Virus record (IMG/VR): IMGVR_UViG_3300045049_000234
Coordinates: 47,180 to 111,179 of that record
From: a virus
DNA length: 64,000 nucleotides
Strand: one strand, 5' to 3'
Positions within the stretch are counted from its first letter, which is position 1. The number at the start of each line of letters is the position of its first letter. The translations under genes and the position numbers were made by a program. The notes beneath the pieces are model-generated. The model saw only the letters and a program-made list of their open reading frames with translations, was not told the DNA's origin and did not search any database. Positions 1 through 64,000 of the stretch are shown one piece after another.

Positions 1-1593
1 GTCGATCGACGCCTTGGAGTAGCCCGTGGTGTCGATCCCGAACAGCGGCACCGACGCCGGGACCGCGTCGGACACCGACGTGGCGCGCGGCGCGACCAGC
101 CCGGACCGGCGCACGCCGTACCCGCCGCTGTAGTACCCGCCGTACGCGAACGCCTGGCCGTCGGTGACCACGATTACCCGGTCGTGGCCCTTGAACGTGG
201 CCTCGATGGCGCCGATGGTCTGCGTGCCGTGGCCCACCTCGCCGATGCGCTTGGTGAACCGGTCGATCTCGCGCAGCATGCTGCCGCCCAGCGCGATGTC
301 GTGCTGGAACACGCCGTCCGCGTAGCCGTACAGGCTCACTTTGCCGCCGGTGCGGTACGCCAGCGCCACGCCGATCAGCGCGCCGATGTCCACGTGCCGG
401 ATCTGCGACTTGCCAGACACCGGGGACTGCATGGAGCTGGAGGTGTCCACCAGCACCAGCGTGCGCCCGTCCAGGAGCGGGATGTTCGCCGTGGCCGCTG
501 CCAGCGCCTGCTCCAGCGCGTGACCCCACCGCAGCGACGGTGCGGCCTTGTACGCCGACAGGAACCGGTACGGGAACTGCCGAGAGCGCGCCACTTCCGC
601 CGGGTCGGCGATCTTCGCCGCCACCTGCGCCGCGACCTTGTCAGAGACCTTCGCCTCGTCGAAGTTGCGCAGGTTGCGGATCAGCGCCATGTAGCCCATC
701 GACGGGATGATCGCCTCCCACGCGGCGCGGTCCATCGGACCCTGAAGCCAACCGGCCAGGATCTCCCACGTGATGCCCGCGTCGTTCAGACGCTGCGCCC
801 CGCCGTCGGCCAGCAGGACCGCACGGCGCTCCGCCACCGGCAGCGCCATCAGATCGCGGTTCGCGCGCAGGATGCGCAGCGACTCGGGAACGTCCAGCTC
901 CGGCTCGTGCGGCTTGGACACCACGTAGTCGAACAGGTCGTGCTGCCACGGCGCCTTGATGGTCTGCGCGGAGTCGTCGCGGTCGCCCGAGTGCGTCAGG
1001 TCCAGCACGCGGCGCCACGAGAAGCCGGGGTGCGCCACGTCGCCGTACTTGATGAAATTGCGCTCGTTGCCCATGCGGATCATGGCGTCGGCGATACCGC
1101 GCTTGAGCGGCTTGGGCAACGCCATCCCGTAGCGCGACGTCCAGTACGCCAAAAGCTCGCCGGGCTCGTCCGGGCGCTGGAGCGCGTCGCGCACGACGCT
1201 GCGCGCGGAGATGGTCGGCAGCGGGTACTGCGTGCCGGTGCGGCCGGTGCCCATCTCGTCGCGGCGCGCGTGGACGTACTCCGCCGCCGCGACGACCGAC
1301 GCCGAGCGCATCAGGCCCTCGCTGCGAAGCCACTTGATGAACCGCGCGGTCCAGTCGGGGTGCTGGACGGCGCACTGACGCACCAGGTTGCGGAACCGGA
1401 CGTCGCGGTCGCCCGCCTTCTCGTAGAACGTGTCCTCGCCGACCATGTTCGTCACGGCCAGCAGGAACAGATCGGACTGCGGGGTGCGGGTCCACGCGGC
1501 GCCGCCCTCGTGGGTGGTGGTGCGCTCGTCGGTGGTCCGGATGACGCCCGGCGCAGTGGTCTGCTTGCCGAGCTGCTTGGTGAACTTCGCCAC
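1..1593 (-). CDS. rsr: Ro60/Rsr TROVE-domain RNA-binding protein (C-terminal end cut by window)
   Basis: Reading from a GTG preceded by GAGAGGAACCC, 531 residues are visible and the frame is still open at the window edge. The first ~360 residues read as a TROVE/HEAT-like ring domain. A von Willebrand A domain follows, with the MIDAS motif DTSSS near residue 383 and a second acidic motif (VVTDG) further on. Ro60 proteins are rings that bind Y RNAs and misfolded RNA ends; bacterial Rsr works with Y RNA and exoribonucleases such as PNPase. Family length is about 530-540, so little is missing. It lies 49 nt downstream of, and in the same direction as, nine structured RNA units with tRNA-like domains, the expected place for Y RNA partners. 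Family call is from motifs read by eye; function is inferred from the family and context. Confidence 0.9.
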   Translation of the reverse strand, partial: MAKFTKQLGKQTTAPGVIRTTDERTTTHEGGAAWTRTPQSDLFLLAVTNMVGEDTFYEKAGDRDVRFRNLVRQCAVQHPDWTARFIKWLRSEGLMRSASVVAAAEYVHARRDEMGTGRTGTQYPLPTISARSVVRDALQRPDEPGELLAYWTSRYGMALPKPLKRGIADAMIRMGNERNFIKYGDVAHPGFSWRRVLDLTHSGDRDDSAQTIKAPWQHDLFDYVVSKPHEPELDVPESLRILRANRDLMALPVAERRAVLLADGGAQRLNDAGITWEILAGWLQGPMDRAAWEAIIPSMGYMALIRNLRNFDEAKVSDKVAAQVAAKIADPAEVARSRQFPYRFLSAYKAAPSLRWGHALEQALAAATANIPLLDGRTLVLVDTSSSMQSPVSGKSQIRHVDIGALIGVALAYRTGGKVSLYGYADGVFQHDIALGGSMLREIDRFTKRIGEVGHGTQTIGAIEATFKGHDRVIVVTDGQAFAYGGYYSGGYGVRRSGLVAPRATSVSDAVPASVPLFGIDTTGYSKASID

Positions 1594-1642
1594 GGTCGGG
1601 TTCCTCTCTACGTGCGTGTGCTGTGCGGGAGGAACCGGCAGG

Positions 1643-1782
1643 GGTGACCCGAGATTGAAGCGACGGCGGCTGTTTTGACTGATGCTCTACCAAGTGAGCT
1701 ACCGAGGGTAAAGCCCCCCGGATTGGGATCGAACCAATAACCTTCAGTTCCGAAGTATCCGCCATCAGGGCACCGGGTCACC
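1643..1782 (-). ncRNA. Y-RNA-like tRNA-mimic unit 9 (tRNA opened in the anticodon loop)
   Basis: Outer stem GGTGACCCG/CGGGTCACC (9 bp), then GTGCC, inner helix GATGGCGG/CCGCCGTC, then TACTTC. Inside, the tRNA 3' half comes first: anticodon-stem strand ACTGA, T arm with TTCGATC, acceptor strand CCGGGGG. A 6-nt linker follows, then the 5' half: CCCTCGG, D arm, TCAGT. The halves pair correctly only if the tRNA is read as circularly permuted with its opening in the anticodon loop. TTCAATCT precedes the closing outer stem. It cannot act as a normal linear tRNA as written. Last unit before the Ro60 gene. Confidence 0.85.
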
Positions 1783-1790
1783 GGTGCTGG

Positions 1791-1921
1791 ACCTCCCGAG
1801 GTTGGGGTGTGCGGGACTAAGTTGCCTTAGACCATCTCGGCCACACGCGGCGGACCGCGTGACAGGATTCGAACCTGCGTTCGTTTGCACGAAGTAAGTT
1901 CCGCACGGGGCACCGGGAGAT
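1791..1921 (-). ncRNA. Y-RNA-like tRNA-mimic unit 8 (leucine/serine-type tRNA body)
   Basis: Outer stem ATCTCCCG/CGGGAGGT with one G-U pair, GTGCC, inner helix GTGCGG/CCGCAC, TACTTC. The domain holds a short variable-arm-like hairpin (TTCG/CGAA), a T arm with GGTTCGAATCC, acceptor CACGCGG paired with CCGCGTG through a 4-nt linker, and a D arm of the long-variable-arm tRNA type. No anticodon stem-loop can be drawn; the inner helix takes its place. CCAACCT precedes the closing stem. Confidence 0.8.
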
Positions 1922-1956
1922 GCCTTTACTGTCAGTGTTCAGTTGTCAATGGGGTC

Positions 1957-2098
1957 GCGCCCGAGGTTGAGTCGGTGATCGTTGTTCTCTGTTGTGCTGC
2001 CGTTACACCACACGCCCCAGGTGGGGGGCGCGCCGGATTCGAACCGGACCTCCGGTTCCCTAGACCGGTGAAGTAACGATCTCCTTGGCACCGGGCGC
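1957..2098 (-). ncRNA. Y-RNA-like tRNA-mimic unit 7 (proline-type anticodon arm)
   Basis: Outer stem GCGCCCG/CGGGCGC (7 bp), GTGCC, inner helix GATCGTT/AACGATC extended by GG/CC, then ACTTC. The 3' part contains a full anticodon arm CCGGT-CTAGGGA-ACCGG, whose loop is of the proline type (AGG at 34-36). A T arm with TTCGAAT and acceptor GCGCCCC follow. A 6-nt linker joins acceptor GGGGCGT and a D arm. The order is permuted, opened between D arm and anticodon arm. Confidence 0.82.
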
Positions 2099-2112
2099 GA
2101 TGTCTGTGGGCC

Positions 2113-2253
2113 GTGTCCGAGATTGAGGTCGGACGATCGTGACGTTAGGTGCTCTGGGCCACTGAGCCACAGGGGACACAGTCCCCCGCCGGGATTCGAA
2201 CCCGGGTCACCCGCTTAAGAGGCGAAGTAACGATCATCCTGGGCACCGGACAC
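2113..2253 (-). ncRNA. Y-RNA-like tRNA-mimic unit 6 (lysine-type anticodon arm)
   Basis: Outer stem GTGTCCG/CGGACAC, a different sequence from its neighbours but still fully paired. GTGCC and inner helix GGATGATCGT/ACGATCGTCC (10 bp, one G-U) follow, then TACTTC. The anticodon arm is TTCGC-CTCTTAA-GCGGG; the loop is the canonical lysine CTT loop. The T arm (CCGGG, TTCGAAT, CCCGG) and acceptor CGGGGGA come before a 5-nt linker, then acceptor TCCCCTG and D arm GCTC/GAGC. Permuted order, opened between D arm and anticodon arm. Confidence 0.87.
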
Positions 2254-2267
2254 GGCATCCGTTTAGT

Positions 2268-2412
2268 CCACCCCGAGGTTGAATCAGAGACCGGTATTCT
2301 TAAAGAAGGACTCGAACCTTCACCTCCGGCTTTTCAAAGCCAGCGTGCTGCCAATTACACCACTCGGCCATGAGTGGCCGAGGAAGTATCGGTATCAATG
2401 GCACCGGGATGG
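2268..2412 (-). ncRNA. Y-RNA-like tRNA-mimic unit 5 (glutamine-type, opened at the T-stem/acceptor junction)
   Basis: Outer stem CCATCCCG/CGGGGTGG with a G-U pair, GTGCC, inner helix GATACCG/CGGTCTC with one mismatch, TACTTC. The acceptor 3' strand TCGGCCA comes first, then a CTCA linker, acceptor 5' strand TGGCCGA, D arm, anticodon arm carrying the glutamine loop CTTTGAA, and T arm with TTCGAGT. Three extra bases after the anticodon loop enlarge it or let it re-pair into GGCTT/AAGCC. The breakpoint differs from units 6, 7 and 9. Confidence 0.82.
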
Positions 2413-2421
2413 ATGCCTGGC

Positions 2422-2533
2422 CCCTCCCGAGATTGAGGTGGCCGACGGAGAACGGGACTTGAACCCGCAGCGTTTCCTTGGAAGGGAAATTTCGAACCAT
2501 TCGAAGTAACCGTAGACCTGGGCACCGGGAGGG
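2422..2533 (-). ncRNA. Y-RNA-like tRNA-mimic unit 4 (glycine TCC tRNA in normal order)
   Basis: Outer stem CCCTCCCG/CGGGAGGG (8 bp), GTGCC, inner helix GGTCTACGG/CCGTCGGCC. Inside is a tRNA in natural order: D-like arm, anticodon arm TTTCC-CTTCCAA-GGAAA (glycine TCC loop), and T arm GCGGG-TTCAAGT-CCCGT. The acceptor stem is replaced by, or merged with, the inner helix, so the ends are not free to be charged. Confidence 0.8.
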
Positions 2534-2542
2534 AATTCTATG

Positions 2543-2621
2543 GTGTCCCCGAGATTGAAAGCGGCGGCCGGTGTGTTTCCATTTGGAGTGAAGTAACCGA
2601 TTGCCTGGGCACCGGGGACAC
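2543..2621 (-). ncRNA. Y-RNA-like unit 3 (minimal; isolated tryptophan-type anticodon stem-loop)
   Basis: Only 79 nt. Outer stem GTGTCCCCG/CGGGGACAC (9 bp), GTGCC, inner helix GGCAATCGG/CCGGCCGCC with two mismatches, TACTTC, TTTCAATCT. The insert is a single weak stem-loop with loop CTCCAAA, the canonical tryptophan CCA anticodon loop, flanked by TTCA/TGGA. There is no D arm, T arm or acceptor. Confidence 0.75.
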
Positions 2622-2627
2622 GTACGC

Positions 2628-2750
2628 GGCATTCCCGAGGTTCACGGTGGATCGACGACGGGGGTTCTCCGTCCCCACGCTCCGCGTGAGGGTTCCCCCT
2701 ATGGTGCACTGGTGGAGGAAGTATCGCCGGTCCGAGGCACCGGGAATGCC
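2628..2750 (-). ncRNA. Y-RNA-like unit 2 (branched insert without a T loop)
   Basis: Outer stem GGCATTCCCG/CGGGAATGCC (10 bp), GTGCC, inner helix GGACCGGCGA/TCGTCGATCC with one mismatch, TACTTC, GTGAACCT. The insert of about 58 nt has a GC hairpin (CACGC/GCGTG) inside a GGGGG/CCCCC helix, but no recognisable T loop or anticodon loop. Same scaffold, different cargo. Confidence 0.72.
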
Positions 2751-2774
2751 CACTGTTCAGTTATCAAGAAGCGC

Positions 2775-2854
2775 GTCCCCGAGATTAAGGGCGACGTCCG
2801 GAACGGGATTCAAATTTACAGTTTGAAGTAGCCGGTCGTCTGGGCACCGGGGAC
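2775..2854 (-). ncRNA. Y-RNA-like unit 1 (minimal; isolated tyrosine-type anticodon stem-loop)
   Basis: First unit after the promoter, 80 nt. Outer stem GTCCCCG/CGGGGAC, GTGCC, inner helix GACGACCGG/CCGGACGTC with one mismatch, TACTTC, TTAATCT. The insert is a perfect hairpin TTCAAA-CTGTAAA-TTTGAA. Its loop is the canonical tyrosine GTA anticodon loop. No other tRNA arm is present. Confidence 0.75.
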
Positions 2855-2902
2855 AAAGTCGGTGCGTTTCGGCGGGGGTTGGGTTCCCGTTTCAACACGC
2901 AT

Positions 2903-2933
2903 AGCGTAGCACATGCGTTAGACGGTCACGCAA
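2903..2933 (-). promoter_or_regulatory. Promoter for the RNA array and Ro60
   Basis: On the minus strand the -10 is TACGCT. An imperfect -35 (GTGACC, or TTGCGT slightly further out) lies upstream, with the CTAAC spacer motif common to promoters here. It sits between the HAD gene and unit 1 and faces the array. Confidence 0.6.
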
Positions 2934-2939
2934 CACCAT

Positions 2940-3458
2940 TTAGCCGCGCGCCGCGATGTCGGCGAACATGCGCACGCTGTCCACGATGTCGTCCGTCAGC
3001 CCCGTCGCCGGGTCCGCCGTGATCAGCAGCGTGGGCGCGGTGTGCGCCGTGCGCCGGTTGCCGCGCGTGAGCATGCCCATGGTGAACCCGTCGTCGATCC
3101 ACGCGAACGGCCGGATGCCCGCGTACTGCAACACGTGATCCCACTTCCATTCGGCGGTCACGTCGTACTCGGAGAACCGGCGATTCATCGGCGCCACCGG
3201 CATCGGGTCCAGCCCGATCAGCGGCGCCAGGTGGGTGTTCGCGCGGTCGTTCCACGTGGTCGCCCACACGTGTTCCACGATGTCGTCCAGCGACCGCACG
3301 CGCTTGACGTCGCCGGGGTCCAGCACGAGCGGCACCGGGCGCGGCATGCCGGGCAGGTCGATCGTGTGGCGCAGCCACTCGCCGCCGGTCACGTTCTGGA
3401 GCGGGTAGCGGTTGAACACCCCGTCCACATCCCAGAACAGCAGCGGCTTGCCGGTCAC
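2940..3458 (-). CDS. HAD-superfamily protein of the 'Swiss army knife' RNA-repair type
   Basis: 172 residues from a GTG that overlaps the upstream stop (GTGA). The HAD nucleophile motif DVDGV is at residues 10-14. The conserved stretch HVWATTWNDRAN in mid-protein and WIDD later match the HAD domain that Pfam names after Swiss-army-knife RNA-repair proteins, common in actinobacteria. HAD enzymes of this kind are predicted to remove terminal phosphates from nucleic acids. It is translationally coupled to the vWA protein and lies just upstream of the RNA array and Ro60, which supports a role in RNA end processing; that role is inference. Confidence 0.75.
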   Translation of the reverse strand: MTGKPLLFWDVDGVFNRYPLQNVTGGEWLRHTIDLPGMPRPVPLVLDPGDVKRVRSLDDIVEHVWATTWNDRANTHLAPLIGLDPMPVAPMNRRFSEYDVTAEWKWDHVLQYAGIRPFAWIDDGFTMGMLTRGNRRTAHTAPTLLITADPATGLTDDIVDSVRMFADIAARG

Positions 3459-4504
3459 CGCGCCTCGGCCGGGATGATCAGCAGCTTGTCGCCGTCGTAC
3501 ATCTTGCGGTTCACAGACGTGGACTGCACGAAGATCGTGTACTCCGGGTTGATGTCCGGGCTCACCCGCGTGTCGATGTCCGGCAGCCCCAGGATGTCCC
3601 GCGCGCCGTCGCCGACGTACACGACGCCGGTCTTCTTCTCGTGGACGGCGATGCGCTTGGTGCGCTGGATCGTGACACGGCGCTTGAGTTCGTAGAAGGC
3701 CGCGCCGATCCGGTAGTCCATGCGCAACTGATCCACAACCCAGTCACGGATCTCCGCGTCCTCGGTCACCGTGGTCAGCGTGTAGGCGCTGCCAGGCAGC
3801 GGGGTGAGCGTGGAACGTACGGTGTCCCGGTTGACGGCGTCGATGCCGGTGGAGAAGATCGCCCGGCTGCCGCGCACGCCCTGCGCCCGGTTCGCCATGA
3901 ACCGGTCGGTGGCGGCGCGGATCGTGTTGCCGACCTCCCGCACACCGTGCGCGGACGTGGTGTCCCACACGGCGATGTTGTCGGCGGCGAACCCGAACCG
4001 CTTGGCCTCGAACACGCCCATCTGGTTCGGCACCATCACGGCCACCGTCCAGTTGTCCGGCAGTGCGCGCAGCCGCGCGGACAGGTGCGCGGAGGTGTGG
4101 ATGCGGCTGCGGTTCTCCTCGCCGTCGGTGATCACGTAGACCAGGAACGCATGGTCGCCGTAGATCTCCGGCGTCTTGGCCAGATCATCCAGCGCCGTCA
4201 TGGTCGCGTCGATCAGCGCCGTGTTGCGCTCGGCGCGGTAGTGCTCCGCGATCGAAGGCAGGCGCAGCACGTCCCGATCGTAGAACACGCATTCGGCGGC
4301 CTGTTTGACGCCGGGCACGGCCTCGTTGAACACGTAGACCGTCGCCCGCGTCTCCTGGTCCATCACAGTGGACCGTTCGGCCAGGTGGGACACCATGCCA
4401 TCCGTGACGGCCACCACGTCGCGGGCGAACCGGGACATGGACAGCGAGCCGTCCAGCACGATGGCGATGTGGTTGATGTAGCCCTGTGTGGGGTGTTTGT
4501 TCAT
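3455..4504 (-). CDS. von Willebrand factor A domain protein
   Basis: 349 residues. The N-terminal ~210 residues form a vWA domain. The metal-site motif DGSLSMS is near residue 18, and VITDGEENRS near residue 130 is the second acidic element. The C-terminal part is basic and ends in a small beta-rich segment (YTIFVQSTS). The same fold forms the C-terminal half of Ro60, so two vWA proteins flank the RNA array. Start ATG follows AAAGGAACCC. Overlap with the HAD gene by 4 nt implies coupled translation. The ligand is unknown. Confidence 0.75.
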   Translation of the reverse strand: MNKHPTQGYINHIAIVLDGSLSMSRFARDVVAVTDGMVSHLAERSTVMDQETRATVYVFNEAVPGVKQAAECVFYDRDVLRLPSIAEHYRAERNTALIDATMTALDDLAKTPEIYGDHAFLVYVITDGEENRSRIHTSAHLSARLRALPDNWTVAVMVPNQMGVFEAKRFGFAADNIAVWDTTSAHGVREVGNTIRAATDRFMANRAQGVRGSRAIFSTGIDAVNRDTVRSTLTPLPGSAYTLTTVTEDAEIRDWVVDQLRMDYRIGAAFYELKRRVTIQRTKRIAVHEKKTGVVYVGDGARDILGLPDIDTRVSPDINPEYTIFVQSTSVNRKMYDGDKLLIIPAEAR

Positions 4505-4514
4505 GGGTTCCTTT

Positions 4515-4871
4515 TCAGCTCAGATCGACCACGGTAGGCAGGGGATCGGGACCGGTGTACCGCTGGCACGGGCACCGCACGTCGGGGAGCGGCACGATTT
4601 CGACCTGGTACTGCACATAGCCGTAGGAGTCTTTGACCACCCTGCCGTCGTCATTGCGGATGGCGGTCTTCTGCTTCTCATGCCGGGATGCCACGTGCTG
4701 ACACACGCCGCTGTCGGCGGCGTGGAACGCGTACAGGTGACCACACTGGCACACGGGTCCGACAGGGGCGGCCGGTGGCGGCACGGACGCCCTGCGGGGG
4801 CGGCGCAACAGCCATCCGGCGATCACGCCGCCCGCCGCGTACGACAGGTCGATGCCGTGGATGATGATCAC
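4515..4871 (-). CDS. Membrane-anchored small zinc-binding protein
   Basis: 118 residues from a GTG overlapping the upstream stop. An N-terminal hydrophobic segment (residues 8-22) is followed by basic residues, then a Cys/His cluster (CQCGHLYAFH, CQH, CPCQRYTGP) that could hold zinc. Proteins with this CxCGH...CxCxxYxGP pattern recur in actinophages, in my recollection. No function can be assigned. Confidence 0.7.
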   Translation of the reverse strand: MIIIHGIDLSYAAGGVIAGWLLRRPRRASVPPPAAPVGPVCQCGHLYAFHAADSGVCQHVASRHEKQKTAIRNDDGRVVKDSYGYVQYQVEIVPLPDVRCPCQRYTGPDPLPTVVDLS

Positions 4872-5734
4872 GGGATATCCGCCTCATGGCCGCGCATCGC
4901 GCGCCACCGATCCCGCGATCCCGCGATACCCATGACGTCGCCACGGAGCATGTGCAGGAACTCGTATTCGGCTTCCGTGAGTGCGTCCAGGTCCCACCCG
5001 TCGTCCTTCGCTTCCTCGGACGTCTGCGGGTGCGGCGGCCTGCCGATCTTCGGAACGTGCTGCCACATGTCGGACCATCCGCTATCGACGTCGCGTGACC
5101 CTTCGCGTGCGACGTCGATAGCCTTCAGCGCGCCGTTGCGATCCCACAACGCCCACGCGTACGGGATGCGCGGCATGGGCTTCACTACGCCATCCCGCAT
5201 GGCCCGCCACGTGTCGCGGTTGACGACGTGGCTTGGCCTGATGGACAGCGCGGGCAGTGACGCCTTGTGCAGGTGGTAGCGCAGGAACTCCGCCTCGTGT
5301 GCGTTGACGGACTCCATCAGCCCCTTGTGGACCGCGTGATCGCAGTCCGGAACGCGAAGCTCGATGCGGTGTTCGGGTGCCAGCGCGTTCCACGCGTCAT
5401 CAACCTTGCGGCCGTGCGCCACCGCAAGCAGCGTCCCATCGGGGCGCCACACCGCCCACGCGGTCGTCTGGAATCCCTGGAACTTGAACTCGGGACTCTT
5501 CGTGTGGCGGTCTTCCCACTCGAACGCGACGATGACGTCCTCGCCGTCGCCGCCGATCGTGATCATGTTGTCGGGGGCGTCCTTGCCGTCCCGGATGCGT
5601 CCGAGCGCGACCAATTCCTGATGTGCGGCGCGGACCGCCTTCATCACCTCGGCCCACGGGGCACCGTCCCCGCGATCGGGGACGGTGTATTCCGCGCGAT
5701 GGGTGGTGACCTCCCGACGGGAGTAGGTGGCCAC
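4868..5734 (-). CDS. Hypothetical protein
   Basis: 288 residues. The frame is open further upstream, but the GTG that shares its G with the preceding TAG stop gives the natural start. Acidic/aromatic soluble protein with an EWEDRHTKSPEF stretch and a WDLDALTEAE tail. Member of the five-gene run that ends at the HAD gene. No family recognised. Confidence 0.65.
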   Translation of the reverse strand: MATYSRREVTTHRAEYTVPDRGDGAPWAEVMKAVRAAHQELVALGRIRDGKDAPDNMITIGGDGEDVIVAFEWEDRHTKSPEFKFQGFQTTAWAVWRPDGTLLAVAHGRKVDDAWNALAPEHRIELRVPDCDHAVHKGLMESVNAHEAEFLRYHLHKASLPALSIRPSHVVNRDTWRAMRDGVVKPMPRIPYAWALWDRNGALKAIDVAREGSRDVDSGWSDMWQHVPKIGRPPHPQTSEEAKDDGWDLDALTEAEYEFLHMLRGDVMGIAGSRDRWRAMRGHEADIP

Positions 5735-5946
5735 TAATCGACCACCTTGAAACCGGCGGCGACCAGGAACGTCAGGTGTGCGCCCAGCGCCTCCTCGAAG
5801 TCGCCTTCGGGCGTCTGCTCGCGGTACAGCGACACCTGGCCGTCGATGACCTTCTTCGTGACGATCGTGCCGTTCTGCGCGACGACGATCATGGCCTGCG
5901 GGTCGCCGGGACCGACGGCCGTGGGGTTCTCCAATTCGATGATCAC
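5734..5946 (-). CDS. Hypothetical protein
   Basis: 70 residues, GTG start after GAGGAACCC. First gene of the transcription unit that continues through the vWA and HAD genes. Looks like a small beta-rich protein (MIVVAQNGTIVTKK). No family recognised. Confidence 0.65.
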   Translation of the reverse strand: MIIELENPTAVGPGDPQAMIVVAQNGTIVTKKVIDGQVSLYREQTPEGDFEEALGAHLTFLVAAGFKVVD

Positions 5947-5986
5947 GGGTTCCTCCCTCCGCGCGGGTCCTCACCCGCGCGTCCCT

Positions 5987-6015
5987 AAACTACACCCGTG
6001 CGTTAGCGCCGTCAA
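5987..6015 (-). promoter_or_regulatory. Promoter TTGACG-17-TAGTTT
   Basis: Faces the 5734-5946 gene and the vWA/HAD operon. It overlaps the last codons of the rusA-like gene, whose stop TAG lies between the two boxes. Confidence 0.7.
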
Positions 6016-6361
6016 TAGGGTAGATCTCCACGGACAGCCGCAACGGCTTCGCCGGAGAACCGATCACCATAGACACCTCGACCAGGTGTGACGCGTCGTC
6101 GTCAACGAGGACACCCGCCATCACGATCCCGTCGATATACGCCTTGAGCGTGGGGTAGAGGTTGTGAGGGTCGCGCCGCCGCCGGTCCGGCGGATGCACC
6201 ACGCCCACGACCCGTATACGGTCCATACGCGGCACACGGGCGGCACGCGCGACCCGGAATGCATCCGCCTTCAGATCGCGCGTCCTACGCGCCCGTACGG
6301 CCCAATGCAGCCGCTCGTTCGCGTTGATCAGATCTCCCGGCGGAATGTCCAACACCCACAT
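5990..6361 (-). CDS. rusA: RusA-like Holliday junction resolvase
   Basis: 123 residues. The pattern DRRRRDPHNLYPTLKAYIDG followed by GVLVDDDASHL (residues ~58-91) is that of RusA endonucleases, whose conserved aspartates bind metal at the active site. Family length is about 120. RusA resolves recombination intermediates and suits the RecT/exonuclease genes further along this strand. The gene starts right after a terminator hairpin, with very little leader and no clear ribosome site. Confidence 0.82.
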   Translation of the reverse strand: MWVLDIPPGDLINANERLHWAVRARRTRDLKADAFRVARAARVPRMDRIRVVGVVHPPDRRRRDPHNLYPTLKAYIDGIVMAGVLVDDDASHLVEVSMVIGSPAKPLRLSVEIYPIDGANARV

Positions 6362-6372
6362 GCAACGACGCT

Positions 6373-6401
6373 AACGCCCCCGGCACTCGTCCGGGGGCGT
6401 T
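6373..6401 (-). terminator. GC hairpin terminator
   Basis: AACGCCCCCGG/CCGGGGGCGTT, 11-bp perfect stem with a 7-nt loop, downstream of the 6415-6834 gene. Confidence 0.75.
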
Positions 6402-6414
6402 GCGCGGTGCGGGA

Positions 6415-6834
6415 CTACCGGGCCGGAACCGTCTCGATCACGGTGTACGAGCCGTCCGGCAGCGCGGTGCCGATGTCGCCGCGCACGGAGTACGCCAACA
6501 TGTGCTCCTCCATGTACTTGTCCGCCGGAACCATGATCGCGATGGCCGTCTCGCCCTTGGTGAACCGGATGCCGCCCTTGGTGCGGATCTGGCGGCGCAC
6601 GCGGACCAGGTGGACCTCACCGGCGTGCGTGTCGGCGTACTGCGGGTACCCCATGACCACGGACCGGAAGTGGTCCACGAAGTCGGCGGCGGCGCGGGTG
6701 TTGCCCTGCTGGATGGCGGCGTAGTAGGGGAGCATCGGCGCGAACACGGCGCCCGCCTCGTTGGACAGGACGGCGGCGCGGTACGCGTCCTGCATGGCCA
6801 CCTGCGCGGGGGTGAAAGTCAGCGGAGTGTTCAT
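6415..6834 (-). CDS. Hypothetical protein
   Basis: 139 residues, ATG after GGAACCCC. Helical N-terminal half, beta-rich C-terminal half (GGIRFTKGETAIAIMV). Forms its own transcription unit with a promoter and hairpin. No family recognised. Confidence 0.7.
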   Translation of the reverse strand: MNTPLTFTPAQVAMQDAYRAAVLSNEAGAVFAPMLPYYAAIQQGNTRAAADFVDHFRSVVMGYPQYADTHAGEVHLVRVRRQIRTKGGIRFTKGETAIAIMVPADKYMEEHMLAYSVRGDIGTALPDGSYTVIETVPAR

Positions 6835-6881
6835 CGGGGTTCCTTCCGTCCGGGGCGGTTCCTCGTCCGCCCAGCACCTTC

Positions 6882-6910
6882 AAAGTACCGCCATTGGTTA
6901 GCGTTGTCAA
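6882..6910 (-). promoter_or_regulatory. Promoter TTGACA-17-TACTTT
   Basis: Spacer begins ACGCTAAC. Drives the 6415-6834 gene. Confidence 0.75.
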
Positions 6911-6928
6911 GTCGAATGAACTGGAAAG

Positions 6929-6964
6929 ACGCACGCCCCCGGCGGGGAACCCGGGGGCGTGCGT
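6929..6964 (-). terminator. GC hairpin terminator
   Basis: ACGCACGCCCCCGG/CCGGGGGCGTGCGT, 14-bp perfect stem, ends the 6978-7301 unit and lies 18 nt before the next promoter. Confidence 0.75.
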
Positions 6965-6977
6965 TGCGGTGCGGCGG

Positions 6978-7301
6978 TCAGGCGTTGGCGTACGGGCTGT
7001 CGTCGTAGACCATGTAGGCGGTCAGCCCCGCCTCGTACTGCGCCTTCTCGGCGGCATCCCTGTCCGGGAACGCGACCTTGTCCAGCGGGTGACGCTCGGT
7101 CCGGTAAGGCGACTCGCTGATCACCTTGAACGCGCCGCTGACCGCGCCGGGCTCGGCGTCGTTGGTGCTGATGCTCACGTACCAGTCGCCGTTTCGGACC
7201 GTGGCGGGGCCGACGGGGTACGCCGGGAAGTGGCCGAACGGCACGTCCTCGATGGTGTAGAGGGTGTAGGGCTTCCATCCGTCGGTGATGCGGGTGGCCA
7301 T
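6978..7301 (-). CDS. Hypothetical protein
   Basis: 107 residues, ATG after GGAACCCCC. Contains TVRNGDWYVSISTN and a helical AAEKAQYEAGLTAYM tail. Single-gene unit with its own promoter. No family recognised. Confidence 0.7.
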   Translation of the reverse strand: MATRITDGWKPYTLYTIEDVPFGHFPAYPVGPATVRNGDWYVSISTNDAEPGAVSGAFKVISESPYRTERHPLDKVAFPDRDAAEKAQYEAGLTAYMVYDDSPYANA

Positions 7302-7352
7302 GGGGGTTCCTTCCGGTCGCGGTCCGGGTTCCTCTCCCGAACCGACATGTCC

Positions 7353-7382
7353 ATAATACGTCCGACGCGTTAGCGTAGTCAA
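7353..7382 (-). promoter_or_regulatory. Promoter TTGACT-18-TATTAT
   Basis: Spacer begins ACGCTAAC. Drives the 6978-7301 gene. Confidence 0.75.
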
Positions 7383-7404
7383 GGGAAATGTACTGCGGAA
7401 AGAC

Positions 7405-7435
7405 GAACGCCCCGGCGCATCGGCCGGGGCGGTTC
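7405..7435 (-). terminator. Imperfect GC hairpin terminator
   Basis: GAACGCCCCGG pairs with CCGGGGCGGTTC, leaving one bulged G, just after the 7448-7816 gene. Confidence 0.6.
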
Positions 7436-7447
7436 GACGGGGACGGA

Positions 7448-7816
7448 TCACCATCCCATAGCGCGCTCCTCGTCGGCGGTCGGGTAGTGGTCCGGACCCC
7501 AGCACAGATCCGCCGACAGGCCGTGGTCGCACGTGGGGAACAGCAGGTGGTACAGCGCGTCCCACTGGTCCGGGACCGGGGAGTCCTCCAGCACGGACCA
7601 GACGTACCCACCACCGAACACGCCCTCGGCGGTCAGCGCCTCGTTCACTTCCGCGTGCCGCCGGACGAACGCGACCGCGTCGCACTCGCGGTAGAACGTG
7701 ACGATGTAGCTGCGACGCTGGTCGCAGATGTGCATCTCCAGCTTGAACGGTTCGGCGACGGGTGCGCCGGTGGCAACGGTCGGGAAGATGATCACGGGGT
7801 CCTCCTGCGTCGGCAT
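7448..7816 (-). CDS. Hypothetical protein
   Basis: 122 residues, ATG after GGAACCCC. Acidic, aromatic C-terminal region (DHYPTADEERAMGW). Single-gene unit. No family recognised. Confidence 0.68.
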   Translation of the reverse strand: MPTQEDPVIIFPTVATGAPVAEPFKLEMHICDQRRSYIVTFYRECDAVAFVRRHAEVNEALTAEGVFGGGYVWSVLEDSPVPDQWDALYHLLFPTCDHGLSADLCWGPDHYPTADEERAMGW

Positions 7817-7844
7817 CGGGGTTCCTCTCCCCGGTGCGCTACGC

Positions 7845-8531
7845 CTAGACTACGGCGTCCACGTTAGCGTTGTCAAGGGGATCGGCCTGCGAAGTCATCC
7901 GCATTCGCCTGCCCAGTTCGATCCATGCGTGCCGTGGCCACATCGTGCGGCACCCACGGCACTGGATCTTCTGCGCGTACGGGTCCGCCCACAGCGACGT
8001 CCCGCACACCATCCCGTCGTCCGCCGTCTGCGGGCACATCCCGATCATCCGTGACTCGCCGGGACCGTTGACCTGAACGCGGCACGCCGCCGCCCACTCC
8101 CGGATGTTCGCCGCGAACGCGTCCGCCTCGGCGTGCTCATCCGCCGCCCACGTCCAGTTGTTGCGCAGGAACGTCACCGCGCCGACCACCGACTGCTGCA
8201 CCGTCCCCCGGAACGGTCGCGCCGTCCATCCGAGCACCATGCGCCAGTCCGATTCCCAGTAGTGCAGGACGCTGACGATGCCGCCGTGCGCCCGCAGGCT
8301 CAGCGGCTCCAGCCGAACCGGCACCGGCGATCCCACGCGCCCCCCGCCGGACACGCGGGCGTCGGTGCGCATCCCCCACGACGGTTCCAGCATCTCCCCC
8401 AACGCCTCGTACAGCGCCGGTATCGCCGTCAGGTCGGCGTCCACGTGCGCGATGCACAGGCCGCACACGCGGCGGGTGGACGATCGGCGGCAGATCATGC
8501 ACTGGACGGACACGGGCTGGTCAGTGAGCAC
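7845..8531 (-). CDS. Hypothetical protein with two zinc-binding clusters
   Basis: 228 residues, GTG start. N-terminal CMIC...CGLC (residues 11-26) and C-terminal CPQ...C...CRGC (residues ~163-190) could each form a zinc knuckle. Between them is a region with VLGWTARPF that resembles actinophage proteins I cannot name. The stop TAG lies in the -10 region of the promoter at 7847. A long inverted repeat covers its start codon. Confidence 0.7.
   Translation of the reverse strand: MLTDQPVSVQCMICRRSSTRRVCGLCIAHVDADLTAIPALYEALGEMLEPSWGMRTDARVSGGGRVGSPVPVRLEPLSLRAHGGIVSVLHYWESDWRMVLGWTARPFRGTVQQSVVGAVTFLRNNWTWAADEHAEADAFAANIREWAAACRVQVNGPGESRMIGMCPQTADDGMVCGTSLWADPYAQKIQCRGCRTMWPRHAWIELGRRMRMTSQADPLDNANVDAVV
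7847..7876 (-). promoter_or_regulatory. Promoter TTGACA-18-TAGTCT
   Basis: Lies in the 3' end of the preceding zinc-protein gene; spacer begins ACGCTAAC. Drives the 7448-7816 gene. Confidence 0.72.
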
Positions 8532-8571
8532 GGCGCCCCCTCATGGTGTTTTTTATGAGGGTAGCGCCGTG
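8529..8571 (-). promoter_or_regulatory. Long inverted repeat over a start codon
   Basis: CACGGCGC and CCCTCAT pair with ATGAGGG and GCGCCGTG around a T-rich loop. The arm nearest the gene includes the GTG start at 8531. Could be a terminator for transcription from the repeat region, or a translational block. Confidence 0.55.
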
Positions 8572-8572
8572 C

Positions 8573-9700
8573 ATCCATGCCTTGCGCAACGATGCCGAGG
8601 CCAGCGCCGCCATGCCGGGCTCGGCCGTGCCGTGCCACGTCGTGCGGGCAACCACCGACTAGCCGGTGACCACCCGCACGACACGGAACCATGCGTTGCC
8701 AAGCCGCGCGCTGCGCTGCCGAGCCGTTACCTAGCCGGGCCAAGTACCGCCATGCGAAGCCGGACCATGCCGGGCACTGCGTAGCGCCGCCTCGCGTGCG
8801 CGCCGGGGCCTCGAACCCCGGTGACATCCGGTCGCGCGCCATCCATGCCGTGCCGAGACAGGCCGCGCGTTGCACTGCCTAGCCCGGCCGTCCACCGTCC
8901 GTGCCTTGCCGTACCTCGCCATGCGCCGCCACGCCGGACTGAGCCCAGTTCTGCCGAGCATGGGAACCTTGCCGCGCCTCGCATTGCCAAGCCGAGCGAT
9001 GCCCGGTCTGGCCACGCGTCGCCCCGCCGCGACCCCACGGCGGGGTTGTCCTTGCGTTGCCGAGCCACGCCACGCCTAACCAGGCCACGCCGCGCACAGC
9101 CGCGCCCCGACCCCAGAGCGCGGGTATCCGTGCCTTGCCCCGCGTAGTCATGCGTCACCTTGCCACACGGTGCGGCGCCAAGCCATGCATTGCCCGGCCG
9201 GGTCGTGCCGTGCGCAGCTATGCCGAGCGCAGCGCAGCCCAGGGACGGCACGCGGTGGTCCCGCGTACCAACCTTGGGTTGCGCCCTCGCCGCTCGGCCA
9301 TACCCCGCCTAGCATGGCCGAGCGGCGCCGTGCGGCGTCCATGCCTTGCCTGGCGTTGCCACGCCAGTGCCGCGCTCAGCCGAGCGATGCCGGGGCCAGC
9401 CCTGCCATCGCCTCTGCCCAGCCAAGACAGCGACACACCGGTGATGTGCCACCGCCCCGGCTGGGTCCGTGCCTCGCCGCGCGGAGCCAAACCGGGCCAA
9501 ACGTTGCCGGGTCGTGCCCCACCATGCCGCGACCCCACGACATGACGTCCATGCCTAGCCACGCCAGACCTCGCACAGCATCGCCTAGCGTCGCCAGGTC
9601 CTTGCCAAGCCGGGTCGCGCCGCGCTACGTCCAGCGTTGCCGTGCGCTGCCGCGCCGGGCGTTGCGTTGCCACGCCATCGCATCGCGAAGCCAGGCCACG
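8573..9700. repeat. Degenerate pentanucleotide repeat tract (NNGCC / GGCNN)
   Basis: About 1.1 kb without a credible gene. Read in steps of five, the plus strand is roughly NNGCC (TTGCC, AAGCC, CCGCC, ATGCC, TGGCC), with occasional phase slips and substitutions. Long open frames on both strands are by-products: 5 bp against 3-bp codons gives spurious 5-residue periodic proteins rich in Gly, Ala, Arg and Trp. The same pattern recurs at 10863-10978 and 11050-11097. Confidence 0.85.
8641..8680. terminator. Hairpin inside the pentamer tract
   Basis: CGTGCGGG pairs with CCCGCACG, with an inner CACCG/CGGTG helix. It interrupts the 5-bp register close to the downstream (minus-strand) end of the tract and may end a transcript crossing it. 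Confidence 0.5.
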
Positions 9701-10267
9701 TTACGCCGCCGCATCCTCGTCCGGTGCGATGCCCATGGCGCGCATCCGGCGTTCGATGTCAGCGAGACGGCGATCCGTCGCCTCGCTGTGGTTGCGCGTC
9801 TCCGTGCGCAGGTCGTCCAGCGTCTTCTGCATCCGGGCCGTCTTGGACGCCTGCCGCCGGTTGATCTCCATCTGATAGGCGAACGCGGTGGCGACGGTTT
9901 CGAACGCGGCGCGCACCGCCGGGCTTTCGCCGGACAGATCGACGTTGACCGCCTTCGAGTAGGCGCGCTGAAGCTGCCGACCCGCCTTGCGGCCGTGGCG
10001 CCGCGCCAGCCCGAGCTGTGCGACGGCGTCCACGACGACATAGCCGACGCCGCGTACGGCGTCCACGGCGCGCTTCTCGTCCTCCTCGAACCGCCGCGCG
10101 GCGTCCCGGAACGCGACCCGCAGCGTCTGCCGGTCGCGCACAGGGTCCAGCTCCAGCGCTTCGGCCATCTCCTCGAACGTGATCAGATCGCCGATGGCCT
10201 TGGTCCGCAGGAGGCCGTACATCACCTTCCAACGGGCGGTGTCGCCGATGGGGGCGAACGGGCTCAT
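9701..10267 (-). CDS. Winged-helix/coiled-coil protein of the repeat-flanked island
   Basis: 188 residues, ATG. Residues ~20-80 look like a winged helix (GDLITFEEMAEALEL...RRFEEDEKRAV...GVGYVVV). The C-terminal third is a charged coiled coil ending in MRAMGIAPDEDAAA. ATG overlaps the upstream stop (ATGA), so it is coupled to the next gene. The pair is boxed in by pentamer repeats and lies beside recT. Recombination accessory role is inference. Confidence 0.7.
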   Translation of the reverse strand: MSPFAPIGDTARWKVMYGLLRTKAIGDLITFEEMAEALELDPVRDRQTLRVAFRDAARRFEEDEKRAVDAVRGVGYVVVDAVAQLGLARRHGRKAGRQLQRAYSKAVNVDLSGESPAVRAAFETVATAFAYQMEINRRQASKTARMQKTLDDLRTETRNHSEATDRRLADIERRMRAMGIAPDEDAAA

Positions 10268-10848
10268 GCGTTGTCCGGGATGACGGTGACGCTGCCCGCG
10301 AACCGGCCGTACCGGGGGCGCCAGTTGCCCAGGCCGATCAGGCTCCCGGCGATGTCAACGATCTGTTCGAAGTCGCCGAGGTCGATGATCTGCGTGTCCA
10401 CGTAGATGATCGCGGAGGTGGCCCAGTCATGGAAGATCGGCCGCGTGCGGATCACGCGGGCGTTGTTGACCTTCACGGACGCCTGGTGCCGGAACGACTC
10501 GTCGGCCCACAACGCCTCCGGGTCGCGCGGACCCTTGTAGACCAGCGGATTGACGTTGGACAGGACGATGACGCCCGTCTGCACCTTGGGTCCGAGCTTG
10601 CGCTTGCGCGCGGCGTCCAGCAGCGCGCGATAGATGTTGTCGCCCGGCATGTACGGACCCTGCTCCGAGTCGTGGTACAGGCCGCCCAGGAACTCGGCGT
10701 GTGCCATTTCCGCGTAGTCGTCGTCGGTCTTGGACCGCTTGGCGCTGATCTTCTTGATGGACTTCGCGATCGGGTCCAGCGGATTGGACAGCCGCGCGTT
10801 GTGTACCAGCAACGGGCACGTGCCCGTAACATCCAACTTGATATCCAT
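10264..10848 (-). CDS. Conserved phage protein, possibly RAMP/Cas7-like
   Basis: 194 residues. An ATG directly after GAGAGGAACCC is used; the longer upstream frame is repeat sequence. The segment LLVHNARLSNPLDPIAK, a K-rich helix, GPYMPGDNIYRALLDAARKR and RTRPIFHDW recur, in my recollection, in a family next to recT or exonuclease genes in prophages. The PGDNIYRALLDAARKR segment recalls the RAMP-fold loop of Cas7 backbone proteins, a weak resemblance only. If correct it would bind single-stranded nucleic acid. Confidence 0.6.
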   Translation of the reverse strand: MDIKLDVTGTCPLLVHNARLSNPLDPIAKSIKKISAKRSKTDDDYAEMAHAEFLGGLYHDSEQGPYMPGDNIYRALLDAARKRKLGPKVQTGVIVLSNVNPLVYKGPRDPEALWADESFRHQASVKVNNARVIRTRPIFHDWATSAIIYVDTQIIDLGDFEQIVDIAGSLIGLGNWRPRYGRFAGSVTVIPDNA

Positions 10849-10862
10849 GGGTTCCTCTCGAT

Positions 10863-10978
10863 GATGACCGTGCCTCGCGTTGCCAAACCATGCCGGGCGG
10901 TGCCGCGCCTGGCATCGCCGTGCCTCGCGTTGCATTGCGCCGCGACGCCAAACGCAACCGTTGCCACGCCACGCGCTG
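10863..10978. repeat. Pentanucleotide repeat block 2
   Basis: CCNNG in 5-nt register (CCGTG CCTCG CGTTG CCAAA CCATG...) between the RAMP-like gene and recT. Same pattern as the main tract. Confidence 0.75.
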
Positions 10979-11049
10979 ATGTTGACCACACTATCACCGG
11001 TCATGCCATAAATACAAATCCGCAACACGCTGACCTGCGGATATCCCAA

Positions 11050-11097
11050 GTCTTGCCGTGCGGCGCCTGACGCTGCCGCGCATAGCCAAGCGATGCG
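11050..11097. repeat. Pentanucleotide repeat block 3
   Basis: NNNGC in 5-nt register (CTTGC CGTGC GGCGC ... ATAGC CAAGC GATGC), directly abutting the end of recT. The 70 nt between blocks 2 and 3 are AT-richer and may hold a minus-strand promoter. Confidence 0.7.
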
Positions 11098-11952
11098 TTA
11101 CTCTGCGTCGGTGTCGGGTTCCTCGACGTCTTCGACCACATCGCCGTCCACGATGTCGGCGGCGTCCGTCACTTCGGTGGCGTCGGTGCGCGGGTTGACG
11201 TCCAACCGCACGCCGCCGTCCACGGCCAGTCCGCGCACGTACTGCGTGGACCGGGGCGCCGTCTTGAGTACATCGATAAGCGTTGTTTTCAACGCCATGG
11301 CATCAAAGTGATCACGCCACGGGCCGACGATCTCGCCATTCTTGCGGGCCATCGCGAACTTGTCGCGGTGTTCCTCGCAGTCCTCGCGTGTCCACGCGGA
11401 GAACAGCGGCCGGGGACCGCCCACCAGATGAACCACCGAGTAGTAATCGGTCACCGGTCCGCGAGCGGCGCGGGGCGCCCGCGACGGGATGTGCTCGATA
11501 CGGCTGTCCGTTCCGTACCTAACGTCGAAGAAATCACTTTCGTAACGCTTGTGCGCCTCGATCGACACCACGCGGTCCGACCGGTACGCCAGGTTGATCA
11601 ATCCCGGATAGCCGATGATCAAGGTGGCTTCCATGCGCCCCTTGTTGCGCATCGGCAGCAGCCACGCCTCGCCCAGCACCGCCGGGCGCAGACCGAGCTG
11701 TGCGCACGTCATCAGGCCGCCCAGCACGGACATCGGGTCGCACTCCGCCAGGCGCGGCGTCTTGCGCAGGACCGTCATGGCGTCGCGGGCAAGCTGGACG
11801 GCGTCGTGGCCGCGCGGCATGGCCCGCTCGAAATCCGGGATCATCTTCCTGATCTCGTCGGCCAGGGACCGCCGCCCCTCGTCCGGCGTGCGCGGGGTGT
11901 TCGGCGCCAGTTCGCCGCGCTGCGTGCGCATCCGGTTCGCCAGGTCGTTCAT
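11098..11952 (-). CDS. recT: RecT-family single-strand annealing protein
   Basis: 284 residues, ATG overlapping the upstream stop. The sequence DPMSVLGGLMTCAQLGLRP, then LIIGYPGLINLAYR, and later FDAMALKTTLIDVLK are hallmark RecT segments. The last ~40 residues are an acidic tail. RecT coats and anneals single-stranded DNA made by the partner exonuclease, here the YqaJ-type nuclease two genes upstream. Length fits the family. Confidence 0.93.
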   Translation of the reverse strand: MNDLANRMRTQRGELAPNTPRTPDEGRRSLADEIRKMIPDFERAMPRGHDAVQLARDAMTVLRKTPRLAECDPMSVLGGLMTCAQLGLRPAVLGEAWLLPMRNKGRMEATLIIGYPGLINLAYRSDRVVSIEAHKRYESDFFDVRYGTDSRIEHIPSRAPRAARGPVTDYYSVVHLVGGPRPLFSAWTREDCEEHRDKFAMARKNGEIVGPWRDHFDAMALKTTLIDVLKTAPRSTQYVRGLAVDGGVRLDVNPRTDATEVTDAADIVDGDVVEDVEEPDTDAE

Positions 11953-12338
11953 GCGGACTCCTCCTCATCCGGCCAGACGATGTGCGCCTGGACCTTGATC
12001 GCCTTGCCGTCGCGGATGACCACCCGCCAGATGTCTTCGTTGTCCTCGCCGAAGCAGTTGAACCGACCGGTGAACGTGTGATCGGGGAACGCGTCGATGG
12101 CGTCCTGTACGGCGCCGGTCAGGTCGATCTCCCGGTACTCGTCCTGATAGGTGACCTCCAGCCGCGTCGCGTAGCGGCGGGTCAGGATTCCCTGATCCGT
12201 TTCGGTGTCCTCTTCGCGGACCGCCAGGCTGACCTCCGAGTCCCCGTTGACGAACTCAGAGTCTTTCATTTCGCCCCATTCGATCGGCGGATCGATCTCG
12301 ATCGAGTCGGGCGGCCATACGCGGGTGTGATAGCCCAT
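11949..12338 (-). CDS. Hypothetical protein, DUF6205-like
   Basis: 129 residues starting MGYHTRV and containing EIDPPIEWGEMKDSEF, which I recognise as the start pattern of a small actinobacterial/phage family (DUF6205). Acidic throughout. Sits between recT and the exonuclease with short spacing, so presumably part of the recombination operon. No biochemical role known to me. Confidence 0.7.
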   Translation of the reverse strand: MGYHTRVWPPDSIEIDPPIEWGEMKDSEFVNGDSEVSLAVREEDTETDQGILTRRYATRLEVTYQDEYREIDLTGAVQDAIDAFPDHTFTGRFNCFGEDNEDIWRVVIRDGKAIKVQAHIVWPDEEESA

Positions 12339-12345
12339 GGGTTCC

Positions 12346-13350
12346 TCACGTCATGGTTGGGTTGAACCGGCGTGACCGGTAGGCGGTGTAGATGTCGGGG
12401 TGTTCCTTGGCGAACCGGTCCTTGTCGAACTCCACGACGGTGCGCGTGTAGGCGTCGTACAGGCCCGGCTTGTCCTCGCGCAGAGCGTTGACGTTCATCG
12501 GGCCGGTGTTGCGCCATGTGACCACCGGTTTGTCGTCCACGAGCCCCGCATGCGCGGAGCCGAGCGCGGCGCACACGCGCGCCTGCGCGGCGTCCTGCGC
12601 CGCCTTCAGCGCTTTGATCTGTTCGCCCAGCGACCGGTATTCGGCCAGGTCGTACAGCGCGTCGCGGTCCAACACCACGGCCTCGTCAAGGTCCGCCATC
12701 GGATGCAGGCGCTTGATCAGCTCCGGGTCGGCGGCGTGCATCCCGAACTCCGGCGGCACCTGCGGCAGGACGTGCTGATGCCAGAACTCGTCCTCGATCG
12801 CGGTCAGGTCGCTGATCAGCGACTCGTCGCGGTCCACCCGCCGCACCACCAGTTCCACGCCGACCAGCGCGGCAATCCACACGTGGGTGCGGCCGGTGAC
12901 CTTCAGCCCGTGCTGGCCCTGTACCGCCGCGCGGTCCGTCACCGCGCCGTCGGCCCACTCCGAGGCCATGCGGAAGCTCGTGGTCTTCATCTCCAGCAGC
13001 CCGCCGTCCTCGGTCAGGCCGTCGGGCGTGTAGAGCTGCCAGGGGTTCTCACGCGACTGGAGCAGCCCGCACGTGGTCACGCGTACGCCGGTCACTTCGG
13101 TGAACCACTCGCGGATCATCGGCTCGGCGCGGTGGCCGAACGCCATCGCCGGAGTGTAAGGCATCTCCGGAAGCCGCGACGTCTTGTCCAGGTAGACCTT
13201 GAGGCGGGATGAGAACGGGTCCAGACCGGCCACACCGGGCGCGTCCGATCCGCCGATCCCCTGCTGCCGTGCGCGCAGCCACATGTCCCGTGGGGCGCCG
13301 TGGGGCAGCAGCTCCTCACACTCGTCCGTGGAGTTCACACCGGGGGTCAT
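12346..13350 (-). CDS. YqaJ-type viral recombinase/exonuclease
   Basis: 334 residues, ATG. IGGSDAPGVAGLDPF (residues ~31-45), AFGHRAEP (~70), TPDGL and LEMKTT (~107-121), and YYV-like QGQHGLKVTG match the PD-(D/E)XK core of YqaJ/lambda-exonuclease proteins: acidic residues plus the ExK lysine bind metal. C-terminal third is helical. It would resect DNA ends for RecT, as in RecE/RecT or Red systems. Promoter not seen directly upstream; the gene may read through from 13770. Confidence 0.88.
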   Translation of the reverse strand: MTPGVNSTDECEELLPHGAPRDMWLRARQQGIGGSDAPGVAGLDPFSSRLKVYLDKTSRLPEMPYTPAMAFGHRAEPMIREWFTEVTGVRVTTCGLLQSRENPWQLYTPDGLTEDGGLLEMKTTSFRMASEWADGAVTDRAAVQGQHGLKVTGRTHVWIAALVGVELVVRRVDRDESLISDLTAIEDEFWHQHVLPQVPPEFGMHAADPELIKRLHPMADLDEAVVLDRDALYDLAEYRSLGEQIKALKAAQDAAQARVCAALGSAHAGLVDDKPVVTWRNTGPMNVNALREDKPGLYDAYTRTVVEFDKDRFAKEHPDIYTAYRSRRFNPTMT

Positions 13351-13380
13351 GGCACTATCCTCCCCGTCGGCACCGACACC

Positions 13381-13770
13381 TCACCGCCGGTTGGCGCCGT
13401 CCGCAAGGAACGAGTCGGCCAGCTTCCACACGCCGCACGGCCATGCCACCGGCGCCCCGTCCATCGAACACGCCTGGCACAGCACCGCCGACGGGTAGCC
13501 GTTGGCCATCTGCGCGGCGGACGGCATCGGCAGGTGGGTCTGGCGCTGCTTGTCCATCAGCGTCCGGATGCGCGCGATCTCGCCCAAGCACATCAGTCCC
13601 GCTTTGATGGCGTCGTCCGTCTTGCGCCCGAAGTCCGCCACGACGGAGTCCGGCACGTCGCGATCACCGGGGTAGCGGGTGCCGATGGTCAGATAGTCCA
13701 GGGTGAATCCCATCAGCGCCTTGGACGCGAACGCGAGGTCGAAGGGCGGCATCGTGGGGGTTTCGGTCAC
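13381..13770 (-). CDS. Hypothetical protein
   Basis: 129 residues. GTG start is 27 nt downstream of a promoter -10. Contains a possible CQAC...C motif near the C terminus. Leads the recombination operon. No family recognised. Confidence 0.65.
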   Translation of the reverse strand: MTETPTMPPFDLAFASKALMGFTLDYLTIGTRYPGDRDVPDSVVADFGRKTDDAIKAGLMCLGEIARIRTLMDKQRQTHLPMPSAAQMANGYPSAVLCQACSMDGAPVAWPCGVWKLADSFLADGANRR

Positions 13771-13796
13771 GTGATCCTCCTGGGGTGAGGTTCACT

Positions 13797-13825
13797 ATCG
13801 TACGCCACCGGATTAGCATGGTCAA
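13797..13825 (-). promoter_or_regulatory. Promoter TTGACC-17-TACGAT
   Basis: Spacer begins ATGCTAAT. It starts only 2 nt from the terminator hairpin of the upstream gene and drives the recombination operon. Confidence 0.8.
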
Positions 13826-13827
13826 CA

Positions 13828-13870
13828 CGACGGCGCCGGAAGGACGGTGTACGTCCTTCCGGCGCCGTCG
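13828..13870 (-). terminator. 19-bp perfect hairpin terminator
   Basis: A stem of 19 uninterrupted pairs (arms 13828-13846 and 13852-13870, loop GTGTA) right after the ParB-like gene. Longest perfect stem noticed in the window. Confidence 0.85.
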
Positions 13871-13881
13871 TGCCCGGCTGC

Positions 13882-15366
13882 CTACCGGTTGCGCCGCCGG
13901 TTTGCCGAGCCCAACGGGTTGAACGGGACGGGGATGTCCTCGTCCTCGCGCCAGTGGAGCTGTCCGACGCTCTTCCCCGACAGGAACGCGTTCCACGCCT
14001 TGACGTAGAGGGCGTACTGCCCCAGCGTGGTCATGCCGCCTCGGGAGTTGGCCCGCTTCCCGGCGGCGGCGGCGTTGCCCAGTACCCGGATGAGCTTGAG
14101 TGCGGGGGAATTCGCCGACAGGTTCGCGCCGGTGATGAGCTGCTGATGCCAGATCCCGTGCGGGCCGCCGGGGTGCTCGCGGTGCGTCATGAACAACGCC
14201 GCGTACGCGGCCGTGCGGGTCATGTGCACGTGGTGCATCAGCTCGCTTGTCTGGGTGGTGTAGTAGCCCAGGTCGAAGTACGGCCCCTCCTCCCACGGCT
14301 CACCGTCGTCGCCGGGGATGCGCAGCGCGTCTACGATCTCTTCCTTGCTGTACGCGGTGTGCTCCACCTCGTAACGGCCCAGCGGATTTCCGTTGGCGTC
14401 CCGGCGGTCCAGGTTCAGGCACAGCGTGACGGCGGCGGCCAGCGCGGTCCGCGTCGGCTTGATCTCCTTGCGTTCGCCCTTGTCCGTGGTGACGTACCAG
14501 TGGAGGTCCGCCATCGCGATCGAGTCACCGGCGGTGCGCGTCTTGCCGTCGTCCATCGCGAAGAACGCCGCCGGGTCCATCCCGTACGTGGCGTAGATAG
14601 TCAGATTGAACCCCGCCTTGATGGCGGCGAGGAACCGCTGGCGGCCGTCCAACACGCATCCGTGCCAGTCGATCGCAACGCCCTGATGCGTAACGCGCCA
14701 CTGTCCCCGCCGCATGCGGCCTTCGTACTTCTCGACGGTGGAGCGCTGCGGCGGGCGCGTGTTGCACACGCTGACATCCAGCAGCTCCGCCATCTGGGCC
14801 GGGGTGAAGGTGACCAGGCGCGGCGGCTGGAGCACCGGGTAGCGCTTGTTGCCGACCCCCGGCTGCTGCGTCAGCGCAGCGGTGACCGCGTCGTTGACCG
14901 CCTGCTGATCGAGTTCGTCTTTGCTCATCACGGGTGCGCCGTTCATGTTTCGACGTTCGGGGGACTCCAGTGTGGCCTTGAGCGCCGCCACCGATGCCGG
15001 GATCGACACCTGCTCGGCGGCGCGCCTCTCCGCCTCGGCCAGGAGCTTGTCGTTCCTGTTGCGGTCCGCCAGCAGCGCCACCTTGCGCGGGTCGGGCTTG
15101 TCGTCCACCGGGCGCTCGTCCTTCCTCGGGGTCCTGCGCTGGACGCGGAAGTCAACGCCCGTGGTTCTGCGCAGATCCGCGATGGCGTTGTTCAAGCTGC
15201 GCGCGGACGAGGGTGTGGCGGAGAACACGCCGTACATCCGCTCGCCGCCGTCCTCTTCATCCCGTGTGACCTTCCAGTGGCCGCTGCCGTTGAGTTCACA
15301 CGTGAACCCGGCGGCGCGGATGCGGTCCACCAGGTCGAGCGTGTCCTGCGTACTGCCTTTGGTCAT
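13882..15366 (-). CDS. ParB-like DNA-binding/nuclease-fold protein with N-terminal HicA-like segment
   Basis: 494 residues from the ATG after GGAGGACCC; the frame extends further but without a ribosome site. Residues 1-80 (DTLDLVDRIRAAGF, GSGHWKV, SARSLNNAIADLRR) resemble the small HicA/dsRBD-like fold. Mid-protein VEKYEGRMRRGQW, VLDGRQRFLAAIKAG and DGKTRTAGD fit a ParB-like module. The long helical C terminus is unassigned. Own promoter and strong terminator. Confidence 0.72.
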   Translation of the reverse strand: MTKGSTQDTLDLVDRIRAAGFTCELNGSGHWKVTRDEEDGGERMYGVFSATPSSARSLNNAIADLRRTTGVDFRVQRRTPRKDERPVDDKPDPRKVALLADRNRNDKLLAEAERRAAEQVSIPASVAALKATLESPERRNMNGAPVMSKDELDQQAVNDAVTAALTQQPGVGNKRYPVLQPPRLVTFTPAQMAELLDVSVCNTRPPQRSTVEKYEGRMRRGQWRVTHQGVAIDWHGCVLDGRQRFLAAIKAGFNLTIYATYGMDPAAFFAMDDGKTRTAGDSIAMADLHWYVTTDKGERKEIKPTRTALAAAVTLCLNLDRRDANGNPLGRYEVEHTAYSKEEIVDALRIPGDDGEPWEEGPYFDLGYYTTQTSELMHHVHMTRTAAYAALFMTHREHPGGPHGIWHQQLITGANLSANSPALKLIRVLGNAAAAGKRANSRGGMTTLGQYALYVKAWNAFLSGKSVGQLHWREDEDIPVPFNPLGSANRRRNR

Positions 15367-15458
15367 GGGTCCTCCACGGTGTTGCCGGTTCCGGGCGCCG
15401 CCGCCGGTAGGATCGGGCGGCGTTCCCGGACGGTCGGTTCCTCGCGACCGCATCCACT

Positions 15459-15487
15459 ACCGTACGCGTATGGGTTAGCGTAGTCAA
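15459..15487 (-). promoter_or_regulatory. Promoter TTGACT-17-TACGGT
   Basis: Drives the ParB-like gene. Back-to-back with the plus-strand promoter at 15501, leaving 13 bp between the two -35 boxes. Confidence 0.78.
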
Positions 15488-15500
15488 GCGTCAATGTGTG

Positions 15501-15529
15501 TTGACCCTACTATGTCCGGGACGTACCCT
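15501..15529 (+). promoter_or_regulatory. Promoter TTGACC-17-TACCCT
   Basis: Drives the 15565 regulator candidate, divergent from the minus-strand promoter next to it. A control switch could act here. Confidence 0.78.
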
Positions 15530-15564
15530 AGTGATGATCCCGACCACGTACGGAAAGGGGACAC

Positions 15565-16095
15565 ATGACCGCGCGTGAGAACCGCCTGCCCCACCGGGGT
15601 GTTCTCGCCGGTGGCCGCGAACTGGCCGCATACGCCGAGGTCACCCCGGAGCGGGCTCGCCAGCTCACCCTCAAGAAGTGGTGGACGCTGGAACCGCTCG
15701 ACTTCATCGGCGGCCGGTTCGTCTACAGCTACCCGGCGGCCGTCCGGCTGCTGAACGACCACGGCTACCCGCGCCGCCTGCATCCGGATTTCCCGCCGCC
15801 GGTGCGCGCCCGCCGGGGCCACGCCGCGCAGGAGAACCCGCCCAAGCGCGAACACCGGGGGGTGCTGGCCGGTATCGGCGAGATCGCCCGCACCGCGTGC
15901 GTTCCCACATCCCGCGCCACCAAGATGACGCAGGAGAAGTGGTGGACCGCGCAGCCCCTGGACCATCTGGCCGGAGGCACCGTGTATTCATATCCTGACG
16001 TTGCGAAGCTCCTGGAAGACCAGGGCTACCCGCGCCGGTACAAGACGATCGGCGCCCGGATCGAGGCGCAGAACAAGGTCACTCGCGCAGGATGA
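15565..16095 (+). CDS. Duplicated HTH-like DNA-binding protein, candidate regulator
   Basis: 176 residues, ATG after GGAAAGGGGACAC. It contains two copies of one ~62-residue module (about residues 9-70 and 96-157). Each begins HRGVLAG, has a KWWT motif and ends in VYSYP...DHGYPRR or DQGYPRR. The modules look like winged-helix/MerR-type DNA-binding units. It is the only plus-strand gene in the left 20 kb and faces away from the early genes across paired promoters, the usual place for a repressor. Regulatory role is inference. Confidence 0.72.
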   Translation: MTARENRLPHRGVLAGGRELAAYAEVTPERARQLTLKKWWTLEPLDFIGGRFVYSYPAAVRLLNDHGYPRRLHPDFPPPVRARRGHAAQENPPKREHRGVLAGIGEIARTACVPTSRATKMTQEKWWTAQPLDHLAGGTVYSYPDVAKLLEDQGYPRRYKTIGARIEAQNKVTRAG

Positions 16096-16546
16096 GCGAA
16101 TAGCGCCCGTCGTCGGTCAGCAGGACCGGCCCCGCCATGGCGCGAACGTACACCGGCGTGCGGGCCGGTTCCTCATGCGCGCCCAGCAGCCATCCCCGCG
16201 CGTACGCCTCGCGCCGGTTCGACTCGATCCACCCGTGACATCCGGTGGTCCCGCTGCCGCACACGTACATCAGATTGCTGGCCCGGTTGACCGCCGGATC
16301 GGTGGTCCCGCCCGCCCGGCGCGGCTTACGGTGGTGCAGCGACACCGCACCGGCGCCCAACGGCGCCCCGCACCGTTCGCACCGCCCGCCGCACCGTTCC
16401 CACACCATTTCGCGTACGTCCCGGCTCGGTCCGGTGTAGCGGCGCGGCTTGGCGCCGTCGGCGCGGTGCGCGCCCTTGGACTTCAGCGGGGTGCGGCGGA
16501 CAAGTCCTCTGCGTCGCGGGTCTCCGCCCGCCGTTCCCGGTTCCAC
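16079..16546 (-). CDS. HNH endonuclease
   Basis: About 155 residues with an uncertain start: GTG at 16546 overlaps the end of the WhiB gene by 64 nt, and no other ATG/GTG lies close. Core CGGRCERCG ... LHHRKPR ... SNLMYVCGSGTTGCHGWIE is an HNH nuclease with two CxxC zinc knuckles. Its 3' end overlaps the convergent plus-strand gene by 17 nt. HNH proteins in phages serve in packaging or as homing nucleases; this one is not beside the terminase. Confidence 0.8.
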   Translation of the reverse strand: MEPGTAGGDPRRRGLVRRTPLKSKGAHRADGAKPRRYTGPSRDVREMVWERCGGRCERCGAPLGAGAVSLHHRKPRRAGGTTDPAVNRASNLMYVCGSGTTGCHGWIESNRREAYARGWLLGAHEEPARTPVYVRAMAGPVLLTDDGRYSLILRE

Positions 16547-16746
16547 ATCCGACCCCCCGCCACGCCGATGAACTTGCGGTCCCGCCGCGCCCAGTCTAGA
16601 CACTGGCGCGAGACGGGACACCCGTGGCAGTAGCCCATCGCCGCGACGCGGTCCGCCTCGTTCTCCCCGTCGAACAGCCACGGGTCGGCGCCCCGGCACG
16701 CGGCGTCGGCGCGCCAGGGCTCCCGTCCCATCGCGATCGTGATCAC
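16483..16746 (-). CDS. WhiB-like iron-sulfur transcription factor
   Basis: 87 residues, GTG overlapping the upstream stop (GTGA). DAACRGADPWLF, then CHGCPVSRQCLDWA supply the four cysteines (C...CxxCxxxxxC) that hold a [4Fe-4S] cluster in Wbl proteins. GVAGGRMW matches the GVWGG turn and an arginine-rich tail follows. Wbl proteins bind sigma factor region 4 and occur in actinobacteria and their phages, where they alter host transcription. Confidence 0.9.
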   Translation of the reverse strand: MITIAMGREPWRADAACRGADPWLFDGENEADRVAAMGYCHGCPVSRQCLDWARRDRKFIGVAGGRMWNRERRAETRDAEDLSAAPR

Positions 16747-17027
16747 GCGTCCGCCGCCGTGCGCGCCTTGCGGATCTGCGCGCGGGCGCGGGCGATGTGC
16801 ACACGCACCTGATCCGGCCGTGCGCGCTGGTCCCACCGAGGGCGCCCCGGCACGCGGTAACCCTCCGGCAGCGGCGTGCGCCAGCCGTCGGCCTTCAGGC
16901 TGCGCACCACCGCGCGGGCGTACGGCGCGGCCTCAGCCTCGTCGCGCGTGAAGCCCCACACGGTCAAGGCGCGTGCGAACCGCGCCTCCAGGTCTCGCCA
17001 TGCGGCAGCGCTCTGCGGCGCCATCAC
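16743..17027 (-). CDS. Hypothetical basic protein
   Basis: 94 residues, coupled to its neighbours by 4-nt overlaps on both sides. Highly Arg/Ala rich and helical (VHIARARAQIRKARTAADA). May bind nucleic acid. No family recognised. Confidence 0.65.
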   Translation of the reverse strand: MMAPQSAAAWRDLEARFARALTVWGFTRDEAEAAPYARAVVRSLKADGWRTPLPEGYRVPGRPRWDQRARPDQVRVHIARARAQIRKARTAADA

Positions 17028-17482
17028 GTCACCCCTTTCCGTAAGAGTGCTTCCTGGTACATACCCTGGTATTCGTCCATATGCTCGTCGCGCAGTGTGC
17101 GCGCCGCGCGGTACAGCGCCACCGACCGCTTGCCGTCCCCGCGCGCCAGTTCTTCGTCCTTCAGCTCCTCATACCGCTGCGGGTAGCGCGCCTTGAGCCG
17201 GGACAGCGCCTCGTGGTTGGCGTTGGACCGGTCGTTGGCGCGGCGGCGGTTGGCAGGGATCTGCCGGTACGCCGCGACGCGGTCCGCCTCTCGCTGGAGG
17301 TATCCCGGATCGAACGCGATCCGGTCGCGCCGCCGCCGCGCCACGTGCTTGTTGTGGCACTCCTTGCACCGGCCGTAGACGTCGATGCGCCCGTCGGCCC
17401 GGTGGCTGGAGTAGAAACCGGTGTCGATGTCCTTGGGCAGACCGCAGCCGCTGCACACCTTCGTATCCGTCTGCGCGGCCAT
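17024..17482 (-). CDS. Zinc-finger protein with HNH/endonuclease-VII-like N terminus
   Basis: 152 residues from ATG after AAGGGCGGGAT. CSGCG ... CKECHN (residues ~10-42) is the zinc-binding start often seen in recombination endonuclease VII-like phage proteins. The remainder is basic and helical, without the usual second half (CxNCH). May be a nuclease that lost its C-terminal part or a plain DNA-binding protein. Confidence 0.68.
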   Translation of the reverse strand: MAAQTDTKVCSGCGLPKDIDTGFYSSHRADGRIDVYGRCKECHNKHVARRRRDRIAFDPGYLQREADRVAAYRQIPANRRRANDRSNANHEALSRLKARYPQRYEELKDEELARGDGKRSVALYRAARTLRDEHMDEYQGMYQEALLRKGVT

Positions 17483-17564
17483 ATCCCGCCCTTCGTTCCT
17501 GGTCGTTGATCTGTCCCTAGCGTACTGCACGCTTTGCCAGACAGAACAGATCAACGCAGGAACA

Positions 17565-17783
17565 TCAGAACTGCGGATCGGGGTCCAGCGGACCCCACGG
17601 CGGGCGGAACGGCGCCGACTTCGCGCCCACCGCGTCCGCGCGGGACGGATGGACGAACAGCGTCACCGGCTGCTTGCCCCGGCGGCAGGTGATCACCTTC
17701 TCGCACCACTGGCCCGCCGCCGCGCCGCACCACGGGCAGCGCACGCCCAACGCGGGTGGACGTCCAACACCTGTCATCGTCAT
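17565..17783 (-). CDS. Small zinc-finger protein
   Basis: 72 residues. CPWCGAAAGQWCEK followed by H and R residues matches the short bacterial zinc finger CPxCxAxxGxxC common in actinobacteria. Coupled to 17780 by overlap. Confidence 0.72.
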   Translation of the reverse strand: MTMTGVGRPPALGVRCPWCGAAAGQWCEKVITCRRGKQPVTLFVHPSRADAVGAKSAPFRPPWGPLDPDPQF

Positions 17784-18199
17784 TCGCTGCCTCCTGGCGG
17801 GAGCGGGAACATTTTCGACATCAGTGCGCGCAGCGGGCGGGGACGCGCCGTGCCGTCGTCGTACGGCCGCGTGCGCCCCTCGCGCAGCGCGGCCAGGTAC
17901 GCGGGCACGTCGTCCGGATCGGCGTCCGGGATCGCGTCCTCAATCGTTTCCATCATGGTCTTGCCGGGGTCCACCCGCGCCGCCGCGTCGGCCTGCCGGT
18001 TCTTCACGAAGATCACGATGTGGGCGGGCATGATCCGGTCCTGTGACGCCGCGTAGTGCGCGATCACCGCGTCCTTGGCGTCCGCGTAGTCGAACCTCCC
18101 GACGATCATCGACCACGCCGCGATGTCCGATTCCCCGATCTTGCGCTGATCGTACGTCGCCATCAGCGCAAGCAGCTTGCCGACTTCGGATGCGTCCAC
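17780..18199 (-). CDS. Helicase-loader-like replication accessory protein
   Basis: 139 residues. ATYDQRKIGESDIAAWSMIVGRFDYADAKDAVIAHYA followed by IMPAHIV fits a helical family next to replication initiators in actinophages and resembles the phage G39P/loader fold. It lies 3 nt downstream of the initiator gene. Probably assists loading of the replicative helicase; function inferred from context. Confidence 0.68.
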   Translation of the reverse strand: MDASEVGKLLALMATYDQRKIGESDIAAWSMIVGRFDYADAKDAVIAHYAASQDRIMPAHIVIFVKNRQADAAARVDPGKTMMETIEDAIPDADPDDVPAYLAALREGRTRPYDDGTARPRPLRALMSKMFPLPPGGSE

Positions 18200-18202
18200 G
18201 GG

Positions 18203-19237
18203 TCAGAACCCTTCGATCTCACCGCGACGGCGGCGCCGATCCAGCTCGCCGAAATCCACGTTGCCGTACTTCTCGATGAACAGACGGGTGGCCTCCGCCG
18301 CCATGTCCACGCGCTCGTCCGTGGTGGACCGGGGTACCGGCACCGGGTCCGGCTCGTCGTCCCACTGCTCGGCGTTGAGCCACGTCGCGGGGTGCGGAAT
18401 CCACCGCGCCTCGGTGTGCTTGTTCCACACCGCGAACTGCCTGGCGGCGTCGATCATCACCTGTGCCGTGGTCTTGGTCAGCGCCTTCTCCCACGCCTTG
18501 CGCGCGGCGCCCTTCTTCACCCGGCGCGGATACGCCCGCCACCACTCTTCGAACCGGTCCGGGTCGTTCTGCGGCGTCAGGGGGCCGTCCACGATGTCGC
18601 GGATCACATCGACGGGGATCAGTTCGGGCTGCTCGTACACGGGTTCCTCCTGCGGCTCGATGTCGATGGGGTCAATCATGGCAGCGGACTTCCACGGCGC
18701 AACGGCGGGCGCCATGTGGTCCATCCACCCGCCTTTGCGCAGCTCGCGCAGCTCGGTGCGGATCGTGGACGGCTTGCACGGCTTGCCGTTCCAGAACCCG
18801 CACACCGCCGTCATGGCGTCCACCGTCGGGTCCGGCGCGCGGCGCATCCGCGCCTGCCCGACCATCGCCAACACGCGCAGCCCACGGGCCGTGAGCGCCA
18901 TCACGGCGTCCACCGGGACGGGGCACCAGTGTTCGAGGCCGTAGGGCGTCACGCGGCGCGGCAGGGGCTTGAACTTGCGCCTGCGCCCGACGCCGACCAA
19001 CCGGCGGTTCACCAGCCAGGTAAGGCACTGCTTGACGCGCACCGGGTTCATCCGCAACTGCGCGGCGATGGCCAGCGCACCGGAGCGGCACCATCCGTCG
19101 TGGGACGCCAGGTAGCAGTACACGCGCACGGCTTCGCTGGGCGTGGACGGGTCGTTGACCATCCACTGAGGCACCTTGATCCACCGGTTCGAGTGCCGGT
19201 CCTCGCGGGGGCGCCGACCACGGCGCTTGCGCGTCAG
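18203..19237 (-). CDS. Replication initiator/replisome organiser
   Basis: About 344 residues if started at CTG 19237; the first GTG is at 19174 but cuts off RHSNRWIKVPQW. An N-terminal winged helix is followed by an acidic linker. C-terminal FEEWWRAYPRRVKKGAARKAWEKAL ... WIPHPATWLNAEQWDDE is the signature of phage replisome organisers/DnaD-like proteins. A CTG overlapping the stop of a 30-codon leader as CTGA suggests coupled initiation at a rare codon. Start is uncertain; family is clear. Confidence 0.8.
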   Translation of the reverse strand: MTRKRRGRRPREDRHSNRWIKVPQWMVNDPSTPSEAVRVYCYLASHDGWCRSGALAIAAQLRMNPVRVKQCLTWLVNRRLVGVGRRRKFKPLPRRVTPYGLEHWCPVPVDAVMALTARGLRVLAMVGQARMRRAPDPTVDAMTAVCGFWNGKPCKPSTIRTELRELRKGGWMDHMAPAVAPWKSAAMIDPIDIEPQEEPVYEQPELIPVDVIRDIVDGPLTPQNDPDRFEEWWRAYPRRVKKGAARKAWEKALTKTTAQVMIDAARQFAVWNKHTEARWIPHPATWLNAEQWDDEPDPVPVPRSTTDERVDMAAEATRLFIEKYGNVDFGELDRRRRRGEIEGF

Positions 19238-19326
19238 GACGATAAGACAGGCTCCGAACGAGTCTCGGACTCGCGGCCCATAGCAGGGGGGACGGCACCG
19301 GCGCTTGTGGTGATCGCGTCAATCAC
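19234..19326 (-). CDS. Putative 30-residue leader peptide of the initiator gene
   Basis: GTG after AAGGGGATTGTATC, ending TGA overlapping the proposed CTG start of the initiator. Sequence VIDAITTSAGAVPPAMGRES... is unremarkable. It may exist to deliver ribosomes to the CTG. Short, so weakly supported. Confidence 0.4.
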   Translation of the reverse strand: MIDAITTSAGAVPPAMGRESETRSEPVLSS

Positions 19327-19658
19327 GATACAATCCCCTTACTTTGTTGTTGCATATCACCGCCGGTCCGTGCCAACTGATCCGGCGGTGATTTGTTTAG
19401 GTTCGCGCCCACGGGTTATCCGTAGGGATTCGCCCGATGAGCTGGGCGTTCACGTTACCGCCGCCGCTGATCACAGCGCAAGCCCCCCGATCGCCGTGTC
19501 GCTGACACCTCGTCAGTGGCACACGCCGCGCACGCGCGGCAACGCCGCGTGTATTTAGGGGTGGTCTAGTAGTTGTTCTACCTACCTACGGATTAGACGG
19601 GGTACAAAAGCTAACCCCCCGTCGGTACCTAAAAACTGACGGCGTGTGACGTGCAAAA
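19327..19658. other. Gene-free, AT-richer region with hairpins (candidate origin)
   Basis: About 330 bp between replication and small genes with no credible frame. It holds an 11-bp perfect hairpin (19356-19392, ATCACCGCCGG arms), runs such as TTTGTTTAGG and TACAAAAGCTAAC, and short repeats GGTACAAAA/GGTACCTAAAAA. Placement next to the initiator gene suggests a replication origin; no iteron set is obvious. Confidence 0.45.
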
Positions 19659-19686
19659 ACCCCCGCCCGGCGGTGCGGGCGGGGGT
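19659..19686 (-). terminator. GC hairpin terminator
   Basis: ACCCCCGCCCG/CGGGCGGGGGT with a 6-nt loop; on the minus strand no T run follows the AC side except TTTTT (plus-strand AAAAA just left). Ends the 19697-20299 unit. Confidence 0.75.
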
Positions 19687-19696
19687 CGGCGGGTGC

Positions 19697-20053
19697 CTAG
19701 CGGCGGGCCGCGTCGCGGATGATGTCGGTCAGGCGCCACGCGGCGTTGTGCGAGCGGCGACCGAGGGATTCGATCACCGCGCGGGCGACACGGCCGCGCT
19801 CTGGCAGGCGGTGGCGCACGGCTTCGACGATCGAGCACACCAGCGCGTCCAGTTCGGCGTCGCCGGTGCGGTACTGGCGGTGGTGCACTCCGTCCGGCGC
19901 GGCGCGCGCCGCACGGGCGGCCAGGACGCGCAGCACGCGCCGCTGTAGTTCGTCCGTGCGCGCGTGCCACGCGAGGCGGAATGCGTACCGGTCGTCGATG
20001 CCGGTCAACTGGTCGGCGATGGCCTGGACGGCGATGCGTTCGGCGTCGTCCAT
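19697..20053 (-). CDS. Hypothetical helical protein
   Basis: 118 residues, ATG, Arg/Ala rich. ERIAVQAIADQLTGIDDRYAFRLAWHAR suggests an all-helical fold. No family recognised. Confidence 0.65.
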   Translation of the reverse strand: MDDAERIAVQAIADQLTGIDDRYAFRLAWHARTDELQRRVLRVLAARAARAAPDGVHHRQYRTGDAELDALVCSIVEAVRHRLPERGRVARAVIESLGRRSHNAAWRLTDIIRDAARR

Positions 20054-20056
20054 GCT

Positions 20057-20299
20057 CTATGCCGCAGTGCGCAGCGCGCCGTCCGCGTAGTTGTCCACGT
20101 CGCGGAGCACGTCGGCGACCACCCACCCCCCGGCGCACATGTTGGCGACGTCGCTCCACCGCTCGATCGCGACGTACTGGGCGCCGGGGCACTGGCGTAC
20201 GGCGTAGCGCAGTGCGCCGATCAGCGTACTTTCCGGATGGAACGTGCGTGCGTTGTCGCGGTGGACAGCGACCTGATAGACGGCCGGACGGTCGCGCAT
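20057..20299 (-). CDS. Hypothetical protein
   Basis: 80 residues from ATG after AAGGAGGATGT. Contains YVAIERWSDVANMCAGGWVVADVLRDVDNY. First gene of the leftward unit whose promoter is at 20342. No family recognised. Confidence 0.65.
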   Translation of the reverse strand: MRDRPAVYQVAVHRDNARTFHPESTLIGALRYAVRQCPGAQYVAIERWSDVANMCAGGWVVADVLRDVDNYADGALRTAA

Positions 20300-20341
20300 A
20301 CATCCTCCTTGATCGGTGCCGTGGTGGGACACGCGTGTGGT

Positions 20342-20370
20342 AACGTAGCGCGTTGCATTAGCACGCGCAA
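20342..20370 (-). promoter_or_regulatory. Promoter TTGCGC-17-TACGTT
   Basis: Spacer GTGCTAATG keeps the common GCTAA element. Drives 20299 leftward, divergent from the plus-strand block. Confidence 0.65.
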
Positions 20371-20433
20371 TAGCTAAATGAGGATGGATCGGCTAAGCTA
20401 GGCGATCCGCCCCACGGGATACAGGAGGAACCC

Positions 20434-20703
20434 GTGATCATCCCTACGATGGAACCCGACCGTCGCGGCCCGAAACGTTCGATGGACCGCGCGCACACCG
20501 TGGACGCCGCGTGGACGGCGCTGATGCTCGACGTCGAGTTCGGCATGGCGCCGATGCGCCCCGTCGTGCGCAGCGCGGCGTACCGCGCCGGTGAGCTGCG
20601 CCTGGCCGTCCAGTGCCGCCGCCGTGTCGCGTCGGTGCGCCGGTTGTTCGACGCCACATTCCCGCCGTACCGCGCCGCCGCCGCGAAGCTGGCGCACCCG
20701 TGA
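20434..20703 (+). CDS. Hypothetical basic protein
   Basis: 89 residues, GTG after AGGAGGAACCC. Arg-rich, helical (CRRRVASVRRLFDATFPPYRAAAAKLAHP). First gene of the long rightward block. No family recognised. Confidence 0.65.
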   Translation: MIIPTMEPDRRGPKRSMDRAHTVDAAWTALMLDVEFGMAPMRPVVRSAAYRAGELRLAVQCRRRVASVRRLFDATFPPYRAAAAKLAHP

Positions 20704-20924
20704 CCGCCATGCGCCAGGGGCGCAACCAGGACGGCGCGCCCGCGTGGTCGTACACGGACGTGGACGGGGACCTGATGGCCGTGTTCCCCGCGCACCTGCC
20801 CGACGGACGCAAGGGCGTCAACCTGCGCACGGCCGTGCGAGGGTGCACGGTCACCGCCGACGACGTTGAGGACTTCATCGCCTCGGTGCGCGCGGCCGTG
20901 GCGAACGCGCAGGGCGCCCGATGA
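20700..20924 (+). CDS. Hypothetical protein
   Basis: 74 residues from GTG overlapping the previous stop; ATG at 20709 is possible. Beta-rich with DVDGDLMAVFPAHLPDGRKGVNLRT and a helical tail. No family recognised. Confidence 0.62.
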   Translation: MTAMRQGRNQDGAPAWSYTDVDGDLMAVFPAHLPDGRKGVNLRTAVRGCTVTADDVEDFIASVRAAVANAQGAR

Positions 20925-21772
20925 ACCGCAGCATGTACCGCCGCGCCGTCCGACACGCGCGGCGCACATGGGACTGGGACGTCATGGACGCCGGACGCGT
21001 CACGTTCGTCGCGGTGTTCCCGAACACGAACACCGGCTATCTCGGCATCGACGGCGACGGCACTCCGTTCGGCGACTTCGCGGGCGGCCTGGACCTGGAC
21101 GGCTTCCGGCCGATCAGCGACTACTGCTGGTGGCGCCCCGACGGCCCGTCGAACGTGTGGGGTGCGGGCACCGCCGCCGTGGCGCTGCGCGGCTACGACA
21201 TCGACGGGCACGTGAAGCCGGACGAGCTGTGGTACGCGCACTTCGATCCGGACGACGACGAACACCGGTACCCCGGCATCGGGTGGTACGGCGGCATCCT
21301 GGACAAACCGCACCGCATCCGCAGCGCGACCGGCGCGCGCCTGGTCACCGATCCCACGGAGTTCGGCGCCGCCACGGCGTTGTGGGACCTGATCGAGAAA
21401 GATCACGGGTTCGCCCCGTTCATGGACGCGTGGCTGTTCGACTCCCGCGACTTCGGCGGCAAGTGGTACATGCCCCTGGAGTGGGAGGCGGACGAGCGCA
21501 GTTGCGAGCTGGCCGACGTCGTTGAGCTGATGGACGGGTGGCGCCGCCGGTACGGGGCGAAGATCCACGTCTACGGGATGCACGCGCAGAAGCCTTACGC
21601 GGTCCCCGAACCCGGCGGGGGCACCCGCAACGTCAAGCGCGTGCACCACGGCGGGCCGTCCGACGGGCACATGTACCACGCGCAGTCGGCCACCGAATTC
21701 CTGCGCTCATATAAGGCGTGGAAGTCCGGCGACCTCGACAACTGGCATCCGGACTGGCGCAGCTACTGGTAG
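20921..21772 (+). CDS. Hypothetical protein
   Basis: 283 residues, ATG overlapping the previous stop. Trp/Asp/Gly rich and acidic; contains GIGWYGGILDKPHRIRS and ALWDLIEKDHGFAPFMDAWLFDSRDFGGKW. Likely soluble. No family recognised. Confidence 0.68.
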   Translation: MNRSMYRRAVRHARRTWDWDVMDAGRVTFVAVFPNTNTGYLGIDGDGTPFGDFAGGLDLDGFRPISDYCWWRPDGPSNVWGAGTAAVALRGYDIDGHVKPDELWYAHFDPDDDEHRYPGIGWYGGILDKPHRIRSATGARLVTDPTEFGAATALWDLIEKDHGFAPFMDAWLFDSRDFGGKWYMPLEWEADERSCELADVVELMDGWRRRYGAKIHVYGMHAQKPYAVPEPGGGTRNVKRVHHGGPSDGHMYHAQSATEFLRSYKAWKSGDLDNWHPDWRSYW

Positions 21773-21780
21773 GAGGAACG

Positions 21781-22110
21781 TTGTCCCGTCATTTCAAGAA
21801 GTCCGTGAAGGACCCGGCACTGACGATCGGCTACGGCTACGACCGGCCGATGGGCGGGTTCTTCGCGTGGATCGGCCCCGACGGCGGGGACTGCGAGCCG
21901 GAGGAACTGGTGCTGGACGTCGGCAACCTGCCCGGCGAGGTGCCAGACCCCGAGTATCTGTCGGCGCTGATCGATGCCGCCGGGCACGGCGCGCTGAGCG
22001 CGCAGGAGATCGCCGTACTGTACGCCGACGCGAACATGGAAGGACCGCCGCAGCGCACGCCGTCACTTCAGGCGCTGATGGACGCGATGACCGGCGTCAC
22101 GCGCCCGTGA
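21781..22110 (+). CDS. Hypothetical protein
   Basis: 109 residues from TTG 21781, chosen because AGGAGGAACG precedes it and it follows the previous stop by 8 nt. Acidic; PMGGFFAWIGPDGGDCEPEELVLDVG. No family recognised. Confidence 0.62.
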   Translation: MSRHFKKSVKDPALTIGYGYDRPMGGFFAWIGPDGGDCEPEELVLDVGNLPGEVPDPEYLSALIDAAGHGALSAQEIAVLYADANMEGPPQRTPSLQALMDAMTGVTRP

Positions 22111-22159
22111 GTGCGTGTACTGCGGCACTTGCGGTTGCGGTTACCCCGGTGAATATGGG

Positions 22160-22188
22160 TTGTGTCCGCTATCGGATTGCGCTACGCT
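22160..22188 (+). promoter_or_regulatory. Promoter TTGTGT-17-TACGCT
   Basis: CCGCTATC spacer start; drives the 22248 gene. Confidence 0.65.
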
Positions 22189-22247
22189 AGTTAACACGAC
22201 GGGGGGATTGACGAACCCCCGACATCCGACGACATCGGAGGAACCCC

Positions 22248-22505
22248 TTGCACTACTGCACTTGCGGTTGCGGTACGCGGATCACCGGCTACAACTACCG
22301 CTGCCCGCGCGGCCAGGTCTGGACGCGCAGCGCGTTCCAGGACGAGTTCGGATTCCTCGCCGCCATGCAGGAGGTCGAGGTCATCGAAGACCTGGCGCGC
22401 GGCGACTTCGCCGCAGCGGCGTTCGACCAGGCGGCGGCGGACGACTTCGCCAGCGGCGACGTGTTCGGCGGCATCACCGACTCGGCGCTGGGCGACCTGC
22501 TGTAG
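22248..22505 (+). CDS. Small acidic protein with Cys-rich start
   Basis: 85 residues, TTG after GGAGGAACCCC. N-terminal HYCTCGCG...YRCPRG (4 Cys) may bind zinc; the rest is Ala/Asp rich. The upstream stretch 22115-22190 encodes a very similar Cys pattern (YCGTCGCGYPGEYGLCP) but overlaps the promoter, so it may be a decayed duplicate. Confidence 0.6.
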   Translation: MHYCTCGCGTRITGYNYRCPRGQVWTRSAFQDEFGFLAAMQEVEVIEDLARGDFAAAAFDQAAADDFASGDVFGGITDSALGDLL

Positions 22506-22513
22506 CACAGACG

Positions 22514-22534
22514 CGGGTCGCGGCGCGCGACCCG
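22514..22534 (+). terminator. GC hairpin
   Basis: CGGGTCGCG/CGCGACCCG, 3-nt loop, 9 nt after the 22505 stop. Confidence 0.65.
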
Positions 22535-22575
22535 GCGGAACACCTGCGCCACCCCCCCCGGCGCGGTCCCGCGAA

Positions 22576-22609
22576 TCCCCTGGGCACACCCCACCCCGTG
22601 CCCAGGGGA
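22576..22609 (+). terminator. 12-bp perfect hairpin
   Basis: TCCCCTGGGCAC/GTGCCCAGGGGA. Its right arm overlaps the acceptor strand of the tRNA-like element that follows. Confidence 0.7.
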
Positions 22610-22731
22610 CGCGCCATCCATGGACGTGGCTGGTTTCGGCGCGACCTCACCCGCGCCGTCACGCACAGGCGGGGTTTTCTCACCTGCACTTTCTACCCGT
22701 CGCTAAGGGGGTTCGATTCCCCCTGCGTCCG
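22607..22731 (+). ncRNA. tRNA-like element of unclear identity
   Basis: GGACGCG at the left pairs over 7 bp with TGCGTCC at the right, next to a perfect T arm GGGGG-TTCGATT-CCCCC. The ~95 nt between contain hairpins (GGCGCG/CGCGCC) but no normal D arm or anticodon loop. It could be a tRNA with an insertion, a decayed tRNA, or another tRNA mimic. It lacks the GTGCC/TACTTC scaffold of the left array. No coding gene is credible in 22506-22796. Confidence 0.5.
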
Positions 22732-22796
22732 CTGTGGCGTCCCGACCGTTCGCGCCGGGGCGCCCGTCACCCGATTGATGAGAGGAACCCGAAAGC

Positions 22797-24287
22797 GTGG
22801 CCATGCACGAAATCGCAGTCGGCAACATCCCCCCGGCGCTCGCGGCGCTCCTGGTGAGCGGCGGCGTGGTGGGGACGCCGGTGACCGGCGACGACATCAA
22901 GTTCCACAAGGGCAAGGACATCGTCCTGCCGGAGGGGTCCACCTACGAGTGGGCCATCGACACGCTGGAGCGCAAGAAGACGGAGCAGGAGACCGTCATC
23001 TCCTTCCAGCGCGTCTACCCGTTCCGCCCGGACGACGGCGCGCACGCCGTGGCGGCGGTCCTGAAATCCAAGTACGGCGTCACGATCGGCAAGCCCACGC
23101 CGGGATTCTTCTCCTCCCGCCCGCCGGAGCTGCGCGCCATCGCCGTCGGGTTCGGCAAGACCGAACAGGTCCCGTGGGGCAAGATCGAGATCCCGTCGCT
23201 CCAGAGCGCCGAGATCACGCTGCACGAGACCAGCCAGGGCAACGGCCCGGTGTTCGCCGTGTCGGTGCAGGCGGCGCGCAAGTTCAAGGAGGAGATCGAG
23301 TCACTGTTCGGCGCGATCGACGCCGAGCTGCGCGCGAACTCCATCTACCGGGGCAAGGCGCTGATCGGCGCGCACACGCTCCAGTTCTTGGACACCTCCA
23401 AGTTCGACGCCACCAAGATCGTGTTCTCGGACCTGGTGACCGACACGCTCAACGCCGCGCTGTTCGGTGCGATCAAGCACGCCGCCGCGCTCAAGCGCGA
23501 CGGCGTCCCGATCAAGCGCTCCGTCCTGCTCTACGGCCCGTACGGGACCGGCAAGTCCTCCGTCGGGATGATGACGGCGCAGGTCGCTGAGATGAACGGG
23601 TTCACCTTCCTCCAGGCGCGCACCGGCGTGGACTCGCTGGAAGACGTCCTGAAGACCGCGCAGCTCTACCAGCCCGCCGTCGTGTTCGTGGAGGACATCG
23701 ACGGTCCGGCGTCGGTGAGCGACGCGCAGGACGTGGCCAAAATGCTGGAGGCGTTCGACGGCGTGGCCGCCAAGGACTCCCAGATCATCATGGTCGTGAC
23801 CACCAACCACATCGACCGCATCCACGCGGGCATGCTGCGCCCCGGCCGCCTGGACTACATCGTGGAAATCAACAAGCTGGACCGCAGCGGAACCGAACGC
23901 CTGCTGCGCGTCCTGCTGGGCGACAAGCTGGACCGGCATGTGGACTTCGACGCGGTGTTCGCGGAGATGACGGACTTCGAGCCCGCGTTCGCCCGCGCCA
24001 CCGCCGACCGCGCCGCCACGTGGGCCATCGCCCGCACCGGCGGCAAGGGCTCGTACAAGCTCGCCACCGCCGATCTGGTCGGCGCCGCGCGCTCGCTGCA
24101 CCCGCAGCTCAAGCGCTTGCGCGAGGCGTCCGAGGGCATCCCGGCGCCGCAGATCGAGACGGCGCTGGCGGACCTGACCACCAAGGCCGCGCAGGAGGCG
24201 GTCCTGGGCCTGCGCCTGGAGGACGCGTACGGCGACGTGACCCACACGGTCGTGATGCCGGAGCTGAACGGCGCGTCCGCGTCGTAG
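22797..24287 (+). CDS. AAA+ ATPase (FtsH/Cdc48-like)
   Basis: 496 residues from GTG (ATG two codons on). The N-terminal ~220 residues are a separate domain. Then LLYGPYGTGKSS is Walker A (~residue 245), VVFVEDID is Walker B (~300), VVTTNH the sensor-1 and LRPGRLD the arginine-finger region. The C-terminal helical lid includes an Arg/Ala-rich stretch. Such ATPases remodel proteins. A vWA protein three genes on recalls MoxR/CbbQ-type AAA+–vWA pairs, but order and subfamily differ. Substrate unknown. Confidence 0.85.
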   Translation: MAMHEIAVGNIPPALAALLVSGGVVGTPVTGDDIKFHKGKDIVLPEGSTYEWAIDTLERKKTEQETVISFQRVYPFRPDDGAHAVAAVLKSKYGVTIGKPTPGFFSSRPPELRAIAVGFGKTEQVPWGKIEIPSLQSAEITLHETSQGNGPVFAVSVQAARKFKEEIESLFGAIDAELRANSIYRGKALIGAHTLQFLDTSKFDATKIVFSDLVTDTLNAALFGAIKHAAALKRDGVPIKRSVLLYGPYGTGKSSVGMMTAQVAEMNGFTFLQARTGVDSLEDVLKTAQLYQPAVVFVEDIDGPASVSDAQDVAKMLEAFDGVAAKDSQIIMVVTTNHIDRIHAGMLRPGRLDYIVEINKLDRSGTERLLRVLLGDKLDRHVDFDAVFAEMTDFEPAFARATADRAATWAIARTGGKGSYKLATADLVGAARSLHPQLKRLREASEGIPAPQIETALADLTTKAAQEAVLGLRLEDAYGDVTHTVVMPELNGASAS

Positions 24288-24295
24288 TCCAAACC

Positions 24296-24335
24296 AACGC
24301 CCCGCACCTTCGCCGCACCGGAGGTGCGGGGCGTT
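24296..24335 (+). terminator. 14-bp hairpin terminator
   Basis: AACGCCCCGCACCT/AGGTGCGGGGCGTT followed by TCC; ends the AAA+ gene. Confidence 0.75.
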
Positions 24336-24356
24336 TCCGCAGCGATGGAGGAACCC

Positions 24357-24875
24357 ATGACCACCATTGACGAGCAAGTGGACTTGCTCGACGCCGCGCT
24401 GTGTCGCGGCGACAACCTGAACGACCTGAGCAACGCGAACCCCTCCGTGGCGTTCCGCGACCAGGTGCAGGCGGCTGCCGCGCACGCGGGATCGGTGGCG
24501 CAGAGCAACGCGCGTGCGCGGGGACTGCGCGTGCGCGACGGCATCCCGCACGCCGACACCCCGGCGTGGCTGCGCCGTGGGATGCTGCGCGCCATCGTGG
24601 TGTGGATGGGCCGCATCGGCGAGACGTGCCCGCACGCCGCCGACCGCAGCAACGTCCAGCCGATCTCGCTGGCCGCGTGGAACCCGATGCGCGCCACGTG
24701 CCTGGCGTGCACGGCCACGCTGGCGGTGGAACACGGATCGGTGGCGGACCGCACATGCGACGGCTGCGGCACGGTCACCGACGGCAGGGCGGGCATGTAT
24801 CCCGGCACGATGATCTTCGGCCCGTTCACCTACTTCTACGGCACCTGCGCCGACTGCCGTGTGACGGGGGGCTGA
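24357..24875 (+). CDS. Hypothetical protein with zinc ribbon
   Basis: 172 residues, ATG after GGAGGAACCC. C-terminal half has CPHAADR, CLAC, CDGC and CADC pairs fitting a zinc ribbon. N-terminal half is helical. A conserved actinophage type by appearance; function unknown. Confidence 0.68.
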   Translation: MTTIDEQVDLLDAALCRGDNLNDLSNANPSVAFRDQVQAAAAHAGSVAQSNARARGLRVRDGIPHADTPAWLRRGMLRAIVVWMGRIGETCPHAADRSNVQPISLAAWNPMRATCLACTATLAVEHGSVADRTCDGCGTVTDGRAGMYPGTMIFGPFTYFYGTCADCRVTGG

Positions 24876-24880
24876 ACGCC

Positions 24881-25306
24881 GTGGGGTGGATACTCGGATT
24901 CGGCATCCCGGCGGCGTACATGGCGGGGTGGGCGGCGTTCGCCCGCGTCCTGTACCAGCGCTACCGCATTCACGAGGTCGAGAAGGCGGCATGCCCGAAC
25001 CGCCGCACCATGGGCGACCGGCATGACGTGCGCTGTGACCGATGCCTGATCACGAATAAGTTCTGGTGGCAAGAAAAGGACCGTTCTACCACCGCGCACA
25101 CGTACACCGACACCGGATGCCTGGCGCTGGCGTTCCTGCACGCGTTCCCCTGGCCGTTGACCGCTCCGGCGTACATCATGGTGCGTGTGGCCAGCGACCA
25201 TCCGGCGCTCGCGCCCAGCGAGGTCAAGGCGCGCGAAAAGGCGCAGTTGGACCGCATCAAGGAGCTGGAAGACCTCAACCGCAAGCTGTCCGACTCGATC
25301 GGATGA
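24881..25306 (+). CDS. Small membrane protein with Cys motif
   Basis: 141 residues from GTG. Two hydrophobic segments (residues ~3-22 and ~83-102) flank a CPNRRTMGDRHDVRCDRC motif; C-terminal coiled coil (REKAQLDRIKELEDLNRKL). Possibly anchored in the host membrane. No family recognised. Confidence 0.62.
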   Translation: MGWILGFGIPAAYMAGWAAFARVLYQRYRIHEVEKAACPNRRTMGDRHDVRCDRCLITNKFWWQEKDRSTTAHTYTDTGCLALAFLHAFPWPLTAPAYIMVRVASDHPALAPSEVKAREKAQLDRIKELEDLNRKLSDSIG

Positions 25307-25352
25307 CCACCTCCCCACGTGTTCCAGATCAACCGCAAGGAGCTTCACCGCG

Positions 25353-26024
25353 ATGACTGATCCGCATTACGCCCACGTGTTCCTCGTCGCCGACCGGTCC
25401 GGATCGATGGCCGACTGCCGCGAGGCCACGCAGGACGGCATCAACGAGTTCTTCAACGGGCAGAAGACGGTCCCCGGCAAGGTGACCGCATCCCTGTTCC
25501 AGTTCGACGACCACCACGACACCGTGTTCGAGCACCTGCCGATCGGCGACGTCCCGGCGTACGAACTGGTTCCGCGCGGCATGACGGCACTGCTGGACGC
25601 CGTCGGGTTCGCTTTCACCCGCGAGGGCGAATGGCTCGCGTCCATGCCGGAGCACGAGCGTCCTGGCATCGTCACGGCGGTGATCGCCACGGACGGCATG
25701 GAGAACCGTTCGACCGAGTGGAAGGCGGACGGCGCCGATCCCGCCTCGCGCATCCGCGCGCTGATCACCCAGCAGCGCGAGGTCTACGGATGGGAGGTGC
25801 TGTTCATCGGCGCCAACATGGACGCGATCAAGGTGGGCGGCGGGCTCGGCATCCCGGTGTCGCGCTCCATGACCTACAACACCACCGCCACGGGCACCGC
25901 ATCCACGTACGGGACGCTGTCGGCCGTCGGCGCCACCATCTCGTCCGGCGTGGCGTTCGCCGGGTTCACCGATGACCAGCGCGCCGCCGCCGTGGACCAG
26001 GCGCCCGACAAGGACGCGAAGTGA
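25353..26024 (+). CDS. von Willebrand factor A domain protein
   Basis: 223 residues. DRSGSMADC is the DxSxS metal-site motif (residues ~14-19), MTAL supplies the threonine and VIATDGMENRS the second acidic site. Compact vWA domain with nothing attached. Near the AAA+ gene; distinct from the vWA protein at 3455. Role unknown. Confidence 0.8.
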   Translation: MTDPHYAHVFLVADRSGSMADCREATQDGINEFFNGQKTVPGKVTASLFQFDDHHDTVFEHLPIGDVPAYELVPRGMTALLDAVGFAFTREGEWLASMPEHERPGIVTAVIATDGMENRSTEWKADGADPASRIRALITQQREVYGWEVLFIGANMDAIKVGGGLGIPVSRSMTYNTTATGTASTYGTLSAVGATISSGVAFAGFTDDQRAAAVDQAPDKDAK

Positions 26025-26512
26025 CGGCCGGTGACGACGGGGACCAAGCCCCGGCGACACTGGAGAAGGCCATTGAGGACGCCGTGCGGGCGGCGATCGA
26101 CCGCAACCCCGAAGGCGTGCGGGACGCGGTGATGCGCGCCACCGAGGAGAGTTTCCCCGCTGGTCTGGGCTACGCGTGCTTCTCGTGGGCGCGCATCGCG
26201 GCGGCGGCGATCGTCGGTTCCCCGGAACAACTGGAGGAGTACACCGCCAGGGGCATGAGCGCGGGAGTCCAGTTCGCCGACGGTGACGGCGCGATCATGA
26301 ACGCGGAGGACACCCATCCGGCGGTCCGGTTCGTCGGCCGGATGGTGGCGTGCGCGCTGAACGACGACCACCGCGCGGCCATCGACGTGTGGGCGACGCT
26401 GGACGACGACGTGCGCGCCCAGGCGTGCGTGGAGATGGTCAACTTCGCCGCGTCCATGATAGTCCGGCGCGCGCTGGTCGATATGAACGGGACGCCGGGC
26501 AGGCTAATGTAA
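26021..26512 (+). CDS. Hypothetical helical protein
   Basis: 163 residues, GTG overlapping the previous stop. Acidic and helical (LEKAIEDAVRAAIDRN). No family recognised. Confidence 0.65.
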   Translation: MTAGDDGDQAPATLEKAIEDAVRAAIDRNPEGVRDAVMRATEESFPAGLGYACFSWARIAAAAIVGSPEQLEEYTARGMSAGVQFADGDGAIMNAEDTHPAVRFVGRMVACALNDDHRAAIDVWATLDDDVRAQACVEMVNFAASMIVRRALVDMNGTPGRLM

Positions 26513-26517
26513 GGCGC

Positions 26518-27099
26518 ATGGCGACGTTCCTGGGGTATGAAACCCTGCGGCTTGACGAACTGATCCCGTTCCCCGGCAACGCCCGGCGCGGCGACGTGGA
26601 CAAGATCCGCGAGTCCATCCGTGCGCACGACCAGTACCGTTCACTGGTCGTGCGCCGGACTCCCGGCGGCGATGTGATCCTGGCGGGCAACCACACAGCC
26701 CAAGCGTTGATCGCCGAAGGGCGCGCGGACGCGCGGTGCGAGGTGTTGGAATGCTCCGAATCCGACGCCATCAAAATCAACCTCATGGACAACAAAGGTT
26801 CCGACGACGCCACGAACGATGACGACGCGCTGGGCGCGTTGCTGTCAGAACTGGACGGCGACTATTTCGGCACCGGTTTCGACGAAGACGAAGCGAACAC
26901 GATCTTGGCGGCGCTCACCGCCGAGGAGTTGGCCACTACCGGCGGTGGCGACATGAACCCGTTCATCGGGGACGCCCCCGTGGACGAAATGCGCACCTCG
27001 TGGGGCGTCGTCGTCACCTGCCGGGATGAACTTCAGCAGGTCGAACTCCTCCAGCGGTTCACGGCCGAAGGGCTGTCCGTCCGCGCACTCGTGGCTTAG
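26518..27099 (+). CDS. ParB-like nuclease-domain protein
   Basis: 193 residues, ATG. LRLDELIPFPGNARRGDVDKIRESIRAHDQYRSLVVR followed by ILAGNHTAQALIAEG is the ParB/Srx fold with its DNA-binding/CTPase-like motif (GNH replacing the usual GHR). Followed after 8 nt by the ABC-ATPase/GNAT gene; ParB-fold proteins beside Mom-type enzymes recur in phages and are thought to act in DNA modification or packaging. Confidence 0.83.
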   Translation: MATFLGYETLRLDELIPFPGNARRGDVDKIRESIRAHDQYRSLVVRRTPGGDVILAGNHTAQALIAEGRADARCEVLECSESDAIKINLMDNKGSDDATNDDDALGALLSELDGDYFGTGFDEDEANTILAALTAEELATTGGGDMNPFIGDAPVDEMRTSWGVVVTCRDELQQVELLQRFTAEGLSVRALVA

Positions 27100-27107
27100 G
27101 AGCCGCC

Positions 27108-28202
27108 ATGGAATTCGATGTCACCGTAACCACCCCCGTGGCGTCCAGCCCTCGGTTGATGCAGGTGAGCAGCTTGTTCGACGTGCCGTTGGAAGAAAAG
27201 GCCACTAATTCGTGGCACGTGCGCATGCCGATCGGCGAACGACAGTGGGCGGTCGGTCTGATCACCGGGCCGTCCGGTTCCGGCAAAACCTCGGTGGCCC
27301 GCCACGTGTGGCCGGACGCGGTCGCCCGCGTGCCGACGTGGTCGCCCACGGACGCGTTGGTGGACGGCTTCCCGGCCGGTATGTCGATCAAGGACATCAC
27401 GGGCATGCTCACCGGCGTGGGATTGTCGTCCACCCCGGCATGGTTGCGCCCTTATCACACGCTTTCGAACGGCGAGATGTTCCGCGCCGACGTGGCGCGT
27501 ACGTTGGCTGACACGCCTTCCGGATCGTTGTGCGTGATCGACGAATTCACCAGTTTCGTGGATCGGCAGGTGGCCCGCGTAGCGTCGCACACCACGCAGA
27601 AAGTGGTGCGCCGCACTGACCGCCAGCTCGTAGCGGTCACGTGCCATTACGACGTGATCGACTGGCTACAGCCCGATTGGGTCTTGGACATGGCGGACGG
27701 CTCGTTCACCTGGAGGTCGGTTCAACCCCGCCCCAGGATCGACCTCAGCATTCACCGGGTCGGCCGCGAAACGTGGTCCGTGTTTGCACGTCATCACTAT
27801 CTGAGCAGTTTCCTGTCTCCGGCGGCGCAATGTTTCGGCGCGTTCACCGACACCGGGGCCATGGTGGCGTTCACGTCATACTTGCACTTCCCACACCCCA
27901 ACACCAAGAACCTGAAAATGGCGCATCGCATCGTGGTGTTGCCGGACTATCAAGGGCTGGGGATCTCGTTGCCGTTGTCGCAATGGGTCGGCGAATACCT
28001 ATGGTCGCAGGGGAAGCGCTACCGGATCACCACGGCGCACCCGGCGATGATCAATGCCCTCGCGAGGTCGCCCCGCTGGCGCCACGTGTCGGAGCAAAAC
28101 ACCCACCGCAGCGTCCACGTGAAGACGTCCGCCATGCCTTCGAGGCACATGAACCCCCGGCACATGGGGACGCGGTCGTTCGAGTACTGCCCCATGGCCT
28201 AG
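27108..28202 (+). CDS. ABC-type ATPase fused to Mom-like GNAT domain (putative DNA hypermodification)
   Basis: 364 residues. Residues ~45-200 are an ABC ATPase: Walker A GPSGSGKTS, signature-like LSNGEMFRADVARTLA, Walker B LCVIDEFTS, and CHYDVIDWL. Residues ~210-364 look like a GNAT domain: WSVFARHHYLSS, AFTSYLHFPHPN, RIVVLPDYQGLGIS. The latter pattern is that of the phage Mu Mom family, which modifies adenines in phage DNA to block host restriction. It has an upstream ParB partner. Reaction not proved by sequence. Confidence 0.75.
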   Translation: MEFDVTVTTPVASSPRLMQVSSLFDVPLEEKATNSWHVRMPIGERQWAVGLITGPSGSGKTSVARHVWPDAVARVPTWSPTDALVDGFPAGMSIKDITGMLTGVGLSSTPAWLRPYHTLSNGEMFRADVARTLADTPSGSLCVIDEFTSFVDRQVARVASHTTQKVVRRTDRQLVAVTCHYDVIDWLQPDWVLDMADGSFTWRSVQPRPRIDLSIHRVGRETWSVFARHHYLSSFLSPAAQCFGAFTDTGAMVAFTSYLHFPHPNTKNLKMAHRIVVLPDYQGLGISLPLSQWVGEYLWSQGKRYRITTAHPAMINALARSPRWRHVSEQNTHRSVHVKTSAMPSRHMNPRHMGTRSFEYCPMA

Positions 28203-28233
28203 TGAAACGCGGTCCTCGCGGTGATCCTTTAAA

Positions 28234-28246
28234 TTCCCAGGCGGAA
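28234..28246 (+). promoter_or_regulatory. Inverted-repeat element TTCCCAGGCGGAA (copy 1)
   Basis: TTCC/GGAA palindrome 4 nt before a -35 box; an identical 13-mer at the same spacing precedes the promoter at 51600. Candidate operator or upstream activator site. Confidence 0.6.
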
Positions 28247-28250
28247 CAGC

Positions 28251-28279
28251 TTGACGGCGCTATCCCACGCGCGTATTGT
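28251..28279 (+). promoter_or_regulatory. Promoter TTGACG-17-TATTGT
   Basis: GCGCTATCCC spacer start, shared with the promoter at 51600. Drives the 28330 gene. Confidence 0.78.
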
Positions 28280-28329
28280 TTGTGGTGAGGGAACGGAGAG
28301 GACCGGACCCCAAACACTAGGAGCCCGAC

Positions 28330-29259
28330 ATGGCCACGCAGATCACCTACACCGCCACCTACGACAACAACGGCACCGAGATCACCAAGACCCGCACCTC
28401 CCACCGCGCCTACACCCACGCGGCCGTGTACGACTACGGCAAGGGGGACGGCCCGTTCATCGGTTCGTTCCACGGCGACGCCGCGAACGCCGCGAAGGGC
28501 TCCATCTCCGGTATCAAGCCGATCGCCGTCGTGGAGGCGCACCCGGTCACGGACGCCCCCGCCGCCGACGTGGCCCCGGCGGACGCCCCGGTCGAGACCA
28601 AGACCACCCCGCAGGAGCTGTCCGACCGCGTGGACGCGGCTCACGCCGCCGCCGCCGCGAAGAAGGCCGCGCCGAAGAAGACCGCGAAGGTCGCCCCCAA
28701 GGCGAAGGCCGCGAAGACCGACGCCCCGGCCACCCCGTCGAAGGCCGACATCGAGAAGGCCGCCGCCGAACTGGCCGCCGAGGACGGCGAGAAGACCGAC
28801 GCGCCGACCAACGGTCACGCGGTGGTGGAATTCTTCGACCACCTGATCAACACGGACGCGGTGCACGCGACCACCGGCCGCAACTACCGGGGGATCTTCC
28901 GGAAGGTGATGGTCGGCGGCCACGCTCGCGGCCTGAACGCCGACGTCACGAAGATCAACGTGGAGAACGTGTGGGACCGCTACGCGGCGGCCACGCCGAC
29001 GCTGCTCGACTCGACCGCGAAGGTCTACCGGCAGTATTTCCTGCGGGCCGTGAAGCTGTTCCTGGACTACACCGCGAACCCGCAGGAGTGGACTCCCACC
29101 GGCCGCTCCGAGGCCCGGCGCCCGCGCCGCGCGCACCAGGAGTTCACGCTGGCCGACGGCACCACGCTGCGCGTGACCCACACCCCCGGTACCGACCTGA
29201 AGGCGGCGCTGGAGACGGCGCTGGCTTCGCTGGCCGCCCCCGCGCCCGCCGACGCGTGA
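28330..29259 (+). CDS. Protein with Lys/Ala-rich histone-H1-like linker
   Basis: 309 residues, ATG after AGGAGCCCGAC. Residues ~95-160 are a low-complexity KKAAPKKTAKVAPKAKAAK tract resembling nucleoid-associated proteins. The flanking regions are folded, with a C-terminal half containing NYRGIFRKVMVGGHARGLN and YRQYFLRAVKLFLDY. Likely abundant given its own strong promoter; DNA binding is inferred. Confidence 0.65.
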   Translation: MATQITYTATYDNNGTEITKTRTSHRAYTHAAVYDYGKGDGPFIGSFHGDAANAAKGSISGIKPIAVVEAHPVTDAPAADVAPADAPVETKTTPQELSDRVDAAHAAAAAKKAAPKKTAKVAPKAKAAKTDAPATPSKADIEKAAAELAAEDGEKTDAPTNGHAVVEFFDHLINTDAVHATTGRNYRGIFRKVMVGGHARGLNADVTKINVENVWDRYAAATPTLLDSTAKVYRQYFLRAVKLFLDYTANPQEWTPTGRSEARRPRRAHQEFTLADGTTLRVTHTPGTDLKAALETALASLAAPAPADA

Positions 29260-29263
29260 CGGC

Positions 29264-29305
29264 CACACCGCGCGCCGGATGATCACCGATCCGGCGCGCG
29301 GTGTG
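29264..29305 (+). terminator. 17-bp hairpin terminator
   Basis: Arms 29264-29280 and 29289-29305 (CACACCGCGCG.../...CGCGGTGTG) are fully complementary. A TACGCT -10-like box follows at once. Confidence 0.8.
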
Positions 29306-29530
29306 CTACGCTAGTGACATCGCCCCGGGACCGCGACACGTGGACCGGGGCGAATGCCAAGCGCAACGCACCGAGAGGAACCCACCCCACCCCCTAGACT
29401 TCACAGATTCCGCCGTCGAGCGCCACGGTTGGGTTCCTCCGCGCTCCGGCGGGACGCCGTCCCGGTTTCCTCCATTCGCGGGACGGCACCCGATCACCCC
29501 CGGTTTGCACATGGTGCACCGGGGGTGATC
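29306..29530 (+). ncRNA. Possible structured untranslated RNA
   Basis: No credible protein in these ~225 nt. GAGAGGAACCCACC pairs with GGTTGGGTTCCTC about 40 nt later, burying a ribosome-site-like sequence. The stretch ends in a 13-bp hairpin (29492-29530, GATCACCCCCGGT arms). A -10-like TACGCT begins it, but no good -35. Could be a small RNA or a decayed gene. Confidence 0.4.
29492..29530 (+). terminator. 13-bp hairpin terminator
   Basis: GATCACCCCCGGT/ACCGGGGGTGATC followed by GCTTTGT. Confidence 0.75.
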
Positions 29531-29612
29531 GCTTTGTAACCCCTTGATTATGCTAACCTATACGGGAGAACATCGCGCAGCTCAGCGCATGAAACAACCG
29601 GTGAGGAACCCC

Positions 29613-29864
29613 ATGGACTCTGTCCCTTTCGTCGTGAAGTTGGTGGCCGCTGACGCCGTCGCGATGGCCATCTTGGTGCTGGTGATGGCGGCGTACGCGA
29701 TCGGCGCCCTGTGGTACGCCGTACGCCGCGTATGGGCACGCGTCCGGCTGGCGCGCGATGTGCGCAACCTGGAGTTCGGATCGTGCGACGGGTTGCCCCG
29801 GCGCCGCATCCGCTACCTGGTGGACGAGCTGTGGTCCATCGACGATCCGGCGCGCATGGACTGA
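29613..29864 (+). CDS. Small membrane protein
   Basis: 83 residues from ATG after GAGGAACCCC (an ATG at 29589 is possible). One hydrophobic segment (FVVKLVAADAVAMAILVLVMAAYAIGALWY region), then a basic stretch. No family recognised. Confidence 0.65.
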   Translation: MDSVPFVVKLVAADAVAMAILVLVMAAYAIGALWYAVRRVWARVRLARDVRNLEFGSCDGLPRRRIRYLVDELWSIDDPARMD

Positions 29865-29917
29865 CGCGCACCGGCGCGTATGGTACGCTACGGCACCCGA
29901 GCGGAGGAGGAACCGCC

Positions 29918-30274
29918 ATGCCGCTGCCCATCAAGACAGCCGTCCGCATCGGCGGCGCGCACACCGTGCGCGCCGTGCTGGCCACCATGTCGTTCGCCGC
30001 CGACGACGTGTCCAACCTCGTCGGTCAGGACGTGGACCCGCTGATCCGGATCGACACCGCCCCGTCCGACGACGCCTACCCCGCCGCGCGGGTCGTCCTG
30101 ACGTTCTACTACGTGCCGCCCGCCGGTCCGCCGGTGCAGCACCACGTGGAGGTCGGTGTTCCCGGCTACATCTTGTGGGACGGTCACCGCCTGGACGCGG
30201 TGACGCCGCGCGCCTTCGCGCAGCAGTACGAGGTGGTCTCGCGCTACACCCCGCCGCCCCGCCATTTGGGTTGA
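29918..30274 (+). CDS. Hypothetical protein
   Basis: 118 residues, ATG after GGAGGAGGAACC. Beta-rich (RVVLTFYYVPPAGPPVQHHVEVGVPGY). Stop TGA lies within the -35 of the next promoter. No family recognised. Confidence 0.68.
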   Translation: MPLPIKTAVRIGGAHTVRAVLATMSFAADDVSNLVGQDVDPLIRIDTAPSDDAYPAARVVLTFYYVPPAGPPVQHHVEVGVPGYILWDGHRLDAVTPRAFAQQYEVVSRYTPPPRHLG

Positions 30275-30299
30275 CCCTGCTAACACATCGGCGTACGAT
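30271..30299 (+). promoter_or_regulatory. Promoter TTGACC-17-TACGAT
   Basis: CTGCTAACA spacer start. Its -35 contains the TGA stop of the preceding gene. Confidence 0.8.
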
Positions 30300-30342
30300 A
30301 GTCCCGTGCCGCGCGGAGGACCGGCACAGGAGGGAACCCCCG

Positions 30343-30528
30343 ATGAAGGTCAAGATCACGGTGGTGATCGACGTGGACGACGACGCCTGGCGCTGCGAGT
30401 ATGGCACCGACGACGCCACCCCCGCCGGTCTGCGCGCCGACATCAAGAGCTATTTCGAGGGCGAGATCATGTCGAGCTACCCGGTCATGTCCGGGATCGC
30501 CCGCCGCGCCAGCACCACCACCCGCTAG
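30343..30528 (+). CDS. Small hypothetical protein
   Basis: 61 residues, ATG after GGAGGGAACCCCC. Begins MKVKITVVIDVDDDAW. Single-gene unit with promoter and hairpin. No family recognised. Confidence 0.68.
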   Translation: MKVKITVVIDVDDDAWRCEYGTDDATPAGLRADIKSYFEGEIMSSYPVMSGIARRASTTTR

Positions 30529-30540
30529 AACACACCGACC

Positions 30541-30572
30541 GGCCGCACCGGAGCCCCACGCCCGGTGCGGCC
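30541..30572 (+). terminator. 11-bp hairpin terminator
   Basis: GGCCGCACCGG/CCGGTGCGGCC after the 30528 stop. Confidence 0.72.
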
Positions 30573-30595
30573 ACGTATACGGAGGAACCCGCCCC

Positions 30596-30955
30596 GTGGA
30601 CTTCTCGGCATTGGAACTGACGAACGAGGACAAGGATGCCTTGAACGCGTTCGCCGCCGCGTGCGTGCTCAAGGGCATGACGCCGGATCAGATCATCTTC
30701 GCGTTCAAGGCGACCAGGCCGCTCACGCTCCAGTTCGCCAAGCGGTACACGGAGCTGATCCACGACGCCATCGACGGCCTGGGCGCGCGCATCCACCAGA
30801 CGGACGACGTGTGGACGGCGGGATTCCTCGGCGGACTGGCCGCCGCGATGACCATCGTGGACCACGGCCCGGACGCCGCCGACCAGTACACCCCCGGGTT
30901 CATGGCCGAGGCGCGTGCCGCCATCCTGGCCAGCATGGGGGTCACGCAGCCGTGA
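30596..30955 (+). CDS. Hypothetical helical protein
   Basis: 119 residues, GTG after GGAGGAACCCGCCCC. All-helical appearance (DALNAFAAACVLKGMTPDQIIFAFKA). No family recognised. Confidence 0.65.
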   Translation: MDFSALELTNEDKDALNAFAAACVLKGMTPDQIIFAFKATRPLTLQFAKRYTELIHDAIDGLGARIHQTDDVWTAGFLGGLAAAMTIVDHGPDAADQYTPGFMAEARAAILASMGVTQP

Positions 30956-31572
30956 AGAAGCCGAAGATCCTCGACAAGGCGCGCGACGCCGGGATCGGCG
31001 TGCTGCGCACCTACGGCGACATCATCATGCGGTCCGGCATGGGCGGCCGATTCCCCCGGTTCGCGCACTACGCCCGCCGGTTCACTCCGATGATCCTCGT
31101 CGGCGCCGTCGCGTGGTCGTACATCCCGGTGCACGGCAACCCGATGTGGTGGCGCGCGGCGTCCGTCGTGTTCGTGTGGGCGATGGTCTATGCGCTGTGG
31201 AGCGGCTTGGCGCACACGGCCCGCTTGTGCGAGTACTGCATCCGCGAGTTCCCCGTCAACGGTTCCGAGTTGGCGGCGGCGCGCCGTGGACGGCTGCGTA
31301 TGTACCACCGGCACGGAAACAAGTGGCTGATCATCCCCATCGTGTGCGAGCTGGCGATCAACTACACCGGCCCGCACGTGGGACTGCGCGGGATGCCGCT
31401 GGTGGCCGCGTGGACGCCGTTCGGGCTCGCCTACGCCTGGGCGCTGTACCGCTACCACCTCACCCACGACCGGCTCCAGGCGTGGTGCCCCTACTGCCGC
31501 CACAACCGCCCCCCGGAGGACGCGCCGGAGCCGACGCCGGACCCGTCGCAGAATCGGCCGGTGCCCGCATGA
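30952..31572 (+). CDS. Membrane protein with Cys pairs
   Basis: 206 residues, GTG overlapping the previous stop. About four hydrophobic segments; CEYC after the second and CPYC near the end could bind zinc on one face. Pro-rich tail. No family recognised. Confidence 0.66.
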   Translation: MKKPKILDKARDAGIGVLRTYGDIIMRSGMGGRFPRFAHYARRFTPMILVGAVAWSYIPVHGNPMWWRAASVVFVWAMVYALWSGLAHTARLCEYCIREFPVNGSELAAARRGRLRMYHRHGNKWLIIPIVCELAINYTGPHVGLRGMPLVAAWTPFGLAYAWALYRYHLTHDRLQAWCPYCRHNRPPEDAPEPTPDPSQNRPVPA

Positions 31573-31796
31573 AATCGGCGGCGGCGTGGATGGCGGCGGC
31601 CTTCGGGTTCTTCCTCGCGGAGGTCGGTACCGTGAAGATTCCGATGCCGACAGTCGCCCACGTCGTCGTCATGTCGTGGTGTTACTTCCTCATCATGGTG
31701 TGCGTGTGCGTGTCGAATGTCATCGTCGCGCGCACCGTCCGGCAACACGCCCGTATGACCGAGAACGATCTGGATACCGATGAATACGCTCACTGA
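31569..31796 (+). CDS. Small membrane protein
   Basis: 75 residues, ATG overlapping the previous stop (ATGA). Two hydrophobic segments: residues 5-20 and 29-53. No family recognised. Confidence 0.62.
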   Translation: MKSAAAWMAAAFGFFLAEVGTVKIPMPTVAHVVVMSWCYFLIMVCVCVSNVIVARTVRQHARMTENDLDTDEYAH

Positions 31797-32133
31797 CATC
31801 CCGCCGACCGACACCGCCACGCTGCCGACGGTGCCGATCGAGTACACCCCCGCCGAACGGGTGTGGCAGGCGCTGCGCCACATCGAGGCCAACCCGGCGC
31901 AGTGGGATCAGGACAGTTGGACGCGATGCCTGGCCGGATGGACGCTGCGCCTGTCCGGGCGCAACGTCTACCGCATGCACTATGACGAGGTCTACCGGGA
32001 GTTTCGCCGGTTGACCGGACTGGGGCGCTGGCGCGCGAACGCGATCACCCGCGCCCGCAATGACCTGCCGACGCTGCGCCGCCTGACGCGCCGCTACTTC
32101 GGGGACGATCCGTGGCAGACGCCCCGTGGATGA
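31780..32133 (+). CDS. Hypothetical basic protein
   Basis: 117 residues, ATG overlapping the previous gene by 17 nt. Trp/Arg-rich C-terminal half (FRRLTGLGRWRANAITRARNDL), possibly nucleic-acid binding. No family recognised. Confidence 0.62.
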   Translation: MNTLTDIPPTDTATLPTVPIEYTPAERVWQALRHIEANPAQWDQDSWTRCLAGWTLRLSGRNVYRMHYDEVYREFRRLTGLGRWRANAITRARNDLPTLRRLTRRYFGDDPWQTPRG

Positions 32134-32365
32134 CGACACGCGCGCCAGGCGCATGGTCTCGGTGGCGATGGTGGTCTCGATGATGGTCGTGATCATCGCC
32201 AGTTCGGTGTTCGTCTGGATGGTCGCGTCCATCATCGGACTCGGGTTCCCGTGGCGGGAAGTGACGGCGCTGACCTGGGCGACGTGGCACGCCTACCACG
32301 CGCAGCGCGACATGGAGGAGTCCGGGTTCATGTGGCCGTGGCACGAGCAGTACCGTCGTCGTTGA
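32126..32365 (+). CDS. Small membrane protein
   Basis: 79 residues, ATG overlapping by 8 nt. Long hydrophobic segment at residues 11-42. No family recognised. Confidence 0.6.
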   Translation: MDDDTRARRMVSVAMVVSMMVVIIASSVFVWMVASIIGLGFPWREVTALTWATWHAYHAQRDMEESGFMWPWHEQYRRR

Positions 32366-32400
32366 ATACGCTACGTTAGCGGACTTTCGAGGAGGTCCCC

Positions 32401-32886
32401 GTGTTCTGGCTCACCCGCAGGCCGAAGCCCACGCCGCCGCGCCGTCCCGCGCGGATCGGCCGTACCGCCGTGGCCGTACGGCCGCCGGTGGACCCGTCGC
32501 GGCGCCCCACGGCCATTCCCGCGCCCGGCGCGCCGTCCGTGGTCGTCTACGACGCCGGGACCGCATTCGACCCGGAACTGGCCGAAGGCGACACGGCGTT
32601 CTGCTCCGTCGGGTTCCGCATGTTTCTGACCTCCGCACTGCGCGAGATGGACGGCGCGTTCCGCCAAGGCGTGCACTACCGCGCCGGACTGCGCCAGGTG
32701 GAGAACGCCCGGCGCGCCGAACAGTGGGCGCGGCGCACCGCGCGCAACCAGGACGCCGCCGCGCACGCCGCCGGGGGGCTGACGCTGTCCACTTCCCCGC
32801 GCATCGCACAGACCATCGTGGCGCGCGCACTGCATGCCAGCGACGCCACGGCGGATACCGGTCTGCTCCCGGCGGTGGCGCCGTGA
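32401..32886 (+). CDS. Hypothetical protein
   Basis: 161 residues, GTG after GAGGAGGTCCCC. Basic Pro/Arg-rich start, then a soluble domain (VVVYDAGTAFDPELAEGDTAF). No family recognised. Confidence 0.62.
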   Translation: MFWLTRRPKPTPPRRPARIGRTAVAVRPPVDPSRRPTAIPAPGAPSVVVYDAGTAFDPELAEGDTAFCSVGFRMFLTSALREMDGAFRQGVHYRAGLRQVENARRAEQWARRTARNQDAAAHAAGGLTLSTSPRIAQTIVARALHASDATADTGLLPAVAP

Positions 32887-33185
32887 CCCCCATCGAAAAC
32901 TGCCCGCACTGCGGCGTCAGCCTGCTGGGCGACCCGATCGACCCCGCGAAGGTGTACACCGAGGAGGAGTACGCGCTGCCGTGGCACGATCGCCCCGAAG
33001 GCAAGTACTACCCGCCCGGCTCCACCCACTTCAAGCGCACCATCGGCGTGGAGATCCAGGGCGTGTACGACGGCGTCTTGTTCTACAAGTGCCCCGACTG
33101 CAACGGCCGGTGGCACCGGTGGTCCATGGAAACCTGGCCGCAGCGCTACCGCGACGCCGAGCCGTACGTGAACGGGGAGAAGTGA
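32883..33185 (+). CDS. Zinc-ribbon protein
   Basis: 100 residues, GTG overlapping the previous stop. CPHCGVS near the start and CPDCNGRWHRWS near the end form a split zinc ribbon. A widespread actinophage type by appearance. Function unknown. Confidence 0.68.
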   Translation: MTPIENCPHCGVSLLGDPIDPAKVYTEEEYALPWHDRPEGKYYPPGSTHFKRTIGVEIQGVYDGVLFYKCPDCNGRWHRWSMETWPQRYRDAEPYVNGEK

Positions 33186-33775
33186 GCGAGGAAGACCCCC
33201 GCGACACGGTCACGCGCATGGCCGACGCGCTTGACGCGATGCTCGCCGCCGACGATGCCAACACCCAGCGCATCGCAGAGCTGGAGGAGTACGTCAAGGA
33301 GCTGGAGGCGGACAACGTGCGGATGACCACCGGCCGCACCGCCGCCGAGGAACGCGTCAAGGATCTGACCACCGAGCTGCGCGGAGTGAAAAAGGTGCTC
33401 AGCGCGGCGGACAAGCAGCTTGCCGACATCCGCAAGAAGGAGATCGATCCGCTCGCCGAACAGGTCGCGCTGCTGAAAGCCGAGTTGGCCGCGATGCGCG
33501 AGGCGGCCGACACCGCCGATGCCAACGTGATCGCCTACCGGTTCCCGGTGCCGGGCGCGCCGGACATCGTAGTGCGGTGGCGCGGCGGCGCATGGTGGTC
33601 CGTCACGGACGGCCGCAACCACGTGTGGACGGTGGCGCATGGATGGCTTCCCGACACCGTGGAACTGCGTGCGGCACACCCCGAACAGGTGCGGTTCAGC
33701 CGTGCCGACGCATTGATGCACGCGCAGAACCTGATGGAGGCTGCGCGCCGGAAGAACCCTGAGAGGAACCCGTAA
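33182..33775 (+). CDS. Coiled-coil protein
   Basis: 197 residues, GTG overlapping the previous stop. Residues ~25-115 form a long coiled coil (AELEEYVKELEADNVRM, LAEQVALLKAELAAMREA); a small beta domain (DIVVRWRGGAWWSVTDGRNH) follows. No family recognised. Confidence 0.65.
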   Translation: MSEEDPRDTVTRMADALDAMLAADDANTQRIAELEEYVKELEADNVRMTTGRTAAEERVKDLTTELRGVKKVLSAADKQLADIRKKEIDPLAEQVALLKAELAAMREAADTADANVIAYRFPVPGAPDIVVRWRGGAWWSVTDGRNHVWTVAHGWLPDTVELRAAHPEQVRFSRADALMHAQNLMEAARRKNPERNP

Positions 33776-34638
33776 TGCAGGTCGATGTGACGGATGAGTG
33801 CCGCGCGGGGGAGATCATGCGCGGCAACGTGGAACAGGCGGCGAAGGAGGTGATCGACGCCGTGGAGAGCGTCAGCGAGCTGCGCCTGCCCCCGGCGGTG
33901 AACGTGCGGCTGGTCTCGCCTCGATCCCTGCGCCAGGTCAACACGGAGCTGTTCGGCGCGATCTTCGCCACGATCGACCGGCGCCACCCGGAGCTGCCCG
34001 GCGATCAGGTGCAGGTCGCGCGCATCGCGGCCGGTGTCGTGTCCCGGCTGACCATGTCTATGTTCTGGCGCGGTATCGGCGGCCAGTACATCCCGAAGAT
34101 AGGCGACGCCCCGGCGCAGGTGCTGATCATGCCGAGGGCGCTGCGCCTGTCGCGCGCCACCGACCGCGAACTGCGTGTGATCCTGGCTCACGAACTGACC
34201 CACGGCGCACAGGACCGCGCGTGCCCGATGATGACCGTGGACGGCATCGCGCAGGTGATCGCGATCCCGACTAAGGACGTGCGCGCCGCGAAGTCGAAGC
34301 TGGCGCAGATCAGCCCCGTGATCGAAGGGCACGCGCAGTGGGTCCACCTGCGCGTGTGCAACGAGCTGTTCGGGTTGGACATGCGCGGGCGCGAGCACCG
34401 GTTCGACGGCAACGGCGCATGGTCGTACCGCATGTCCAAGGCGATGGCCCGGCACAACCCGGTGATGCGCGCCAAGGCGGGCGACTACGACAAGGGCGAG
34501 TACTTCATCGACTACTTGCATTCGGTCGGCGGCATGCGCATGGTCAACCGGCTGTGGCGCGGCCTGACCTCGATGCCCGACGCCACGGAGCTGACGGTCC
34601 CGGAGATGTGGGTCGATCGGGTGGCGCCTGATGCCTGA
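33775..34638 (+). CDS. Zinc-dependent metallopeptidase
   Basis: 287 residues, ATG shares its A with the preceding TAA. HELTHGAQ (about residue 139) is an HExxH zinc site and EGHAQWVH ~45 residues on supplies a gluzincin-type third ligand glutamate. It resembles actinobacterial zinc-metallopeptidases of the 'coenzyme F420-associated' or Zn-dependent aminopeptidase kind. No signal peptide. Could process phage or host proteins; substrate unknown. Confidence 0.75.
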   Translation: MQVDVTDECRAGEIMRGNVEQAAKEVIDAVESVSELRLPPAVNVRLVSPRSLRQVNTELFGAIFATIDRRHPELPGDQVQVARIAAGVVSRLTMSMFWRGIGGQYIPKIGDAPAQVLIMPRALRLSRATDRELRVILAHELTHGAQDRACPMMTVDGIAQVIAIPTKDVRAAKSKLAQISPVIEGHAQWVHLRVCNELFGLDMRGREHRFDGNGAWSYRMSKAMARHNPVMRAKAGDYDKGEYFIDYLHSVGGMRMVNRLWRGLTSMPDATELTVPEMWVDRVAPDA

Positions 34639-35008
34639 CCGCTCCCGCGCGGAGCTGCTGGCGATCCTGGCCGCGCAGGAACCGCACGACTACCGCGCCC
34701 GCGACCTGCCGTTCCCCGCCGTCGTGATGAACGCCCGGTGCCCCGGCTGCGGCGTCGTGTGGGACTACGACGAGGACGGCGACGGCTACGGCGTGTGGAC
34801 CGTGGACGGCGTCCTGTGGTGTTCGGCGGAGTGCTGGGTCAACAGGTACAGGACGCTGAACCGTGCGGTGAAAGAAGCCATCAAGGCGTTCATCACGCGG
34901 TCCCCGGAAGTGCCCGCCGACGCCGCGATTGGATCGATGCGCAACGCGATCATGAACGCGGCGTTCCCGACGGGAAAGGTCACGGGTGATGGTGGACCTG
35001 CTCAGTGA
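34631..35008 (+). CDS. Zinc-ribbon protein
   Basis: 125 residues, ATG overlapping by 8 nt. CPGCGVVWDY ... WCSAECWVNRY is a treble-clef-like zinc ribbon. No family recognised. Confidence 0.65.
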   Translation: MPDRSRAELLAILAAQEPHDYRARDLPFPAVVMNARCPGCGVVWDYDEDGDGYGVWTVDGVLWCSAECWVNRYRTLNRAVKEAIKAFITRSPEVPADAAIGSMRNAIMNAAFPTGKVTGDGGPAQ

Positions 35009-35576
35009 CGCCGGACGCGCCGGGATCATCCGGCGCAACGCGGCATCGGAACGCCTGTATACCGACGAAGAGTTCGAGGCGGCGCGCCAGGCGTACATCC
35101 GTGAGAGGGGATCGGACCCGCTCATCGACGACACGGCGGTCACCGGCTGGCACAGCGGCACGTACCACCGCACCCGGTGGTGGTGGACGCCGCCATGGCA
35201 GCTCACCCGCCCGTGGCTGCCGTACATCGGCCGTTCCCGTCACGGCGACGAGTGGTGCAACTCAACACTCTTCATCATCCTGCCGTTCATGCTGGGCTCG
35301 CTGACGATCCGCTACGGACGCAAGCTACGCACCCGCGCGGACGGTTCGTGCGACGAGATCGTGGCGGGCAACGGGTACCCCAACTGCCCGCTGTGCGGCT
35401 TCGACCACTGGCCGTCCTGTGTGCCGCAGCGCATCGTGTGCGAACGCTGCGGGCGCAAGTTTGGCGACGTGGGCGACACCGGCAAGTTCGCCCGACAGGA
35501 CGGGCCACACACCCGGGACGGCTTCCTGTACTGCTCCGATAAGTGTGCTGACCACACCACGGCCAGCCTGCTGTAA
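34989..35576 (+). CDS. Zinc-ribbon protein, possibly membrane associated
   Basis: 195 residues from ATG (GTG at 34986 also possible). Trp-rich middle, short hydrophobic segment (TLFIILPFMLGSLTI), then CPLCGF, CERCGRKFGD and CSDKC clusters. No family recognised. Confidence 0.63.
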   Translation: MVDLLSDAGRAGIIRRNAASERLYTDEEFEAARQAYIRERGSDPLIDDTAVTGWHSGTYHRTRWWWTPPWQLTRPWLPYIGRSRHGDEWCNSTLFIILPFMLGSLTIRYGRKLRTRADGSCDEIVAGNGYPNCPLCGFDHWPSCVPQRIVCERCGRKFGDVGDTGKFARQDGPHTRDGFLYCSDKCADHTTASLL

Positions 35577-35597
35577 CCGATTGATGGAGGAACCCCT

Positions 35598-36275
35598 TTG
35601 AAGAAGATCATCATGGCGATCGTCGCCGCGCTCATGGCCGCGTCGGCGCTGACCGCCTGCACCAGCGGCACCACCGGCGGGAATCAGGACACGAACCCGG
35701 CGCCGACCCAGAACTCCGAGTGCCGTGGCTACACCTTCGACCCGCCGGGGTGCCCCGACTCCACGGCCAAGGCCGCGCCGCCGTCGGTGTCCACCGTCAA
35801 GGCCAACCCTCCGGCGACCAACCCCGGCGTGGGCCACGTGTCGGGCATCTGCCGCTTCAGCATCCAGAGCCCGAGCGGCGACAAGGGCGTCGAAGGATCG
35901 GGGCTGCGGCCCAAGAAGATGAACGAGACTCTGATCAACATCGTCGGTTTCGTCTACGGGTACTGCACCGACATCATCCACGACTTTACTCTGGACATGC
36001 ACATCTACGGCGGCCCGCCCGGGACCGCTCAGGGCGGCACCGACTTCACCAAGAACAAGCGCGCGCACGAACTGGTCTACCGGGAAGTGAAGACGCCGAT
36101 TCCCGGACCGATTCCCGTGCCGTACGCCATCACCATGCCGTGCGTGCCCGGACTGGAGATGCAGTTGATTTACACACTGACGGCTCGCGACGACCCGGGC
36201 AACTTCATCGGCGGCGGCCCGTACGGCGGCAACATCGTGTCGTTCACCCGCGAGCAGTGCGGCGCGGCGACATGA
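35598..36275 (+). CDS. Lipoprotein A
   Basis: 225 residues, TTG after GGAGGAACCCC. Signal peptide with lipobox LTAC (Cys ~21), then Ser/Thr/Gly-rich spacer and a folded domain with six further cysteines. Paralogue of the next gene (shared ATNPGVG.VTG.C.FSI and GYCTD...HDF.LD segments). Phage lipoproteins anchored outside the cell membrane often block superinfection; that role is inference. Confidence 0.78.
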   Translation: MKKIIMAIVAALMAASALTACTSGTTGGNQDTNPAPTQNSECRGYTFDPPGCPDSTAKAAPPSVSTVKANPPATNPGVGHVSGICRFSIQSPSGDKGVEGSGLRPKKMNETLINIVGFVYGYCTDIIHDFTLDMHIYGGPPGTAQGGTDFTKNKRAHELVYREVKTPIPGPIPVPYAITMPCVPGLEMQLIYTLTARDDPGNFIGGGPYGGNIVSFTREQCGAAT

Positions 36276-36898
36276 TCAACAAGGCCATCATCGCCATCGC
36301 CGTCGCGGCGACGCTCGCCGCCTGCACCAGCGGCACCGGCGCCACCGGCGGTCAGCAGAACCCCGTTCCGGCCAAGCAATCATGCGCGCCCGGCGATAAC
36401 AACTATTCGTGGTGCATCAACAACCCGGACAACGGTCCCACGCTCTATCCGGCCCCGCTTCCGGCCAACACCGTCAAGTCGAAGGCCACTAACCCCGGCG
36501 TCGGCCAGGTCACCGGCGTGTGCCATTTCTCCATCATCGGTCCGATGCCGGACTCGACCGGCGACAGCGGCATCCGGGTGGAGAAGCAGAGCGTGTTGGT
36601 CTACATCGCCTTCGGCACGATCTGGGGCTACTGCACCGACACGATGCACGACTTCGTCCTTGACGTGTATCTCGCGTACAACGGGAAGCAGGTGGCCCAC
36701 GTCCCGTTCAAGGGATCGCCGGGGCCGGTCAACACGTCACACATCGTGTCAACGCATTGCGTGCCGGGCACCTATCAGATCGCCGCGCAGTACGTCGGCA
36801 AAGACCCTGCGGGCAACATCATCACCGGGCAGCTCGGCGGCAAGCCGAAGTACCTCAGCGCGGCGGACTGCGGATTGAACCCCGCCGGGAGCCACTAG
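36272..36898 (+). CDS. Lipoprotein B
   Basis: 208 residues, ATG overlapping the previous stop. Lipobox LAAC at Cys ~18, same linker and domain order as lipoprotein A. The tandem pair arose by duplication and has diverged strongly. Confidence 0.78.
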   Translation: MINKAIIAIAVAATLAACTSGTGATGGQQNPVPAKQSCAPGDNNYSWCINNPDNGPTLYPAPLPANTVKSKATNPGVGQVTGVCHFSIIGPMPDSTGDSGIRVEKQSVLVYIAFGTIWGYCTDTMHDFVLDVYLAYNGKQVAHVPFKGSPGPVNTSHIVSTHCVPGTYQIAAQYVGKDPAGNIITGQLGGKPKYLSAADCGLNPAGSH

Positions 36899-36901
36899 CA
36901 C

Positions 36902-37145
36902 ATGGATTACGGATCATGGGAGGAGCTGCGCGCCGCGACCGTCGGCGCGCAGCCGCCCCGCGCGCTGGACGTGACCATTTACCCGCCGCACAAGCGCGGC
37001 GACGGGCGCGCACAAGTGCATCGCGGCGTTGCAGCGGGGGGAGGAGTGCAAGGGGACGCGGATGTGCGCGGATGTGGCGGCCAAGGCGTTCATCCCGGTG
37101 ACGTGGGTTCCCGCGCCGCCCGACTCCGCAGGTGGTATCGCTTGA
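36902..37145 (+). CDS. Small protein gene split by a +1 frameshift
   Basis: ATG 36902 gives MDYGSWEELRAATVGA...YPPHKRGDG, after which the original frame becomes Gly/Arg shadow sequence. The +1 frame from about 37008 reads AHKCIAALQRGEECKG and ...AAKAFIPVTWVPAPPD and stops at TGA 37143, inside the next promoter's -35 as for other genes here. No start exists for the second part alone. Mutation, sequencing error or programmed shift cannot be separated. Confidence 0.55.
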
Positions 37146-37171
37146 CTCCGCTATCCGTCCGGGGATAGGAT
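37142..37171 (+). promoter_or_regulatory. Promoter TTGACT-18-TAGGAT
   Basis: CCGCTATCC spacer start. Drives the 37223 gene; the -35 holds the stop of the frameshifted gene. Confidence 0.78.
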
Positions 37172-37222
37172 GTCCGTAGGACGCCGGGACGAGGAACCCG
37201 GCACCGGCGGAAGGAACCCGAG

Positions 37223-37597
37223 ATGGCCACCGAGACGATGGACGCGATCGACCGGGCGCGCAGCTACGGCGTGCGGATGGACGAGGCGCTGAACAGCGCC
37301 GAGATCGACGAGCTGCGCGAGAGCGTCAACCACGGCGTGACCGTGATGTGGAACGACAAGCGGCTGGCCCGGGTGCTGCGACTGCGACTGATCGGCTGCT
37401 CGCGGGACTACCCGTTTTGGGACGTCTCGTACTGCTACGGCGAGCTGAAGGACGGCACCCGCTGCCGCGTGCAGATGCCGGGCCGCATCAACCGGAATTG
37501 GAAGGCGCACCTGGTGCAGATGGCCTGCCGCGACGGCGTGTTCGCCAAGGGGCTGGGCCTGCTGGACGAGGGCGTGGTGAGCCGCCTGTACGGCTAG
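37223..37597 (+). CDS. Hypothetical protein
   Basis: 124 residues, ATG after GGAAGGAACCCGAG. Soluble, with YPFWDVSYCYGELKDGTRCRVQ. Single-gene unit with promoter and hairpin, likely well expressed. No family recognised. Confidence 0.7.
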   Translation: MATETMDAIDRARSYGVRMDEALNSAEIDELRESVNHGVTVMWNDKRLARVLRLRLIGCSRDYPFWDVSYCYGELKDGTRCRVQMPGRINRNWKAHLVQMACRDGVFAKGLGLLDEGVVSRLYG

Positions 37598-37605
37598 GCG
37601 CCCCC

Positions 37606-37646
37606 GACCAGGAACGCCCCAGGCAACCGCCGGGGCGTTCCTGGTC
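37606..37646 (+). terminator. 15-bp hairpin terminator
   Basis: GACCAGGAACGCCCC/GGGGCGTTCCTGGTC then TTTC; 8 nt before the next -35. Confidence 0.85.
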
Positions 37647-37653
37647 TTTCCCC

Positions 37654-37682
37654 TTGACTCTACTAACATCCTGCGGTACCGT
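37654..37682 (+). promoter_or_regulatory. Promoter TTGACT-17-TACCGT
   Basis: CTACTAAC spacer start. Drives the 37732 gene. Confidence 0.8.
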
Positions 37683-37731
37683 AGTACCAACGGACCGGGA
37701 GAGGAACCCGGACCCGACGGAAGGAACCCCG

Positions 37732-38292
37732 ATGACCGCCACCGCCACGCAGACCGCCGGAACCTACCAGGGCAAGACCGCCGACCAGTGGCGCACCGAG
37801 GCCCGCGAGATGATGGCCCGCCGCGAAGAGTCGTGGGAGCGCAGCGACACCGACGGATTCGTCAGCCAGTGGGCGCTCGGCTCGCTGTCGGAGAACTACC
37901 GCCTGTGCGCGCAGCTCGCCGAGGCCGACGGCCTGACCGAGGTGTGCGCGCTGTTCGACCTGGAGGGCAACCTGGTCCCCTCGGTCCACGGATGGGGCCA
38001 GTACGGCGAGTACTTCGCGATCCTGGACAACGACGAGCGCGGCTGCGCCCGGTTCTTCAACCCCTCCCGCGCCAGGAACGAGGCGACCGCGCGCAAGAAC
38101 AACGCGACCAAGGGCTTCTACATCGGCACCGTGCGCACCGCCGGGAAGGTCGAACTACTCGGCGGCGGCACCGGTCTGAGCGGATGCGCCAGTTCGTACA
38201 ACGCGATCGTGGCGCAGACCTACAGCAACAAGAACGGTACGACGCTGATCACCGCCGAGCAGGTCGTGGAGGTCATCGACAACGGCCGGTGA
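37732..38292 (+). CDS. Hypothetical protein
   Basis: 186 residues, ATG after GGAAGGAACCCCG. Soluble, acidic; GRCA-like ARFFNPSRARNEATARKNNATKGFYIGTV. Two GGAACCC sites in the leader. Single-gene unit. No family recognised. Confidence 0.7.
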   Translation: MTATATQTAGTYQGKTADQWRTEAREMMARREESWERSDTDGFVSQWALGSLSENYRLCAQLAEADGLTEVCALFDLEGNLVPSVHGWGQYGEYFAILDNDERGCARFFNPSRARNEATARKNNATKGFYIGTVRTAGKVELLGGGTGLSGCASSYNAIVAQTYSNKNGTTLITAEQVVEVIDNGR

Positions 38293-38298
38293 CAAGCC

Positions 38299-38339
38299 GG
38301 ACGGCCCGCGTTCCGAACAGGGGGGAACGCGGGCCGTCC
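38299..38339 (+). terminator. 16-bp hairpin terminator
   Basis: GGACGGCCCGCGTTCC/GGAACGCGGGCCGTCC; a second GC hairpin follows near 38350-38384. Confidence 0.8.
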
Positions 38340-38433
38340 CCACCATCGCCGCCCGCCCCGGTTCCACCACGCCGGGGCGGGCGGTTCGCCGTTTGACACG
38401 CCCTGACCTGTACCGAAGAATCAGATCCAGAGT

Positions 38434-38469
38434 GGCACCCCTTTGACCACGGCACCTTGAAGGGGTGCC
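38434..38469 (+). terminator. Hairpin with T run
   Basis: GGCACCCCTT/AAGGGGTGCC then TTTCG, 20 nt before the HTH gene. May attenuate its transcript. Confidence 0.7.
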
Positions 38470-38489
38470 TTTCGCATGCGTGGGGGTAT

Positions 38490-38681
38490 ATGGATCACTA
38501 CTTCACACCCGGCGAACTCGCGCAGTTCTTCCACATCCCCACCGGCACCGTCTACCGTTGGGCCAGCGAGGACGGCATCACGCGCCGCCGCATCAACCCC
38601 GGCAACCGCGTGGTCTACCGGTTCGAGGACTTCCGCACCGCCTACGAGAAGAGGCACAGAGATGAGCAACCTGCTGCATGA
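38490..38681 (+). CDS. Excisionase/MerR-type HTH protein
   Basis: 63 residues from ATG 38490 (TGGGGGTAT precedes). FTPGELAQFFHIPTGTVYRWASEDGITRRRINPGNRVVYRFED is the winged-helix pattern of excisionase-like proteins (helix-turn-helix around residues 6-25). Could regulate the downstream genes; no integrase is seen in the window. Confidence 0.8.
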   Translation: MDHYFTPGELAQFFHIPTGTVYRWASEDGITRRRINPGNRVVYRFEDFRTAYEKRHRDEQPAA

Positions 38682-38877
38682 CCTGGGCGACGTGTTCCAC
38701 AAGGTCGCCGACGAGATCAAGTCGCTGGCGGACAAGATGGAGACGGCGATCAAGGCCGACGCCAAGCCGATGGAGCGCGGCGCCGAACACGTCGCCGAAC
38801 AGGTCGCCGAACAGGTCGCCGACGCCGCGCTCAAGAGCGCCGAATCCGCCGTCGAATCGAAGGTCGAGAAGGGCTGA
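38662..38877 (+). CDS. Amphipathic helical protein
   Basis: 71 residues, ATG overlapping by 20 nt. Continuous helix with a repeated AEQVAEQVADAALKSAESA pattern, resembling LEA/apolipoprotein-like helices. Followed at once by a two-segment membrane protein. Possibly binds membranes; no family recognised. Confidence 0.62.
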   Translation: MSNLLHDLGDVFHKVADEIKSLADKMETAIKADAKPMERGAEHVAEQVAEQVADAALKSAESAVESKVEKG

Positions 38878-39035
38878 TGTTCGCCATAGCATCGTTCGCG
38901 CTGGCGCTGCTGGGCTACGTCCTGGACGGCGTGCACGCGCAGACTAACGCGTGGTTCTCCCCGTTGGCACTTGGCCTGCTGTCCCTGGCCGCGCTGGCGC
39001 TGCATGTGATCTCACCTCTGTGGCCGCGCCGATGA
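38877..39035 (+). CDS. Small two-segment membrane protein (holin-like size)
   Basis: 52 residues, ATG overlapping the previous stop. Two hydrophobic segments (residues 2-18 and 29-46) and a basic end PLWPRR fit a class II holin in size and layout. Followed by a cell-wall-peptidase-like gene, so a lysis role is possible but unproved. Confidence 0.55.
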   Translation: MFAIASFALALLGYVLDGVHAQTNAWFSPLALGLLSLAALALHVISPLWPRR

Positions 39036-39538
39036 CCACCGGCCGCTATCCCAGTGCCGGGCTGTACGGCTGTGTGCGCACGCCGGGATTCGGCTCCTGG
39101 TTGATCCGCGTGGGTACCCGTTCGTGGGCCAATCACGTGTTCATCACGCTGGACGACCGGGGCACCATCGCCGAGGCGGAGCCGGGCGGCCTGCGCAAGG
39201 CGCACCTGGACGAGTACGAGGGCTACCGGTGCTCGCTGAACCTGCACGAGATGTACACCCCGGATCAGCGCCAGAAGGTCGTGGACGGCACCACGGCGCT
39301 GATCGGCGTGCCGTATGACGATCTGGCGATCGTCAACGACGGCTTGGAAGTGCTGCGCGTGCACTGGCGGTGGCTGATCAAGGCCGCCAACAGCGACCAC
39401 GAGCTGATGTGCTCGCAGGCGGTTGCGGTGGTCGGCGCGCAGGCGGGGTTCGACTGGCTGTGCGGCCGGTCCGCCGCCGTGGAGGTCACGCCCGCCGATC
39501 TGGCCAAGCGCGATGTGATGGTGCCGTGGCAGTGGTGA
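39032..39538 (+). CDS. Permuted NlpC/P60-like (YiiX-type) hydrolase
   Basis: 168 residues, ATG overlapping the previous stop. SWANHVFITLDDRG places a histidine early (~residue 34) and ELMCSQAVAVVG a cysteine late (~residue 130), the order found in circularly permuted papain-fold proteins. GVPYDDLAI is also typical of the family. May cleave cell-wall peptides or other amide bonds. Confidence 0.65.
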   Translation: MTTGRYPSAGLYGCVRTPGFGSWLIRVGTRSWANHVFITLDDRGTIAEAEPGGLRKAHLDEYEGYRCSLNLHEMYTPDQRQKVVDGTTALIGVPYDDLAIVNDGLEVLRVHWRWLIKAANSDHELMCSQAVAVVGAQAGFDWLCGRSAAVEVTPADLAKRDVMVPWQW

Positions 39539-39687
39539 GCACGGACTGCTGCTGCCCGATGTTCCAGGCGGAGGGATCGGGTCGGCACGTGACGTTCATG
39601 GCGTGCTGCCCGACGCACGCCCCGGACGCGCCGCCTGCCGTGCGCCCGCGCCCCGGTGGTGTTCCGGTGCGTCCCCGGTCCGGATAG
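39535..39687 (+). CDS. Cys-rich microprotein
   Basis: 50 residues, GTG overlapping the previous stop. DCCCP ... MACCPTH, then a Pro/Arg-rich tail. Possibly metal binding. Short, moderate support. Confidence 0.5.
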   Translation: MSTDCCCPMFQAEGSGRHVTFMACCPTHAPDAPPAVRPRPGGVPVRPRSG

Positions 39688-39743
39688 GCCGCCCACGGGC
39701 CGCGCAAGCCGTGTGGCGCGGCACTGGTTCGCTAAGGTAGCGT

Positions 39744-40058
39744 ATGCGCATGGAACCCCCCGCCTGGCCGAATCGCTACGTGTCCGACTGCGATCACACG
39801 CGCTTCGACGGGAACCTGTGCCGGGACGCCGACTGCGTGTGGCCGTGCGACCTGTGCGACGCCGACGGCTACGAGAACGACCACGTCCACTGCGACGGGT
39901 GCGCCGCCACCCGGTGCCACGGATTCTGGTGGCGGCTGAAGAAACCGATGCCGCCGAAAGACCCGAACGACACGCGCAGCGGCCTGGGCAAGGTGCGTGA
40001 CGCCGTCCGCGCGTCACGCGGCGGGGACGCCCCGGTGCAGATCCGGGGCTACGCGTGA
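39744..40058 (+). CDS. Cys/His-rich zinc protein
   Basis: 104 residues, ATG. CDHTRFDGNLCRDADCVWPCDLCDADGYENDHVHCDGCAATRCHG could hold two or three zinc ions (RING/treble-clef-like spacing). Basic C terminus. No family recognised. Confidence 0.65.
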   Translation: MRMEPPAWPNRYVSDCDHTRFDGNLCRDADCVWPCDLCDADGYENDHVHCDGCAATRCHGFWWRLKKPMPPKDPNDTRSGLGKVRDAVRASRGGDAPVQIRGYA

Positions 40059-40357
40059 TGTACGACGTCTACGCGAGTATGGCCGCGACGCTGCGCCGCC
40101 GGTGGCGCCCCCCGTACTGGCTGGTACGCGACCGCGAGAAGACCGCGCGGTGGCAGGAAACCGGCCGTGACGCGTGGACGGCGGACGTGGCGCGCAAGCT
40201 GGCCTACGCGGTGGCCGACGTGCGTCGCGGGTCGTGCTGCCCGTCGTGGGGCGACCCGCGCGTGGACGGCGACGCGCGGTTCCTGACCTCGCCGGGCCAC
40301 CCGCGCGACCCGGTCCACCAGCCGAGTTGGAAACGGCCCATGGAAGGGCTCGAATGA
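40055..40357 (+). CDS. Hypothetical basic protein
   Basis: 100 residues, GTG overlapping the previous stop. Arg/Trp rich. No family recognised. Confidence 0.6.
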   Translation: MMYDVYASMAATLRRRWRPPYWLVRDREKTARWQETGRDAWTADVARKLAYAVADVRRGSCCPSWGDPRVDGDARFLTSPGHPRDPVHQPSWKRPMEGLE

Positions 40358-40713
40358 TGCAGTACATTGCGATGCTGTGGACGGAGAAGAAGGGCAAGCT
40401 CCTTCAGACCTTCGGTCCCTACCCCACCGAGAAGGCCGCATGGGACGCCACCGAGCGGCTGAACGACTGGCCCGCGATCCGCGATGGGCAATGGGACGTG
40501 GTCGCGCTCTACTCAAACCCTAAGCAGCCGGTCCAGCAGACGTCTGCGACGCAGGTCTGGACCGGAGGATCGATCACATTGTCGGGCGCGATCGTCAGCC
40601 AGCCTGTCGGGCAGTGGACGCTGCGATCCGATCAGTACATGCCGTACGCGTCGGTATCGGTCGCGGTGCCGGTGGCCAACGCGGCGATCACCGTCAACCG
40701 GCCGATGTACTGA
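40354..40713 (+). CDS. Hypothetical protein
   Basis: 119 residues, ATG overlapping the previous stop. KLLQTFGPYPTEKAAWDATERLND start, then a beta-rich half. No family recognised. Confidence 0.6.
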   Translation: MMQYIAMLWTEKKGKLLQTFGPYPTEKAAWDATERLNDWPAIRDGQWDVVALYSNPKQPVQQTSATQVWTGGSITLSGAIVSQPVGQWTLRSDQYMPYASVSVAVPVANAAITVNRPMY

Positions 40714-40714
40714 C

Positions 40715-40909
40715 ATGGCCACGCGCGTCGTCAGGGACGCCACGCACACGCCGTGGGGTGCACTGATATGGAACCACGCACCGTGCAACCGCTTCGGCTG
40801 GGCCGGACGGTGCGTGCACTGCGGCGGCAACGCGATGCTGCGCCACCCGCTGACGAACCAGCCCTGTCACAAAAGCTGTCAAGATCGGATCGACCGTGCT
40901 GCTGGATGA
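40715..40909 (+). CDS. Small zinc-ribbon protein
   Basis: 64 residues, ATG 1 nt after the previous stop. CVHCGGNAM ... CHKSC. No family recognised. Confidence 0.6.
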   Translation: MATRVVRDATHTPWGALIWNHAPCNRFGWAGRCVHCGGNAMLRHPLTNQPCHKSCQDRIDRAAG

Positions 40910-40985
40910 CAGGTTCTGCCGATGTGGCGCGCTAGCCGCGCGCCGCCGCCGCGCCACAGACAAGGCGAACGGACATGGCAACTGA
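40896..40985 (+). CDS. Possible 29-residue microprotein
   Basis: GTG within the previous gene's end; VLLDDRFCRCGALAARRRR... ends overlapping the next start by 11 nt. It bridges a gap of 65 nt in an otherwise gapless run, which is the main support. Confidence 0.35.
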   Translation: MLLDDRFCRCGALAARRRRATDKANGHGN

Positions 40986-41418
40986 CACGTGGGACCTGAC
41001 CCCCATCGGCCGGTTCATCCTCGATCGGCTGGACGAGGAGAACGCCGCCGCCACCGCCGCCACGCCCGACGGCGAGACGTGCGCCGCGTGGCCGCCCCCG
41101 GCGCTGAGGCGCTACGAGATCGCCGACGTGCCGTTCGACGACTGGCAGCGCGCCCGCGTGCCGTTCATCAAGTACTGGTCGCCGCTGCGGGTCATGGCGG
41201 AGCTGAACGTCATCCGGACGTTGGTGATCGCGCACGAGGGCGAGCACTACTGCCCCACGCCCGACCACGATCAGCCGTACTTCAACTACCTGCAAGGGTG
41301 GGAAGAAGAACGCGAGCACCCGCAGATATGCCCGGTGCACCGCCTGGTCGCCGCACTGTGGAGCGATCACCCGGACTACCACGCGAAGGAATGGGAGCCG
41401 GTGTATGACCTCGACTGA
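40975..41418 (+). CDS. DUF6221-like protein
   Basis: 147 residues, ATG. IGRFILDRLDEENAAA, RVMAELNVIRTLV and the C-terminal CPVHRLVAALWSDHPDYHAKEW match a family (DUF6221) common in Streptomyces and its phages, in my recollection. Function unknown. Confidence 0.72.
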   Translation: MATDTWDLTPIGRFILDRLDEENAAATAATPDGETCAAWPPPALRRYEIADVPFDDWQRARVPFIKYWSPLRVMAELNVIRTLVIAHEGEHYCPTPDHDQPYFNYLQGWEEEREHPQICPVHRLVAALWSDHPDYHAKEWEPVYDLD

Positions 41419-41677
41419 CGATGGCGTGGACGGCGAGTGGTACGAGGTTGACCGCTCCGCCCCGTGGTACGACGAAGACCGCTGCCATCAGGCCGACCAC
41501 CACGAGCGCCTGCACACGCAGGGCGCCGCCCACGCCAAGGCCATCGACCTGCTGCGCGAGATCTACGACGAGCCCGACGTGCGGCTGGGCTACCACCTGC
41601 ACAACAAGGTGCAGACGTTCCTGCGCGGCATCGACTGGCACGACGCGATGAAGGACTTCACGGAAGGCGCCGAATGA
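41405..41677 (+). CDS. Hypothetical acidic protein
   Basis: 90 residues, ATG overlapping by 14 nt. His/Asp rich. No family recognised. Confidence 0.6.
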   Translation: MTSTDDGVDGEWYEVDRSAPWYDEDRCHQADHHERLHTQGAAHAKAIDLLREIYDEPDVRLGYHLHNKVQTFLRGIDWHDAMKDFTEGAE

Positions 41678-41916
41678 ACGTGGCCGACATCCCGGTGGCG
41701 CTGGAGGCCGTGCGCATCAGCCCCCGACCGGGCGACGTGATCCTGGTCAAACCGCAGCGGGACTTCCTGACCACGTATCAGGCGCGTGCGATTCAGGAGA
41801 CGTTGGAAGCGTACCTGCCGGACCACCGCGTGTGCCTGATCCCGTTCAGCGCCGACCTCGCGGTACTGAGCGCCGAAGACCTCAAATACCTGATGGAAGA
41901 GGACGACACGCAGTGA
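41674..41916 (+). CDS. Hypothetical protein
   Basis: 80 residues, ATG overlapping the previous stop. PGDVILVKPQRDFLTTYQARAIQETLEAYLPDHRV looks like a small alpha/beta fold. No family recognised. Confidence 0.62.
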   Translation: MNVADIPVALEAVRISPRPGDVILVKPQRDFLTTYQARAIQETLEAYLPDHRVCLIPFSADLAVLSAEDLKYLMEEDDTQ

Positions 41917-42476
41917 CCGCCATCGCGGCCATCGCCAGCCAGTCCTCCGGCCGCGTCTACATGGCCGGAGACAGCGCGATCACCTCCGGGTGGAACATCA
42001 GCTCCCGCTACGGCGGCAAGGTGTTCCGCACCGGCCCGTACGTCATGGGCGTGTCCGGCGGGCTGCGCGGCGCGCAAATCGTCCAGTACCACCTGGACGT
42101 CCCGGAACCGGCGCACCCGGACGGCCTGGGCGCGTTCATGGCCACCGTGTTCGTGGACCGGCTGCGCAAGGCGTACAAGGACGCCGGGTACGCGAAGAAG
42201 GAATCAGACCGCGAGACCAGCGAGGACAACATCCTGGTGGGCGTGCGCGGGCGGATCTTCACGATCTGGGGCCAGTACGCCGCCGAGGAGACCACGCTGC
42301 CGTACGCGACGATCGGCAGCGGCGGCGAATACGCGCTCGGCTCGCTGCACACCACCCACGACCTGCCGATGCGTCCGCGTGTCCGCCTGGAGCTGGCATT
42401 GCTGGCCGCTGAGCAGTTCAACGCCGCCGTGCGCGGCCCGTTCACGTTCGCATCGACACCACGGGACGATGACTGA
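41913..42476 (+). CDS. HslV/proteasome-beta-like Ntn hydrolase
   Basis: 187 residues, GTG; removal of fMet would expose Thr2 (MTAIAAIAS), the catalytic nucleophile position. VYMAGDSAITSGW, GKVFRTGPYVMGVSGGL and YATIGSGGEYALGS follow the proteasome/HslV beta-subunit pattern, including the GDSA and GSGG motifs. HslV is about 175 residues. No ATPase partner lies next to it. May degrade or process phage or host proteins, or be an inactive relative. Confidence 0.78.
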   Translation: MTAIAAIASQSSGRVYMAGDSAITSGWNISSRYGGKVFRTGPYVMGVSGGLRGAQIVQYHLDVPEPAHPDGLGAFMATVFVDRLRKAYKDAGYAKKESDRETSEDNILVGVRGRIFTIWGQYAAEETTLPYATIGSGGEYALGSLHTTHDLPMRPRVRLELALLAAEQFNAAVRGPFTFASTPRDDD

Positions 42477-42742
42477 TGCCAGCCGTAGGGTTCGTCACCG
42501 ACCGGCCCGGCGGCGGCAGCCGCGAGATCCTGCTGTCCCGTCACGCGCACATCGACTTGGCGCGCGAGCTGGCTGTACGCGGCAAGGACGGCGTGGCCAA
42601 GCTGACGATCCGGTGGGGCATCAAGCCCCCTGAGATGTTCAGCTTCGAGATCCACGCTGACGGCAGCGTGCACTGCTCGGACGGGTACGAGGCGATCGTC
42701 CAGGACGGCAAGATCACCGGCTTCCGCAAGACCCTGCCATGA
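42476..42742 (+). CDS. Hypothetical protein
   Basis: 88 residues, ATG overlapping by 1 nt. Beta-rich (FSFEIHADGSVHCSDGY). Follows the HslV-like gene. No family recognised. Confidence 0.6.
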   Translation: MPAVGFVTDRPGGGSREILLSRHAHIDLARELAVRGKDGVAKLTIRWGIKPPEMFSFEIHADGSVHCSDGYEAIVQDGKITGFRKTLP

Positions 42743-43089
42743 GGATCAAGGGCATCGCGTACCTGCCGGAGCCGGAGGAGTACCCGCAGACGTGGGAGGT
42801 CCCGGACGGACCCGTGCCGCTGCGCGTCGAGTTCAACCCGGTCCGCATCCCCATCGGCACGGCCCGGCTGACCAAGCATCCGGACGGCACCATCACCTGC
42901 ACCGCGCAGATCGCCGAAGGCGAGGAGCAGTTCCTCGGCTCGTTCCCGAAGCTCGCGGTCAGCCTGGCGTTGCGGCCCGGCGCGGTCGAGGACCGGCTGA
43001 CGGAGCACGCGCGGGTCCTCGGGGTCAGCGTGTGCCACGAGAACCAAAACCGGGACATCCCGCCGTACAAGATCCTGGAGGACGAGTGA
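42739..43089 (+). CDS. Hypothetical protein
   Basis: 116 residues, ATG overlapping the previous stop. Beta-rich. No family recognised. Confidence 0.6.
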   Translation: MRIKGIAYLPEPEEYPQTWEVPDGPVPLRVEFNPVRIPIGTARLTKHPDGTITCTAQIAEGEEQFLGSFPKLAVSLALRPGAVEDRLTEHARVLGVSVCHENQNRDIPPYKILEDE

Positions 43090-43262
43090 ACACGTACAGC
43101 GTGATCTGGTACCCGCCGACCGCGACCGCCGGGACGCAGGCTACGGTGCAGGCCGCGCAGTTCATTGTGAACGAGGACTACGTCCTGTTCGTGGACAGCG
43201 CCGGGGATCCGCTGCTCGCCATCCCGCGCAGCCTGAGCCCCGTGGTGACGAAGACCGCCTGA
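43086..43262 (+). CDS. Small hypothetical protein
   Basis: 58 residues, GTG overlapping the previous stop. Beta-rich. No family recognised. Confidence 0.58.
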   Translation: MNTYSVIWYPPTATAGTQATVQAAQFIVNEDYVLFVDSAGDPLLAIPRSLSPVVTKTA

Positions 43263-43561
43263 TGCCGTACACGCACCGGATCAACCCGGAGCCGTATCCG
43301 GCCGGGACCGTCCTGACGTCCGGCGACCTAGAGCCGTGCGGCGGGACGATGGTGCGGGACGCCGCCGGTACCGAGTGGATCCGGGACAGCCTGTACGAGG
43401 GACCGGCGAATTGGTATCCGCTCATCCCAGCAGAGCCGGGGTGGTACCGGGATGCGGACGTGGAGACATGGACGCACGTGGCGGGTAATCACGGGCCGGT
43501 GACCGTCACCGAGGCCCCTAGCGATGACGATGTAGAGACGGCGCGCAGATGGCTGACATGA
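43262..43561 (+). CDS. Hypothetical protein
   Basis: 99 residues, ATG sharing a base with the previous stop. Trp/Pro rich. No family recognised. Confidence 0.6.
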   Translation: MPYTHRINPEPYPAGTVLTSGDLEPCGGTMVRDAAGTEWIRDSLYEGPANWYPLIPAEPGWYRDADVETWTHVAGNHGPVTVTEAPSDDDVETARRWLT

Positions 43562-43890
43562 GCGAGAAGCAGATCACGTACCACGCCGCCGCGCAGTTCG
43601 ACCAGATCGAGCCCGCACCGTTCGACGAGATCACCGCGCTGGTCGTCCCGACCCGCGCGGACCGGTTCACCCCGCACGTCGGGCGCGATGTACTGGTGAG
43701 TGTGCACGACCTGACGGACCCGCGCAGCGGGCTGATCCCGGTGGCCGCACAGGTGACCGGCGTCGCGGCGGCGGCGGGCATGGGCGACGGGTACGGCACG
43801 ATGGTCACGTTCACGCACCCGATCATCGTGCCCCGCTCGCCCCGCCTGATGTACACGATCTGCGACGAGTACGGGTCGCTCATCCAGTGA
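43558..43890 (+). CDS. Hypothetical protein
   Basis: 110 residues from ATG overlapping the previous stop (ATG 43549 also in frame). Beta-barrel-like appearance (HVGRDVLVSVHDLTDPRSGLIPV). No family recognised. Confidence 0.6.
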   Translation: MSEKQITYHAAAQFDQIEPAPFDEITALVVPTRADRFTPHVGRDVLVSVHDLTDPRSGLIPVAAQVTGVAAAAGMGDGYGTMVTFTHPIIVPRSPRLMYTICDEYGSLIQ

Positions 43891-44186
43891 ACGCGCACGA
43901 GCGGCTGTACGTGATCGCGGGAACGTACCGGGAGTACTTGGACTGGTGCGCCGATCTGCCGATCGGCCGCAACGATCCGCGCGTGCGGTGCGTGCTCGAT
44001 TCCTGGGCGTTGCAAGGCGCGCCGCGCGGTCTGTGGTACATCAAGATCGGAACATGGGAACGCTGGTCCAGCCGGGCGCACATCGATGAGATGCTGTACT
44101 GCTGCGAAGCCCGCGACGCGGACGCGGCCATGGGTCGGATGGGCTCGGAGCGGAGATCGGCTGTAAACCGGTTGCCATCGGCATAG
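43887..44186 (+). CDS. Hypothetical protein whose end overlaps a tRNA gene
   Basis: 99 residues, GTG overlapping the previous stop. The last 18 codons lie inside tRNA-Tyr, so the C terminus (MGRMGSERRSAVNRLPSA) is encoded by tRNA sequence. The first ~80 residues (YREYLDWCADLPIGRNDPRVRCVLDSW) look genuine. Either the original stop was lost or the gene tolerates the overlap. Confidence 0.6.
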   Translation: MNAHERLYVIAGTYREYLDWCADLPIGRNDPRVRCVLDSWALQGAPRGLWYIKIGTWERWSSRAHIDEMLYCCEARDADAAMGRMGSERRSAVNRLPSA

Positions 44187-44210
44187 CAGGTTCGACACCT
44201 GCCCGACCCA
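44132..44210 (+). tRNA. tRNA-Tyr(GTA)
   Basis: Acceptor GGGTCGG/CCGACCC, anticodon arm ATCGG-CTGTAAA-CCGGT, long variable arm TGCC/GGCA, T arm GCAGG-TTCGACA-CCTGC, discriminator A. No CCA is encoded. D arm is weaker. Followed by CGCGGAGGAACC, the ribosome site of the next gene. Confidence 0.85.
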
Positions 44211-44223
44211 CGCGGAGGAACCA

Positions 44224-44448
44224 GTGAGCACCGTAGATCGGATACGTCGGTATCTGGAGAACACCCGCCACTACGGCGGCAACGGCGACGAACCGCTGAT
44301 CGACGCGCTGTCCGACGTCGTGGGATTGTGGTCCCCGCCGGATGAGGACGCGGGCGATGACCTGATGGCGTGGGATGAGGGCTATCAGGAGGCGATGGAC
44401 GAGGTTGTGGACGTCATCGCCAACGCACTCGGGATCGCCCGTGAATGA
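44224..44448 (+). CDS. Hypothetical acidic protein
   Basis: 74 residues, GTG after GGAGGAACCA. Acidic and helical. No family recognised. Confidence 0.62.
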   Translation: MSTVDRIRRYLENTRHYGGNGDEPLIDALSDVVGLWSPPDEDAGDDLMAWDEGYQEAMDEVVDVIANALGIARE

Positions 44449-44746
44449 CGTCACCACGGCCATAGGCGAGCGTTTGGCGGCGTTGGACGGGATAGACGTC
44501 ACCGCCGAGCCGGAACGCTCCTTGCGGGCGATCCTGGCCCTACGCGAGGCCGCCCGCGCCGTGGTGGACCTGCACTGCCCGCGCGAGCCGACGCAGATCG
44601 AGGCGGCCGGACTGCCCTCGTACGAACGTGGAAAGATGGTGTGTACCGTGTGTATGCCCAGTGGTGGAGCGCTGGGTCCACGCGAGGTCTACCCATGCAG
44701 AACGGTGCGCGCCATCATGGGAATGATCGGGGTGAAAGAACCGTGA
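44441..44746 (+). CDS. Hypothetical protein
   Basis: 101 residues, GTG overlapping by 8 nt. LRAILALREAARAVVDLHCPREPTQ ... MVCTVCMP has a CxxC pair and a helical start typical of small actinophage proteins. No family recognised. Confidence 0.62.
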   Translation: MNDVTTAIGERLAALDGIDVTAEPERSLRAILALREAARAVVDLHCPREPTQIEAAGLPSYERGKMVCTVCMPSGGALGPREVYPCRTVRAIMGMIGVKEP

Positions 44747-44793
44747 TCCGTCCGCGCAGCATGAGCGTGTTCCGCCGCATCAAGGAGGACCCC

Positions 44794-45108
44794 ATGGGAT
44801 TGACCACCAACCCGGACGATCCGCGCCTGACCCACGGCACCGACGAACACCCGGTGCCGCAGGCGGAGGCATACCTGGTCATGTCGCGGGCCGAACGCGC
44901 GAAGGGTTTCGTGCGGCCGGTCCGGCAAAGCTACGTCCACATGGTGTGCGGCGGCATCACCACCATGGGCAGTGCACTGGCCGAGACGTACGCCCGCGAC
45001 CCCTCGTTCTACGGCGCCACGTACTGCGCGAAGTGCCAGATGCACCGGCCGGTGGGCGCGGACGGCGAATTCGTGTGGCAGGGCACGGACCAGCGAGTCG
45101 GCACGTGA
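44794..45108 (+). CDS. Hypothetical protein with Cys pair
   Basis: 104 residues from ATG 44794, preceded by AAGGAGGACCCC; the frame also opens at GTG 44743. HMVCGGITTMG ... YCAKCQMHRP is a possible zinc site. No family recognised. Confidence 0.62.
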   Translation: MGLTTNPDDPRLTHGTDEHPVPQAEAYLVMSRAERAKGFVRPVRQSYVHMVCGGITTMGSALAETYARDPSFYGATYCAKCQMHRPVGADGEFVWQGTDQRVGT

Positions 45109-45446
45109 CCACGATCGACTATCCGGGGTTCCTGAACCTGCTGCCGGGTGACGGCCGCCCGTGCTCGATCCACCCGGGGCACTACATCACCGGCGACGGC
45201 TGCGACCGGTGCGCGGAGATCAACTTGGTGCGCAGACTGCGCCGGGAGATCCAATCGCTCATCGAACTCGCGAGCTGCTATGAGGACATGGTCTGCGTGT
45301 GCCGGGAGTCGTGCGGCGACCACTTGGACGCGTCCGCGATGATCCACATCCAGAACCTCATCAGCGACCTGCGGTTGCGATGGGACTGCGACAACACGGA
45401 CCCGGACGAGCCAGAAGGCGGGTTCGTCCAGGACGCGCCGCTGTGA
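45105..45446 (+). CDS. Hypothetical Cys-rich protein
   Basis: 113 residues, GTG overlapping the previous stop. PCSIHPGHYITGDGCDRC and MVCVCRESCGDH. No family recognised. Confidence 0.6.
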   Translation: MTTIDYPGFLNLLPGDGRPCSIHPGHYITGDGCDRCAEINLVRRLRREIQSLIELASCYEDMVCVCRESCGDHLDASAMIHIQNLISDLRLRWDCDNTDPDEPEGGFVQDAPL

Positions 45447-45655
45447 CACCCGTCGCGGGCGCGCGGATCCGGTTGACCCCGGCCGAACGCGAAGCGCTGG
45501 CACGGTGGATCGTGCGCGCGGTGGTGTGGTTGTCCGAGCGGATGGGCGTCCCGCCGTGGGGCGCGGTGCTGATCGTCACGGGGCTGATAGTGGCCGCCGG
45601 TGTGGTGTACGCGTTTTGGGACGACATCATGGATTGGATCGGCCAATGGGTGTGA
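45443..45655 (+). CDS. Small membrane protein (paralogue of 63429)
   Basis: 70 residues, GTG overlapping the previous stop. LTPAEREALARWIVRAVVWL then PPWGAVLIVTGLIVAAGVVYAFWDD: amphipathic helix plus one membrane helix. The minus-strand gene at 63429 has the same layout and near-identical motif order. Confidence 0.62.
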   Translation: MTPVAGARIRLTPAEREALARWIVRAVVWLSERMGVPPWGAVLIVTGLIVAAGVVYAFWDDIMDWIGQWV

Positions 45656-45825
45656 TCATCGTCCCCGTGGTCCCGGCGTGCACCCGGTACCACACGTGCA
45701 AGCCGGTGACCGAGCATGACCTGATCGTCGCGGTTCTCACGGCGGTCGGCGGGTTGGCGGCACTCGCTGTTCTCGCGGCCGGGGTGATGTGGGCGTTCGG
45801 CCGGGATTGGAGGCGCCGCCGGTGA
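45646..45825 (+). CDS. Small membrane protein
   Basis: 59 residues, ATG overlapping by 10 nt. Hydrophobic segment DLIVAVLTAVGGLAALAVLAAGVMWAF then WRRRR. No family recognised. Confidence 0.58.
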   Translation: MGVIIVPVVPACTRYHTCKPVTEHDLIVAVLTAVGGLAALAVLAAGVMWAFGRDWRRRR

Positions 45826-46067
45826 CGTATGAACTCGACACGCGGGCCGTGTTCGTCGGCGGACCGATCGACGGGCAGGTGCAGATCCTGCAAGGCAGGC
45901 CGTACGCATGGTTCGTCGCGCAGGCGCCCGGCATCCCCTCCGCGCTGACGGCCGACGTCGGGTGGCCGAACATCGTCAATCACATGTACCGGATCAAGGT
46001 CGTGGACGGACATCCGTCCATCACCGACGACGGCCTGACCAGGTACGAGTACGTGGGGGACCGCTGA
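45822..46067 (+). CDS. Hypothetical protein
   Basis: 81 residues, GTG overlapping the previous stop. VFVGGPIDGQVQILQGRPY is a start I associate with small phage/host proteins of unknown role. No family name. Confidence 0.6.
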   Translation: MTYELDTRAVFVGGPIDGQVQILQGRPYAWFVAQAPGIPSALTADVGWPNIVNHMYRIKVVDGHPSITDDGLTRYEYVGDR

Positions 46068-46495
46068 TGAAAGCGCTGTTCCACAGCACAGGCGGCTGCG
46101 GGTCGATCCGGTCCCCGCGCGCCGACGGGACATGGACGTTCTGCGACTGCGGCCAGGCCGCTATGCGCTGGACCGATCCGGCACGGGGACTAGCCGAAGT
46201 GTGGGCGGCCGACCCCGGCAGTGCCCGCGTGATCGGCATGAACAACGCGATGCTGCTGGCCGACCCCCCGAACGGCAGCCGTGCGGAGCAGGGCAAATCA
46301 TGGCGCGACATGCACGAGCTGAGCATCCGCGCCGTCAGCCCGCACTACCTGTTCCACGCGGACGACCGCGCGTGCTGGGCCGTGGTCATCCGCCCCGGCG
46401 AGACCGGCGACATCAAGCGCGTGGTCGAAAAGCCCTTCGATCCATCGCGTGCCATGATCGACGAGACGGAACTGTTCACGGGAGGCGACGCATGA
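46067..46495 (+). CDS. Hypothetical protein
   Basis: 142 residues, ATG sharing a base with the previous stop. Possible Cys site near the start (GCGS...FCDCGQ). No family recognised. Confidence 0.6.
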   Translation: MKALFHSTGGCGSIRSPRADGTWTFCDCGQAAMRWTDPARGLAEVWAADPGSARVIGMNNAMLLADPPNGSRAEQGKSWRDMHELSIRAVSPHYLFHADDRACWAVVIRPGETGDIKRVVEKPFDPSRAMIDETELFTGGDA

Positions 46496-46752
46496 GGTTC
46501 CACCGCAGGCCCGACGCCGTGGACGCGATCCACTACATCGGCGTCAACGAGGAGCAGGTCATGGAGTTCGTCGGGCGCGGCAAGCTGGCGCACTACGGCA
46601 ACGGCACCCAACTGATGATCCCGATCGGCGGCAACACCGGCGTGATGATCGTGTCCGTGGGGGATTGGGTGATCAAGCACCCCGACGGCACCGTGAGCAC
46701 TGCCAGCGATGCCACGTTCACCGCCACCTACGAACCCAGTGAGGCATACTGA
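46492..46752 (+). CDS. Small beta-rich protein
   Basis: 86 residues, ATG overlapping the previous stop. FHRRPDAVDAIHYIG ... GDWVIKHPDGTVSTASDATFTATYEP resembles the widespread phage 'GDWI(I)..G' domain that often precedes DUF2829 genes. Function unknown. Confidence 0.65.
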   Translation: MRFHRRPDAVDAIHYIGVNEEQVMEFVGRGKLAHYGNGTQLMIPIGGNTGVMIVSVGDWVIKHPDGTVSTASDATFTATYEPSEAY

Positions 46753-46970
46753 TGGACTTCTCCGCAGCGCTGCACGCGCTGAAGAACGGATCACGCGTCC
46801 ACCGTGCGGGATGGAACGGCGCCGGGCAGTGGATCGCGATGCAGACGCCTGACGAGAACTCGAAGATGAGCCTGCCGTACCTGTACATCAGCACGGTGGG
46901 TGGCGCACTGGTTCCGTGGCTGGCGTCACAGACCGATCTGCTTTCCGAAGACTGGGAGATCGCCGAATGA
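46752..46970 (+). CDS. DUF2829 / Tad2-like anti-Thoeris protein
   Basis: 72 residues, ATG. MDFSAALHALKNGSRVHRAGWNG, then WIAMQTPD and LVPWLASQTDLLSEDWEI are the start, middle and end of DUF2829. Tad2, a phage protein that sequesters the cyclic ADP-ribose signal of Thoeris defence, belongs to this family. The copy is shorter than most (about 90 residues), with a compact middle. Sponge activity here is inferred from homology. Confidence 0.85.
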   Translation: MDFSAALHALKNGSRVHRAGWNGAGQWIAMQTPDENSKMSLPYLYISTVGGALVPWLASQTDLLSEDWEIAE

Positions 46971-47227
46971 TCCACCGCGAACCGCACACACTGTCCGGCA
47001 AGACCGTGACCGCGAACTGGCGCGGCGAGACCGAGGAATACGACGTCGAAGACTACTGGGACCGTGTCGCCGGTGCCTCGTGGATGGACATCGCGGGCAA
47101 CCCGGCGGTGATCCACTACGAGGTGCGCCACCGTACCAAGCCGTTGCCCGACGGCGACGACGTCCTGTACGGCAAGGACCGCTACGGCCTGGGCCACCTG
47201 GTGCACATCAGCGAACTGGCCGCGTGA
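46967..47227 (+). CDS. Hypothetical protein
   Basis: 86 residues, ATG overlapping the Tad2-like gene by 4 nt. EEYDVEDYWDRVAGASWMDIAGNPA. Typical small phage protein. No family recognised. Confidence 0.62.
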   Translation: MIHREPHTLSGKTVTANWRGETEEYDVEDYWDRVAGASWMDIAGNPAVIHYEVRHRTKPLPDGDDVLYGKDRYGLGHLVHISELAA

Positions 47228-47649
47228 GCGACGGCCCGCACTGCCGCCTGTGCGGCGACCCGCTCCACCTGGTCGCGATGGCCGACATGGACGAGTACGT
47301 GTGGGTGGACGATCACGGCGACACGACCGGCATCGACCGGGACCTGCGCGTGTACGGCGAGGGAACAGGCGACGCGTACACGCGGATCGGACGGCTGTTC
47401 CGCACGGTGCGCGAGCACCAGCAGTCGCGCAAAGGCACACTGACACCCGCCGAGTACAAGCGATTGATGGGGGAGTACATCGGATTGAACGTCCGGCTGG
47501 GCAACGGCACATGGCACACCCACGTGGCCACCGGCACCCCGGTCAACACGGCCCCGGTCCCGCACCACTGCGAGCGCCCGATGTGGCACCGCCCGTCCGG
47601 CTGGCACTGCCGCGCGGGATGCGGCCACGTACAGCACAGCGGCCAGTAG
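47224..47649 (+). CDS. Zinc-binding protein
   Basis: 141 residues, GTG overlapping the previous stop. CRLCGDPL at the start and HHCERPMWHRPSGWHCRAGCGH at the end. No family recognised. Confidence 0.63.
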   Translation: MSDGPHCRLCGDPLHLVAMADMDEYVWVDDHGDTTGIDRDLRVYGEGTGDAYTRIGRLFRTVREHQQSRKGTLTPAEYKRLMGEYIGLNVRLGNGTWHTHVATGTPVNTAPVPHHCERPMWHRPSGWHCRAGCGHVQHSGQ

Positions 47650-47693
47650 ACTGACTACCACTACGCACCATCCACCACACACCGAGGACCACC

Positions 47694-48242
47694 ATGACCA
47701 CCGACAGCAAGATCGGCAAGCCCCACAACCCGTTCAACCCCCCGCGCCCGCCCATGCGCGTGTTCGAAGTGCGCTACAGCGTTCCGTCGCAGAACCCGAA
47801 CCACACCGTCCCGGACGTGGTGCGCACCTTCGACGCCGCATATTGGGACACCGACGGCGACGCCCGCAGCATCACCAGCGAGGGCCACGGGACGTACGAC
47901 TTCATCAGCTTCAAGGACAGCGACGGCAAGCGCGTGTTCTCCGTCCGGCGCGACCTAGTGCAGTACATCGAGATGGTGGGCGAACCGCAGGACGACCGGC
48001 CCGCATTCCAGGACATCATCGACGCCGACCCGTGGAAGACCGAGACCGGCACGGCGTGGGACGAGGGCAAGATCTTGCGCGGGGTGCTGCGCGGACGCCT
48101 GGCGATCGACAGCGCACGGGTGCTGCTCGGATACGAGCCCTTCCACCTGCCCGAAACCCTGCACCCGTTCACGTACACGCGGTGCCCCAACGGCTGCGAC
48201 GGCGTGAAGACCGGATGCTCCGACTGCCCCCCACGGAAGTAG
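47694..48242 (+). CDS. Hypothetical protein
   Basis: 182 residues, ATG after GAGGACCACC. Ends with a Cys cluster (CPNGCDGVKTGCSDCPPRK). Contains a split of beta-rich and helical parts. No family recognised. Confidence 0.65.
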   Translation: MTTDSKIGKPHNPFNPPRPPMRVFEVRYSVPSQNPNHTVPDVVRTFDAAYWDTDGDARSITSEGHGTYDFISFKDSDGKRVFSVRRDLVQYIEMVGEPQDDRPAFQDIIDADPWKTETGTAWDEGKILRGVLRGRLAIDSARVLLGYEPFHLPETLHPFTYTRCPNGCDGVKTGCSDCPPRK

Positions 48243-48324
48243 GCTCACACCCATGCCGTAAGGACGAGTAGAACCGCCCCCGCCGGGCATCCGTGCGCAC
48301 GACCGGCTACGCGAAGGAGCATCG

Positions 48325-48537
48325 GTGAAGATTCAACGGCGCGACCCGATCCCGATCACCTGGGGCGGCCCCGGCGGAACGGTGGTGGGGTACGCCACCG
48401 TCGTCAACAACGAGATCATGATGAAGATCGAGGACGAGAGTGTGATCAACGTCCTGTACCCCCGGTCCCTGAACGGATTCAGCGTCAGCGCGGACGACGT
48501 CGGCGTGCACGTCCACATCCGCGACGAACGGCAGTAG
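48325..48537 (+). CDS. Small beta-rich protein
   Basis: 70 residues, GTG after GAAGGAGCATCG. No family recognised. Confidence 0.62.
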   Translation: MKIQRRDPIPITWGGPGGTVVGYATVVNNEIMMKIEDESVINVLYPRSLNGFSVSADDVGVHVHIRDERQ

Positions 48538-48598
48538 CATGGCCCCGAGGCGGGATGAGCCTCCTTCCCCACCACCGAATGCAAGGAATCATCCCCGC

Positions 48599-48817
48599 AT
48601 GTCGAACATCACCATCGGCCGGTACGGCAAGGATGAGGCGAAGAACCTCGAAGCCGGGCGCGGCTTCAGCGCCTGGATCGAAGGCACCGACGACGACGGG
48701 GCGGGCTGGATCTTCTGGCTGGACGAGAAGGGCCGCCCGGTCGTGTACTACGGCCAGCGCGAGGAGTCCGGCGCGGTCAAGGGTCTGCCGGTGACGCTGG
48801 CCCCGTATCCGGCGTGA
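48599..48817 (+). CDS. Hypothetical protein
   Basis: 72 residues, ATG; weak ribosome site. GAGWIFWLDEKGRPVVYYGQREESGAVKG. No family recognised. Confidence 0.62.
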   Translation: MSNITIGRYGKDEAKNLEAGRGFSAWIEGTDDDGAGWIFWLDEKGRPVVYYGQREESGAVKGLPVTLAPYPA

Positions 48818-48828
48818 GTGTTCGCTGT

Positions 48829-48858
48829 TCGGTCATTCCCGAACACCGAACAGCAGTA
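48829..48858 (+). promoter_or_regulatory. Inverted repeat CTGTTCGGT/ACCGAACAG
   Basis: 9-bp arms around TCATTCCCGAAC, which itself repeats TTCGG. In the gap before the terminase genes; may be an operator or a hairpin. Confidence 0.45.
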
Positions 48859-48909
48859 GGCTGAAGGAGCCAGCGACCAACTGGTTGGCGGCTGACCCCC
48901 GCACAGCAC

Positions 48910-48942
48910 GGCCCCGCACGGTGTGTGAGCACCGGCGGGGCC
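48910..48942 (+). terminator. GC hairpin terminator
   Basis: GGCCCCGC-CGGTG pairs with CACCG-GCGGGGCC (one bulge each side), 70 nt before terS. The remaining gap up to 49012 has no gene. Confidence 0.6.
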
Positions 48943-49012
48943 GTTGCGTTTCCATGATCATATTAACGTACACCGTCACGATAGCGAAGAACACAGTCAC
49001 AAAGGGGGGCAC

Positions 49013-49603
49013 ATGCCGTCATCCCCACACCCCGACGTCACCGAACGGCGCGCCAAGGTCATCGCCCGCATCTCGCGCGGCATCCCGCCCGGCATCGTCG
49101 CCAGGGAACTGGGCGTGTCCGCCGACGTCGTCCGCCAAGACCTCCACCGCGAACTGGCCAGGCGCAAGCAGGAACTTGACGAATACCGCGACCTGCTCAT
49201 CGCCCAGCAAGTCGAAGAACTCGACCAGGTCCGCATGATGGCGTGGAAACACGCGATGATGCGCCACTACCACGTCAGCCAGTCCGGCGCGATCACCAAG
49301 GACCCCGATACCGGGCAGCCCCTGCTGGACACCGGCCCCAACGACCGCGCGCTGGCGCTGGTGGTCAAGGCGCAGGAACGCCTGTCCAAGCTGCTGGCAC
49401 TGGACGAGGCCAAGAAGATCGAAGTAAAGGCGGAGGTGGTCAGCGTTGAAGCCTTCCGGGGAACCGTCGAACAGCTCCGAGAAGCCGTCGCGCGAGAACG
49501 AGCTGCTAGCGGAGGCGGAATCGCTGCTGGCGGAGTACCTGGCCTTACAGCAGGAACTGGCGAGCCTGCGAGCCGGACGATACCCGGAGAACTTCCGTCC
49601 TAA
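49013..49603 (+). CDS. terS: Terminase small subunit
   Basis: 196 residues, ATG after AAAGGGGGGCAC. N-terminal HTH (RISRGIPPGIVARELGVSADVVRQDLHREL, residues ~15-45), a helical middle and position directly before TerL identify it as the DNA-recognition subunit that picks the packaging site. The last ~50 residues overlap the TerL start in another frame and are low-complexity. Confidence 0.82.
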   Translation: MPSSPHPDVTERRAKVIARISRGIPPGIVARELGVSADVVRQDLHRELARRKQELDEYRDLLIAQQVEELDQVRMMAWKHAMMRHYHVSQSGAITKDPDTGQPLLDTGPNDRALALVVKAQERLSKLLALDEAKKIEVKAEVVSVEAFRGTVEQLREAVARERAASGGGIAAGGVPGLTAGTGEPASRTIPGELPS

Positions 49604-50918
49604 GCAGCTCCCCCCGGACCACCCGCAGCACCACCTGCCCGACGCCAAGGGGTTCGCCTGCGGATGCAGCGGCGGGGACGACGCGTACAACATCTGGCTG
49701 CTGCTCTCCGGCCGTGGATTCGGCAAGTCGCTGGTCGGCTCCACGTGGCTGGTGCGCCAGGCGCTGACGCATCCCGGCAGCGAGTGGGCGGTGTTCGCGC
49801 CGACGTTCCGCGACGTGCGCAAGACGTGCATCGAAGGCAGCACCGGCATCCTGGCGGCGATCGGGGAGGGGCAGCTCGGCAACTACCGGCGCAACGAGTT
49901 GCAGATCACGCTGGCCAACGGCTCGGTGATCTACGGCTACTCGGCTGACCAGCCGGACCGCGCGAGAGGCGCGAACCTGTGGGGCGCGTGGTGCGACGAG
50001 CTGTGCGCCTGGCGGTATGAGACCACCTGGCATGAGGGTCTGGTGCCCGCGCTGCGCAAGGGCGAGAAGCCGCGCATCGTGGTCACCACGACCCCCCGCC
50101 CCACGAAACTGATCAAGGACCTGCTGGGCCGCAACGACGGCAGCGTGCACGTCACGCGCGGGTCCACGTGGGAGAACGCGGCGAACCTGTCGGCCACCGC
50201 GCTGCTGGAACTCAAGCGCCGGTACGAGGGCACCCGCCTTGGGCGCCAGGAGCTTGAAGGCGAGGTGCTGGAGGACATCGAGGGCGCGCTGTGGCAGCGC
50301 AGCCTGATCGACGCCGACCGCGTCAAGCCCTCGGACGTGCCGGACCTGTCCCGGATCGTGGTGGCCATCGATCCGGCCGTCACCTCCACCGAGGACAGCG
50401 ACGAATCGGGAATCGTGGTGGTGGGCTACTCCGGTGACCACGGCTACGTGCTGGGCGACTACTCGCTGCAAGGCACGCCGAACGAGGTGATCAACAAGGC
50501 GATCCACGCCTACCACGCGCACAGCGCGGACGTGATCGTGGCGGAGGTCAACAACGGCGGCGACTGGATCGGCAGCCTGCTGCGGACGGTGAACACGAAC
50601 ATCCCGTACGACACGGTCCGCGCCAGTCGCGGCAAGGCGATCCGCGCGGAGCCGGTCAGCTCCCTGTACGAGCAGCACCGGATGCACCACGTGGGCAGCT
50701 TCCCGGAGCTGGAGGACCAGATGTGCGGGTTCGTGCCGGGCGTCAAGGACGATTCGCCGGACCGGATGGACGCGCTGGTGTGGGCGACCACGGCGCTGAC
50801 GGGCATCGTGGCGGGGGACTGGAACGACGCGTACGGCACGGTGAAGTGCTTCACATGCGGCCACACGTACGTGCTCAAGGCGCACGAGAAGTGCCCGAAG
50901 TGCGGCACGATGAATTGA
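49446..50918 (+). CDS. terL: Terminase large subunit
   Basis: 490 residues from TTG 49446 (CGGAGGTGG precedes), overlapping terS by 158 nt. Walker A LLSGRGFGKS (~residue 86), Walker B-like WCDELCAW (~185), VVTTTPRP coupling motif (~217), then the nuclease domain with VVAIDPAVTS (~307), AEVNNGGDW (~365) and SPDRMDALVWA (~436). The end is unusual: CFTCGHTYVLKAHEKCPKCG forms a zinc ribbon after the nuclease. It drives DNA packaging. No portal gene follows. Confidence 0.95.
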   Translation: MKPSGEPSNSSEKPSRENELLAEAESLLAEYLALQQELASLRAGRYPENFRPKQLPPDHPQHHLPDAKGFACGCSGGDDAYNIWLLLSGRGFGKSLVGSTWLVRQALTHPGSEWAVFAPTFRDVRKTCIEGSTGILAAIGEGQLGNYRRNELQITLANGSVIYGYSADQPDRARGANLWGAWCDELCAWRYETTWHEGLVPALRKGEKPRIVVTTTPRPTKLIKDLLGRNDGSVHVTRGSTWENAANLSATALLELKRRYEGTRLGRQELEGEVLEDIEGALWQRSLIDADRVKPSDVPDLSRIVVAIDPAVTSTEDSDESGIVVVGYSGDHGYVLGDYSLQGTPNEVINKAIHAYHAHSADVIVAEVNNGGDWIGSLLRTVNTNIPYDTVRASRGKAIRAEPVSSLYEQHRMHHVGSFPELEDQMCGFVPGVKDDSPDRMDALVWATTALTGIVAGDWNDAYGTVKCFTCGHTYVLKAHEKCPKCGTMN

Positions 50919-50962
50919 ATCCCTGCTATACGGCACGTGACCGCTATGCTACACTAGGGAAC

Positions 50963-51136
50963 ATGCCACGACACAAGGAACCCACCGGCGTGTGGCCGCT
51001 GCCCCGCCGCAAGGACACACCGCACGAGGCCATCCCGCACGACGGCCCCCGCTGGATCGCCACCGGCAGCGCCAAAACCATCTCCTGCTTCCGCTGCGGC
51101 AACGCCGCCTGCACCTGCCCGCCCAAGTCCGACTGA
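50963..51136 (+). CDS. Small zinc-finger-like protein
   Basis: 57 residues, ATG; TACACT at 50950 may be its -10, giving a very short leader. CFRCGNAACTCPP near the end. A family I recall as common near actinophage terminases. Function unknown. Confidence 0.6.
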   Translation: MPRHKEPTGVWPLPRRKDTPHEAIPHDGPRWIATGSAKTISCFRCGNAACTCPPKSD

Positions 51137-51144
51137 CCACGTCC

Positions 51145-51182
51145 AACGCCCCCGCCCGTCCACGTGACGCGGCGGGGGCGTT
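51145..51182 (+). terminator. 12-bp hairpin terminator with T run
   Basis: AACGCCCCCGCC/GGCGGGGGCGTT followed by TCGTGTTT, 26 nt before the next -35. Confidence 0.8.
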
Positions 51183-51208
51183 TCGTGTTTCCCGGCAGGT
51201 CATTCCCC

Positions 51209-51238
51209 TTGACGATGCTAACCACGGTGCGGTACCGT
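51209..51238 (+). promoter_or_regulatory. Promoter TTGACG-18-TACCGT
   Basis: ATGCTAACC spacer start. Drives the 51271 gene. Confidence 0.8.
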
Positions 51239-51270
51239 GGTCACACCCAACCGCACCACGAGGAGGATCG

Positions 51271-51528
51271 ATGACCGAAGGAACCGACGAGCGCCGCGAG
51301 CGGCTGTACACGGAGCTGTGGACGCAGGAGATGTACATCCACTCCGAGCGCGCCGCCGCCGCACGCGCCACGATGCAGAACGTGCGCGACGCCGCGTCCC
51401 GCGCCGCACGCGTGGCGATGTCCCACCTGACCGCGCTGGTCGCCGCGATGGACGAGGACGAGATGGAGGGCTACCGCCAGTACCGCGAGGCGCGCCTGGC
51501 CGAGATCCGGGACATGCCCACCGAGTAG
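51271..51528 (+). CDS. Hypothetical helical protein
   Basis: 85 residues, ATG after GAGGAGGATCG. Fully helical, Arg/Ala/Glu rich. Single-gene unit. No family recognised. Confidence 0.68.
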   Translation: MTEGTDERRERLYTELWTQEMYIHSERAAAARATMQNVRDAASRAARVAMSHLTALVAAMDEDEMEGYRQYREARLAEIRDMPTE

Positions 51529-51535
51529 CACCCGC

Positions 51536-51571
51536 GCCGCGCCCCCGGTCCCACCACGCCGGGGGCGCGGC
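51536..51571 (+). terminator. 13-bp hairpin terminator
   Basis: GCCGCGCCCCCGG/CCGGGGGCGCGGC. Confidence 0.78.
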
Positions 51572-51582
51572 TTCGGCGTAAT

Positions 51583-51595
51583 TTCCCAGGCGGAA
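51583..51595 (+). promoter_or_regulatory. Inverted-repeat element TTCCCAGGCGGAA (copy 2)
   Basis: Identical to 28234-28246 and again exactly 4 nt before the -35 box. Confidence 0.6.
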
Positions 51596-51599
51596 TGCC

Positions 51600-51629
51600 T
51601 TGACAGCGCTATCCCTGCGGGCATACTAT
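51600..51629 (+). promoter_or_regulatory. Promoter TTGACA-18-TACTAT
   Basis: GCGCTATCCC spacer start, as at 28251. Near-consensus boxes suggest a strong promoter for the 51672 gene. Confidence 0.82.
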
Positions 51630-51671
51630 GGACTTGTTGGGAACGAGGAACCCCGCCGGAAGGAACCCGAA

Positions 51672-51926
51672 ATGACCGCCAAGCCCACCGCCTCCCAGAC
51701 CAAGGCCCTCACCCTGATCGCCGAGAACCCCGGCCGCGTCGTGGCGTGGCAGCGGGCCAAGGTGGACAACTACCTGAAGATCAACGGCAACGTCGAATGC
51801 GCCCTCGCCCGCACCGGCTATGCCCGCACCGTCGTCGCCGGGACCCGCACCGACTCGTACGGCAACACCTACGACCTGGCCGTCTGGGAGATCACCGACG
51901 CCGGTCGCGCCGCGCTGGCCGCCTGA
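51672..51926 (+). CDS. Putative winged-helix protein
   Basis: 84 residues, ATG after GGAAGGAACCCGAA. TASQTKALTLIAENPGRVVA ... GNVECALARTGYARTV ... WEITDAGRAALAA follows a winged-helix layout; the ITDAGRAAL end is typical. Likely DNA binding. Confidence 0.68.
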   Translation: MTAKPTASQTKALTLIAENPGRVVAWQRAKVDNYLKINGNVECALARTGYARTVVAGTRTDSYGNTYDLAVWEITDAGRAALAA

Positions 51927-51944
51927 ACCACACCCCCCCCCACC

Positions 51945-51973
51945 GCCCCCGGCCCGCACACGCGGCCGGGGGC
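51945..51973 (+). terminator. 10-bp hairpin terminator
   Basis: GCCCCCGGCC/GGCCGGGGGC, directly abutting the next -35-like box. Confidence 0.75.
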
Positions 51974-52002
51974 TTGGCTTGTCTTGCCGACAAAGCTAGG
52001 AT
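51974..52002 (+). promoter_or_regulatory. Promoter TTGGCT-17-TAGGAT
   Basis: Differs in spacer from the other promoters. No gene starts until 52203, so it would produce the structured RNA that follows. Confidence 0.62.
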
Positions 52003-52004
52003 CA

Positions 52005-52113
52005 TGGCGGCGGGTGGGGAGGAAGGGGCGGGCGCGGCCTGCCACTGCTCTGTACGGGGACAGCGGCGCGGGAGCACCGGTGAATCGGTGGCGGACGCCA
52101 CCGCTGTCTCTTC
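52005..52113 (+). ncRNA. Candidate small structured RNA
   Basis: Between a promoter-like site and the next TTGACT promoter, with no protein frame. GACAGCGG (52059) pairs with CCGCTGTC (52101) over 8 bp. The enclosed part has hairpins CACCG-GTGAAT-CGGTG and GGCG-GA-CGCC, forming a three-way junction. A purine-rich 5' region (GGGGAGGAAGGGGCGGG) precedes. No known class recognised. Confidence 0.55.
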
Positions 52114-52120
52114 CATTGGC

Positions 52121-52150
52121 TTGACTCTGCTAACGCGCCGGGTCTATACT
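52121..52150 (+). promoter_or_regulatory. Promoter TTGACT-18-TATACT
   Basis: CTGCTAACG spacer start. Drives the 52203 gene. Confidence 0.82.
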
Positions 52151-52202
52151 GGTAACACCAGCCGGGAAGAGGAACCCGGCCAGCAGCCCAGGAGGACCCC
52201 AA

Positions 52203-52379
52203 ATGACCATCTCCCGCCGCTACTCGTACGCAGGCCAGGGCGTCGTCGTCACCACCCGCGACGGCGAAAGCTTCCAGGGCACCCTGATCGGCTGGGGCCC
52301 CCGGGTGCTGCGGATGGAGACCCTGGACGGGACCTGGAAGGAATTCGCGAGCGTCGGCCTGATGGTTACGTCGGCCTGA
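52203..52379 (+). CDS. Small beta-rich protein
   Basis: 58 residues, ATG after GGAGGACCCCAA. GQGVVVTTRDGESFQGTLIGWGPRVLRMETLDG has the strand pattern of an Sm/SH3-like barrel; that is a weak guess. Last rightward gene before the convergent hairpin. Confidence 0.6.
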   Translation: MTISRRYSYAGQGVVVTTRDGESFQGTLIGWGPRVLRMETLDGTWKEFASVGLMVTSA

Positions 52380-52402
52380 TCCCACCCTTCGCGCGGTGCC
52401 AC

Positions 52403-52438
52403 AAAACCGCAGGTCGCATACAGCCGACCTGCGGTTTT
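52403..52438. terminator. Bidirectional terminator between convergent blocks
   Basis: AAAACCGCAGGTCG/CGACCTGCGGTTTT: 14-bp perfect stem with T runs on both strands. Separates the rightward block from the leftward block. Confidence 0.88.
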
Positions 52439-52527
52439 GCGTTGAGGCGACGCGCCGTCCCCTCCGCCGGTACCGTGAAATGCGCACGAACCAGGACATC
52501 TATGTGCTGCGGCGCTGGTGGCACCCA

Positions 52528-52737
52528 TCATTCGATCCGCAGGAAGCGCACGGGGTGAGCACCGTTCCACCGCCCGTGATCGGCATCCCACCGAACCCAG
52601 TAGCGCGTCTCCCCGGACGGCAGCTCCTCCAGCATGGCCACCGTGCCGTGCTCGCAGACACACCCCATCGGGTTCCTGCTCCAGACCACGCGGTCGCCGA
52701 CGCTGAACGCCGGGAACAGCTCGGCCTCACCGGTCAC
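52528..52737 (-). CDS. Small beta-rich protein
   Basis: 69 residues, GTG overlapping the upstream stop. FPAFSVGDRVVWSRN ... ETRYWVRWDADHGRW looks like a small SH3/Tudor-like barrel. No family recognised. Confidence 0.62.
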   Translation of the reverse strand: MTGEAELFPAFSVGDRVVWSRNPMGCVCEHGTVAMLEELPSGETRYWVRWDADHGRWNGAHPVRFLRIE

Positions 52738-52934
52738 GGCAGCCACCACCACGGCGCCGGTAGACCAGGCGCGCCCGGCTTGACCGCCGGACAGGCGAAC
52801 GACGCGGCGTATTCGTGGAAGCACACAGGACACTTCCACACCCACGCGCATTCCCGCCCGGCGCCGGTGTGCCAGTGCCGCACATCGTCCCCCATACGTC
52901 CGTGGCCGACCGGACACGTACGCAGCCACCCCAT
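52734..52934 (-). CDS. Small zinc-binding protein
   Basis: 66 residues, ATG. CPVGHGRM, H, CAWVWKCPVCFHEY. Chained by 1- and 4-nt overlaps. No family recognised. Confidence 0.6.
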   Translation of the reverse strand: MGWLRTCPVGHGRMGDDVRHWHTGAGRECAWVWKCPVCFHEYAASFACPAVKPGAPGLPAPWWWLP

Positions 52935-53473
52935 CAGGTGTACGCCTCGTTCGCTAGTTCGACCGCCTTCCGCAGAATGGCCACGCGGGTACCGGGTGAC
53001 AATCCCACCCCGAAGTGCGATGTGGCCCAGTCGAACGCCTTGCGCATGTACGGCCTTATGGCATCGAAACCGTGGTCATCGCACAGCCGCGCCAGTTCGG
53101 CAGTCTCGGGAACCTGTGCGAATGCATCCGTCCACAGTTCCATGTGGATTTCGCCGCGCGGCTTGCGTGTGGCGATCCATGCCGCCATTGCTGTCGAGTC
53201 GATCCAGTCGGGCGATTCGCGATGGCACTGCTTGCACAACAGGATGACGTTGGACGCGTCGTCACTTCCGCCTAACGCGCCGGGGACGATGTGCGCCCTT
53301 TCTAGTTCCGCGCGGTTCCACCGGTCTTGCGAAGTCTGCGGCCGGTCCCATCGCTCGTCGTACGTACCGCAGGCAAAACAGTGCGGCTCGCCTAGATCGA
53401 TATGCATGGGCGCGAACACATCGTGATCTTCATGTCCGTACCAGTACTGTGCAATCTCCCACCGGGACCTCAT
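52934..53473 (-). CDS. HNH endonuclease
   Basis: 179 residues from ATG overlapping the upstream stop. CFACG ... ELERAHIVPGALGGSDDASNVILLCKQCHRESPD is a complete HNH motif with two CxxC zinc pairs (residues ~33-85). The helical C-terminal region is unique. Either a homing-type nuclease or a host-DNA nuclease. Confidence 0.85.
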   Translation of the reverse strand: MRSRWEIAQYWYGHEDHDVFAPMHIDLGEPHCFACGTYDERWDRPQTSQDRWNRAELERAHIVPGALGGSDDASNVILLCKQCHRESPDWIDSTAMAAWIATRKPRGEIHMELWTDAFAQVPETAELARLCDDHGFDAIRPYMRKAFDWATSHFGVGLSPGTRVAILRKAVELANEAYT

Positions 53474-53853
53474 GCGGGTGCCCCGGCGTCGGTGCATCCC
53501 GACGCGGCCCCAGGATCGCCGTCAGGCGGCCGTACGACGACGCCCCCTACCGGCATGCGCCCACACGTCAGATCGCGCGCCACGCGGTCCACCGTGGCGT
53601 TGCAGCCGTCCAGTACCTCGGACAGCGGCGTCCCGTCAAACGGCCGACCGGGGAACGGGTACTCCTCGATCGTGATCGGGTCGGACATCCCGGCGTCACG
53701 GTACGGCAACACCGCACTGTGGCCGCAGTCCTCACAGCACAGCCCGTCGTGGTTGCCGTTCGCGTCCGTGTTCCAGTGCGCCCACGGATCGGACACCGGG
53801 CAGTCGTAGTACGGCGTACCGCACGTCGTGCACGGACCGAGGTCACTCGCCAC
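53470..53853 (-). CDS. Zinc-binding protein
   Basis: 127 residues, GTG. CTTCGTPYYDCP and CCEDCG pairs, then an acidic Pro-rich tail. No family recognised. Confidence 0.62.
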   Translation of the reverse strand: MASDLGPCTTCGTPYYDCPVSDPWAHWNTDANGNHDGLCCEDCGHSAVLPYRDAGMSDPITIEEYPFPGRPFDGTPLSEVLDGCNATVDRVARDLTCGRMPVGGVVVRPPDGDPGAASGCTDAGAPA

Positions 53854-54076
53854 CGCGCGCCTCCGGCCGCAGCAGTTCCGGTGCCTCCGCGCGGATGCGC
53901 GCCATGATCAGGTCGTAACAGTCATCGCAGATGACTTCCATCTTGTCCCCCGCCACGTCGGCGATGTGCTCGGCGGTGAACGTGTCCAAGTACTCGTCCA
54001 TCGCGTCGTACTTCGACCACTCGGATTCGAACGTCTCCCCGCACGACGCGCACACCACCAGGCGCCCCTCACCCAT
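53843..54076 (-). CDS. Small zinc-ribbon protein
   Basis: 77 residues, ATG. CASCGETF ... CDDCYDLI. No family recognised. Confidence 0.63.
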   Translation of the reverse strand: MGEGRLVVCASCGETFESEWSKYDAMDEYLDTFTAEHIADVAGDKMEVICDDCYDLIMARIRAEAPELLRPEARGGE

Positions 54077-54281
54077 CGCCGCCCACCTTCCGAATCCGGA
54101 ACGTGAACCAGTGCACCGACATGCATTGTCCGCAGGTGATCGCGATCTGCTGGCCGTCTTCCGGCATGGCGTCGAACTGGACGTTCGTGGCCATGGCGCA
54201 GTCGCAGCCGAACTCGATACCGCACGGCGCAGCGAACTTCACGTACACCAGCGACCGGCCCGGCGGGTCGTTATGATCCAC
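54069..54281 (-). CDS. Small Cys-rich protein
   Basis: 70 residues from GTG overlapping the upstream stop by 11 nt. CGIEFGCDC and CGQC. No family recognised. Confidence 0.6.
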   Translation of the reverse strand: MDHNDPPGRSLVYVKFAAPCGIEFGCDCAMATNVQFDAMPEDGQQIAITCGQCMSVHWFTFRIRKVGGDG

Positions 54282-54630
54282 GGCGCGCCGCCTTCTCGTA
54301 CAGGTGTTCCGCGATCCGTGCGGAACAGGCGTCGCACACCAACCCCACCGCCTCCTGTGCCTCAGCCAGGTCGTCCCGCAACCGCCCGCACTCCGTGGCG
54401 TAGTGACGCGCCTCAGCCTGTGCGCTGTTCGCACGCCCCGTCTGGCGCACCACCTCGCGTTTCAATTCCAGCAGCATGTGTTCGAGCACCGACACGCGCC
54501 GCGCCGCAGCCAGTTCCCGCGCGACCGCTGCGCGCCACTTGCGGTCCGTCTCATCCCACCGCGCCCGCCGCCTGTCCCGGCGACGGGTCATCTCCTCCAG
54601 CGTCACCGGCTCGCCACGATGGTCATTCAC
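54271..54630 (-). CDS. Coiled-coil protein with CxxC
   Basis: 119 residues from GTG 54630, chosen because it opens NDHRGEPVT, parallel to the SEHRGEPTV opening of the next gene upstream. Long basic coiled coil, then CDACSARIAEHLYE. The frame also opens at ATG 54639-54672. No family recognised. Confidence 0.6.
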   Translation of the reverse strand: MNDHRGEPVTLEEMTRRRDRRRARWDETDRKWRAAVARELAAARRVSVLEHMLLELKREVVRQTGRANSAQAEARHYATECGRLRDDLAEAQEAVGLVCDACSARIAEHLYEKAARRGS

Positions 54631-54826
54631 GAGGCGCATCCGCTTCGCACTCAGGATCATGCTCAGGATCATGATCCTCCGGAATCCCGACCCACCCGCA
54701 CGTGCACTCCGTCACGGCGTAGACGGGGCGGCGGAACATCACGCCGAACGTGCCGTCAGCGTGGAGCGTGACGGCTTCAATGGTGGCGTCCGTGATCACA
54801 GTCGGCTCGCCGCGATGCTCGCTCAC
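54623..54826 (-). CDS. Hypothetical acidic protein
   Basis: 67 residues from GTG overlapping the upstream stop (GTGA). CTCGWVG and a repetitive DHDPEHDPEC end. No family recognised. Confidence 0.6.
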   Translation of the reverse strand: MSEHRGEPTVITDATIEAVTLHADGTFGVMFRRPVYAVTECTCGWVGIPEDHDPEHDPECEADAPRE

Positions 54827-55014
54827 TGTGGCCTCAACCCCGTCCGGTGGCGCAGCTCGGCCAGCCCGACCGCGTGGGTTATGCATGTCTCCCATGATCC
54901 GAACCCGATGAACACGCGGTCGTGGGGGTCATCGGTGTCCACCTCGAACAGGTTCCAGTGGAACCCGGCGTGTGTCGCCTCGTCGCGGTCGTGCTTGACG
55001 ATGTAGCGCTTCAC
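54823..55014 (-). CDS. Hypothetical protein
   Basis: 63 residues from GTG overlapping the upstream stop. RYIVKHDRDEATHAGFHWNLFEVD. No family recognised. Confidence 0.6.
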   Translation of the reverse strand: MKRYIVKHDRDEATHAGFHWNLFEVDTDDPHDRVFIGFGSWETCITHAVGLAELRHRTGLRPQ

Positions 55015-55163
55015 GCGCCACCCCGTGCACGCATGCACGCCTCGCGCCACAGCACGTCGGCGGTCTTGCGGGTGAACCCGATCGGCCCGAATCCGGTGTA
55101 ACGCTGCCAGAACCGCACCCGCCTGCCGCAGTCACGGCACAGCGGGGGCGCGTGGTCACTCAT
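55011..55163 (-). CDS. Microprotein with Cys pair
   Basis: 50 residues, ATG overlapping the MazG-like stop by 8 nt. CRDCGRRVRFWQRYTGFGPIGF. Fills the only gap in this overlapping run. No family recognised. Confidence 0.58.
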   Translation of the reverse strand: MSDHAPPLCRDCGRRVRFWQRYTGFGPIGFTRKTADVLWREACMRARGGA

Positions 55164-55479
55164 CGGGCTGCCGCCATGCCAGCATCGTGTGAAACCCGCC
55201 CTTCTGCGCGTACTTGGCCCGCCGCGCCGCGTCCACGTCGCCGGGCGCCACGCCGTAGAAGTCGGCGATATCGAAGACCACCTGCATCACGTCGGCCAGT
55301 TCCCCGATAACGTCGCCGTCGAAGCACACTGCGTCAACGACTTCGCCGGTCTCCTCGATCAGCTTGCCGATCAGCGCGCGGATCTGTTCCGACGCGTCGG
55401 CCACCGGCCGCGTGTACGGCGTCACACGGTTGATCTTCTCCCGCATGACGTCGCGCACCAGGCGCCCCTCGCCGGTCAC
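55156..55479 (-). CDS. MazG-like nucleotide pyrophosphohydrolase
   Basis: 107 residues from GTG (GGAGGG precedes; ATG 55491 possible). KLIEETGEVVDAVCFDGDVIGELADVMQVVFDIADFYGV gives the EExxE...ExxD metal-binding helices of all-alpha NTP pyrophosphatases. Such enzymes hydrolyse (d)NTPs or alarmones; phage versions may counter stringent-response signals. Specificity not visible. Confidence 0.8.
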   Translation of the reverse strand: MTGEGRLVRDVMREKINRVTPYTRPVADASEQIRALIGKLIEETGEVVDAVCFDGDVIGELADVMQVVFDIADFYGVAPGDVDAARRAKYAQKGGFHTMLAWRQPDE

Positions 55480-55526
55480 GTGACCCTCCATTCAACGTGT
55501 TTATCCCCTAGTGTACCATAGCGACA

Positions 55527-56000
55527 CTACACCCCCGGCCGCTCGACCTCTTCCAAGTCCTTGATCCGGATACGGCACCGCTGGCGCCGGGCCACGTGCA
55601 CCCGCCACAGATGCCGGGGGAACACGAGCCGCCGCGCCGGGGTAGTGGTGTGGCGCCCGCCGTGGACGGCCGTACACCCTTCCACGTCATGCAGGCACAC
55701 TACGCAGTACGACGTCCGGTGGTGCTCGCGGTGCCGGGTGACGCTGGCCCATATCTCAGGCTTTTGATCCGACAGCACCCACTTCGCAACCTGCTCCCGC
55801 TCGTACGGGCTCGGTCCCTGCCGGGTCTCAAACCACGCGTTCTCGCCGCGCCGGTCACCCCCCTGCGCGAAGTTGCTGAACGGCCGCACCATCAGCACCC
55901 ACTCACGGCGGTGCACAATGATCTCGATCGGACAGCCGTACACGTGGTGGTCCACGTCCCACCACGGCGTCCAGAACACGTGCGCATAACCGACTTTCAT
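55527..56000 (-). CDS. Hypothetical protein
   Basis: 157 residues, ATG overlapping the upstream stop. Trp/Arg/His rich with CVVCLHDVEGC. Followed by a TACACT -10-like site for the MazG-like gene. No family recognised. Confidence 0.62.
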   Translation of the reverse strand: MKVGYAHVFWTPWWDVDHHVYGCPIEIIVHRREWVLMVRPFSNFAQGGDRRGENAWFETRQGPSPYEREQVAKWVLSDQKPEIWASVTRHREHHRTSYCVVCLHDVEGCTAVHGGRHTTTPARRLVFPRHLWRVHVARRQRCRIRIKDLEEVERPGV

Positions 56001-56212
56001 TCCGGCTCACCGCACACGTCGCACTTGGTGGTGATCAGGTAGCCGTCCCAGGTCTCTTCGAAGAACTCCGCATGCACCAGCCCGGAACACCCCTCGCGCT
56101 CGCACGGATGCGGGTACGGCCCCACGCCGCGCGTGCACCACCCCACGAAACAGTCCGCGTCCCCCACGGTGTGCGGATCGTCGTACTCGCCTACCGTGAT
56201 CGTGTCGGCCAT
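55997..56212 (-). CDS. Small zinc-binding protein
   Basis: 71 residues, ATG. CFVGWCTRGVGPYPHPCEREGC and a final CDVC. No family recognised. Confidence 0.6.
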   Translation of the reverse strand: MADTITVGEYDDPHTVGDADCFVGWCTRGVGPYPHPCEREGCSGLVHAEFFEETWDGYLITTKCDVCGEPE

Positions 56213-56532
56213 CAGTGATCACCCGCCCGCGTGGCGAGGAACGCGATCTCGTCCTCGCGGTCCGCCGCGATGTCCTGCCACCCACGGCGCACCGGATTCC
56301 AGTCCAGTCCCGGCGCACCGGCGCCCGCGCATTCCCCGTCGTCCTGCGGCGTACGGTGCCACAGCACGATCCGGTCCGTGTCCGCGCAGCGCGGCGTGCG
56401 GCACGCCATGCACAGCAGCGTCAGCGGCGCCGGACGCGCCAGCGACGCCACGAACGTGGCCGTGGGCTCGGTCCCGCGCGGACGGCGCTTGGACGGGGGG
56501 ATGACCGGCTTACTCTGCTTCCCGGTCGGCAC
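56212..56532 (-). CDS. Hypothetical protein with Cys pair
   Basis: 106 residues from GTG, overlapping the upstream gene by 23 nt; basic start, then LLCMACRTPRCADTDRIVLWH. No family recognised. Confidence 0.58.
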   Translation of the reverse strand: MPTGKQSKPVIPPSKRRPRGTEPTATFVASLARPAPLTLLCMACRTPRCADTDRIVLWHRTPQDDGECAGAGAPGLDWNPVRRGWQDIAADREDEIAFLATRAGDH

Positions 56533-57025
56533 CGGCGTCCCCCTCCCGCAACTGCGCCAAGTGCGCCGCCATCTGCTCGCGCAACGCCGTACGGCCCTCG
56601 TCGGTAGCCAGCAGACCGGCGCGGGACGGCGCACGGCCGTCCGGGTACGGCCCGTCCGCCTCGCAACCGGGGCAGCACCACTCCTTGCCGCCGGTGAACA
56701 TCCGGTACATCGTGGCCGTCCCACAGTGCGGGCACATGTGGGTGGACCCGGCGTTGACGAACTCGCCGTGCTCCCGGTGCGCCCGCATCAGCTCCTCGTC
56801 CATCGGCCCGTCCGCCACCGGCTGCGCCACCGGCGCCGGGGATGTCTCGTCCGGGTACATGGCGGCCAGCCACCCCGCCAGCGCCCGTGCGCGCCCTTCG
56901 TCGATGACGTTGCTCACCCGCTGCCCGCCGCCCACGGCGGTGAACGCCAGCGCGCCGTTCGACCCGTGGGTGAACGTCACGCTCTCCCCGTCGGTGTCGC
57001 TGATCTGCAAGAACGGCCGTGTCAC
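56510..57025 (-). CDS. Zinc-ribbon protein (paralogue of next gene)
   Basis: 171 residues, GTG. The N-terminal ~55 residues (NGALAFTAVGGG...RARALAGWLAAMYPDE) resemble the neighbour at 57022. MCPHCGTATMYRM ... WCCPGCEADGPYPDG is a zinc ribbon. No family recognised. Confidence 0.65.
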   Translation of the reverse strand: MTRPFLQISDTDGESVTFTHGSNGALAFTAVGGGQRVSNVIDEGRARALAGWLAAMYPDETSPAPVAQPVADGPMDEELMRAHREHGEFVNAGSTHMCPHCGTATMYRMFTGGKEWCCPGCEADGPYPDGRAPSRAGLLATDEGRTALREQMAAHLAQLREGDAGADREAE

Positions 57026-57471
57026 TCGAATCCCTCCCGCTGCGACAGGTCCGCCGGACCGTCCTGGCCCATGCCGAGCGACCGGGGACGGCGGGCGCGG
57101 CGGTGCGCCTCATGGTCCGGGCAGCACTCCTGGCCGCCGTACGCGACGTCCGGCCACGTGGCGTGCACCTCGTCCAGCATGGCGCGGTCCAACGGCCCGT
57201 ACTCGCGTTCGTACTCTTCCACGAGGTCGCGCAGCGCGGTGATCCGTTGTTCATGCGTCGGCGCGTCCAGGTCCATCTTGCACAGCCAGTCGCGCAGCGC
57301 ACGGCCGCTCTCGCGGTCCATCAGCACCGCCAGCGCGCTGTTGCCGCTGCGCACCCCGATCTGCAACGCCCCGGTGGTGTGGCACACGACCTGCACGCTC
57401 TGCGGCGAGAGCCCCGGCACGGGCGCGGCGGTGCGCTCGAACATCGTCGGCGGATCGATCTCACGCGGCAT
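57022..57471 (-). CDS. Hypothetical protein (paralogue of 56510)
   Basis: 149 residues, ATG. TGALQIGVRSGNSALAVLMDRESGRALRDWLCKM matches the neighbour's N-terminal part; CCPDH later. Tandem duplication with divergence. Confidence 0.63.
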   Translation of the reverse strand: MPREIDPPTMFERTAAPVPGLSPQSVQVVCHTTGALQIGVRSGNSALAVLMDRESGRALRDWLCKMDLDAPTHEQRITALRDLVEEYEREYGPLDRAMLDEVHATWPDVAYGGQECCPDHEAHRRARRPRSLGMGQDGPADLSQREGFE

Positions 57472-57955
57472 CGGCCGCCTCCTTCTGCTTCTTCACCTCG
57501 GCGTACACGCGCGCCTGCTCCATGGTCATCCCGGAGCACACGCACCGCTTGCCGCCGTTGTACCCGCCCAGGTAGTGCACCCGGATCAGGCCGTTCGGGG
57601 TGGTCATGTACTCGCGCTCGCACGCCGGGCACTTGATCCGCTGCGAGACCGGATGCTGCCCGTCGCCGCGCAGCGCGGCACGCGTCGAGACGGGGCCGCC
57701 GGTGTCAATCCAGTGGTTGTGCGCCGCCGCGATGTGCTGCGCCATGCGCCGCGTCAGGCCGTCCAGCACCGGCGGGTGGTCCTCGGTGGGCGACCGGTCG
57801 GCGTCCATGACGCACCAGTAGCCGTCGCTGTCGCTGCGCGCGTACCACCGCGAGACGATGGCTTCCATGTCCATCACCTCGCGGGTTTCGCGCAGCAGCA
57901 TCTCAGCCGTCTTGGTTGTCTCGTGGAACCACGAGTCAGTGGGTTCCGGCTCCAT
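57461..57955 (-). CDS. Zinc-binding protein
   Basis: 164 residues from ATG. CPACEREYMTT ... CVCSGMTMEQARVYAEVKKQKEA. Leads the leftward unit whose promoter is at 57985. No family recognised. Confidence 0.65.
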   Translation of the reverse strand: MEPEPTDSWFHETTKTAEMLLRETREVMDMEAIVSRWYARSDSDGYWCVMDADRSPTEDHPPVLDGLTRRMAQHIAAAHNHWIDTGGPVSTRAALRGDGQHPVSQRIKCPACEREYMTTPNGLIRVHYLGGYNGGKRCVCSGMTMEQARVYAEVKKQKEAADAA

Positions 57956-57984
57956 CACTGCCTTCCACGGTGGGTTGTTGATCT

Positions 57985-58013
57985 AGCGTACACCCGTTGG
58001 TTAGCAGGGTCAA
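57985..58013 (-). promoter_or_regulatory. Promoter TTGACC-17-TACGCT
   Basis: CTGCTAACC spacer start. The -35 contains the TGA stop of the preceding gene. Confidence 0.82.
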
Positions 58014-59002
58014 GCGGATGGATCGTTCCGGATGGATCGTTCCCAACCGGCAGCCGCGAACCTGTCCCGCGCCTCCAATGCCGCGTACGTCGCCACCTTC
58101 ACACGGTACTTGGCCACCCGCTCCATCAGCTCAACGTCGCCCGCCACCACGTCCGCATGGCGCACGAACCCCGGCGTCCAGTCCGGCGCCAGGATACGCA
58201 CCTCCGGCGGCATCGACGACACCCGCCGCTCACCCGGCTGGCACTTGCCGCGCATCCACGCGTAGCAGGCGCGCTCGCAGATCCCCGCCGCGTCCATCGC
58301 CGTGTACCGGCCCGCCTTCGCCAGATCGTGCGTGTAGCCGATCCGGCGCGGACCCCACCACGCGCCGTGCTGGTGCGACCAGACCAGCCACTCCGGGACC
58401 TCGACCATGCGCGGACCCGAAGCGGCCTCCGCCGCGTCCAGCGCCTGCACGAACCGCCGCGTCAACTCGGACGGCTGCGGCATCCGGCCGTCCGGCGTGT
58501 ACGCGAACGCCGTCAACCCCCTGTCCGGATCGCCCCCGTAGAACGGGTCGGCCAGCACGCGGGCGGAGAACTGCTCCCAACTCTCCCCGTCGGCGTCCAC
58601 GCGCACCGCGCCGTCCGCGTTCAGCCGCGCCTCGATGTCCGGCCAGTCGCGCCGTTCGGTGGCGCGCGGCGTCATGATGTACCGGTACCCCGGCTCGGCG
58701 TGCTGCGTGTGCTTGCGCAGCCACCGGCCGTCCGGGACGTAAATCCAGTCGCGCCGCTCGAAGTCGTAATCGTTGGCGAAGCACCACTGCAAGTACTCGC
58801 GCCGGTTGAACGCGATGACGTACACCGGCTGCGGCGGTGAGTCCGCGTCCGCGTCGTCCCCGCCGTCCGCGTCCGGCACGCCTTCGGGGTTCTTGCGCTC
58901 GGCGTTGCGGTCGCGTTCCTCAGCGCCCTGCGTCTCACGTTCGGGCGTCTGTTCCCGGCGCGTGCCCGACGGGTCGATGTGGTCGGCGTCACGGTTGCTC
59001 AT
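58010..59002 (-). CDS. Hypothetical protein
   Basis: 330 residues, ATG after GGAGGACCC. The first ~70 residues are charged and disordered; the rest is folded with VYVIAFNRREYLQWCFANDYDFERRDW and VADPFYG-like segments. It follows the tRNA cluster. No family recognised. Confidence 0.68.
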   Translation of the reverse strand: MSNRDADHIDPSGTRREQTPERETQGAEERDRNAERKNPEGVPDADGGDDADADSPPQPVYVIAFNRREYLQWCFANDYDFERRDWIYVPDGRWLRKHTQHAEPGYRYIMTPRATERRDWPDIEARLNADGAVRVDADGESWEQFSARVLADPFYGGDPDRGLTAFAYTPDGRMPQPSELTRRFVQALDAAEAASGPRMVEVPEWLVWSHQHGAWWGPRRIGYTHDLAKAGRYTAMDAAGICERACYAWMRGKCQPGERRVSSMPPEVRILAPDWTPGFVRHADVVAGDVELMERVAKYRVKVATYAALEARDRFAAAGWERSIRNDPSA

Positions 59003-59094
59003 GATGGGTCCTCCGTTCACGTGTCAGCGCCCCCGGCAAGGTCATCCGATTACCGACCGGGGGCGCCGTGATGCGCGGTTTCCGTCACGCATCG

Positions 59095-59168
59095 CACCGG
59101 CGGCAGGACTCGAACCTGCGACTCTGAGATTCGTAATCTCAAGCTCTTTCCAGCTGAGCTACGCCGGT
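59095..59168 (-). tRNA. tRNA-Arg(ACG)
   Basis: Acceptor ACCGGCG/CGCCGGT, D arm GCTC/GAGC, anticodon arm TGAGA-TTACGAA-TCTCA, T arm GCAGG-TTCGAGT-CCTGC, discriminator G. No encoded CCA. Confidence 0.93.
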
Positions 59169-59286
59169 TAGCGGCGGGATGCTTCTTCCGGACGAACCGA
59201 CGCTCACGCGAGGACCCGCCTGCAACCCGCCTGCCACACGCGGCACCGGCTTCCAGGGGCAGCCGTACTGGTGCGTTGCGTGGTCG

Positions 59287-59360
59287 TCGCCCCGAGTGGA
59301 ATTGAACCACCGGCCTTTCCCTTATCAGGGGAACGCTCTGACCAACTGAGCTACGGGGCA
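59287..59360 (-). tRNA. tRNA-Ile(GAT)
   Basis: Acceptor TGCCCCG/CGGGGCG (U-G first pair), D arm GCTC/GAGC, anticodon arm TTCCC-CTGATAA-GGGAA, T arm GGTGG-TTCAATT-CCACT. No encoded CCA. The 118 nt to tRNA-Arg hold no convincing gene. Confidence 0.93.
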
Positions 59361-59468
59361 TTGCGGGTGCGCTTTCGAAACAACGAGGTGCGCACCGCTG
59401 ACGCGGGAGGACTGCCATCCTGCCCCGCGCCCCGAGACGAGCGCTGGCAGGCGCCTGTCTCTACCTCG

Positions 59469-59540
59469 CTCCCGATCGAGGATTCGAACCTCGTATGCCG
59501 CGTCCAGAGCGCGGCGTGTTGCCGATTACACCAACCGGGA
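59469..59540 (-). tRNA. tRNA-Gln(CTG)
   Basis: Acceptor TCCCGGT/ATCGGGA, anticodon arm CCGCG-CTCTGGA-CGCGG, T arm CGAGG-TTCGAAT-CCTCG. No encoded CCA. The gap to tRNA-Ile (108 nt) shows no convincing gene. Confidence 0.9.
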
Positions 59541-59640
59541 TCGGTTGTCCTACACGTCCTGTTTCACCCACCGGCCGTTGTGGCGGACCTCCACCACCAC
59601 GTCCGGCGAACCGCCCACGGGCCAAGAGGCGGCGGTGCCC

Positions 59641-59771
59641 TAGTGGAACCGGGGGGAGTCGAACCCCGTGCGCGCGCTCGTGGCTACCCGCCACGGCCGA
59701 TCCCATGGTGGTCGGTCTTTCAGCGCACACGTGCCCGGGACGCGTCCGGGTTTGGTGCCGACCAAGCGCCG
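59641..59771 (-). other. Orphan T arm / tRNA remnant
   Basis: GGGG-TTCGACT-CCCC followed by CCGGTTCCACT has the look of a tRNA or tmRNA 3' end. GTGGC-GGGTA-GCCAC just before it could be a variable arm. No complementary 5' acceptor strand (GGAACCGG type) is found up to tRNA-Val, so it cannot fold as a complete tRNA. The next 100 nt toward tRNA-Gln may encode a 22-residue peptide from a GTG ending GRWVKQDV. Confidence 0.4.
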
Positions 59772-59844
59772 TAGGCCCACGAGGACTCGAACCTCGAACC
59801 CGCTGCTTGTAAGGCAGCCGCTCTCCCAATTGAGCTATAGGCCC
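59772..59844 (-). tRNA. tRNA-Val(TAC)
   Basis: Acceptor GGGCCTA/TGGGCCT, D arm GCTC/GAGC, anticodon arm GCTGC-CTTACAA-GCAGC, T arm CGAGG-TTCGAGT-CCTCG. No encoded CCA. Confidence 0.92.
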
Positions 59845-59908
59845 AGGTCACCGGACACAGCCATGGCCTAACGCCGGTGCCTTAGTCGTGAAGTTGTCAA
59901 ACAGTCAG

Positions 59909-59981
59909 TTGCGGAGACGGGAGTCGAACCCGCAAATGCAAGGGTTATGAGCCCTCCGGCTTACCGTTGGCCTACTCCGCG
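59909..59981 (-). tRNA. tRNA-Met(CAT), initiator-like
   Basis: Acceptor CGCGGAG/CTCCGCA with an unpaired C1-A72, anticodon arm GAGGG-CTCATAA-CCCTT with three G-C pairs next to the loop, T arm GCGGG-TTCGACT-CCCGT. Both features mark bacterial initiator tRNA. D arm GGC/GCC. No encoded CCA. Confidence 0.88.
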
Positions 59982-60064
59982 TTGATGTACTTATGGAATG
60001 CCCCGCGTTGAGCGGCCACTCGGCGGTGACAGTTGGCGCAACGCACGTCGCAGCGCAGCGTGCG
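59972..60064 (-). pseudogene. Remnant of an endonuclease-VII/HNH-like gene end
   Basis: A frame after an in-frame stop encodes RCDVRCANCHRRVAAQRG..., the CxNCHRR end of phage HNH/endonuclease VII proteins, and its last codons run into the initiator-like tRNA. No start codon and no upstream half in frame; looks like a decayed gene or a fragment carried with the tRNA cluster. Confidence 0.5.
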
Positions 60065-60073
60065 CTATCGCGG

Positions 60074-60223
60074 TCAGACCGAGGAGTTGAACTCGCCCGC
60101 GTCGGTCTCGCGCTCCGGCTGGCGGATCTGCGCCTTACGCGCACGGATCAGCTCGCTGAGCGGTACATGCTGCAAGTTCGCGACGCCCGAGACGATCTCG
60201 GTGTCCTGCGGTACCTCGTCCAT
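60074..60223 (-). CDS. Small hypothetical protein
   Basis: 49 residues, ATG after GGAGGACCCC. VSGVANLQHVPLSELIRARKAQIRQPERETDAG. A TACGCT -10-like site lies just upstream at about 60256. No family recognised. Confidence 0.6.
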   Translation of the reverse strand: MDEVPQDTEIVSGVANLQHVPLSELIRARKAQIRQPERETDAGEFNSSV

Positions 60224-60364
60224 GGGGTCCTCCCGTCGTCCAACCGATGTCCCTAGCGTAGCATAGTCAACCGATCAGCGCATCCCCCATTCACGGCGCA
60301 ACGCTGTAACCTGCGAGAAGTCACCACCTGCCACCGGCGGGTAAGAATGATCATGGGAGACGCC

Positions 60365-60739
60365 ATGCAGGACACCCGCGTCATCGCCTTCGACTCCGCC
60401 GACCCCGGCGCCGTCACGTACATGGGCATGGAGACCATCAAGGACGTCACCACCACCGTGGCCACCACCACGCAGAACCCGATCACGCGGTCCGTGGTCA
60501 AACTCGACCCGCCGCTGCCCGTCGCCGACCTCGGCACGTTCCGGGCGCGGTTCGCGCAGTTCTGCGACGACGCGTGGATGCTGCCGACCCGCCGCGACCC
60601 GCAGCGGGTGAACCCGCATCGCGTCATCGACGGCACCGAACCCGTGGACGTCCTGAACGACACCGTGGCGCGCCTGGTCGCAGAGCACGGCCCGTGGGCG
60701 GTGAGCGCCGCCGTGGCGAAGCTGATGCCGGAGCACTGA
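60365..60739 (+). CDS. Hypothetical protein
   Basis: 124 residues from ATG after GGGAGACGCC (ATG 60353 and 60347 also in frame). Thr/Val-rich start, helical end. One of two rightward genes inside the leftward block. No family recognised. Confidence 0.65.
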   Translation: MQDTRVIAFDSADPGAVTYMGMETIKDVTTTVATTTQNPITRSVVKLDPPLPVADLGTFRARFAQFCDDAWMLPTRRDPQRVNPHRVIDGTEPVDVLNDTVARLVAEHGPWAVSAAVAKLMPEH

Positions 60740-60864
60740 TCCCGCAGGCGCGTGTGGTCCCGGCGACCGAATCCGCGCCGCCTACGTGCGTGCGGGCCGT
60801 GTCCCGCACTACGGTGTGTCGTTAGGCACGGCGTGTAGCGGCCCCACGACCCGAGGCGGTCACC

Positions 60865-61161
60865 GTGGATTACAGCGAGTCCATCGCGCTCCTGGAGCGC
60901 CGTATCGCGCAGCTCGAAGAGTTCATGATCCCGGCGATACTGCCGATCAGGGTCACCGAGGAAGTGATCACGATCCCCGGCGACCCGCCCCGCTACCACA
61001 TCCGGTGGACCGACAGCCGGATGGGATTCGAGGCGGCGGTGACGACGATCGATCCGACCACAGCGCGGATCATCAACCGTCGCCTGTGGAACGAGGCGCT
61101 AGACCAGTTCCTTGACGAGAAGTTCGGCCCTCGCGAGGAGATCGCGCCCCCGCAGGAGTGA
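60865..61161 (+). CDS. Hypothetical protein
   Basis: 98 residues, GTG; weak ribosome site. Coiled-coil start (SIALLERRIAQLEEF) then a beta-rich part. Convergent with the next gene. No family recognised. Confidence 0.65.
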   Translation: MDYSESIALLERRIAQLEEFMIPAILPIRVTEEVITIPGDPPRYHIRWTDSRMGFEAAVTTIDPTTARIINRRLWNEALDQFLDEKFGPREEIAPPQE

Positions 61162-61187
61162 ATCCCACGGGGGCACGCATCCCATTC

Positions 61188-61216
61188 GCAGTGCGGCCAG
61201 TCTACGGCCGCACTGC
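61188..61216. terminator. 11-bp hairpin between convergent genes
   Basis: GCAGTGCGGCC/GGCCGCACTGC. The loop carries the stop codon of the minus-strand gene. Confidence 0.72.
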
Positions 61217-61486
61217 CATGCGGGCGCGCACGGGAACGCGCAGCGCCGCGACCACGCGGGCGTCGGCCCGGCGCTGCGCCCGGACCTCGCGCGCCCAGTC
61301 GATCAGGATCAACGCGCGGTCCATCACCAGGTACGCCGCCAGTCCGGTGACGAACCCCGCCGGGACGGAGTACGTCACCCACGCCATCGCGGTCACCACC
61401 AGCATCGTGACGACCGTGCGCGCCAGTACCGTCTCCGCTATCGACAGGGGCTCGCCCCGGCGCGATGTCCACACCGACCGTCTCAC
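61202..61486 (-). CDS. Small membrane protein
   Basis: 94 residues, ATG. About two hydrophobic segments (VLARTVVTMLVVTAMAWVTY, FVTGLAAYLVMDRALILIDW), basic tail. No family recognised. Confidence 0.63.
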   Translation of the reverse strand: MRRSVWTSRRGEPLSIAETVLARTVVTMLVVTAMAWVTYSVPAGFVTGLAAYLVMDRALILIDWAREVRAQRRADARVVAALRVPVRARMAVRP

Positions 61487-61522
61487 GGCCGTCCTCCCAT
61501 CCGTATCTGCGTCTTGATTCGT

Positions 61523-61551
61523 ACGGTACCGTAGCGCGTTAGCGCCGTCAA
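61523..61551 (-). promoter_or_regulatory. Promoter TTGACG-17-TACCGT
   Basis: GCGCTAACG spacer start. Drives the 61486 gene; begins 2 nt after the stop of the upstream gene. Confidence 0.8.
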
Positions 61552-61552
61552 G

Positions 61553-61906
61553 TCATTCCAGGTCTTCCCGCGCCGCATCCTGAATCATCCGGATCGCGGC
61601 CAGGCAGTCCCCGTCCGAGATCGCGTCGTCGCCCTTGTTGCACCGGATGTGGTCCAGGATCGCCCGCGCGTCCATGCTGTACGGCGAGTTCGTGTTCCAT
61701 TCGTCCTCCACCAGGAACCCGATGCCGATGGTGAAGAACTTGCGGAACCCGATGATTGCCTGTACGGGGCTCAGGACCACCCGGTACGACCACTCCTCGT
61801 CGCCACCCGGACCGCCGACCATCACCGCCACGCCGCCCGGCGTCACACCGGCCACCGACGGGTCCGCCGCCTGACGGCGGCGTTCCAGAACCAGTTCAGT
61901 CGGCAC
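61553..61906 (-). CDS. Hypothetical protein
   Basis: 117 residues, GTG or ATG overlapping the upstream gene by 11 nt. MVGGPGGDEEWSYRVVLSPVQAIIGFRKFF. No family recognised. Confidence 0.63.
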   Translation of the reverse strand: MPTELVLERRRQAADPSVAGVTPGGVAVMVGGPGGDEEWSYRVVLSPVQAIIGFRKFFTIGIGFLVEDEWNTNSPYSMDARAILDHIRCNKGDDAISDGDCLAAIRMIQDAAREDLE

Positions 61907-62192
61907 CGTCCACCTCCGGGTTGAACGCCTGGTACGTCACCTCGCTCGGACATGGGATCGTCATGCCGAGCACGATCGTCCCCGTCGCCGCGCACTCCGT
62001 TACGCACTGGTCGCAGATGTTGCACTCCAGGAACTGCCGCGAATGCGGCGACGGGTCGAACACCGTAGACCCGTACTGGCCGTGCGCCAGGAACACCGTC
62101 GCCGCGTACGGCTGGCGCGGCGCGTGGTCGGCCATCACCGACTCCAGCTCGCGCCCGCACCGCACGCACGGCAGCGGCGAATCGCCGGTCAC
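61896..62192 (-). CDS. Zinc-binding protein
   Basis: 98 residues, GTG. CVRCGRE, CNICDQCVTEC. No family recognised. Confidence 0.62.
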   Translation of the reverse strand: MTGDSPLPCVRCGRELESVMADHAPRQPYAATVFLAHGQYGSTVFDPSPHSRQFLECNICDQCVTECAATGTIVLGMTIPCPSEVTYQAFNPEVDGAD

Positions 62193-62455
62193 GGCGTCGG
62201 CCCCAGCGGCACCGGCGACGTCGCCTTATACAGGTCGTCCAGCGTGGTCGCGCACGACTCGCACACCCACACCTCCACGCCGTCGCCGTAGAACTTGTTG
62301 TCCGGCGTGGTCAACGCCACGAACCGGCGCACCAACGTGTGATCCGGCAGCGTCATGACGTGGATCACCAGGTTCTGCGTGAACGGGTTGCGCTTGACGA
62401 ACGCGCACTGCCGCAACTCCACCACGCCGTCGTCCCGCACGATGTTGTCCGTCAC
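62189..62455 (-). CDS. Hypothetical protein
   Basis: 88 residues from GTG overlapping the upstream stop (GTGA). Beta-rich with a CESC pair. No family recognised. Confidence 0.62.
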   Translation of the reverse strand: MTDNIVRDDGVVELRQCAFVKRNPFTQNLVIHVMTLPDHTLVRRFVALTTPDNKFYGDGVEVWVCESCATTLDDLYKATSPVPLGPTP

Positions 62456-63429
62456 TTGGCCTCCTTCTCCCGGCGGATCTCCGCCTTGGTCTTGGCGCGC
62501 ACGATCAGGTACCCCTCGCGCCCCGGCTGCGTGTTCCACCACACCGCCCACCCCTTGCGCGACGCGGCCTGTTGGAACACGGCTTCGCGGTACTCGTCCG
62601 GGATGAACGTGGCGTACTTGTCGTCGATCTCGCGCCAGCCGACCACCGCGTACCCGGGCTGCACGTCGAACGTGGTCGGCGACATGAACACCAGGCCGTC
62701 CCGGTTGTACCGGCACCACGGTACGCCCGTGATCGTCTTCTTGAGCTGGTCCAGCGTGACGTTCACCAGCTTGGACTCACGCACGGACCGCTCAGTGCGG
62801 ATCTTCTCGCCGTTGACCGGATCGGCGGCCATCGTGTCGTCCGACTTGCACCTGCCGCAGGCCAGCGCGCCGCCCAGGTACAGCCCACACGCGTCGTCCA
62901 TGCGGATGCCGTCGGCGTTGTTGCGGGTGACATCCTGCGCATGGCGGCACCCCTTCACGTGGATGCGCCACCGCGCGGGATCGCCCCACGCGTACCGCTT
63001 GCGCTCGTGTACGGGCCGTTCGACCTGGACGAACAGGCGCTGACCCAGTTCGGCGTCCTCGGCGGCGATGCGCTCGCAGCGCGCCTTCCACTCCGCGTCG
63101 GCCTTCGCCTTCCACTCGGCTTCCTCGCGGTCCAGTTCGGCCTGTACGCCGTCTTCCCACGCCGGTTGGAGCCATGCCGCCGTCGCCGCGCGGTAGGCCG
63201 CGCTCGCGGCGTTGATGGCGTTGATGGCGGCGTTCAGGTCGGCCATCGCACCGGCCACCTTCACGCGGTACTCGTCGAACGCCCGCGTGGCGATGGCGGC
63301 CTGTTCCTCGCTCAGGTCCACGTCCACGACGTCGCTGGTTTCCTTGGGGTCGATGCCGTCGGTGACGCCCATCAGCGCCGTCAGTTCCGGGCCGCCCTCG
63401 TCGCAGTAGATCATGCCTACCTTGGGCAC
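62452..63429 (-). CDS. Hypothetical protein with coiled coil and zinc cluster
   Basis: 325 residues from GTG sharing bases with the upstream TAG. Residues ~45-140 form a helical/coiled-coil region (QAELDREEAEWKAKADAEW). HVKGCRHAQDV ... CGLYLGGALACGRCKSD is a possible zinc site. Beta-rich C terminus. No family recognised. Confidence 0.66.
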   Translation of the reverse strand: MPKVGMIYCDEGGPELTALMGVTDGIDPKETSDVVDVDLSEEQAAIATRAFDEYRVKVAGAMADLNAAINAINAASAAYRAATAAWLQPAWEDGVQAELDREEAEWKAKADAEWKARCERIAAEDAELGQRLFVQVERPVHERKRYAWGDPARWRIHVKGCRHAQDVTRNNADGIRMDDACGLYLGGALACGRCKSDDTMAADPVNGEKIRTERSVRESKLVNVTLDQLKKTITGVPWCRYNRDGLVFMSPTTFDVQPGYAVVGWREIDDKYATFIPDEYREAVFQQAASRKGWAVWWNTQPGREGYLIVRAKTKAEIRREKEAK

Positions 63430-63707
63430 TACTCGTCCTCCATCCAGTTCGGCGGAACCGCGTCCTGCGGCTCGCCGGGCTCGTCGGGTGCGGCCGTCAG
63501 CGCGGGCGCCGCCGGGCCGGTGGACAGGCCCTGCGACACCGCGTACGCCACGAATGCGCACACACCGGCGCCCCCGATGCCGATCCACCACTGCCACGGC
63601 AGCACGTGGATCAGGTAGGCGATCAGGCGCGCCACGGCGCGTTCCTCGGCGGGGCTCAGGTGCACCGAACCCCGCCCGGCGAATCCGGTCAGTCGTCGTC
63701 CCCCCAA
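63429..63707 (-). CDS. Small membrane protein (paralogue of 45443)
   Basis: 92 residues from TTG, overlapping the upstream gene by 19 nt. HLSPAEERAVARLIAYLIHVL then WIGIGGAGVCAFVAYAV: the same amphipathic-plus-membrane-helix layout as 45443, with a longer acidic tail. Confidence 0.62.
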   Translation of the reverse strand: MGGRRLTGFAGRGSVHLSPAEERAVARLIAYLIHVLPWQWWIGIGGAGVCAFVAYAVSQGLSTGPAAPALTAAPDEPGEPQDAVPPNWMEDE

Positions 63708-63901
63708 TACGGCTCGTCGCTGTTGTCGTTCTCCCCTTGCTCAGCCTGGTGGATCGCGCAGTACTCGCTGTCTTCCTCGGCGCCCAGGTCGCAGTACTCC
63801 GGCGCGTGGTCGTAGCTGCCCTGGTAGTACACGTACGCGCACTCGCGGGGCATATCGTCGCCCCGCGAGTGCGCGCGGTCGGTGGCCGCCTCGGTGTCCA
63901 T
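63689..63901 (-). CDS. Small acidic protein
   Basis: 70 residues, ATG overlapping the upstream stop (TGATG). CAYVYYQ ... EYCDLGAEEDSEYCAIH may bind a metal; very acidic tail. No family recognised. Confidence 0.6.
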   Translation of the reverse strand: MDTEAATDRAHSRGDDMPRECAYVYYQGSYDHAPEYCDLGAEEDSEYCAIHQAEQGENDNSDEPYWGDDD

Positions 63902-64000
63902 CACCGCATCCACTTCGGCTTGCGGTTGCGGAACCGCAGGTCGTCCCAGTCGATCAGGTCCAGCTCGTTCATCCGCTCCAGTTCGTCCACCGTCAGGCGC
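63901..64000 (-). CDS. C-terminal end of a gene cut by the window
   Basis: 33 codons in frame to TGA: RLTVDELERMNELDLIDWDD ... KPKWMR. Upstream part lies outside the window. No family recognised. Confidence 0.55.
   Translation of the reverse strand, partial: RLTVDELERMNELDLIDWDDLRFRNRKPKWMR

What the first reader, a model, noticed from the sequence alone, without database searches (positions are those of the whole stretch)
1..4504. Compact RNA-processing island: Ro60, tRNA-mimic RNAs, HAD 'RNA-repair' protein, second vWA protein
In 4.5 kb on one strand lie a TROVE/vWA Ro60, its probable RNA partners, a HAD protein of the type named for RNA-repair proteins, and a stand-alone vWA protein coupled to it by a 4-nt overlap. 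Bacterial rsr is often linked to RNA ligase/cyclase (rtc) operons. A phage version with a phosphatase-like HAD suggests RNA end healing or sorting during infection.
Basis: partly seen in the sequence, partly recalled or inferred. Interest (0 to 1): 0.8.

Follow-up and report, generated by a model that had tools for sequence, protein, structure and literature searches.

The report
Nine-member Y RNA array beside Ro60
This phage carries its own Ro60 protein gene preceded by nine different small RNAs that share a Ro60-type stem, six of them topped by tRNA-shaped heads wired on in different ways and several with a real-looking anticodon arm, which makes it possible to test why bacteria and phages keep tRNA look-alikes attached to Ro60.

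Summary
The Ro60, HAD and vWA genes are real, but the heart of the finding lies between HAD and Ro60: nine consecutive Y RNA genes (1644-2855, minus strand). A covariance model built without window sequence finds all nine end to end (E 9e-24 to 3e-5). All share a closing stem and a UACUUC motif; the heads differ: U6-U9 are circularly permuted tRNA domains, U4 an unpermuted cloverleaf, U5 probably another permutation, U1-U3 not tRNA-like. Relatives in phages and Actinobacteria have one to six; nine is the largest array seen in about 119 loci. About 40% of permuted heads, in phages and bacteria alike, keep a full anticodon arm (U33 41/42, A38 41/42, 21 anticodons), unlike described YrlA (D, T, acceptor arms only). 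The acceptor is a closed hairpin with no CCA enrichment, so charging is unlikely. In related phages HAD and vWA homologues lie some 15-30 kb from Ro60, and this genome shows no RNA ligase, RtcB, kinase or PNPase domain: the repair-island reading is not supported. Most likely the RNAs are Ro60 handles that recruit tRNA-reading partners; decoys against anticodon nucleases are the best rival. New variant of a known kind.

The parts
1..1593 (-). Ro60 (TROVE/vWA) gene, GTG start at 1593; 126 nt more lie left of the window
   Evidence: solved TROVE-protein chains 9l5y and 9kop match at E 1e-23
1644..1781 (-). Y RNA U9: permuted tRNA head, T arm - closed acceptor hairpin - D arm (classic YrlA layout)
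   Evidence: Rfam YrlA 45.7 bits, E 1e-8, under gathering 69; own covariance model 84 bits; descriptor
1791..1921 (-). Y RNA U8: permuted tRNA head, T - acceptor hairpin - D arm of Leu/Ser type, shortened anticodon stem
   Evidence: covariance model 55 bits; descriptor
1956..2099 (-). Y RNA U7: permuted tRNA head; anticodon arm candidate (loop CUAGGGA) - T - acceptor hairpin - D; the minimum-energy fold does not show the anticodon arm
   Evidence: covariance model 74 bits; ARAGORN after permutation, Pro(agg); fold
2112..2254 (-). Y RNA U6: permuted tRNA head with full anticodon arm (2210-2226, loop CUCUUAA) - T - acceptor hairpin - D
   Evidence: covariance model 97 bits, E 4e-22; ARAGORN after permutation, Lys(ctt); descriptor
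2268..2412 (-). Y RNA U5: acceptor hairpin - D - anticodon arm with 8-nt loop - T, i.e. handle attached between T arm and acceptor; this fold lies 8.3 kcal/mol above the minimum, so it is probable, not certain
   Evidence: Rfam tRNA 36.7 bits over gathering 29; covariance model without filters E 1.5e-6; folds; same layout as the minimum-energy fold of L148 unit 3
2422..2533 (-). Y RNA U4: unpermuted D - anticodon arm (2473-2489, loop CUUCCAA) - T (2452-2468), with the acceptor replaced by the inner stem of the Y RNA
   Evidence: Rfam tRNA 32.2 bits over gathering 29; minimum-energy fold shows exactly this; covariance model E 1.8e-9
2544..2620 (-). Y RNA U3: short unit, no tRNA-like head
   Evidence: covariance model without filters E 1e-9
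2630..2748 (-). Y RNA U2: handle with other hairpins, no T arm found
   Evidence: covariance model without filters E 3e-5, the weakest of the nine; handle motif
2774..2855 (-). Y RNA U1: short unit, first of the array
   Evidence: covariance model E 7.5e-9
2940..3458 (-). HAD_SAK_2 phosphatase-like gene; neighbour, no conserved link to Ro60
3455..4504 (-). Stand-alone vWA gene (phrog_26613) with MIDAS-like DGSLS; neighbour, no conserved link to Ro60

Best explanation
A Ro60 RNP operon with an expanded, diversified set of Y RNAs. Shown by sequence: nine closely packed Y RNA units directly upstream of Ro60 on one strand, each closed by its own version of one conserved stem (N4-CCCGGUGCC / CAAYCUCGGG-N4) and carrying an inner stem and UACUUC; heads are short, hairpin or tRNA-shaped; the tRNA-shaped heads are closed at the acceptor, so they have the shape of tRNA without a free 3' end. 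Inferred: the array and Ro60 are transcribed together and cut in the short spacers; Ro60 binds each RNA by the common stem; each head then holds a different partner that reads tRNA shape (PNPase, as in Deinococcus, or tRNA-handling enzymes of the host), so one phage Ro60 protein makes several RNPs for RNA decay or RNA quality control during infection. Anticodon arms widen the range of tRNA-reading proteins that can be engaged compared with classic YrlA.
For: All nine units found end to end by a covariance model built from other genomes and nowhere else in the 111 kb record. In 80 actinobacterial Ro60 loci the model gives 183 matches, essentially all just upstream of Ro60, so RNA and protein go together. 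24 of 30 consensus pairs (outer stem, inner stem, T, acceptor, D) have two-sided changes. ARAGORN recognises a tRNA in 34 of 52 long units after circular permutation and in 0 of 52 shuffled ones. Spacers (median 16 nt) share an ACAACT-like motif, 49/120 against 8 in shuffles, and first units tend to have TANNNT upstream, 51/98 against 18%: fits one transcript that is processed. Literature: YrlA stem tethers Rsr, its tRNA-like head binds PNPase and is modified by DusA and TruB (PMC8394870).
Against: No expression, binding or processing data. No TANNNT was found 10-40 nt before U1 of this array itself, and no sigma-70-type promoter in the region. Partner proteins are unknown; PNPase would have to be the host's. 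U2 is weak and U5 and U7 fold ambiguously.
Confidence: 0.6

Rival explanations
1. The heads are decoys: non-chargeable tRNA copies that occupy or block host tRNA-cleaving defence enzymes (anticodon nucleases), with several anticodon loops on offer in one array.
For: Full anticodon arms with U33 and A38 in 41/42 and 21 different anticodons; Lys CUU, Pro AGG and Gly UCC loops in one array. YrlA was proposed as a competitive inhibitor of an anticodon nuclease in Salmonella (PMC7790460), and phage tRNAs are known to defeat tRNA-cleaving defences (PMC11555353).
Against: Anticodon arms are not clearly enriched in phages: 10/28 and 47/102 permuted heads in phage sets against 28/77 in bacteria (counted). 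Bacteria keep the same design. Salmonella YrlA was not cut by the nuclease (PMC7790460).
Confidence: 0.2
2. One reading: an RNA-repair island in which the HAD heals RNA ends and Ro60 sorts broken tRNAs, with the vWA protein as a partner.
For: Close packing on one strand, 4-nt overlap of HAD and vWA, HAD_SAK_2 name and intact catalytic residues; TROVE and Swiss-army-knife HAD are both listed as RNA-repair-related in jumbo phages (PMC7824862).
Against: The three genes are far apart in other phages that have them; no ligase, RtcB, kinase or PNPase domain in this genome.
Confidence: 0.07
3. The permuted heads are precursors of working tRNAs, as with the permuted tRNA genes known in some algae and archaea.
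For: Good anticodon loops and tRNA arms.
Against: Acceptor loops of 3-9 nt with no CCA enrichment (26 of 201 against 25.9 in shuffles); many heads lack an anticodon arm; the handle interrupts the core between D and anticodon arms.
Confidence: 0.03

Closest known systems
YrlA bacterial Y RNA (Rfam RF02553; Salmonella structure 6CU1)
   Same: Encoded next to Ro60; closing stem from the 5' and 3' ends; circularly permuted tRNA head with T, closed acceptor and D arms (U6-U9).
   Different: YrlA is described with D, T and acceptor arms only (PMC8394870), and the Rfam consensus has no anticodon arm. Here many heads have a full anticodon arm, one unit is an unpermuted cloverleaf, one is probably a third layout, and nine units are arrayed. 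Best window score is 45.7 bits against a gathering score of 69.
Deinococcus Rsr-Y RNA-PNPase (RYPER)
   Same: Ro60 orthologue plus tRNA-like Y RNA next to each other.
   Different: Several Y RNAs with different heads; no phage PNPase domain found.
Salmonella rsr-yrlBA-rtcBA RNA repair operon
   Same: Ro60 and more than one Y RNA in one operon.
   Different: No rtcB or RNA ligase.
Ro-like protein loci of actinobacteriophages (BRock, GiJojo, Alone3, Quantum, VanLee, Atuin)
   Same: Two to about six Y RNA units near Ro60.
   Different: Fewer units; often within large tRNA clusters; no adjacent HAD or vWA gene.
HAD_SAK_2 family (PF18143)
   Same: Over curated cut-off, catalytic D-x-D, T, K and DD motifs present.
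   Different: No RNA-repair partner in this genome.

Membership tests
YrlA / bacterial Y RNA | Encoded beside a Ro60 gene | tested here: met
   Array ends 51 nt before the Ro60 start; same in relatives
YrlA / bacterial Y RNA | Closing stem formed by the two ends, conserved in relatives | tested here: met
   Nine units with nine different but complementary outer stems; two-sided changes in relatives
YrlA / bacterial Y RNA | Permuted tRNA head with T, acceptor and D arms | tested here: met
   Met for U6-U9; not met for U1-U3 (no tRNA head), U4 (unpermuted) and U5 (other order)
YrlA / bacterial Y RNA | Reaches Rfam RF02553 gathering score | tested here: not met
   Best 45.7 bits against 69; so these are filed as Y RNAs by handle and locus, not as RF02553 members
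YrlA / bacterial Y RNA | Bound by Ro60, tethers PNPase | not testable with these tools
   Needs binding assays
tRNA | Free acceptor end able to carry CCA | tested here: not met
   U6-U9 acceptor ends joined by a short loop; CCA not enriched in such loops across 201 heads
tRNA | Anticodon arm with U33 | tested here: met
   U4 and U6 clearly, U7 possibly; 41/42 across relatives
RNA repair operon (rtc type) | RNA ligase or RtcB in the operon or genome | tested here: not met
   (record may be a fragment)
HAD_SAK_2 | Pfam cut-off and catalytic residues | tested here: met
   30.0 against 27.5 bits; motifs
Ro60 / TROVE | TROVE and vWA domains | tested here: met
   55.2 bits over 23 for TROVE; VWA_2 22.1 bits, below its cut-off of 27, at the expected place

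The most novel reading that the evidence does not exclude
Actinobacterial and phage Y RNAs display whole, non-chargeable tRNAs on a Ro60 handle that can be joined to the tRNA at any of its junctions (anticodon end, D/anticodon junction, T/acceptor junction, acceptor end), and the nine-member phage array is a panel of such tRNAs that soaks up or blocks host anticodon nucleases.
Probability: 0.15. Interest if true: 0.85.

Novelty: new variant of a known kind. Interest (0 to 1): 0.58.

Why it matters
What the tRNA mimicry of Y RNAs is for is an open question. Heads with full anticodon arms, in phages and in Actinobacteria, give testable material: the idea that Y RNAs inhibit anticodon nucleases (raised for Salmonella YrlA, which has no anticodon arm) can be tried with RNAs that do have one. 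Natural joining of one handle to a tRNA in at least two well-supported topologies, probably four, is also a rare look at permutation in RNA evolution. On the practical side, several deposited phage 'tRNA' genes are really parts of Y RNAs.

Tried and rejected
HAD in viral contigs by peptide patterns: no relative found. Solved structures for HAD and vWA by sequence: none credible. Descriptor search for unpermuted or third-layout heads in 454 distinct units: only window U5 passed; U4, L029 unit 2 and L148 unit 3 were recognised by their minimum-energy folds and ARAGORN. ARAGORN also called about 40 whole Y units as plain tRNAs starting in the 5' handle; these use the handle as a poor acceptor and D arm, and I regard them as artefacts of the true anticodon and T arms. 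A hit of the model at 59041-59158 (E 0.002) overlaps a true tRNA gene and was dropped. One finder row (L016) was an artefact with negative length. An imposed fold of U7 was set up with wrong strand matches and is not used. CCA in acceptor loops tested and not enriched. Primary papers on bacterial Y RNAs (Chen 2014, Sim and Wolin 2018, Sim 2020) are not in the library, so prior notice of anticodon arms or long arrays cannot be excluded.
Full report
The window is G000:C1:47180-111179 of a 111,179-bp virus record. On the minus strand the order is vWA (4504-3455), HAD (3458-2940), a 1.2 kb stretch without a convincing gene, then Ro60 from 1593 leftwards, ending 126 nt beyond the window.

The stretch between HAD and Ro60 holds nine units. 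Each starts with a stem strand, then GGTGCC, an inner-stem strand and TACTTC, and ends with CAATCTCGGG or CAACCTCGGG that closes the stem; all nine outer stems differ and all nine pair. The motif occurs nine times on the minus strand of 64 kb, all here. The pairwise identity of units is 39-74%, so this is not a young tandem duplication. Rfam sees parts of it: YrlA in U9 (45.7 bits, below gathering) and weakly in U6, tRNA in U4 and U5 above gathering.

Related loci come from viral contigs (L003-L032), annotated phages (L033-L042), 80 actinobacterial genomes (L043-L122) and a handle-pattern scan of viral contigs (L125 on). A simple finder located 80 units in the first two sets and 149 in bacteria, almost all next to Ro60. 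I then built a covariance model from 18 units of other genomes. Its consensus has 30 pairs, 24 with two-sided changes. It finds all nine window units over their full length (without filters: U6 9e-24, U9 1e-20, U7 5e-18, U8 2e-13, U1 2e-10, U3 1e-9, U4 2e-9, U5 1.5e-6, U2 3e-5), and eight of them are the only matches at E below 1e-3 in the whole record. In 80 bacterial loci (859 kb) it gives 183 matches, essentially all within about 1 kb upstream of Ro60, at most five per locus; in 38 phage loci at most six; a finder pass over the pattern-scan loci also gave at most six. Nine is therefore the largest array seen here.

Heads. In the first 80 units the adjacency T arm - closed acceptor hairpin - D arm is met in 23 and in none of the shuffled sets; an anticodon arm just before the T arm in 11, none in shuffles. 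After circular permutation ARAGORN accepts 34 of 52 long units and 0 of 52 shuffled ones. For an unbiased look at the anticodon arm I took 86 distinct units with T arm and acceptor hairpin and enough room, and scored only the five-pair stem: 49% have five pairs, against 13% when 5' strands are exchanged between units. The loops of those 42 were not used for selection, yet they read C32 35/42, U33 41/42, R37 39/42, A38 41/42, with 21 anticodons. They reduce to 20 distinct stems, with pair changes at 29:41, 30:40 and 31:39, so they are not all independent. Over 454 distinct units, 85 of 207 permuted heads keep the anticodon arm; phage and bacterial sets do not differ clearly. Acceptor loops are 3-9 nt and not enriched in CCA.

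Layouts. U9 has the classic YrlA order. U6 (and probably U7) has anticodon arm - T - acceptor - D, so the handle enters between D and anticodon arms. U4 is an unpermuted cloverleaf whose acceptor is the inner Y stem, and its minimum-energy fold shows this; L029 unit 2 folds the same way. U5 reads acceptor hairpin - D - anticodon - T; this fold is 8.3 kcal/mol above the minimum, but L148 unit 3 from another phage contig has this layout as its minimum-energy fold. U4- and U5-type layouts are rare (about two units each).

Transcription. Units are separated by a median of 16 nt; 49 of 120 spacers have an ACAACT-like motif (8 in shuffles), and 51 of 98 first units have TANNNT 10-40 nt upstream (18% in shuffles). 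In this window no such element lies at that distance from U1, and the sigma-70 scan found nothing.

Neighbours. HAD_SAK_2 was detected in 9 of 37 Ro60-bearing records; in Quantum, JustBecause and Frankenweenie HAD, Ro60 and vWA lie some 15-30 kb from one another; only G001 has a weak HAD match about 3 kb from Ro60. The HAD keeps D-x-D, T, K and DD. RNA ligase PF09414, RtcB, AAA_33 and RNase_PH were not found in the record; the record may be incomplete. Two named phages do have an RNA ligase gene near Ro60 (JustBecause directly upstream, Rabbitrun about 5 kb upstream), so a link of Ro60 to ligation in other phages is not excluded.

Function. The literature held here says that the YrlA stem tethers Rsr and its tRNA-like head binds PNPase (PMC8394870), that YrlA aligns to tRNA with a circular permutation (PMC11472068), and that YrlA might inhibit an anticodon nuclease although it is not cut by it (PMC7790460). 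I take the tether model as most likely because the same design is kept in bacteria and phages. The decoy model is the leading rival and is directly testable. All functional steps are inference.

Noticed in passing
L036 4650-4721, L034 4769-4843, L041 4774-4847, L042 3835-3905, L039 4745-4835: Genes annotated as tRNA-Arg, tRNA-Arg, tRNA-Ser, tRNA-Cys and tRNA-Pro in phages VanLee, GiJojo, Alone3, JustBecause and Frankenweenie lie in, or largely overlap, Y RNA units found by the covariance model, so they are probably misannotated.
   Followed up: yes
L042 4229-4981: In Streptomyces phage JustBecause an RNA ligase gene sits directly upstream of Ro60, after the Y RNA units.
   Followed up: no
window 3455-4504; L123, L124, L252, L253: The stand-alone vWA family (phrog_26613) has a conserved C-terminal part ending in FVQSTSVNRK and occurs in large phages of several hosts, including Myrna and Phabba; function unknown.
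   Followed up: partly
L037 6747-7331: In Arthrobacter phage Atuin four Y RNA units lie downstream of Ro60 interleaved with true tRNA genes.
   Followed up: no
L022, L023, L025 downstream of Ro60: In three viral contigs the Y RNA units follow Ro60 instead of preceding it.
   Followed up: no
spacers between Y RNA units, e.g. window 1922-1955 and 2749-2773: ACAACT-like motif shared by many inter-unit spacers, perhaps a processing site.
   Followed up: partly
window 59094-59981 and 44132-44211: The phage also carries six ordinary tRNA genes (Tyr, Arg, Ile, Gln, Val, Met).
   Followed up: no

Follow-up and report, generated by a model that had tools for sequence, protein, structure and literature searches.

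Bacterial YrlA RNAs are represented in Rfam by RF02553 and in the structural record by 6CU1, the crystal structure of Salmonella YrlA. The YrlA module has been described as resembling the D, T and acceptor arms (reviewed in PMC8394870), and in D. radiodurans and Salmonella a Y RNA tethers Ro60/Rsr to PNPase (PMC7790460, PMC8394870). Y RNAs of phages were reported earlier (Chen et al., 2014, as cited in PMC12282133). Both phage-encoded Y RNAs and the imitation of tRNA by YrlA are thus in the literature already; the new element here is the cargo. Literature joining a permuted tRNA with a Y RNA was not found, and as the primary Y RNA papers were incompletely covered, priority is uncertain. The analysis addresses an open question, the reason for which bacterial Y RNAs imitate tRNAs.

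Position and scaffold of the array

The window is a stretch of 64,000 nt that forms part of a virus record of 111,179 bases (IMGVR_UViG_3300045049_000234), with negligible DNA similarity to known phages. Nine structured RNAs (U1 to U9) lie in tandem at positions 1643-2855 on its minus strand, directly upstream of a phage Ro60 gene. The gene (TROVE and VWA domains, 572 aa; 1..1593, minus strand; L009:7055-8773) has a GTG start at about position 1593, 50 nt downstream of the array, and leaves the window at its left end, so that its 3' end lies beyond. Its product was matched by TROVE (E=9e-15), by the PHROG 'RNA-binding protein' (E=1e-45) and, in profile searches, by D. radiodurans Rsr (2nvo) and Xenopus Ro (1yvp). 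The AlphaFold model (mean pLDDT 78, pTM 0.72) has the TROVE ring and the VWA fold, and its best Foldseek matches were all Ro60 structures (E about 1e-12), including the Ro60 of Thermus phage phiLo. The TROVE, PHROG, profile and predicted-fold matches agree with one another and confirm the phage Ro60 gene that an earlier note on this DNA had placed beside the array. By Ro60, the closest isolated phages are Streptomyces, Gordonia and Arthrobacter phages (about 35-40% identity).

At about 1597-1633 of the window, inspection by eye revealed an inverted repeat, GGTTCCTC...GAGGAACC, which extends over the region of the Ro60 start and may mask the ribosome-binding site of the gene. Just upstream of the array is a HAD domain gene of the 'Swiss Army Knife RNA repair proteins' (PF18143, E=8e-7; 2940..3458, minus strand), and the gene next after it (3455-4504) matches PHROG 26613, of unknown function. 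RNA_ligase (PF09414) and RtcB (PF01139) had no match in the 111-kb record, which is possibly a fragment; a phage tRNA-repair set was set aside for this reason, though the RNA-repair-type HAD gene adjoins the array. Five ordinary tRNA genes (Arg, Ile, Gln, Val and Met) are clustered at 59094-59981 on the minus strand. A consensus scan of the array region gave no promoter and no terminator.

The nine minus-strand units had been described as built on one shared scaffold, and this was borne out: CCG-GTGCC, TACTTC and CGG are common to 9/9 units, in the order outer stem, CCG, GTGCC, inner helix, TACTTC, insert, inner helix, YAAYCT and CGG. The 3' element, previously given as YAAYCT in every unit, has this form in eight of the nine and reads GAACCT in U2. 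The outer stems differ and each pairs fully, as had been stated. The 5' and 3' ends of all nine units form a stem with 8/8 pairs between their own arms; arms swapped between units gave a mean of 5.6/8 pairs, mostly because CCCG is shared, and reached 8/8 in 3/72 cross-combinations.

Covariation was scored in an alignment of 64 units (the nine of the window and 55 from other phages). In the outer helix, 94.7% of cells are paired, a value that partly reflects selection, since a pairing outer stem was a condition for including a unit. In the inner helix, which played no part in this choice, 58% of cells are paired, with two-sided changes at 7/8 pairs. For the whole structure the covariation score was 0.51, compared with 0.13-0.23 for slid structures, which upholds the earlier reading of covariation as a sign of selected structure. 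Energy z-scores of the window units were between -1.5 and -4.4.

Cargo of the units and spread of related arrays

All units are on the minus strand. The short units U1 (2774..2855) and U3 (2543..2621) were matched by the scaffold covariance model at E=5e-7 and E=1e-7, respectively, both being members of its training set. U1 is a short Y RNA without a tRNA body and bears an anticodon stem-loop of the Tyr GTA type (2809-2827, TTCAAA[CTGTAAA]TTTGAA). In U3, an anticodon stem-loop of the Trp CCA type (2578-2592, TTCA[CTCCAAA]TGGA) was obtained from a pattern test; the lowest-energy fold of the unit has another small hairpin instead. U2 (2628..2750) has the Y RNA scaffold with a non-tRNA hairpin as its insert.

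U4 (2421..2534) is a Y RNA that contains a tRNA with its parts in the normal order (RF00005, 32.2 bits; 2444-2513) and an anticodon arm of the Gly TCC type (2473-2489, TTTCC[CTTCCAA]GGAAA). The inner Y helix and the acceptor stem of this tRNA are fused, and free 5' and 3' acceptor ends are lacking. In U5 (2267..2413) the D, anticodon and T arms also follow one another as in an ordinary tRNA, and there is an extra hairpin (RF00005, 36.7 bits at 2303-2364; Gln/Glu-like by eye). A search of 12 related phage loci with Rfam gave no in-order tRNA of the kind seen in U4 and U5 within their arrays.

U6 (2110..2256) carries a circularly permuted tRNA-Lys(CTT): the anticodon arm (2210-2226, TTCGC[CTCTTAA]GCGGG) is followed by the T arm, a closed acceptor hairpin and the D arm, all arms are present in the lowest-energy fold, and ARAGORN returned tRNA-Lys(ctt) after de-permutation (described below). 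The unit also has a partial YrlA match (E=5e-4, Rfam). U7 (1955..2100) is likewise a Y RNA whose cargo is a circularly permuted tRNA, for which ARAGORN gave Pro(AGG) after de-permutation; its anticodon arm (2052-2068, CCGGT[CTAGGGA]ACCGG) is absent from the lowest-energy fold. The body of U8 (1791..1921) is tRNA-like and permuted (T arm, closed acceptor, D arm) and was judged by eye to be Cys-like; the unit has a weak and partial YrlA match (Rfam) and a first hairpin, TTCGT[GCAA]ACGAA, that is not a canonical anticodon arm. U9 (1643..1782) is the most canonical YrlA-like unit, with inner helix, anticodon-stem helix, T arm, closed acceptor and D arm, and matches the full length of RF02553 (45.7 bits, E=1.2e-8). 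U8 and U9 are without a canonical anticodon loop and gave no stable tRNA call with ARAGORN after de-permutation.

With RNAfold, U6 adopted its complete architecture and U4 and U1 showed their arms; the lowest-energy folds of U3, U5 and U7 are without the arms read from the sequence. The array is thus mixed, a point absent from the earlier note: four units have permuted bodies (U6-U9), two have normal-order tRNA parts (U4 and U5), and three are without a whole tRNA, namely U1 and U3 with bare anticodon stem-loops and U2 with its other hairpin. Rfam matches in the array to H19_2, Vault, mascRNA and PyrR206 were weak and were judged to be chance.

From sequence and neighbourhood, the array is classed as Y RNAs beside a phage Ro60. 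It lies at a spacing of 50 nt from the gene, as a bacterial Y RNA beside a Ro60/rsr gene, and the order T arm, acceptor-like hairpin, D arm is present in U6-U9 (by de-permutation for U6 and U7, by the YrlA model for U9 and by the fold for U8), not in U1-U5. YrlA as described is without an anticodon arm; such arms occur in U6, U7 and many related units. The likeness to YrlA put forward earlier stood as a full-length match for U9 and partial matches for U6 and U8, and remained below the gathering score of 69 bits (best 45.7 bits), which was reached in 0/12 related phage loci.

A scaffold covariance model trained only on phage units was applied to 80 actinobacterial chromosome loci and gave more than 80 matches (E<=0.01), all of them a short way before Ro60 and on the same strand; the units recur at this place in many phages and in most of the 80 chromosomes. 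With the YrlA match of U9 (E=1.2e-8), these matches sustain the view of a phage Y RNA array in which several copies share a scaffold and differ in cargo. The tandem arrangement itself, regarded in the earlier note as something special, proved common. Comparable units, usually two to seven in tandem, precede Ro60 in other actinophages, in most of the 80 actinobacterial chromosomal loci and in phages of Xanthomonas, Caulobacter and Brevundimonas. The anchors per chain before Ro60 are mostly two to five in bacteria and actinophages and up to seven in Caulobacter-type phages, counts that are approximate because anchors were located by a short motif. Tandem Y RNA arrays upstream of Ro60 are the general rule, and the nine units of the window form the largest array in the sample.

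Several side observations were made in the related loci. In Caulobacter-type giant phages including CcrPW (L144, L146, L209 and L210), Ro60 is preceded by seven TACTTC units in tandem, and anticodon arms and T arms are present in several of these units. In the spacers of phage loci, the hexamer ACAACT follows units in 17/87 stretches, with 0.6 expected, and is a possible processing or transcription signal. Annotated tRNAs overlie Y RNA units in phages GiJojo (L041 5769-5843), VanLee (L044 5650-5721), Alone3 (L045 5774-5847), Frankenweenie (L048 5745-5835), Gurke (L130 2284-2358) and 10KY502B (L131 2295-2362); these annotations, directly upstream of Ro60, are probably mis-annotated Y RNAs. A tRNA-Leu annotated upstream of Ro60 in Microcystis phage Mvi-JY20 (L133 2373-2457), where there is no TACTTC unit, may be a true tRNA. 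Downstream of Ro60 in Brevundimonas phage Gurke (L130 5876-6081), Rfam gave a permuted tmRNA match (50.1 bits).

Anticodon arms and arm order

In many units, the hairpin starting at TACTTC has the form UUCnn-[7-nt loop]-nnGAA. Hairpins with a 7-nt loop and Y32, U33 and R37 were counted and compared with shuffles. They were present in 3/9 window units (0.04 expected), 23/117 phage units (0.8 expected) and 83/216 bacterial units (1.2 expected), counts that overstate the evidence because related sequences are not independent. U33, on which this set was not selected, was found in 108/117 hairpins with a stem of at least four pairs. Base 37 depended on base 36 (U36-A37 46/52, A36-A37 12/16, C36-A37 19/23 and G36-G37 14/17), which is the pattern of real tRNAs. 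A second set, of Proteobacteria-type phages, contained 35 T-arm units with a U33 hairpin (1.3 expected). The conserved UACUUC is accordingly read, on these loop features, as the beginning of an anticodon stem-loop with a 7-nt loop, U33 and a tRNA-like 36/37 dependence, a point absent from the earlier note. Loops with U36-A37 (CUNNUAA) are over-represented, being about half in actinobacteria and phages and 24/35 in the second phage set.

Many long units have the anticodon arm first, then the T arm, a closed acceptor hairpin and the D arm, and are tRNAs opened between positions 26 and 27 and sealed at the acceptor end. For the de-permutation test, the segments were rejoined in tRNA order and submitted to ARAGORN over many possible cuts; a unit was called a tRNA when one anticodon was dominant with 20 or more joins. 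By this measure 142/295 de-permuted units were called tRNA, compared with 1 in shuffles. The calls were 2/5 in the window, 23/58 in the phage set, 71/123 in the bacterial set and 46/109 in the further phage set; controls of the same four sets gave 0, 0, 1 and 0 when shuffled and 0, 0, 0 and 1 in genomic order. The anticodon assigned by ARAGORN was that of the independently read hairpin in 96/97 units (1/1, 14/14, 49/50 and 32/32 in the same order of sets). Closed acceptor hairpins are the rule among T-arm units (177/186); the loop measures 3-4 nt in 118 and contains CCA in 18/177 closed units. The intervening segment of a permuted tRNA gene, with CCA and processing sites, was not found.

Changes of the anticodon were counted by parsimony on the Ro60 gene tree for 32 orthologous first units of Streptomyces and Kitasatospora. 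Position 34 changed 8 times, 35 changed 5 times, 36 and 37 changed 3 times each, and 32, 33 and 38 changed 0-1 times; as reference, third codon positions of Ro60 had a mean of 4.35 changes and the open loops of the unit up to 12. The loop thus keeps its frame, with an anticodon that is either free to change or diversifying, which counts against decoding. Diversifying selection was considered as the cause of the hypervariability and rejected, positions 34 and 35 being unconstrained but not faster than neutral-looking sites. The drift of the anticodon is compatible with decoys, with recognition by modification enzymes and with neutrality.

Possible roles and relation to known systems

Each unit has an outer helix that varies, a conserved segment presumed to bind Ro60, an inner helix and its own cargo, and in U6 and U7 the anticodon arm precedes the YrlA-order body to give a whole permuted tRNA. 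We consider it fairly probable that the phage Ro60 and its Y RNAs form a module in which the RNAs, held on Ro60, present varied tRNA mimics to tRNA-binding proteins. The array would be transcribed and then cut into single Y RNAs, each of which would bind the phage Ro60 through its stem. The tRNA-mimic face would recruit or occupy tRNA-binding proteins, and one Ro60 would in this way carry a set of different tRNA look-alikes during infection. By analogy with the Ro60-Y RNA-PNPase machine (RYPER), host PNPase is the most likely partner of the window units; since Y RNAs tether Ro60/Rsr to PNPase in D. radiodurans and Salmonella, recruitment of PNPase or of another tRNA-binding protein would be the most economical reading. 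Points that count against this reading are U2, which is not tRNA-like, the failure of U8 and U9 to give a stable tRNA call, the lowest-energy folds of U3, U5 and U7, the negative promoter and terminator scan of the array region, and the distant relationship of the bacteria from which PNPase is adopted as partner.

The most interesting alternative to this recruitment is that the units may be multiplexed decoys, Ro60-held anticodon stem-loops that absorb or survive host anti-phage anticodon nucleases and so spare the real tRNAs. The idea that YrlA may competitively inhibit an anticodon nuclease is that of Hughes et al. (2020; PMC7790460), who did not observe cleavage of YrlA. The anticodon loops are real and differ between units of one array, and the acceptor ends are closed, so that the anticodon arm is unfit for decoding as it stands. 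In the Streptomyces-type orthologues, the changes at 34 and 35 stand out from those at 32, 33 and 38; their rates are, however, about those of third codon positions and open loops, and several units have no anticodon arm. We hold the decoy explanation to be possible and rather doubtful. Slightly more doubtful is its fuller form, in which the Ro60 of phages and bacteria would display sets of sealed permuted tRNAs with interchangeable anticodons as anticodon-nuclease decoys and each array would be a record of the attacked tRNAs.

The units could also occupy tRNA-modifying enzymes, their T and D loops being suited to TruB and Dus enzymes. Loops of the class CUNNUAA have the U36-A37 features of t6A formation, for which positions 34 and 35 are irrelevant. 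Loops with C32-U36-A37-A38 make up 44/108 of the U33 hairpins, and the free variation of 34 and 35 beside nearly fixed 32, 33 and 38 points the same way; YrlA is a reported substrate of DusA and TruB (PMC8394870). Other units have G36-G37 or C36-A37, however, and a substrate need not equal a sink, and we regard this role as unlikely.

Other readings are weaker still. It is very unlikely that the array is mainly a cis-acting leader regulating the Ro60 mRNA: it is always upstream of Ro60 and on the same strand, and the inverted repeat over the Ro60 start region would suit such a leader, but terminator-like hairpins were seen by eye between the last unit and Ro60 in several related loci, and separate closed units with different cargo fit trans-acting RNAs better. 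Hardly more credible, and if anything less so, is that the units are permuted tRNA genes yielding working tRNAs by cleavage of the acceptor loop and ligation of 26 to 27, as in algae and archaea. The intron-like permutation site and the complete cloverleaf would agree with it; against it are the short units without a body, the drift of the anticodon on an otherwise conserved body and the absence of RNA_ligase and RtcB family matches from the possibly fragmentary 111-kb record, and functional permuted tRNA genes were set aside on the short acceptor loops and the rarity of CCA. That the array is a decayed tRNA cluster of functionless pseudogenes, as the truncated look of some units might suggest, has next to no probability in view of the compensatory changes, the scaffold kept across phyla, the permuted order and the constant synteny with Ro60.

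The same arrangement in many phages and actinobacteria suggests a general mode of protein-displayed tRNA look-alikes. Complete anticodon arms with a free anticodon and kept U33 and loop flanks, in phages of Actinobacteria and Proteobacteria, make the question of tRNA imitation directly testable, and named cultured phages are at hand for such tests (BRock, GiJojo, Alone3, Quantum, VanLee, Xanthomonas 10KY502B and Caulobacter CcrPW). For deposited phage genomes, several tRNA annotations directly upstream of Ro60 probably stand for Y RNAs.

Among known systems, YrlA is like the window units in its basal stem, in the order T arm, acceptor-like hairpin, D arm and in its Ro60/rsr neighbour. Unlike YrlA as described, many of the present units add a real anticodon arm, and the window array comprises nine copies in tandem whose cargoes differ and in part consist of normal-order tRNA pieces. 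YrlB-type and other short bacterial Y RNAs are Ro60-linked and without a tRNA body, like U1 and U3, whereas the short units here end in an anticodon-like hairpin. Y RNAs of mycobacteriophages and other phages (Chen et al., 2014; the Listeria phage CKA15 candidates, PMC12282133) are likewise near a phage Ro60. tmRNA is a tRNA-mimic RNA with known permuted forms, as here, whereas the present units have no mRNA-like domain and are tied to Ro60. In the permuted tRNA genes of red algae and archaea the 3' half precedes the 5' half, as it does here; the units of the array differ from them in having a closed acceptor loop, mostly no CCA, and a place inside a Y RNA scaffold.
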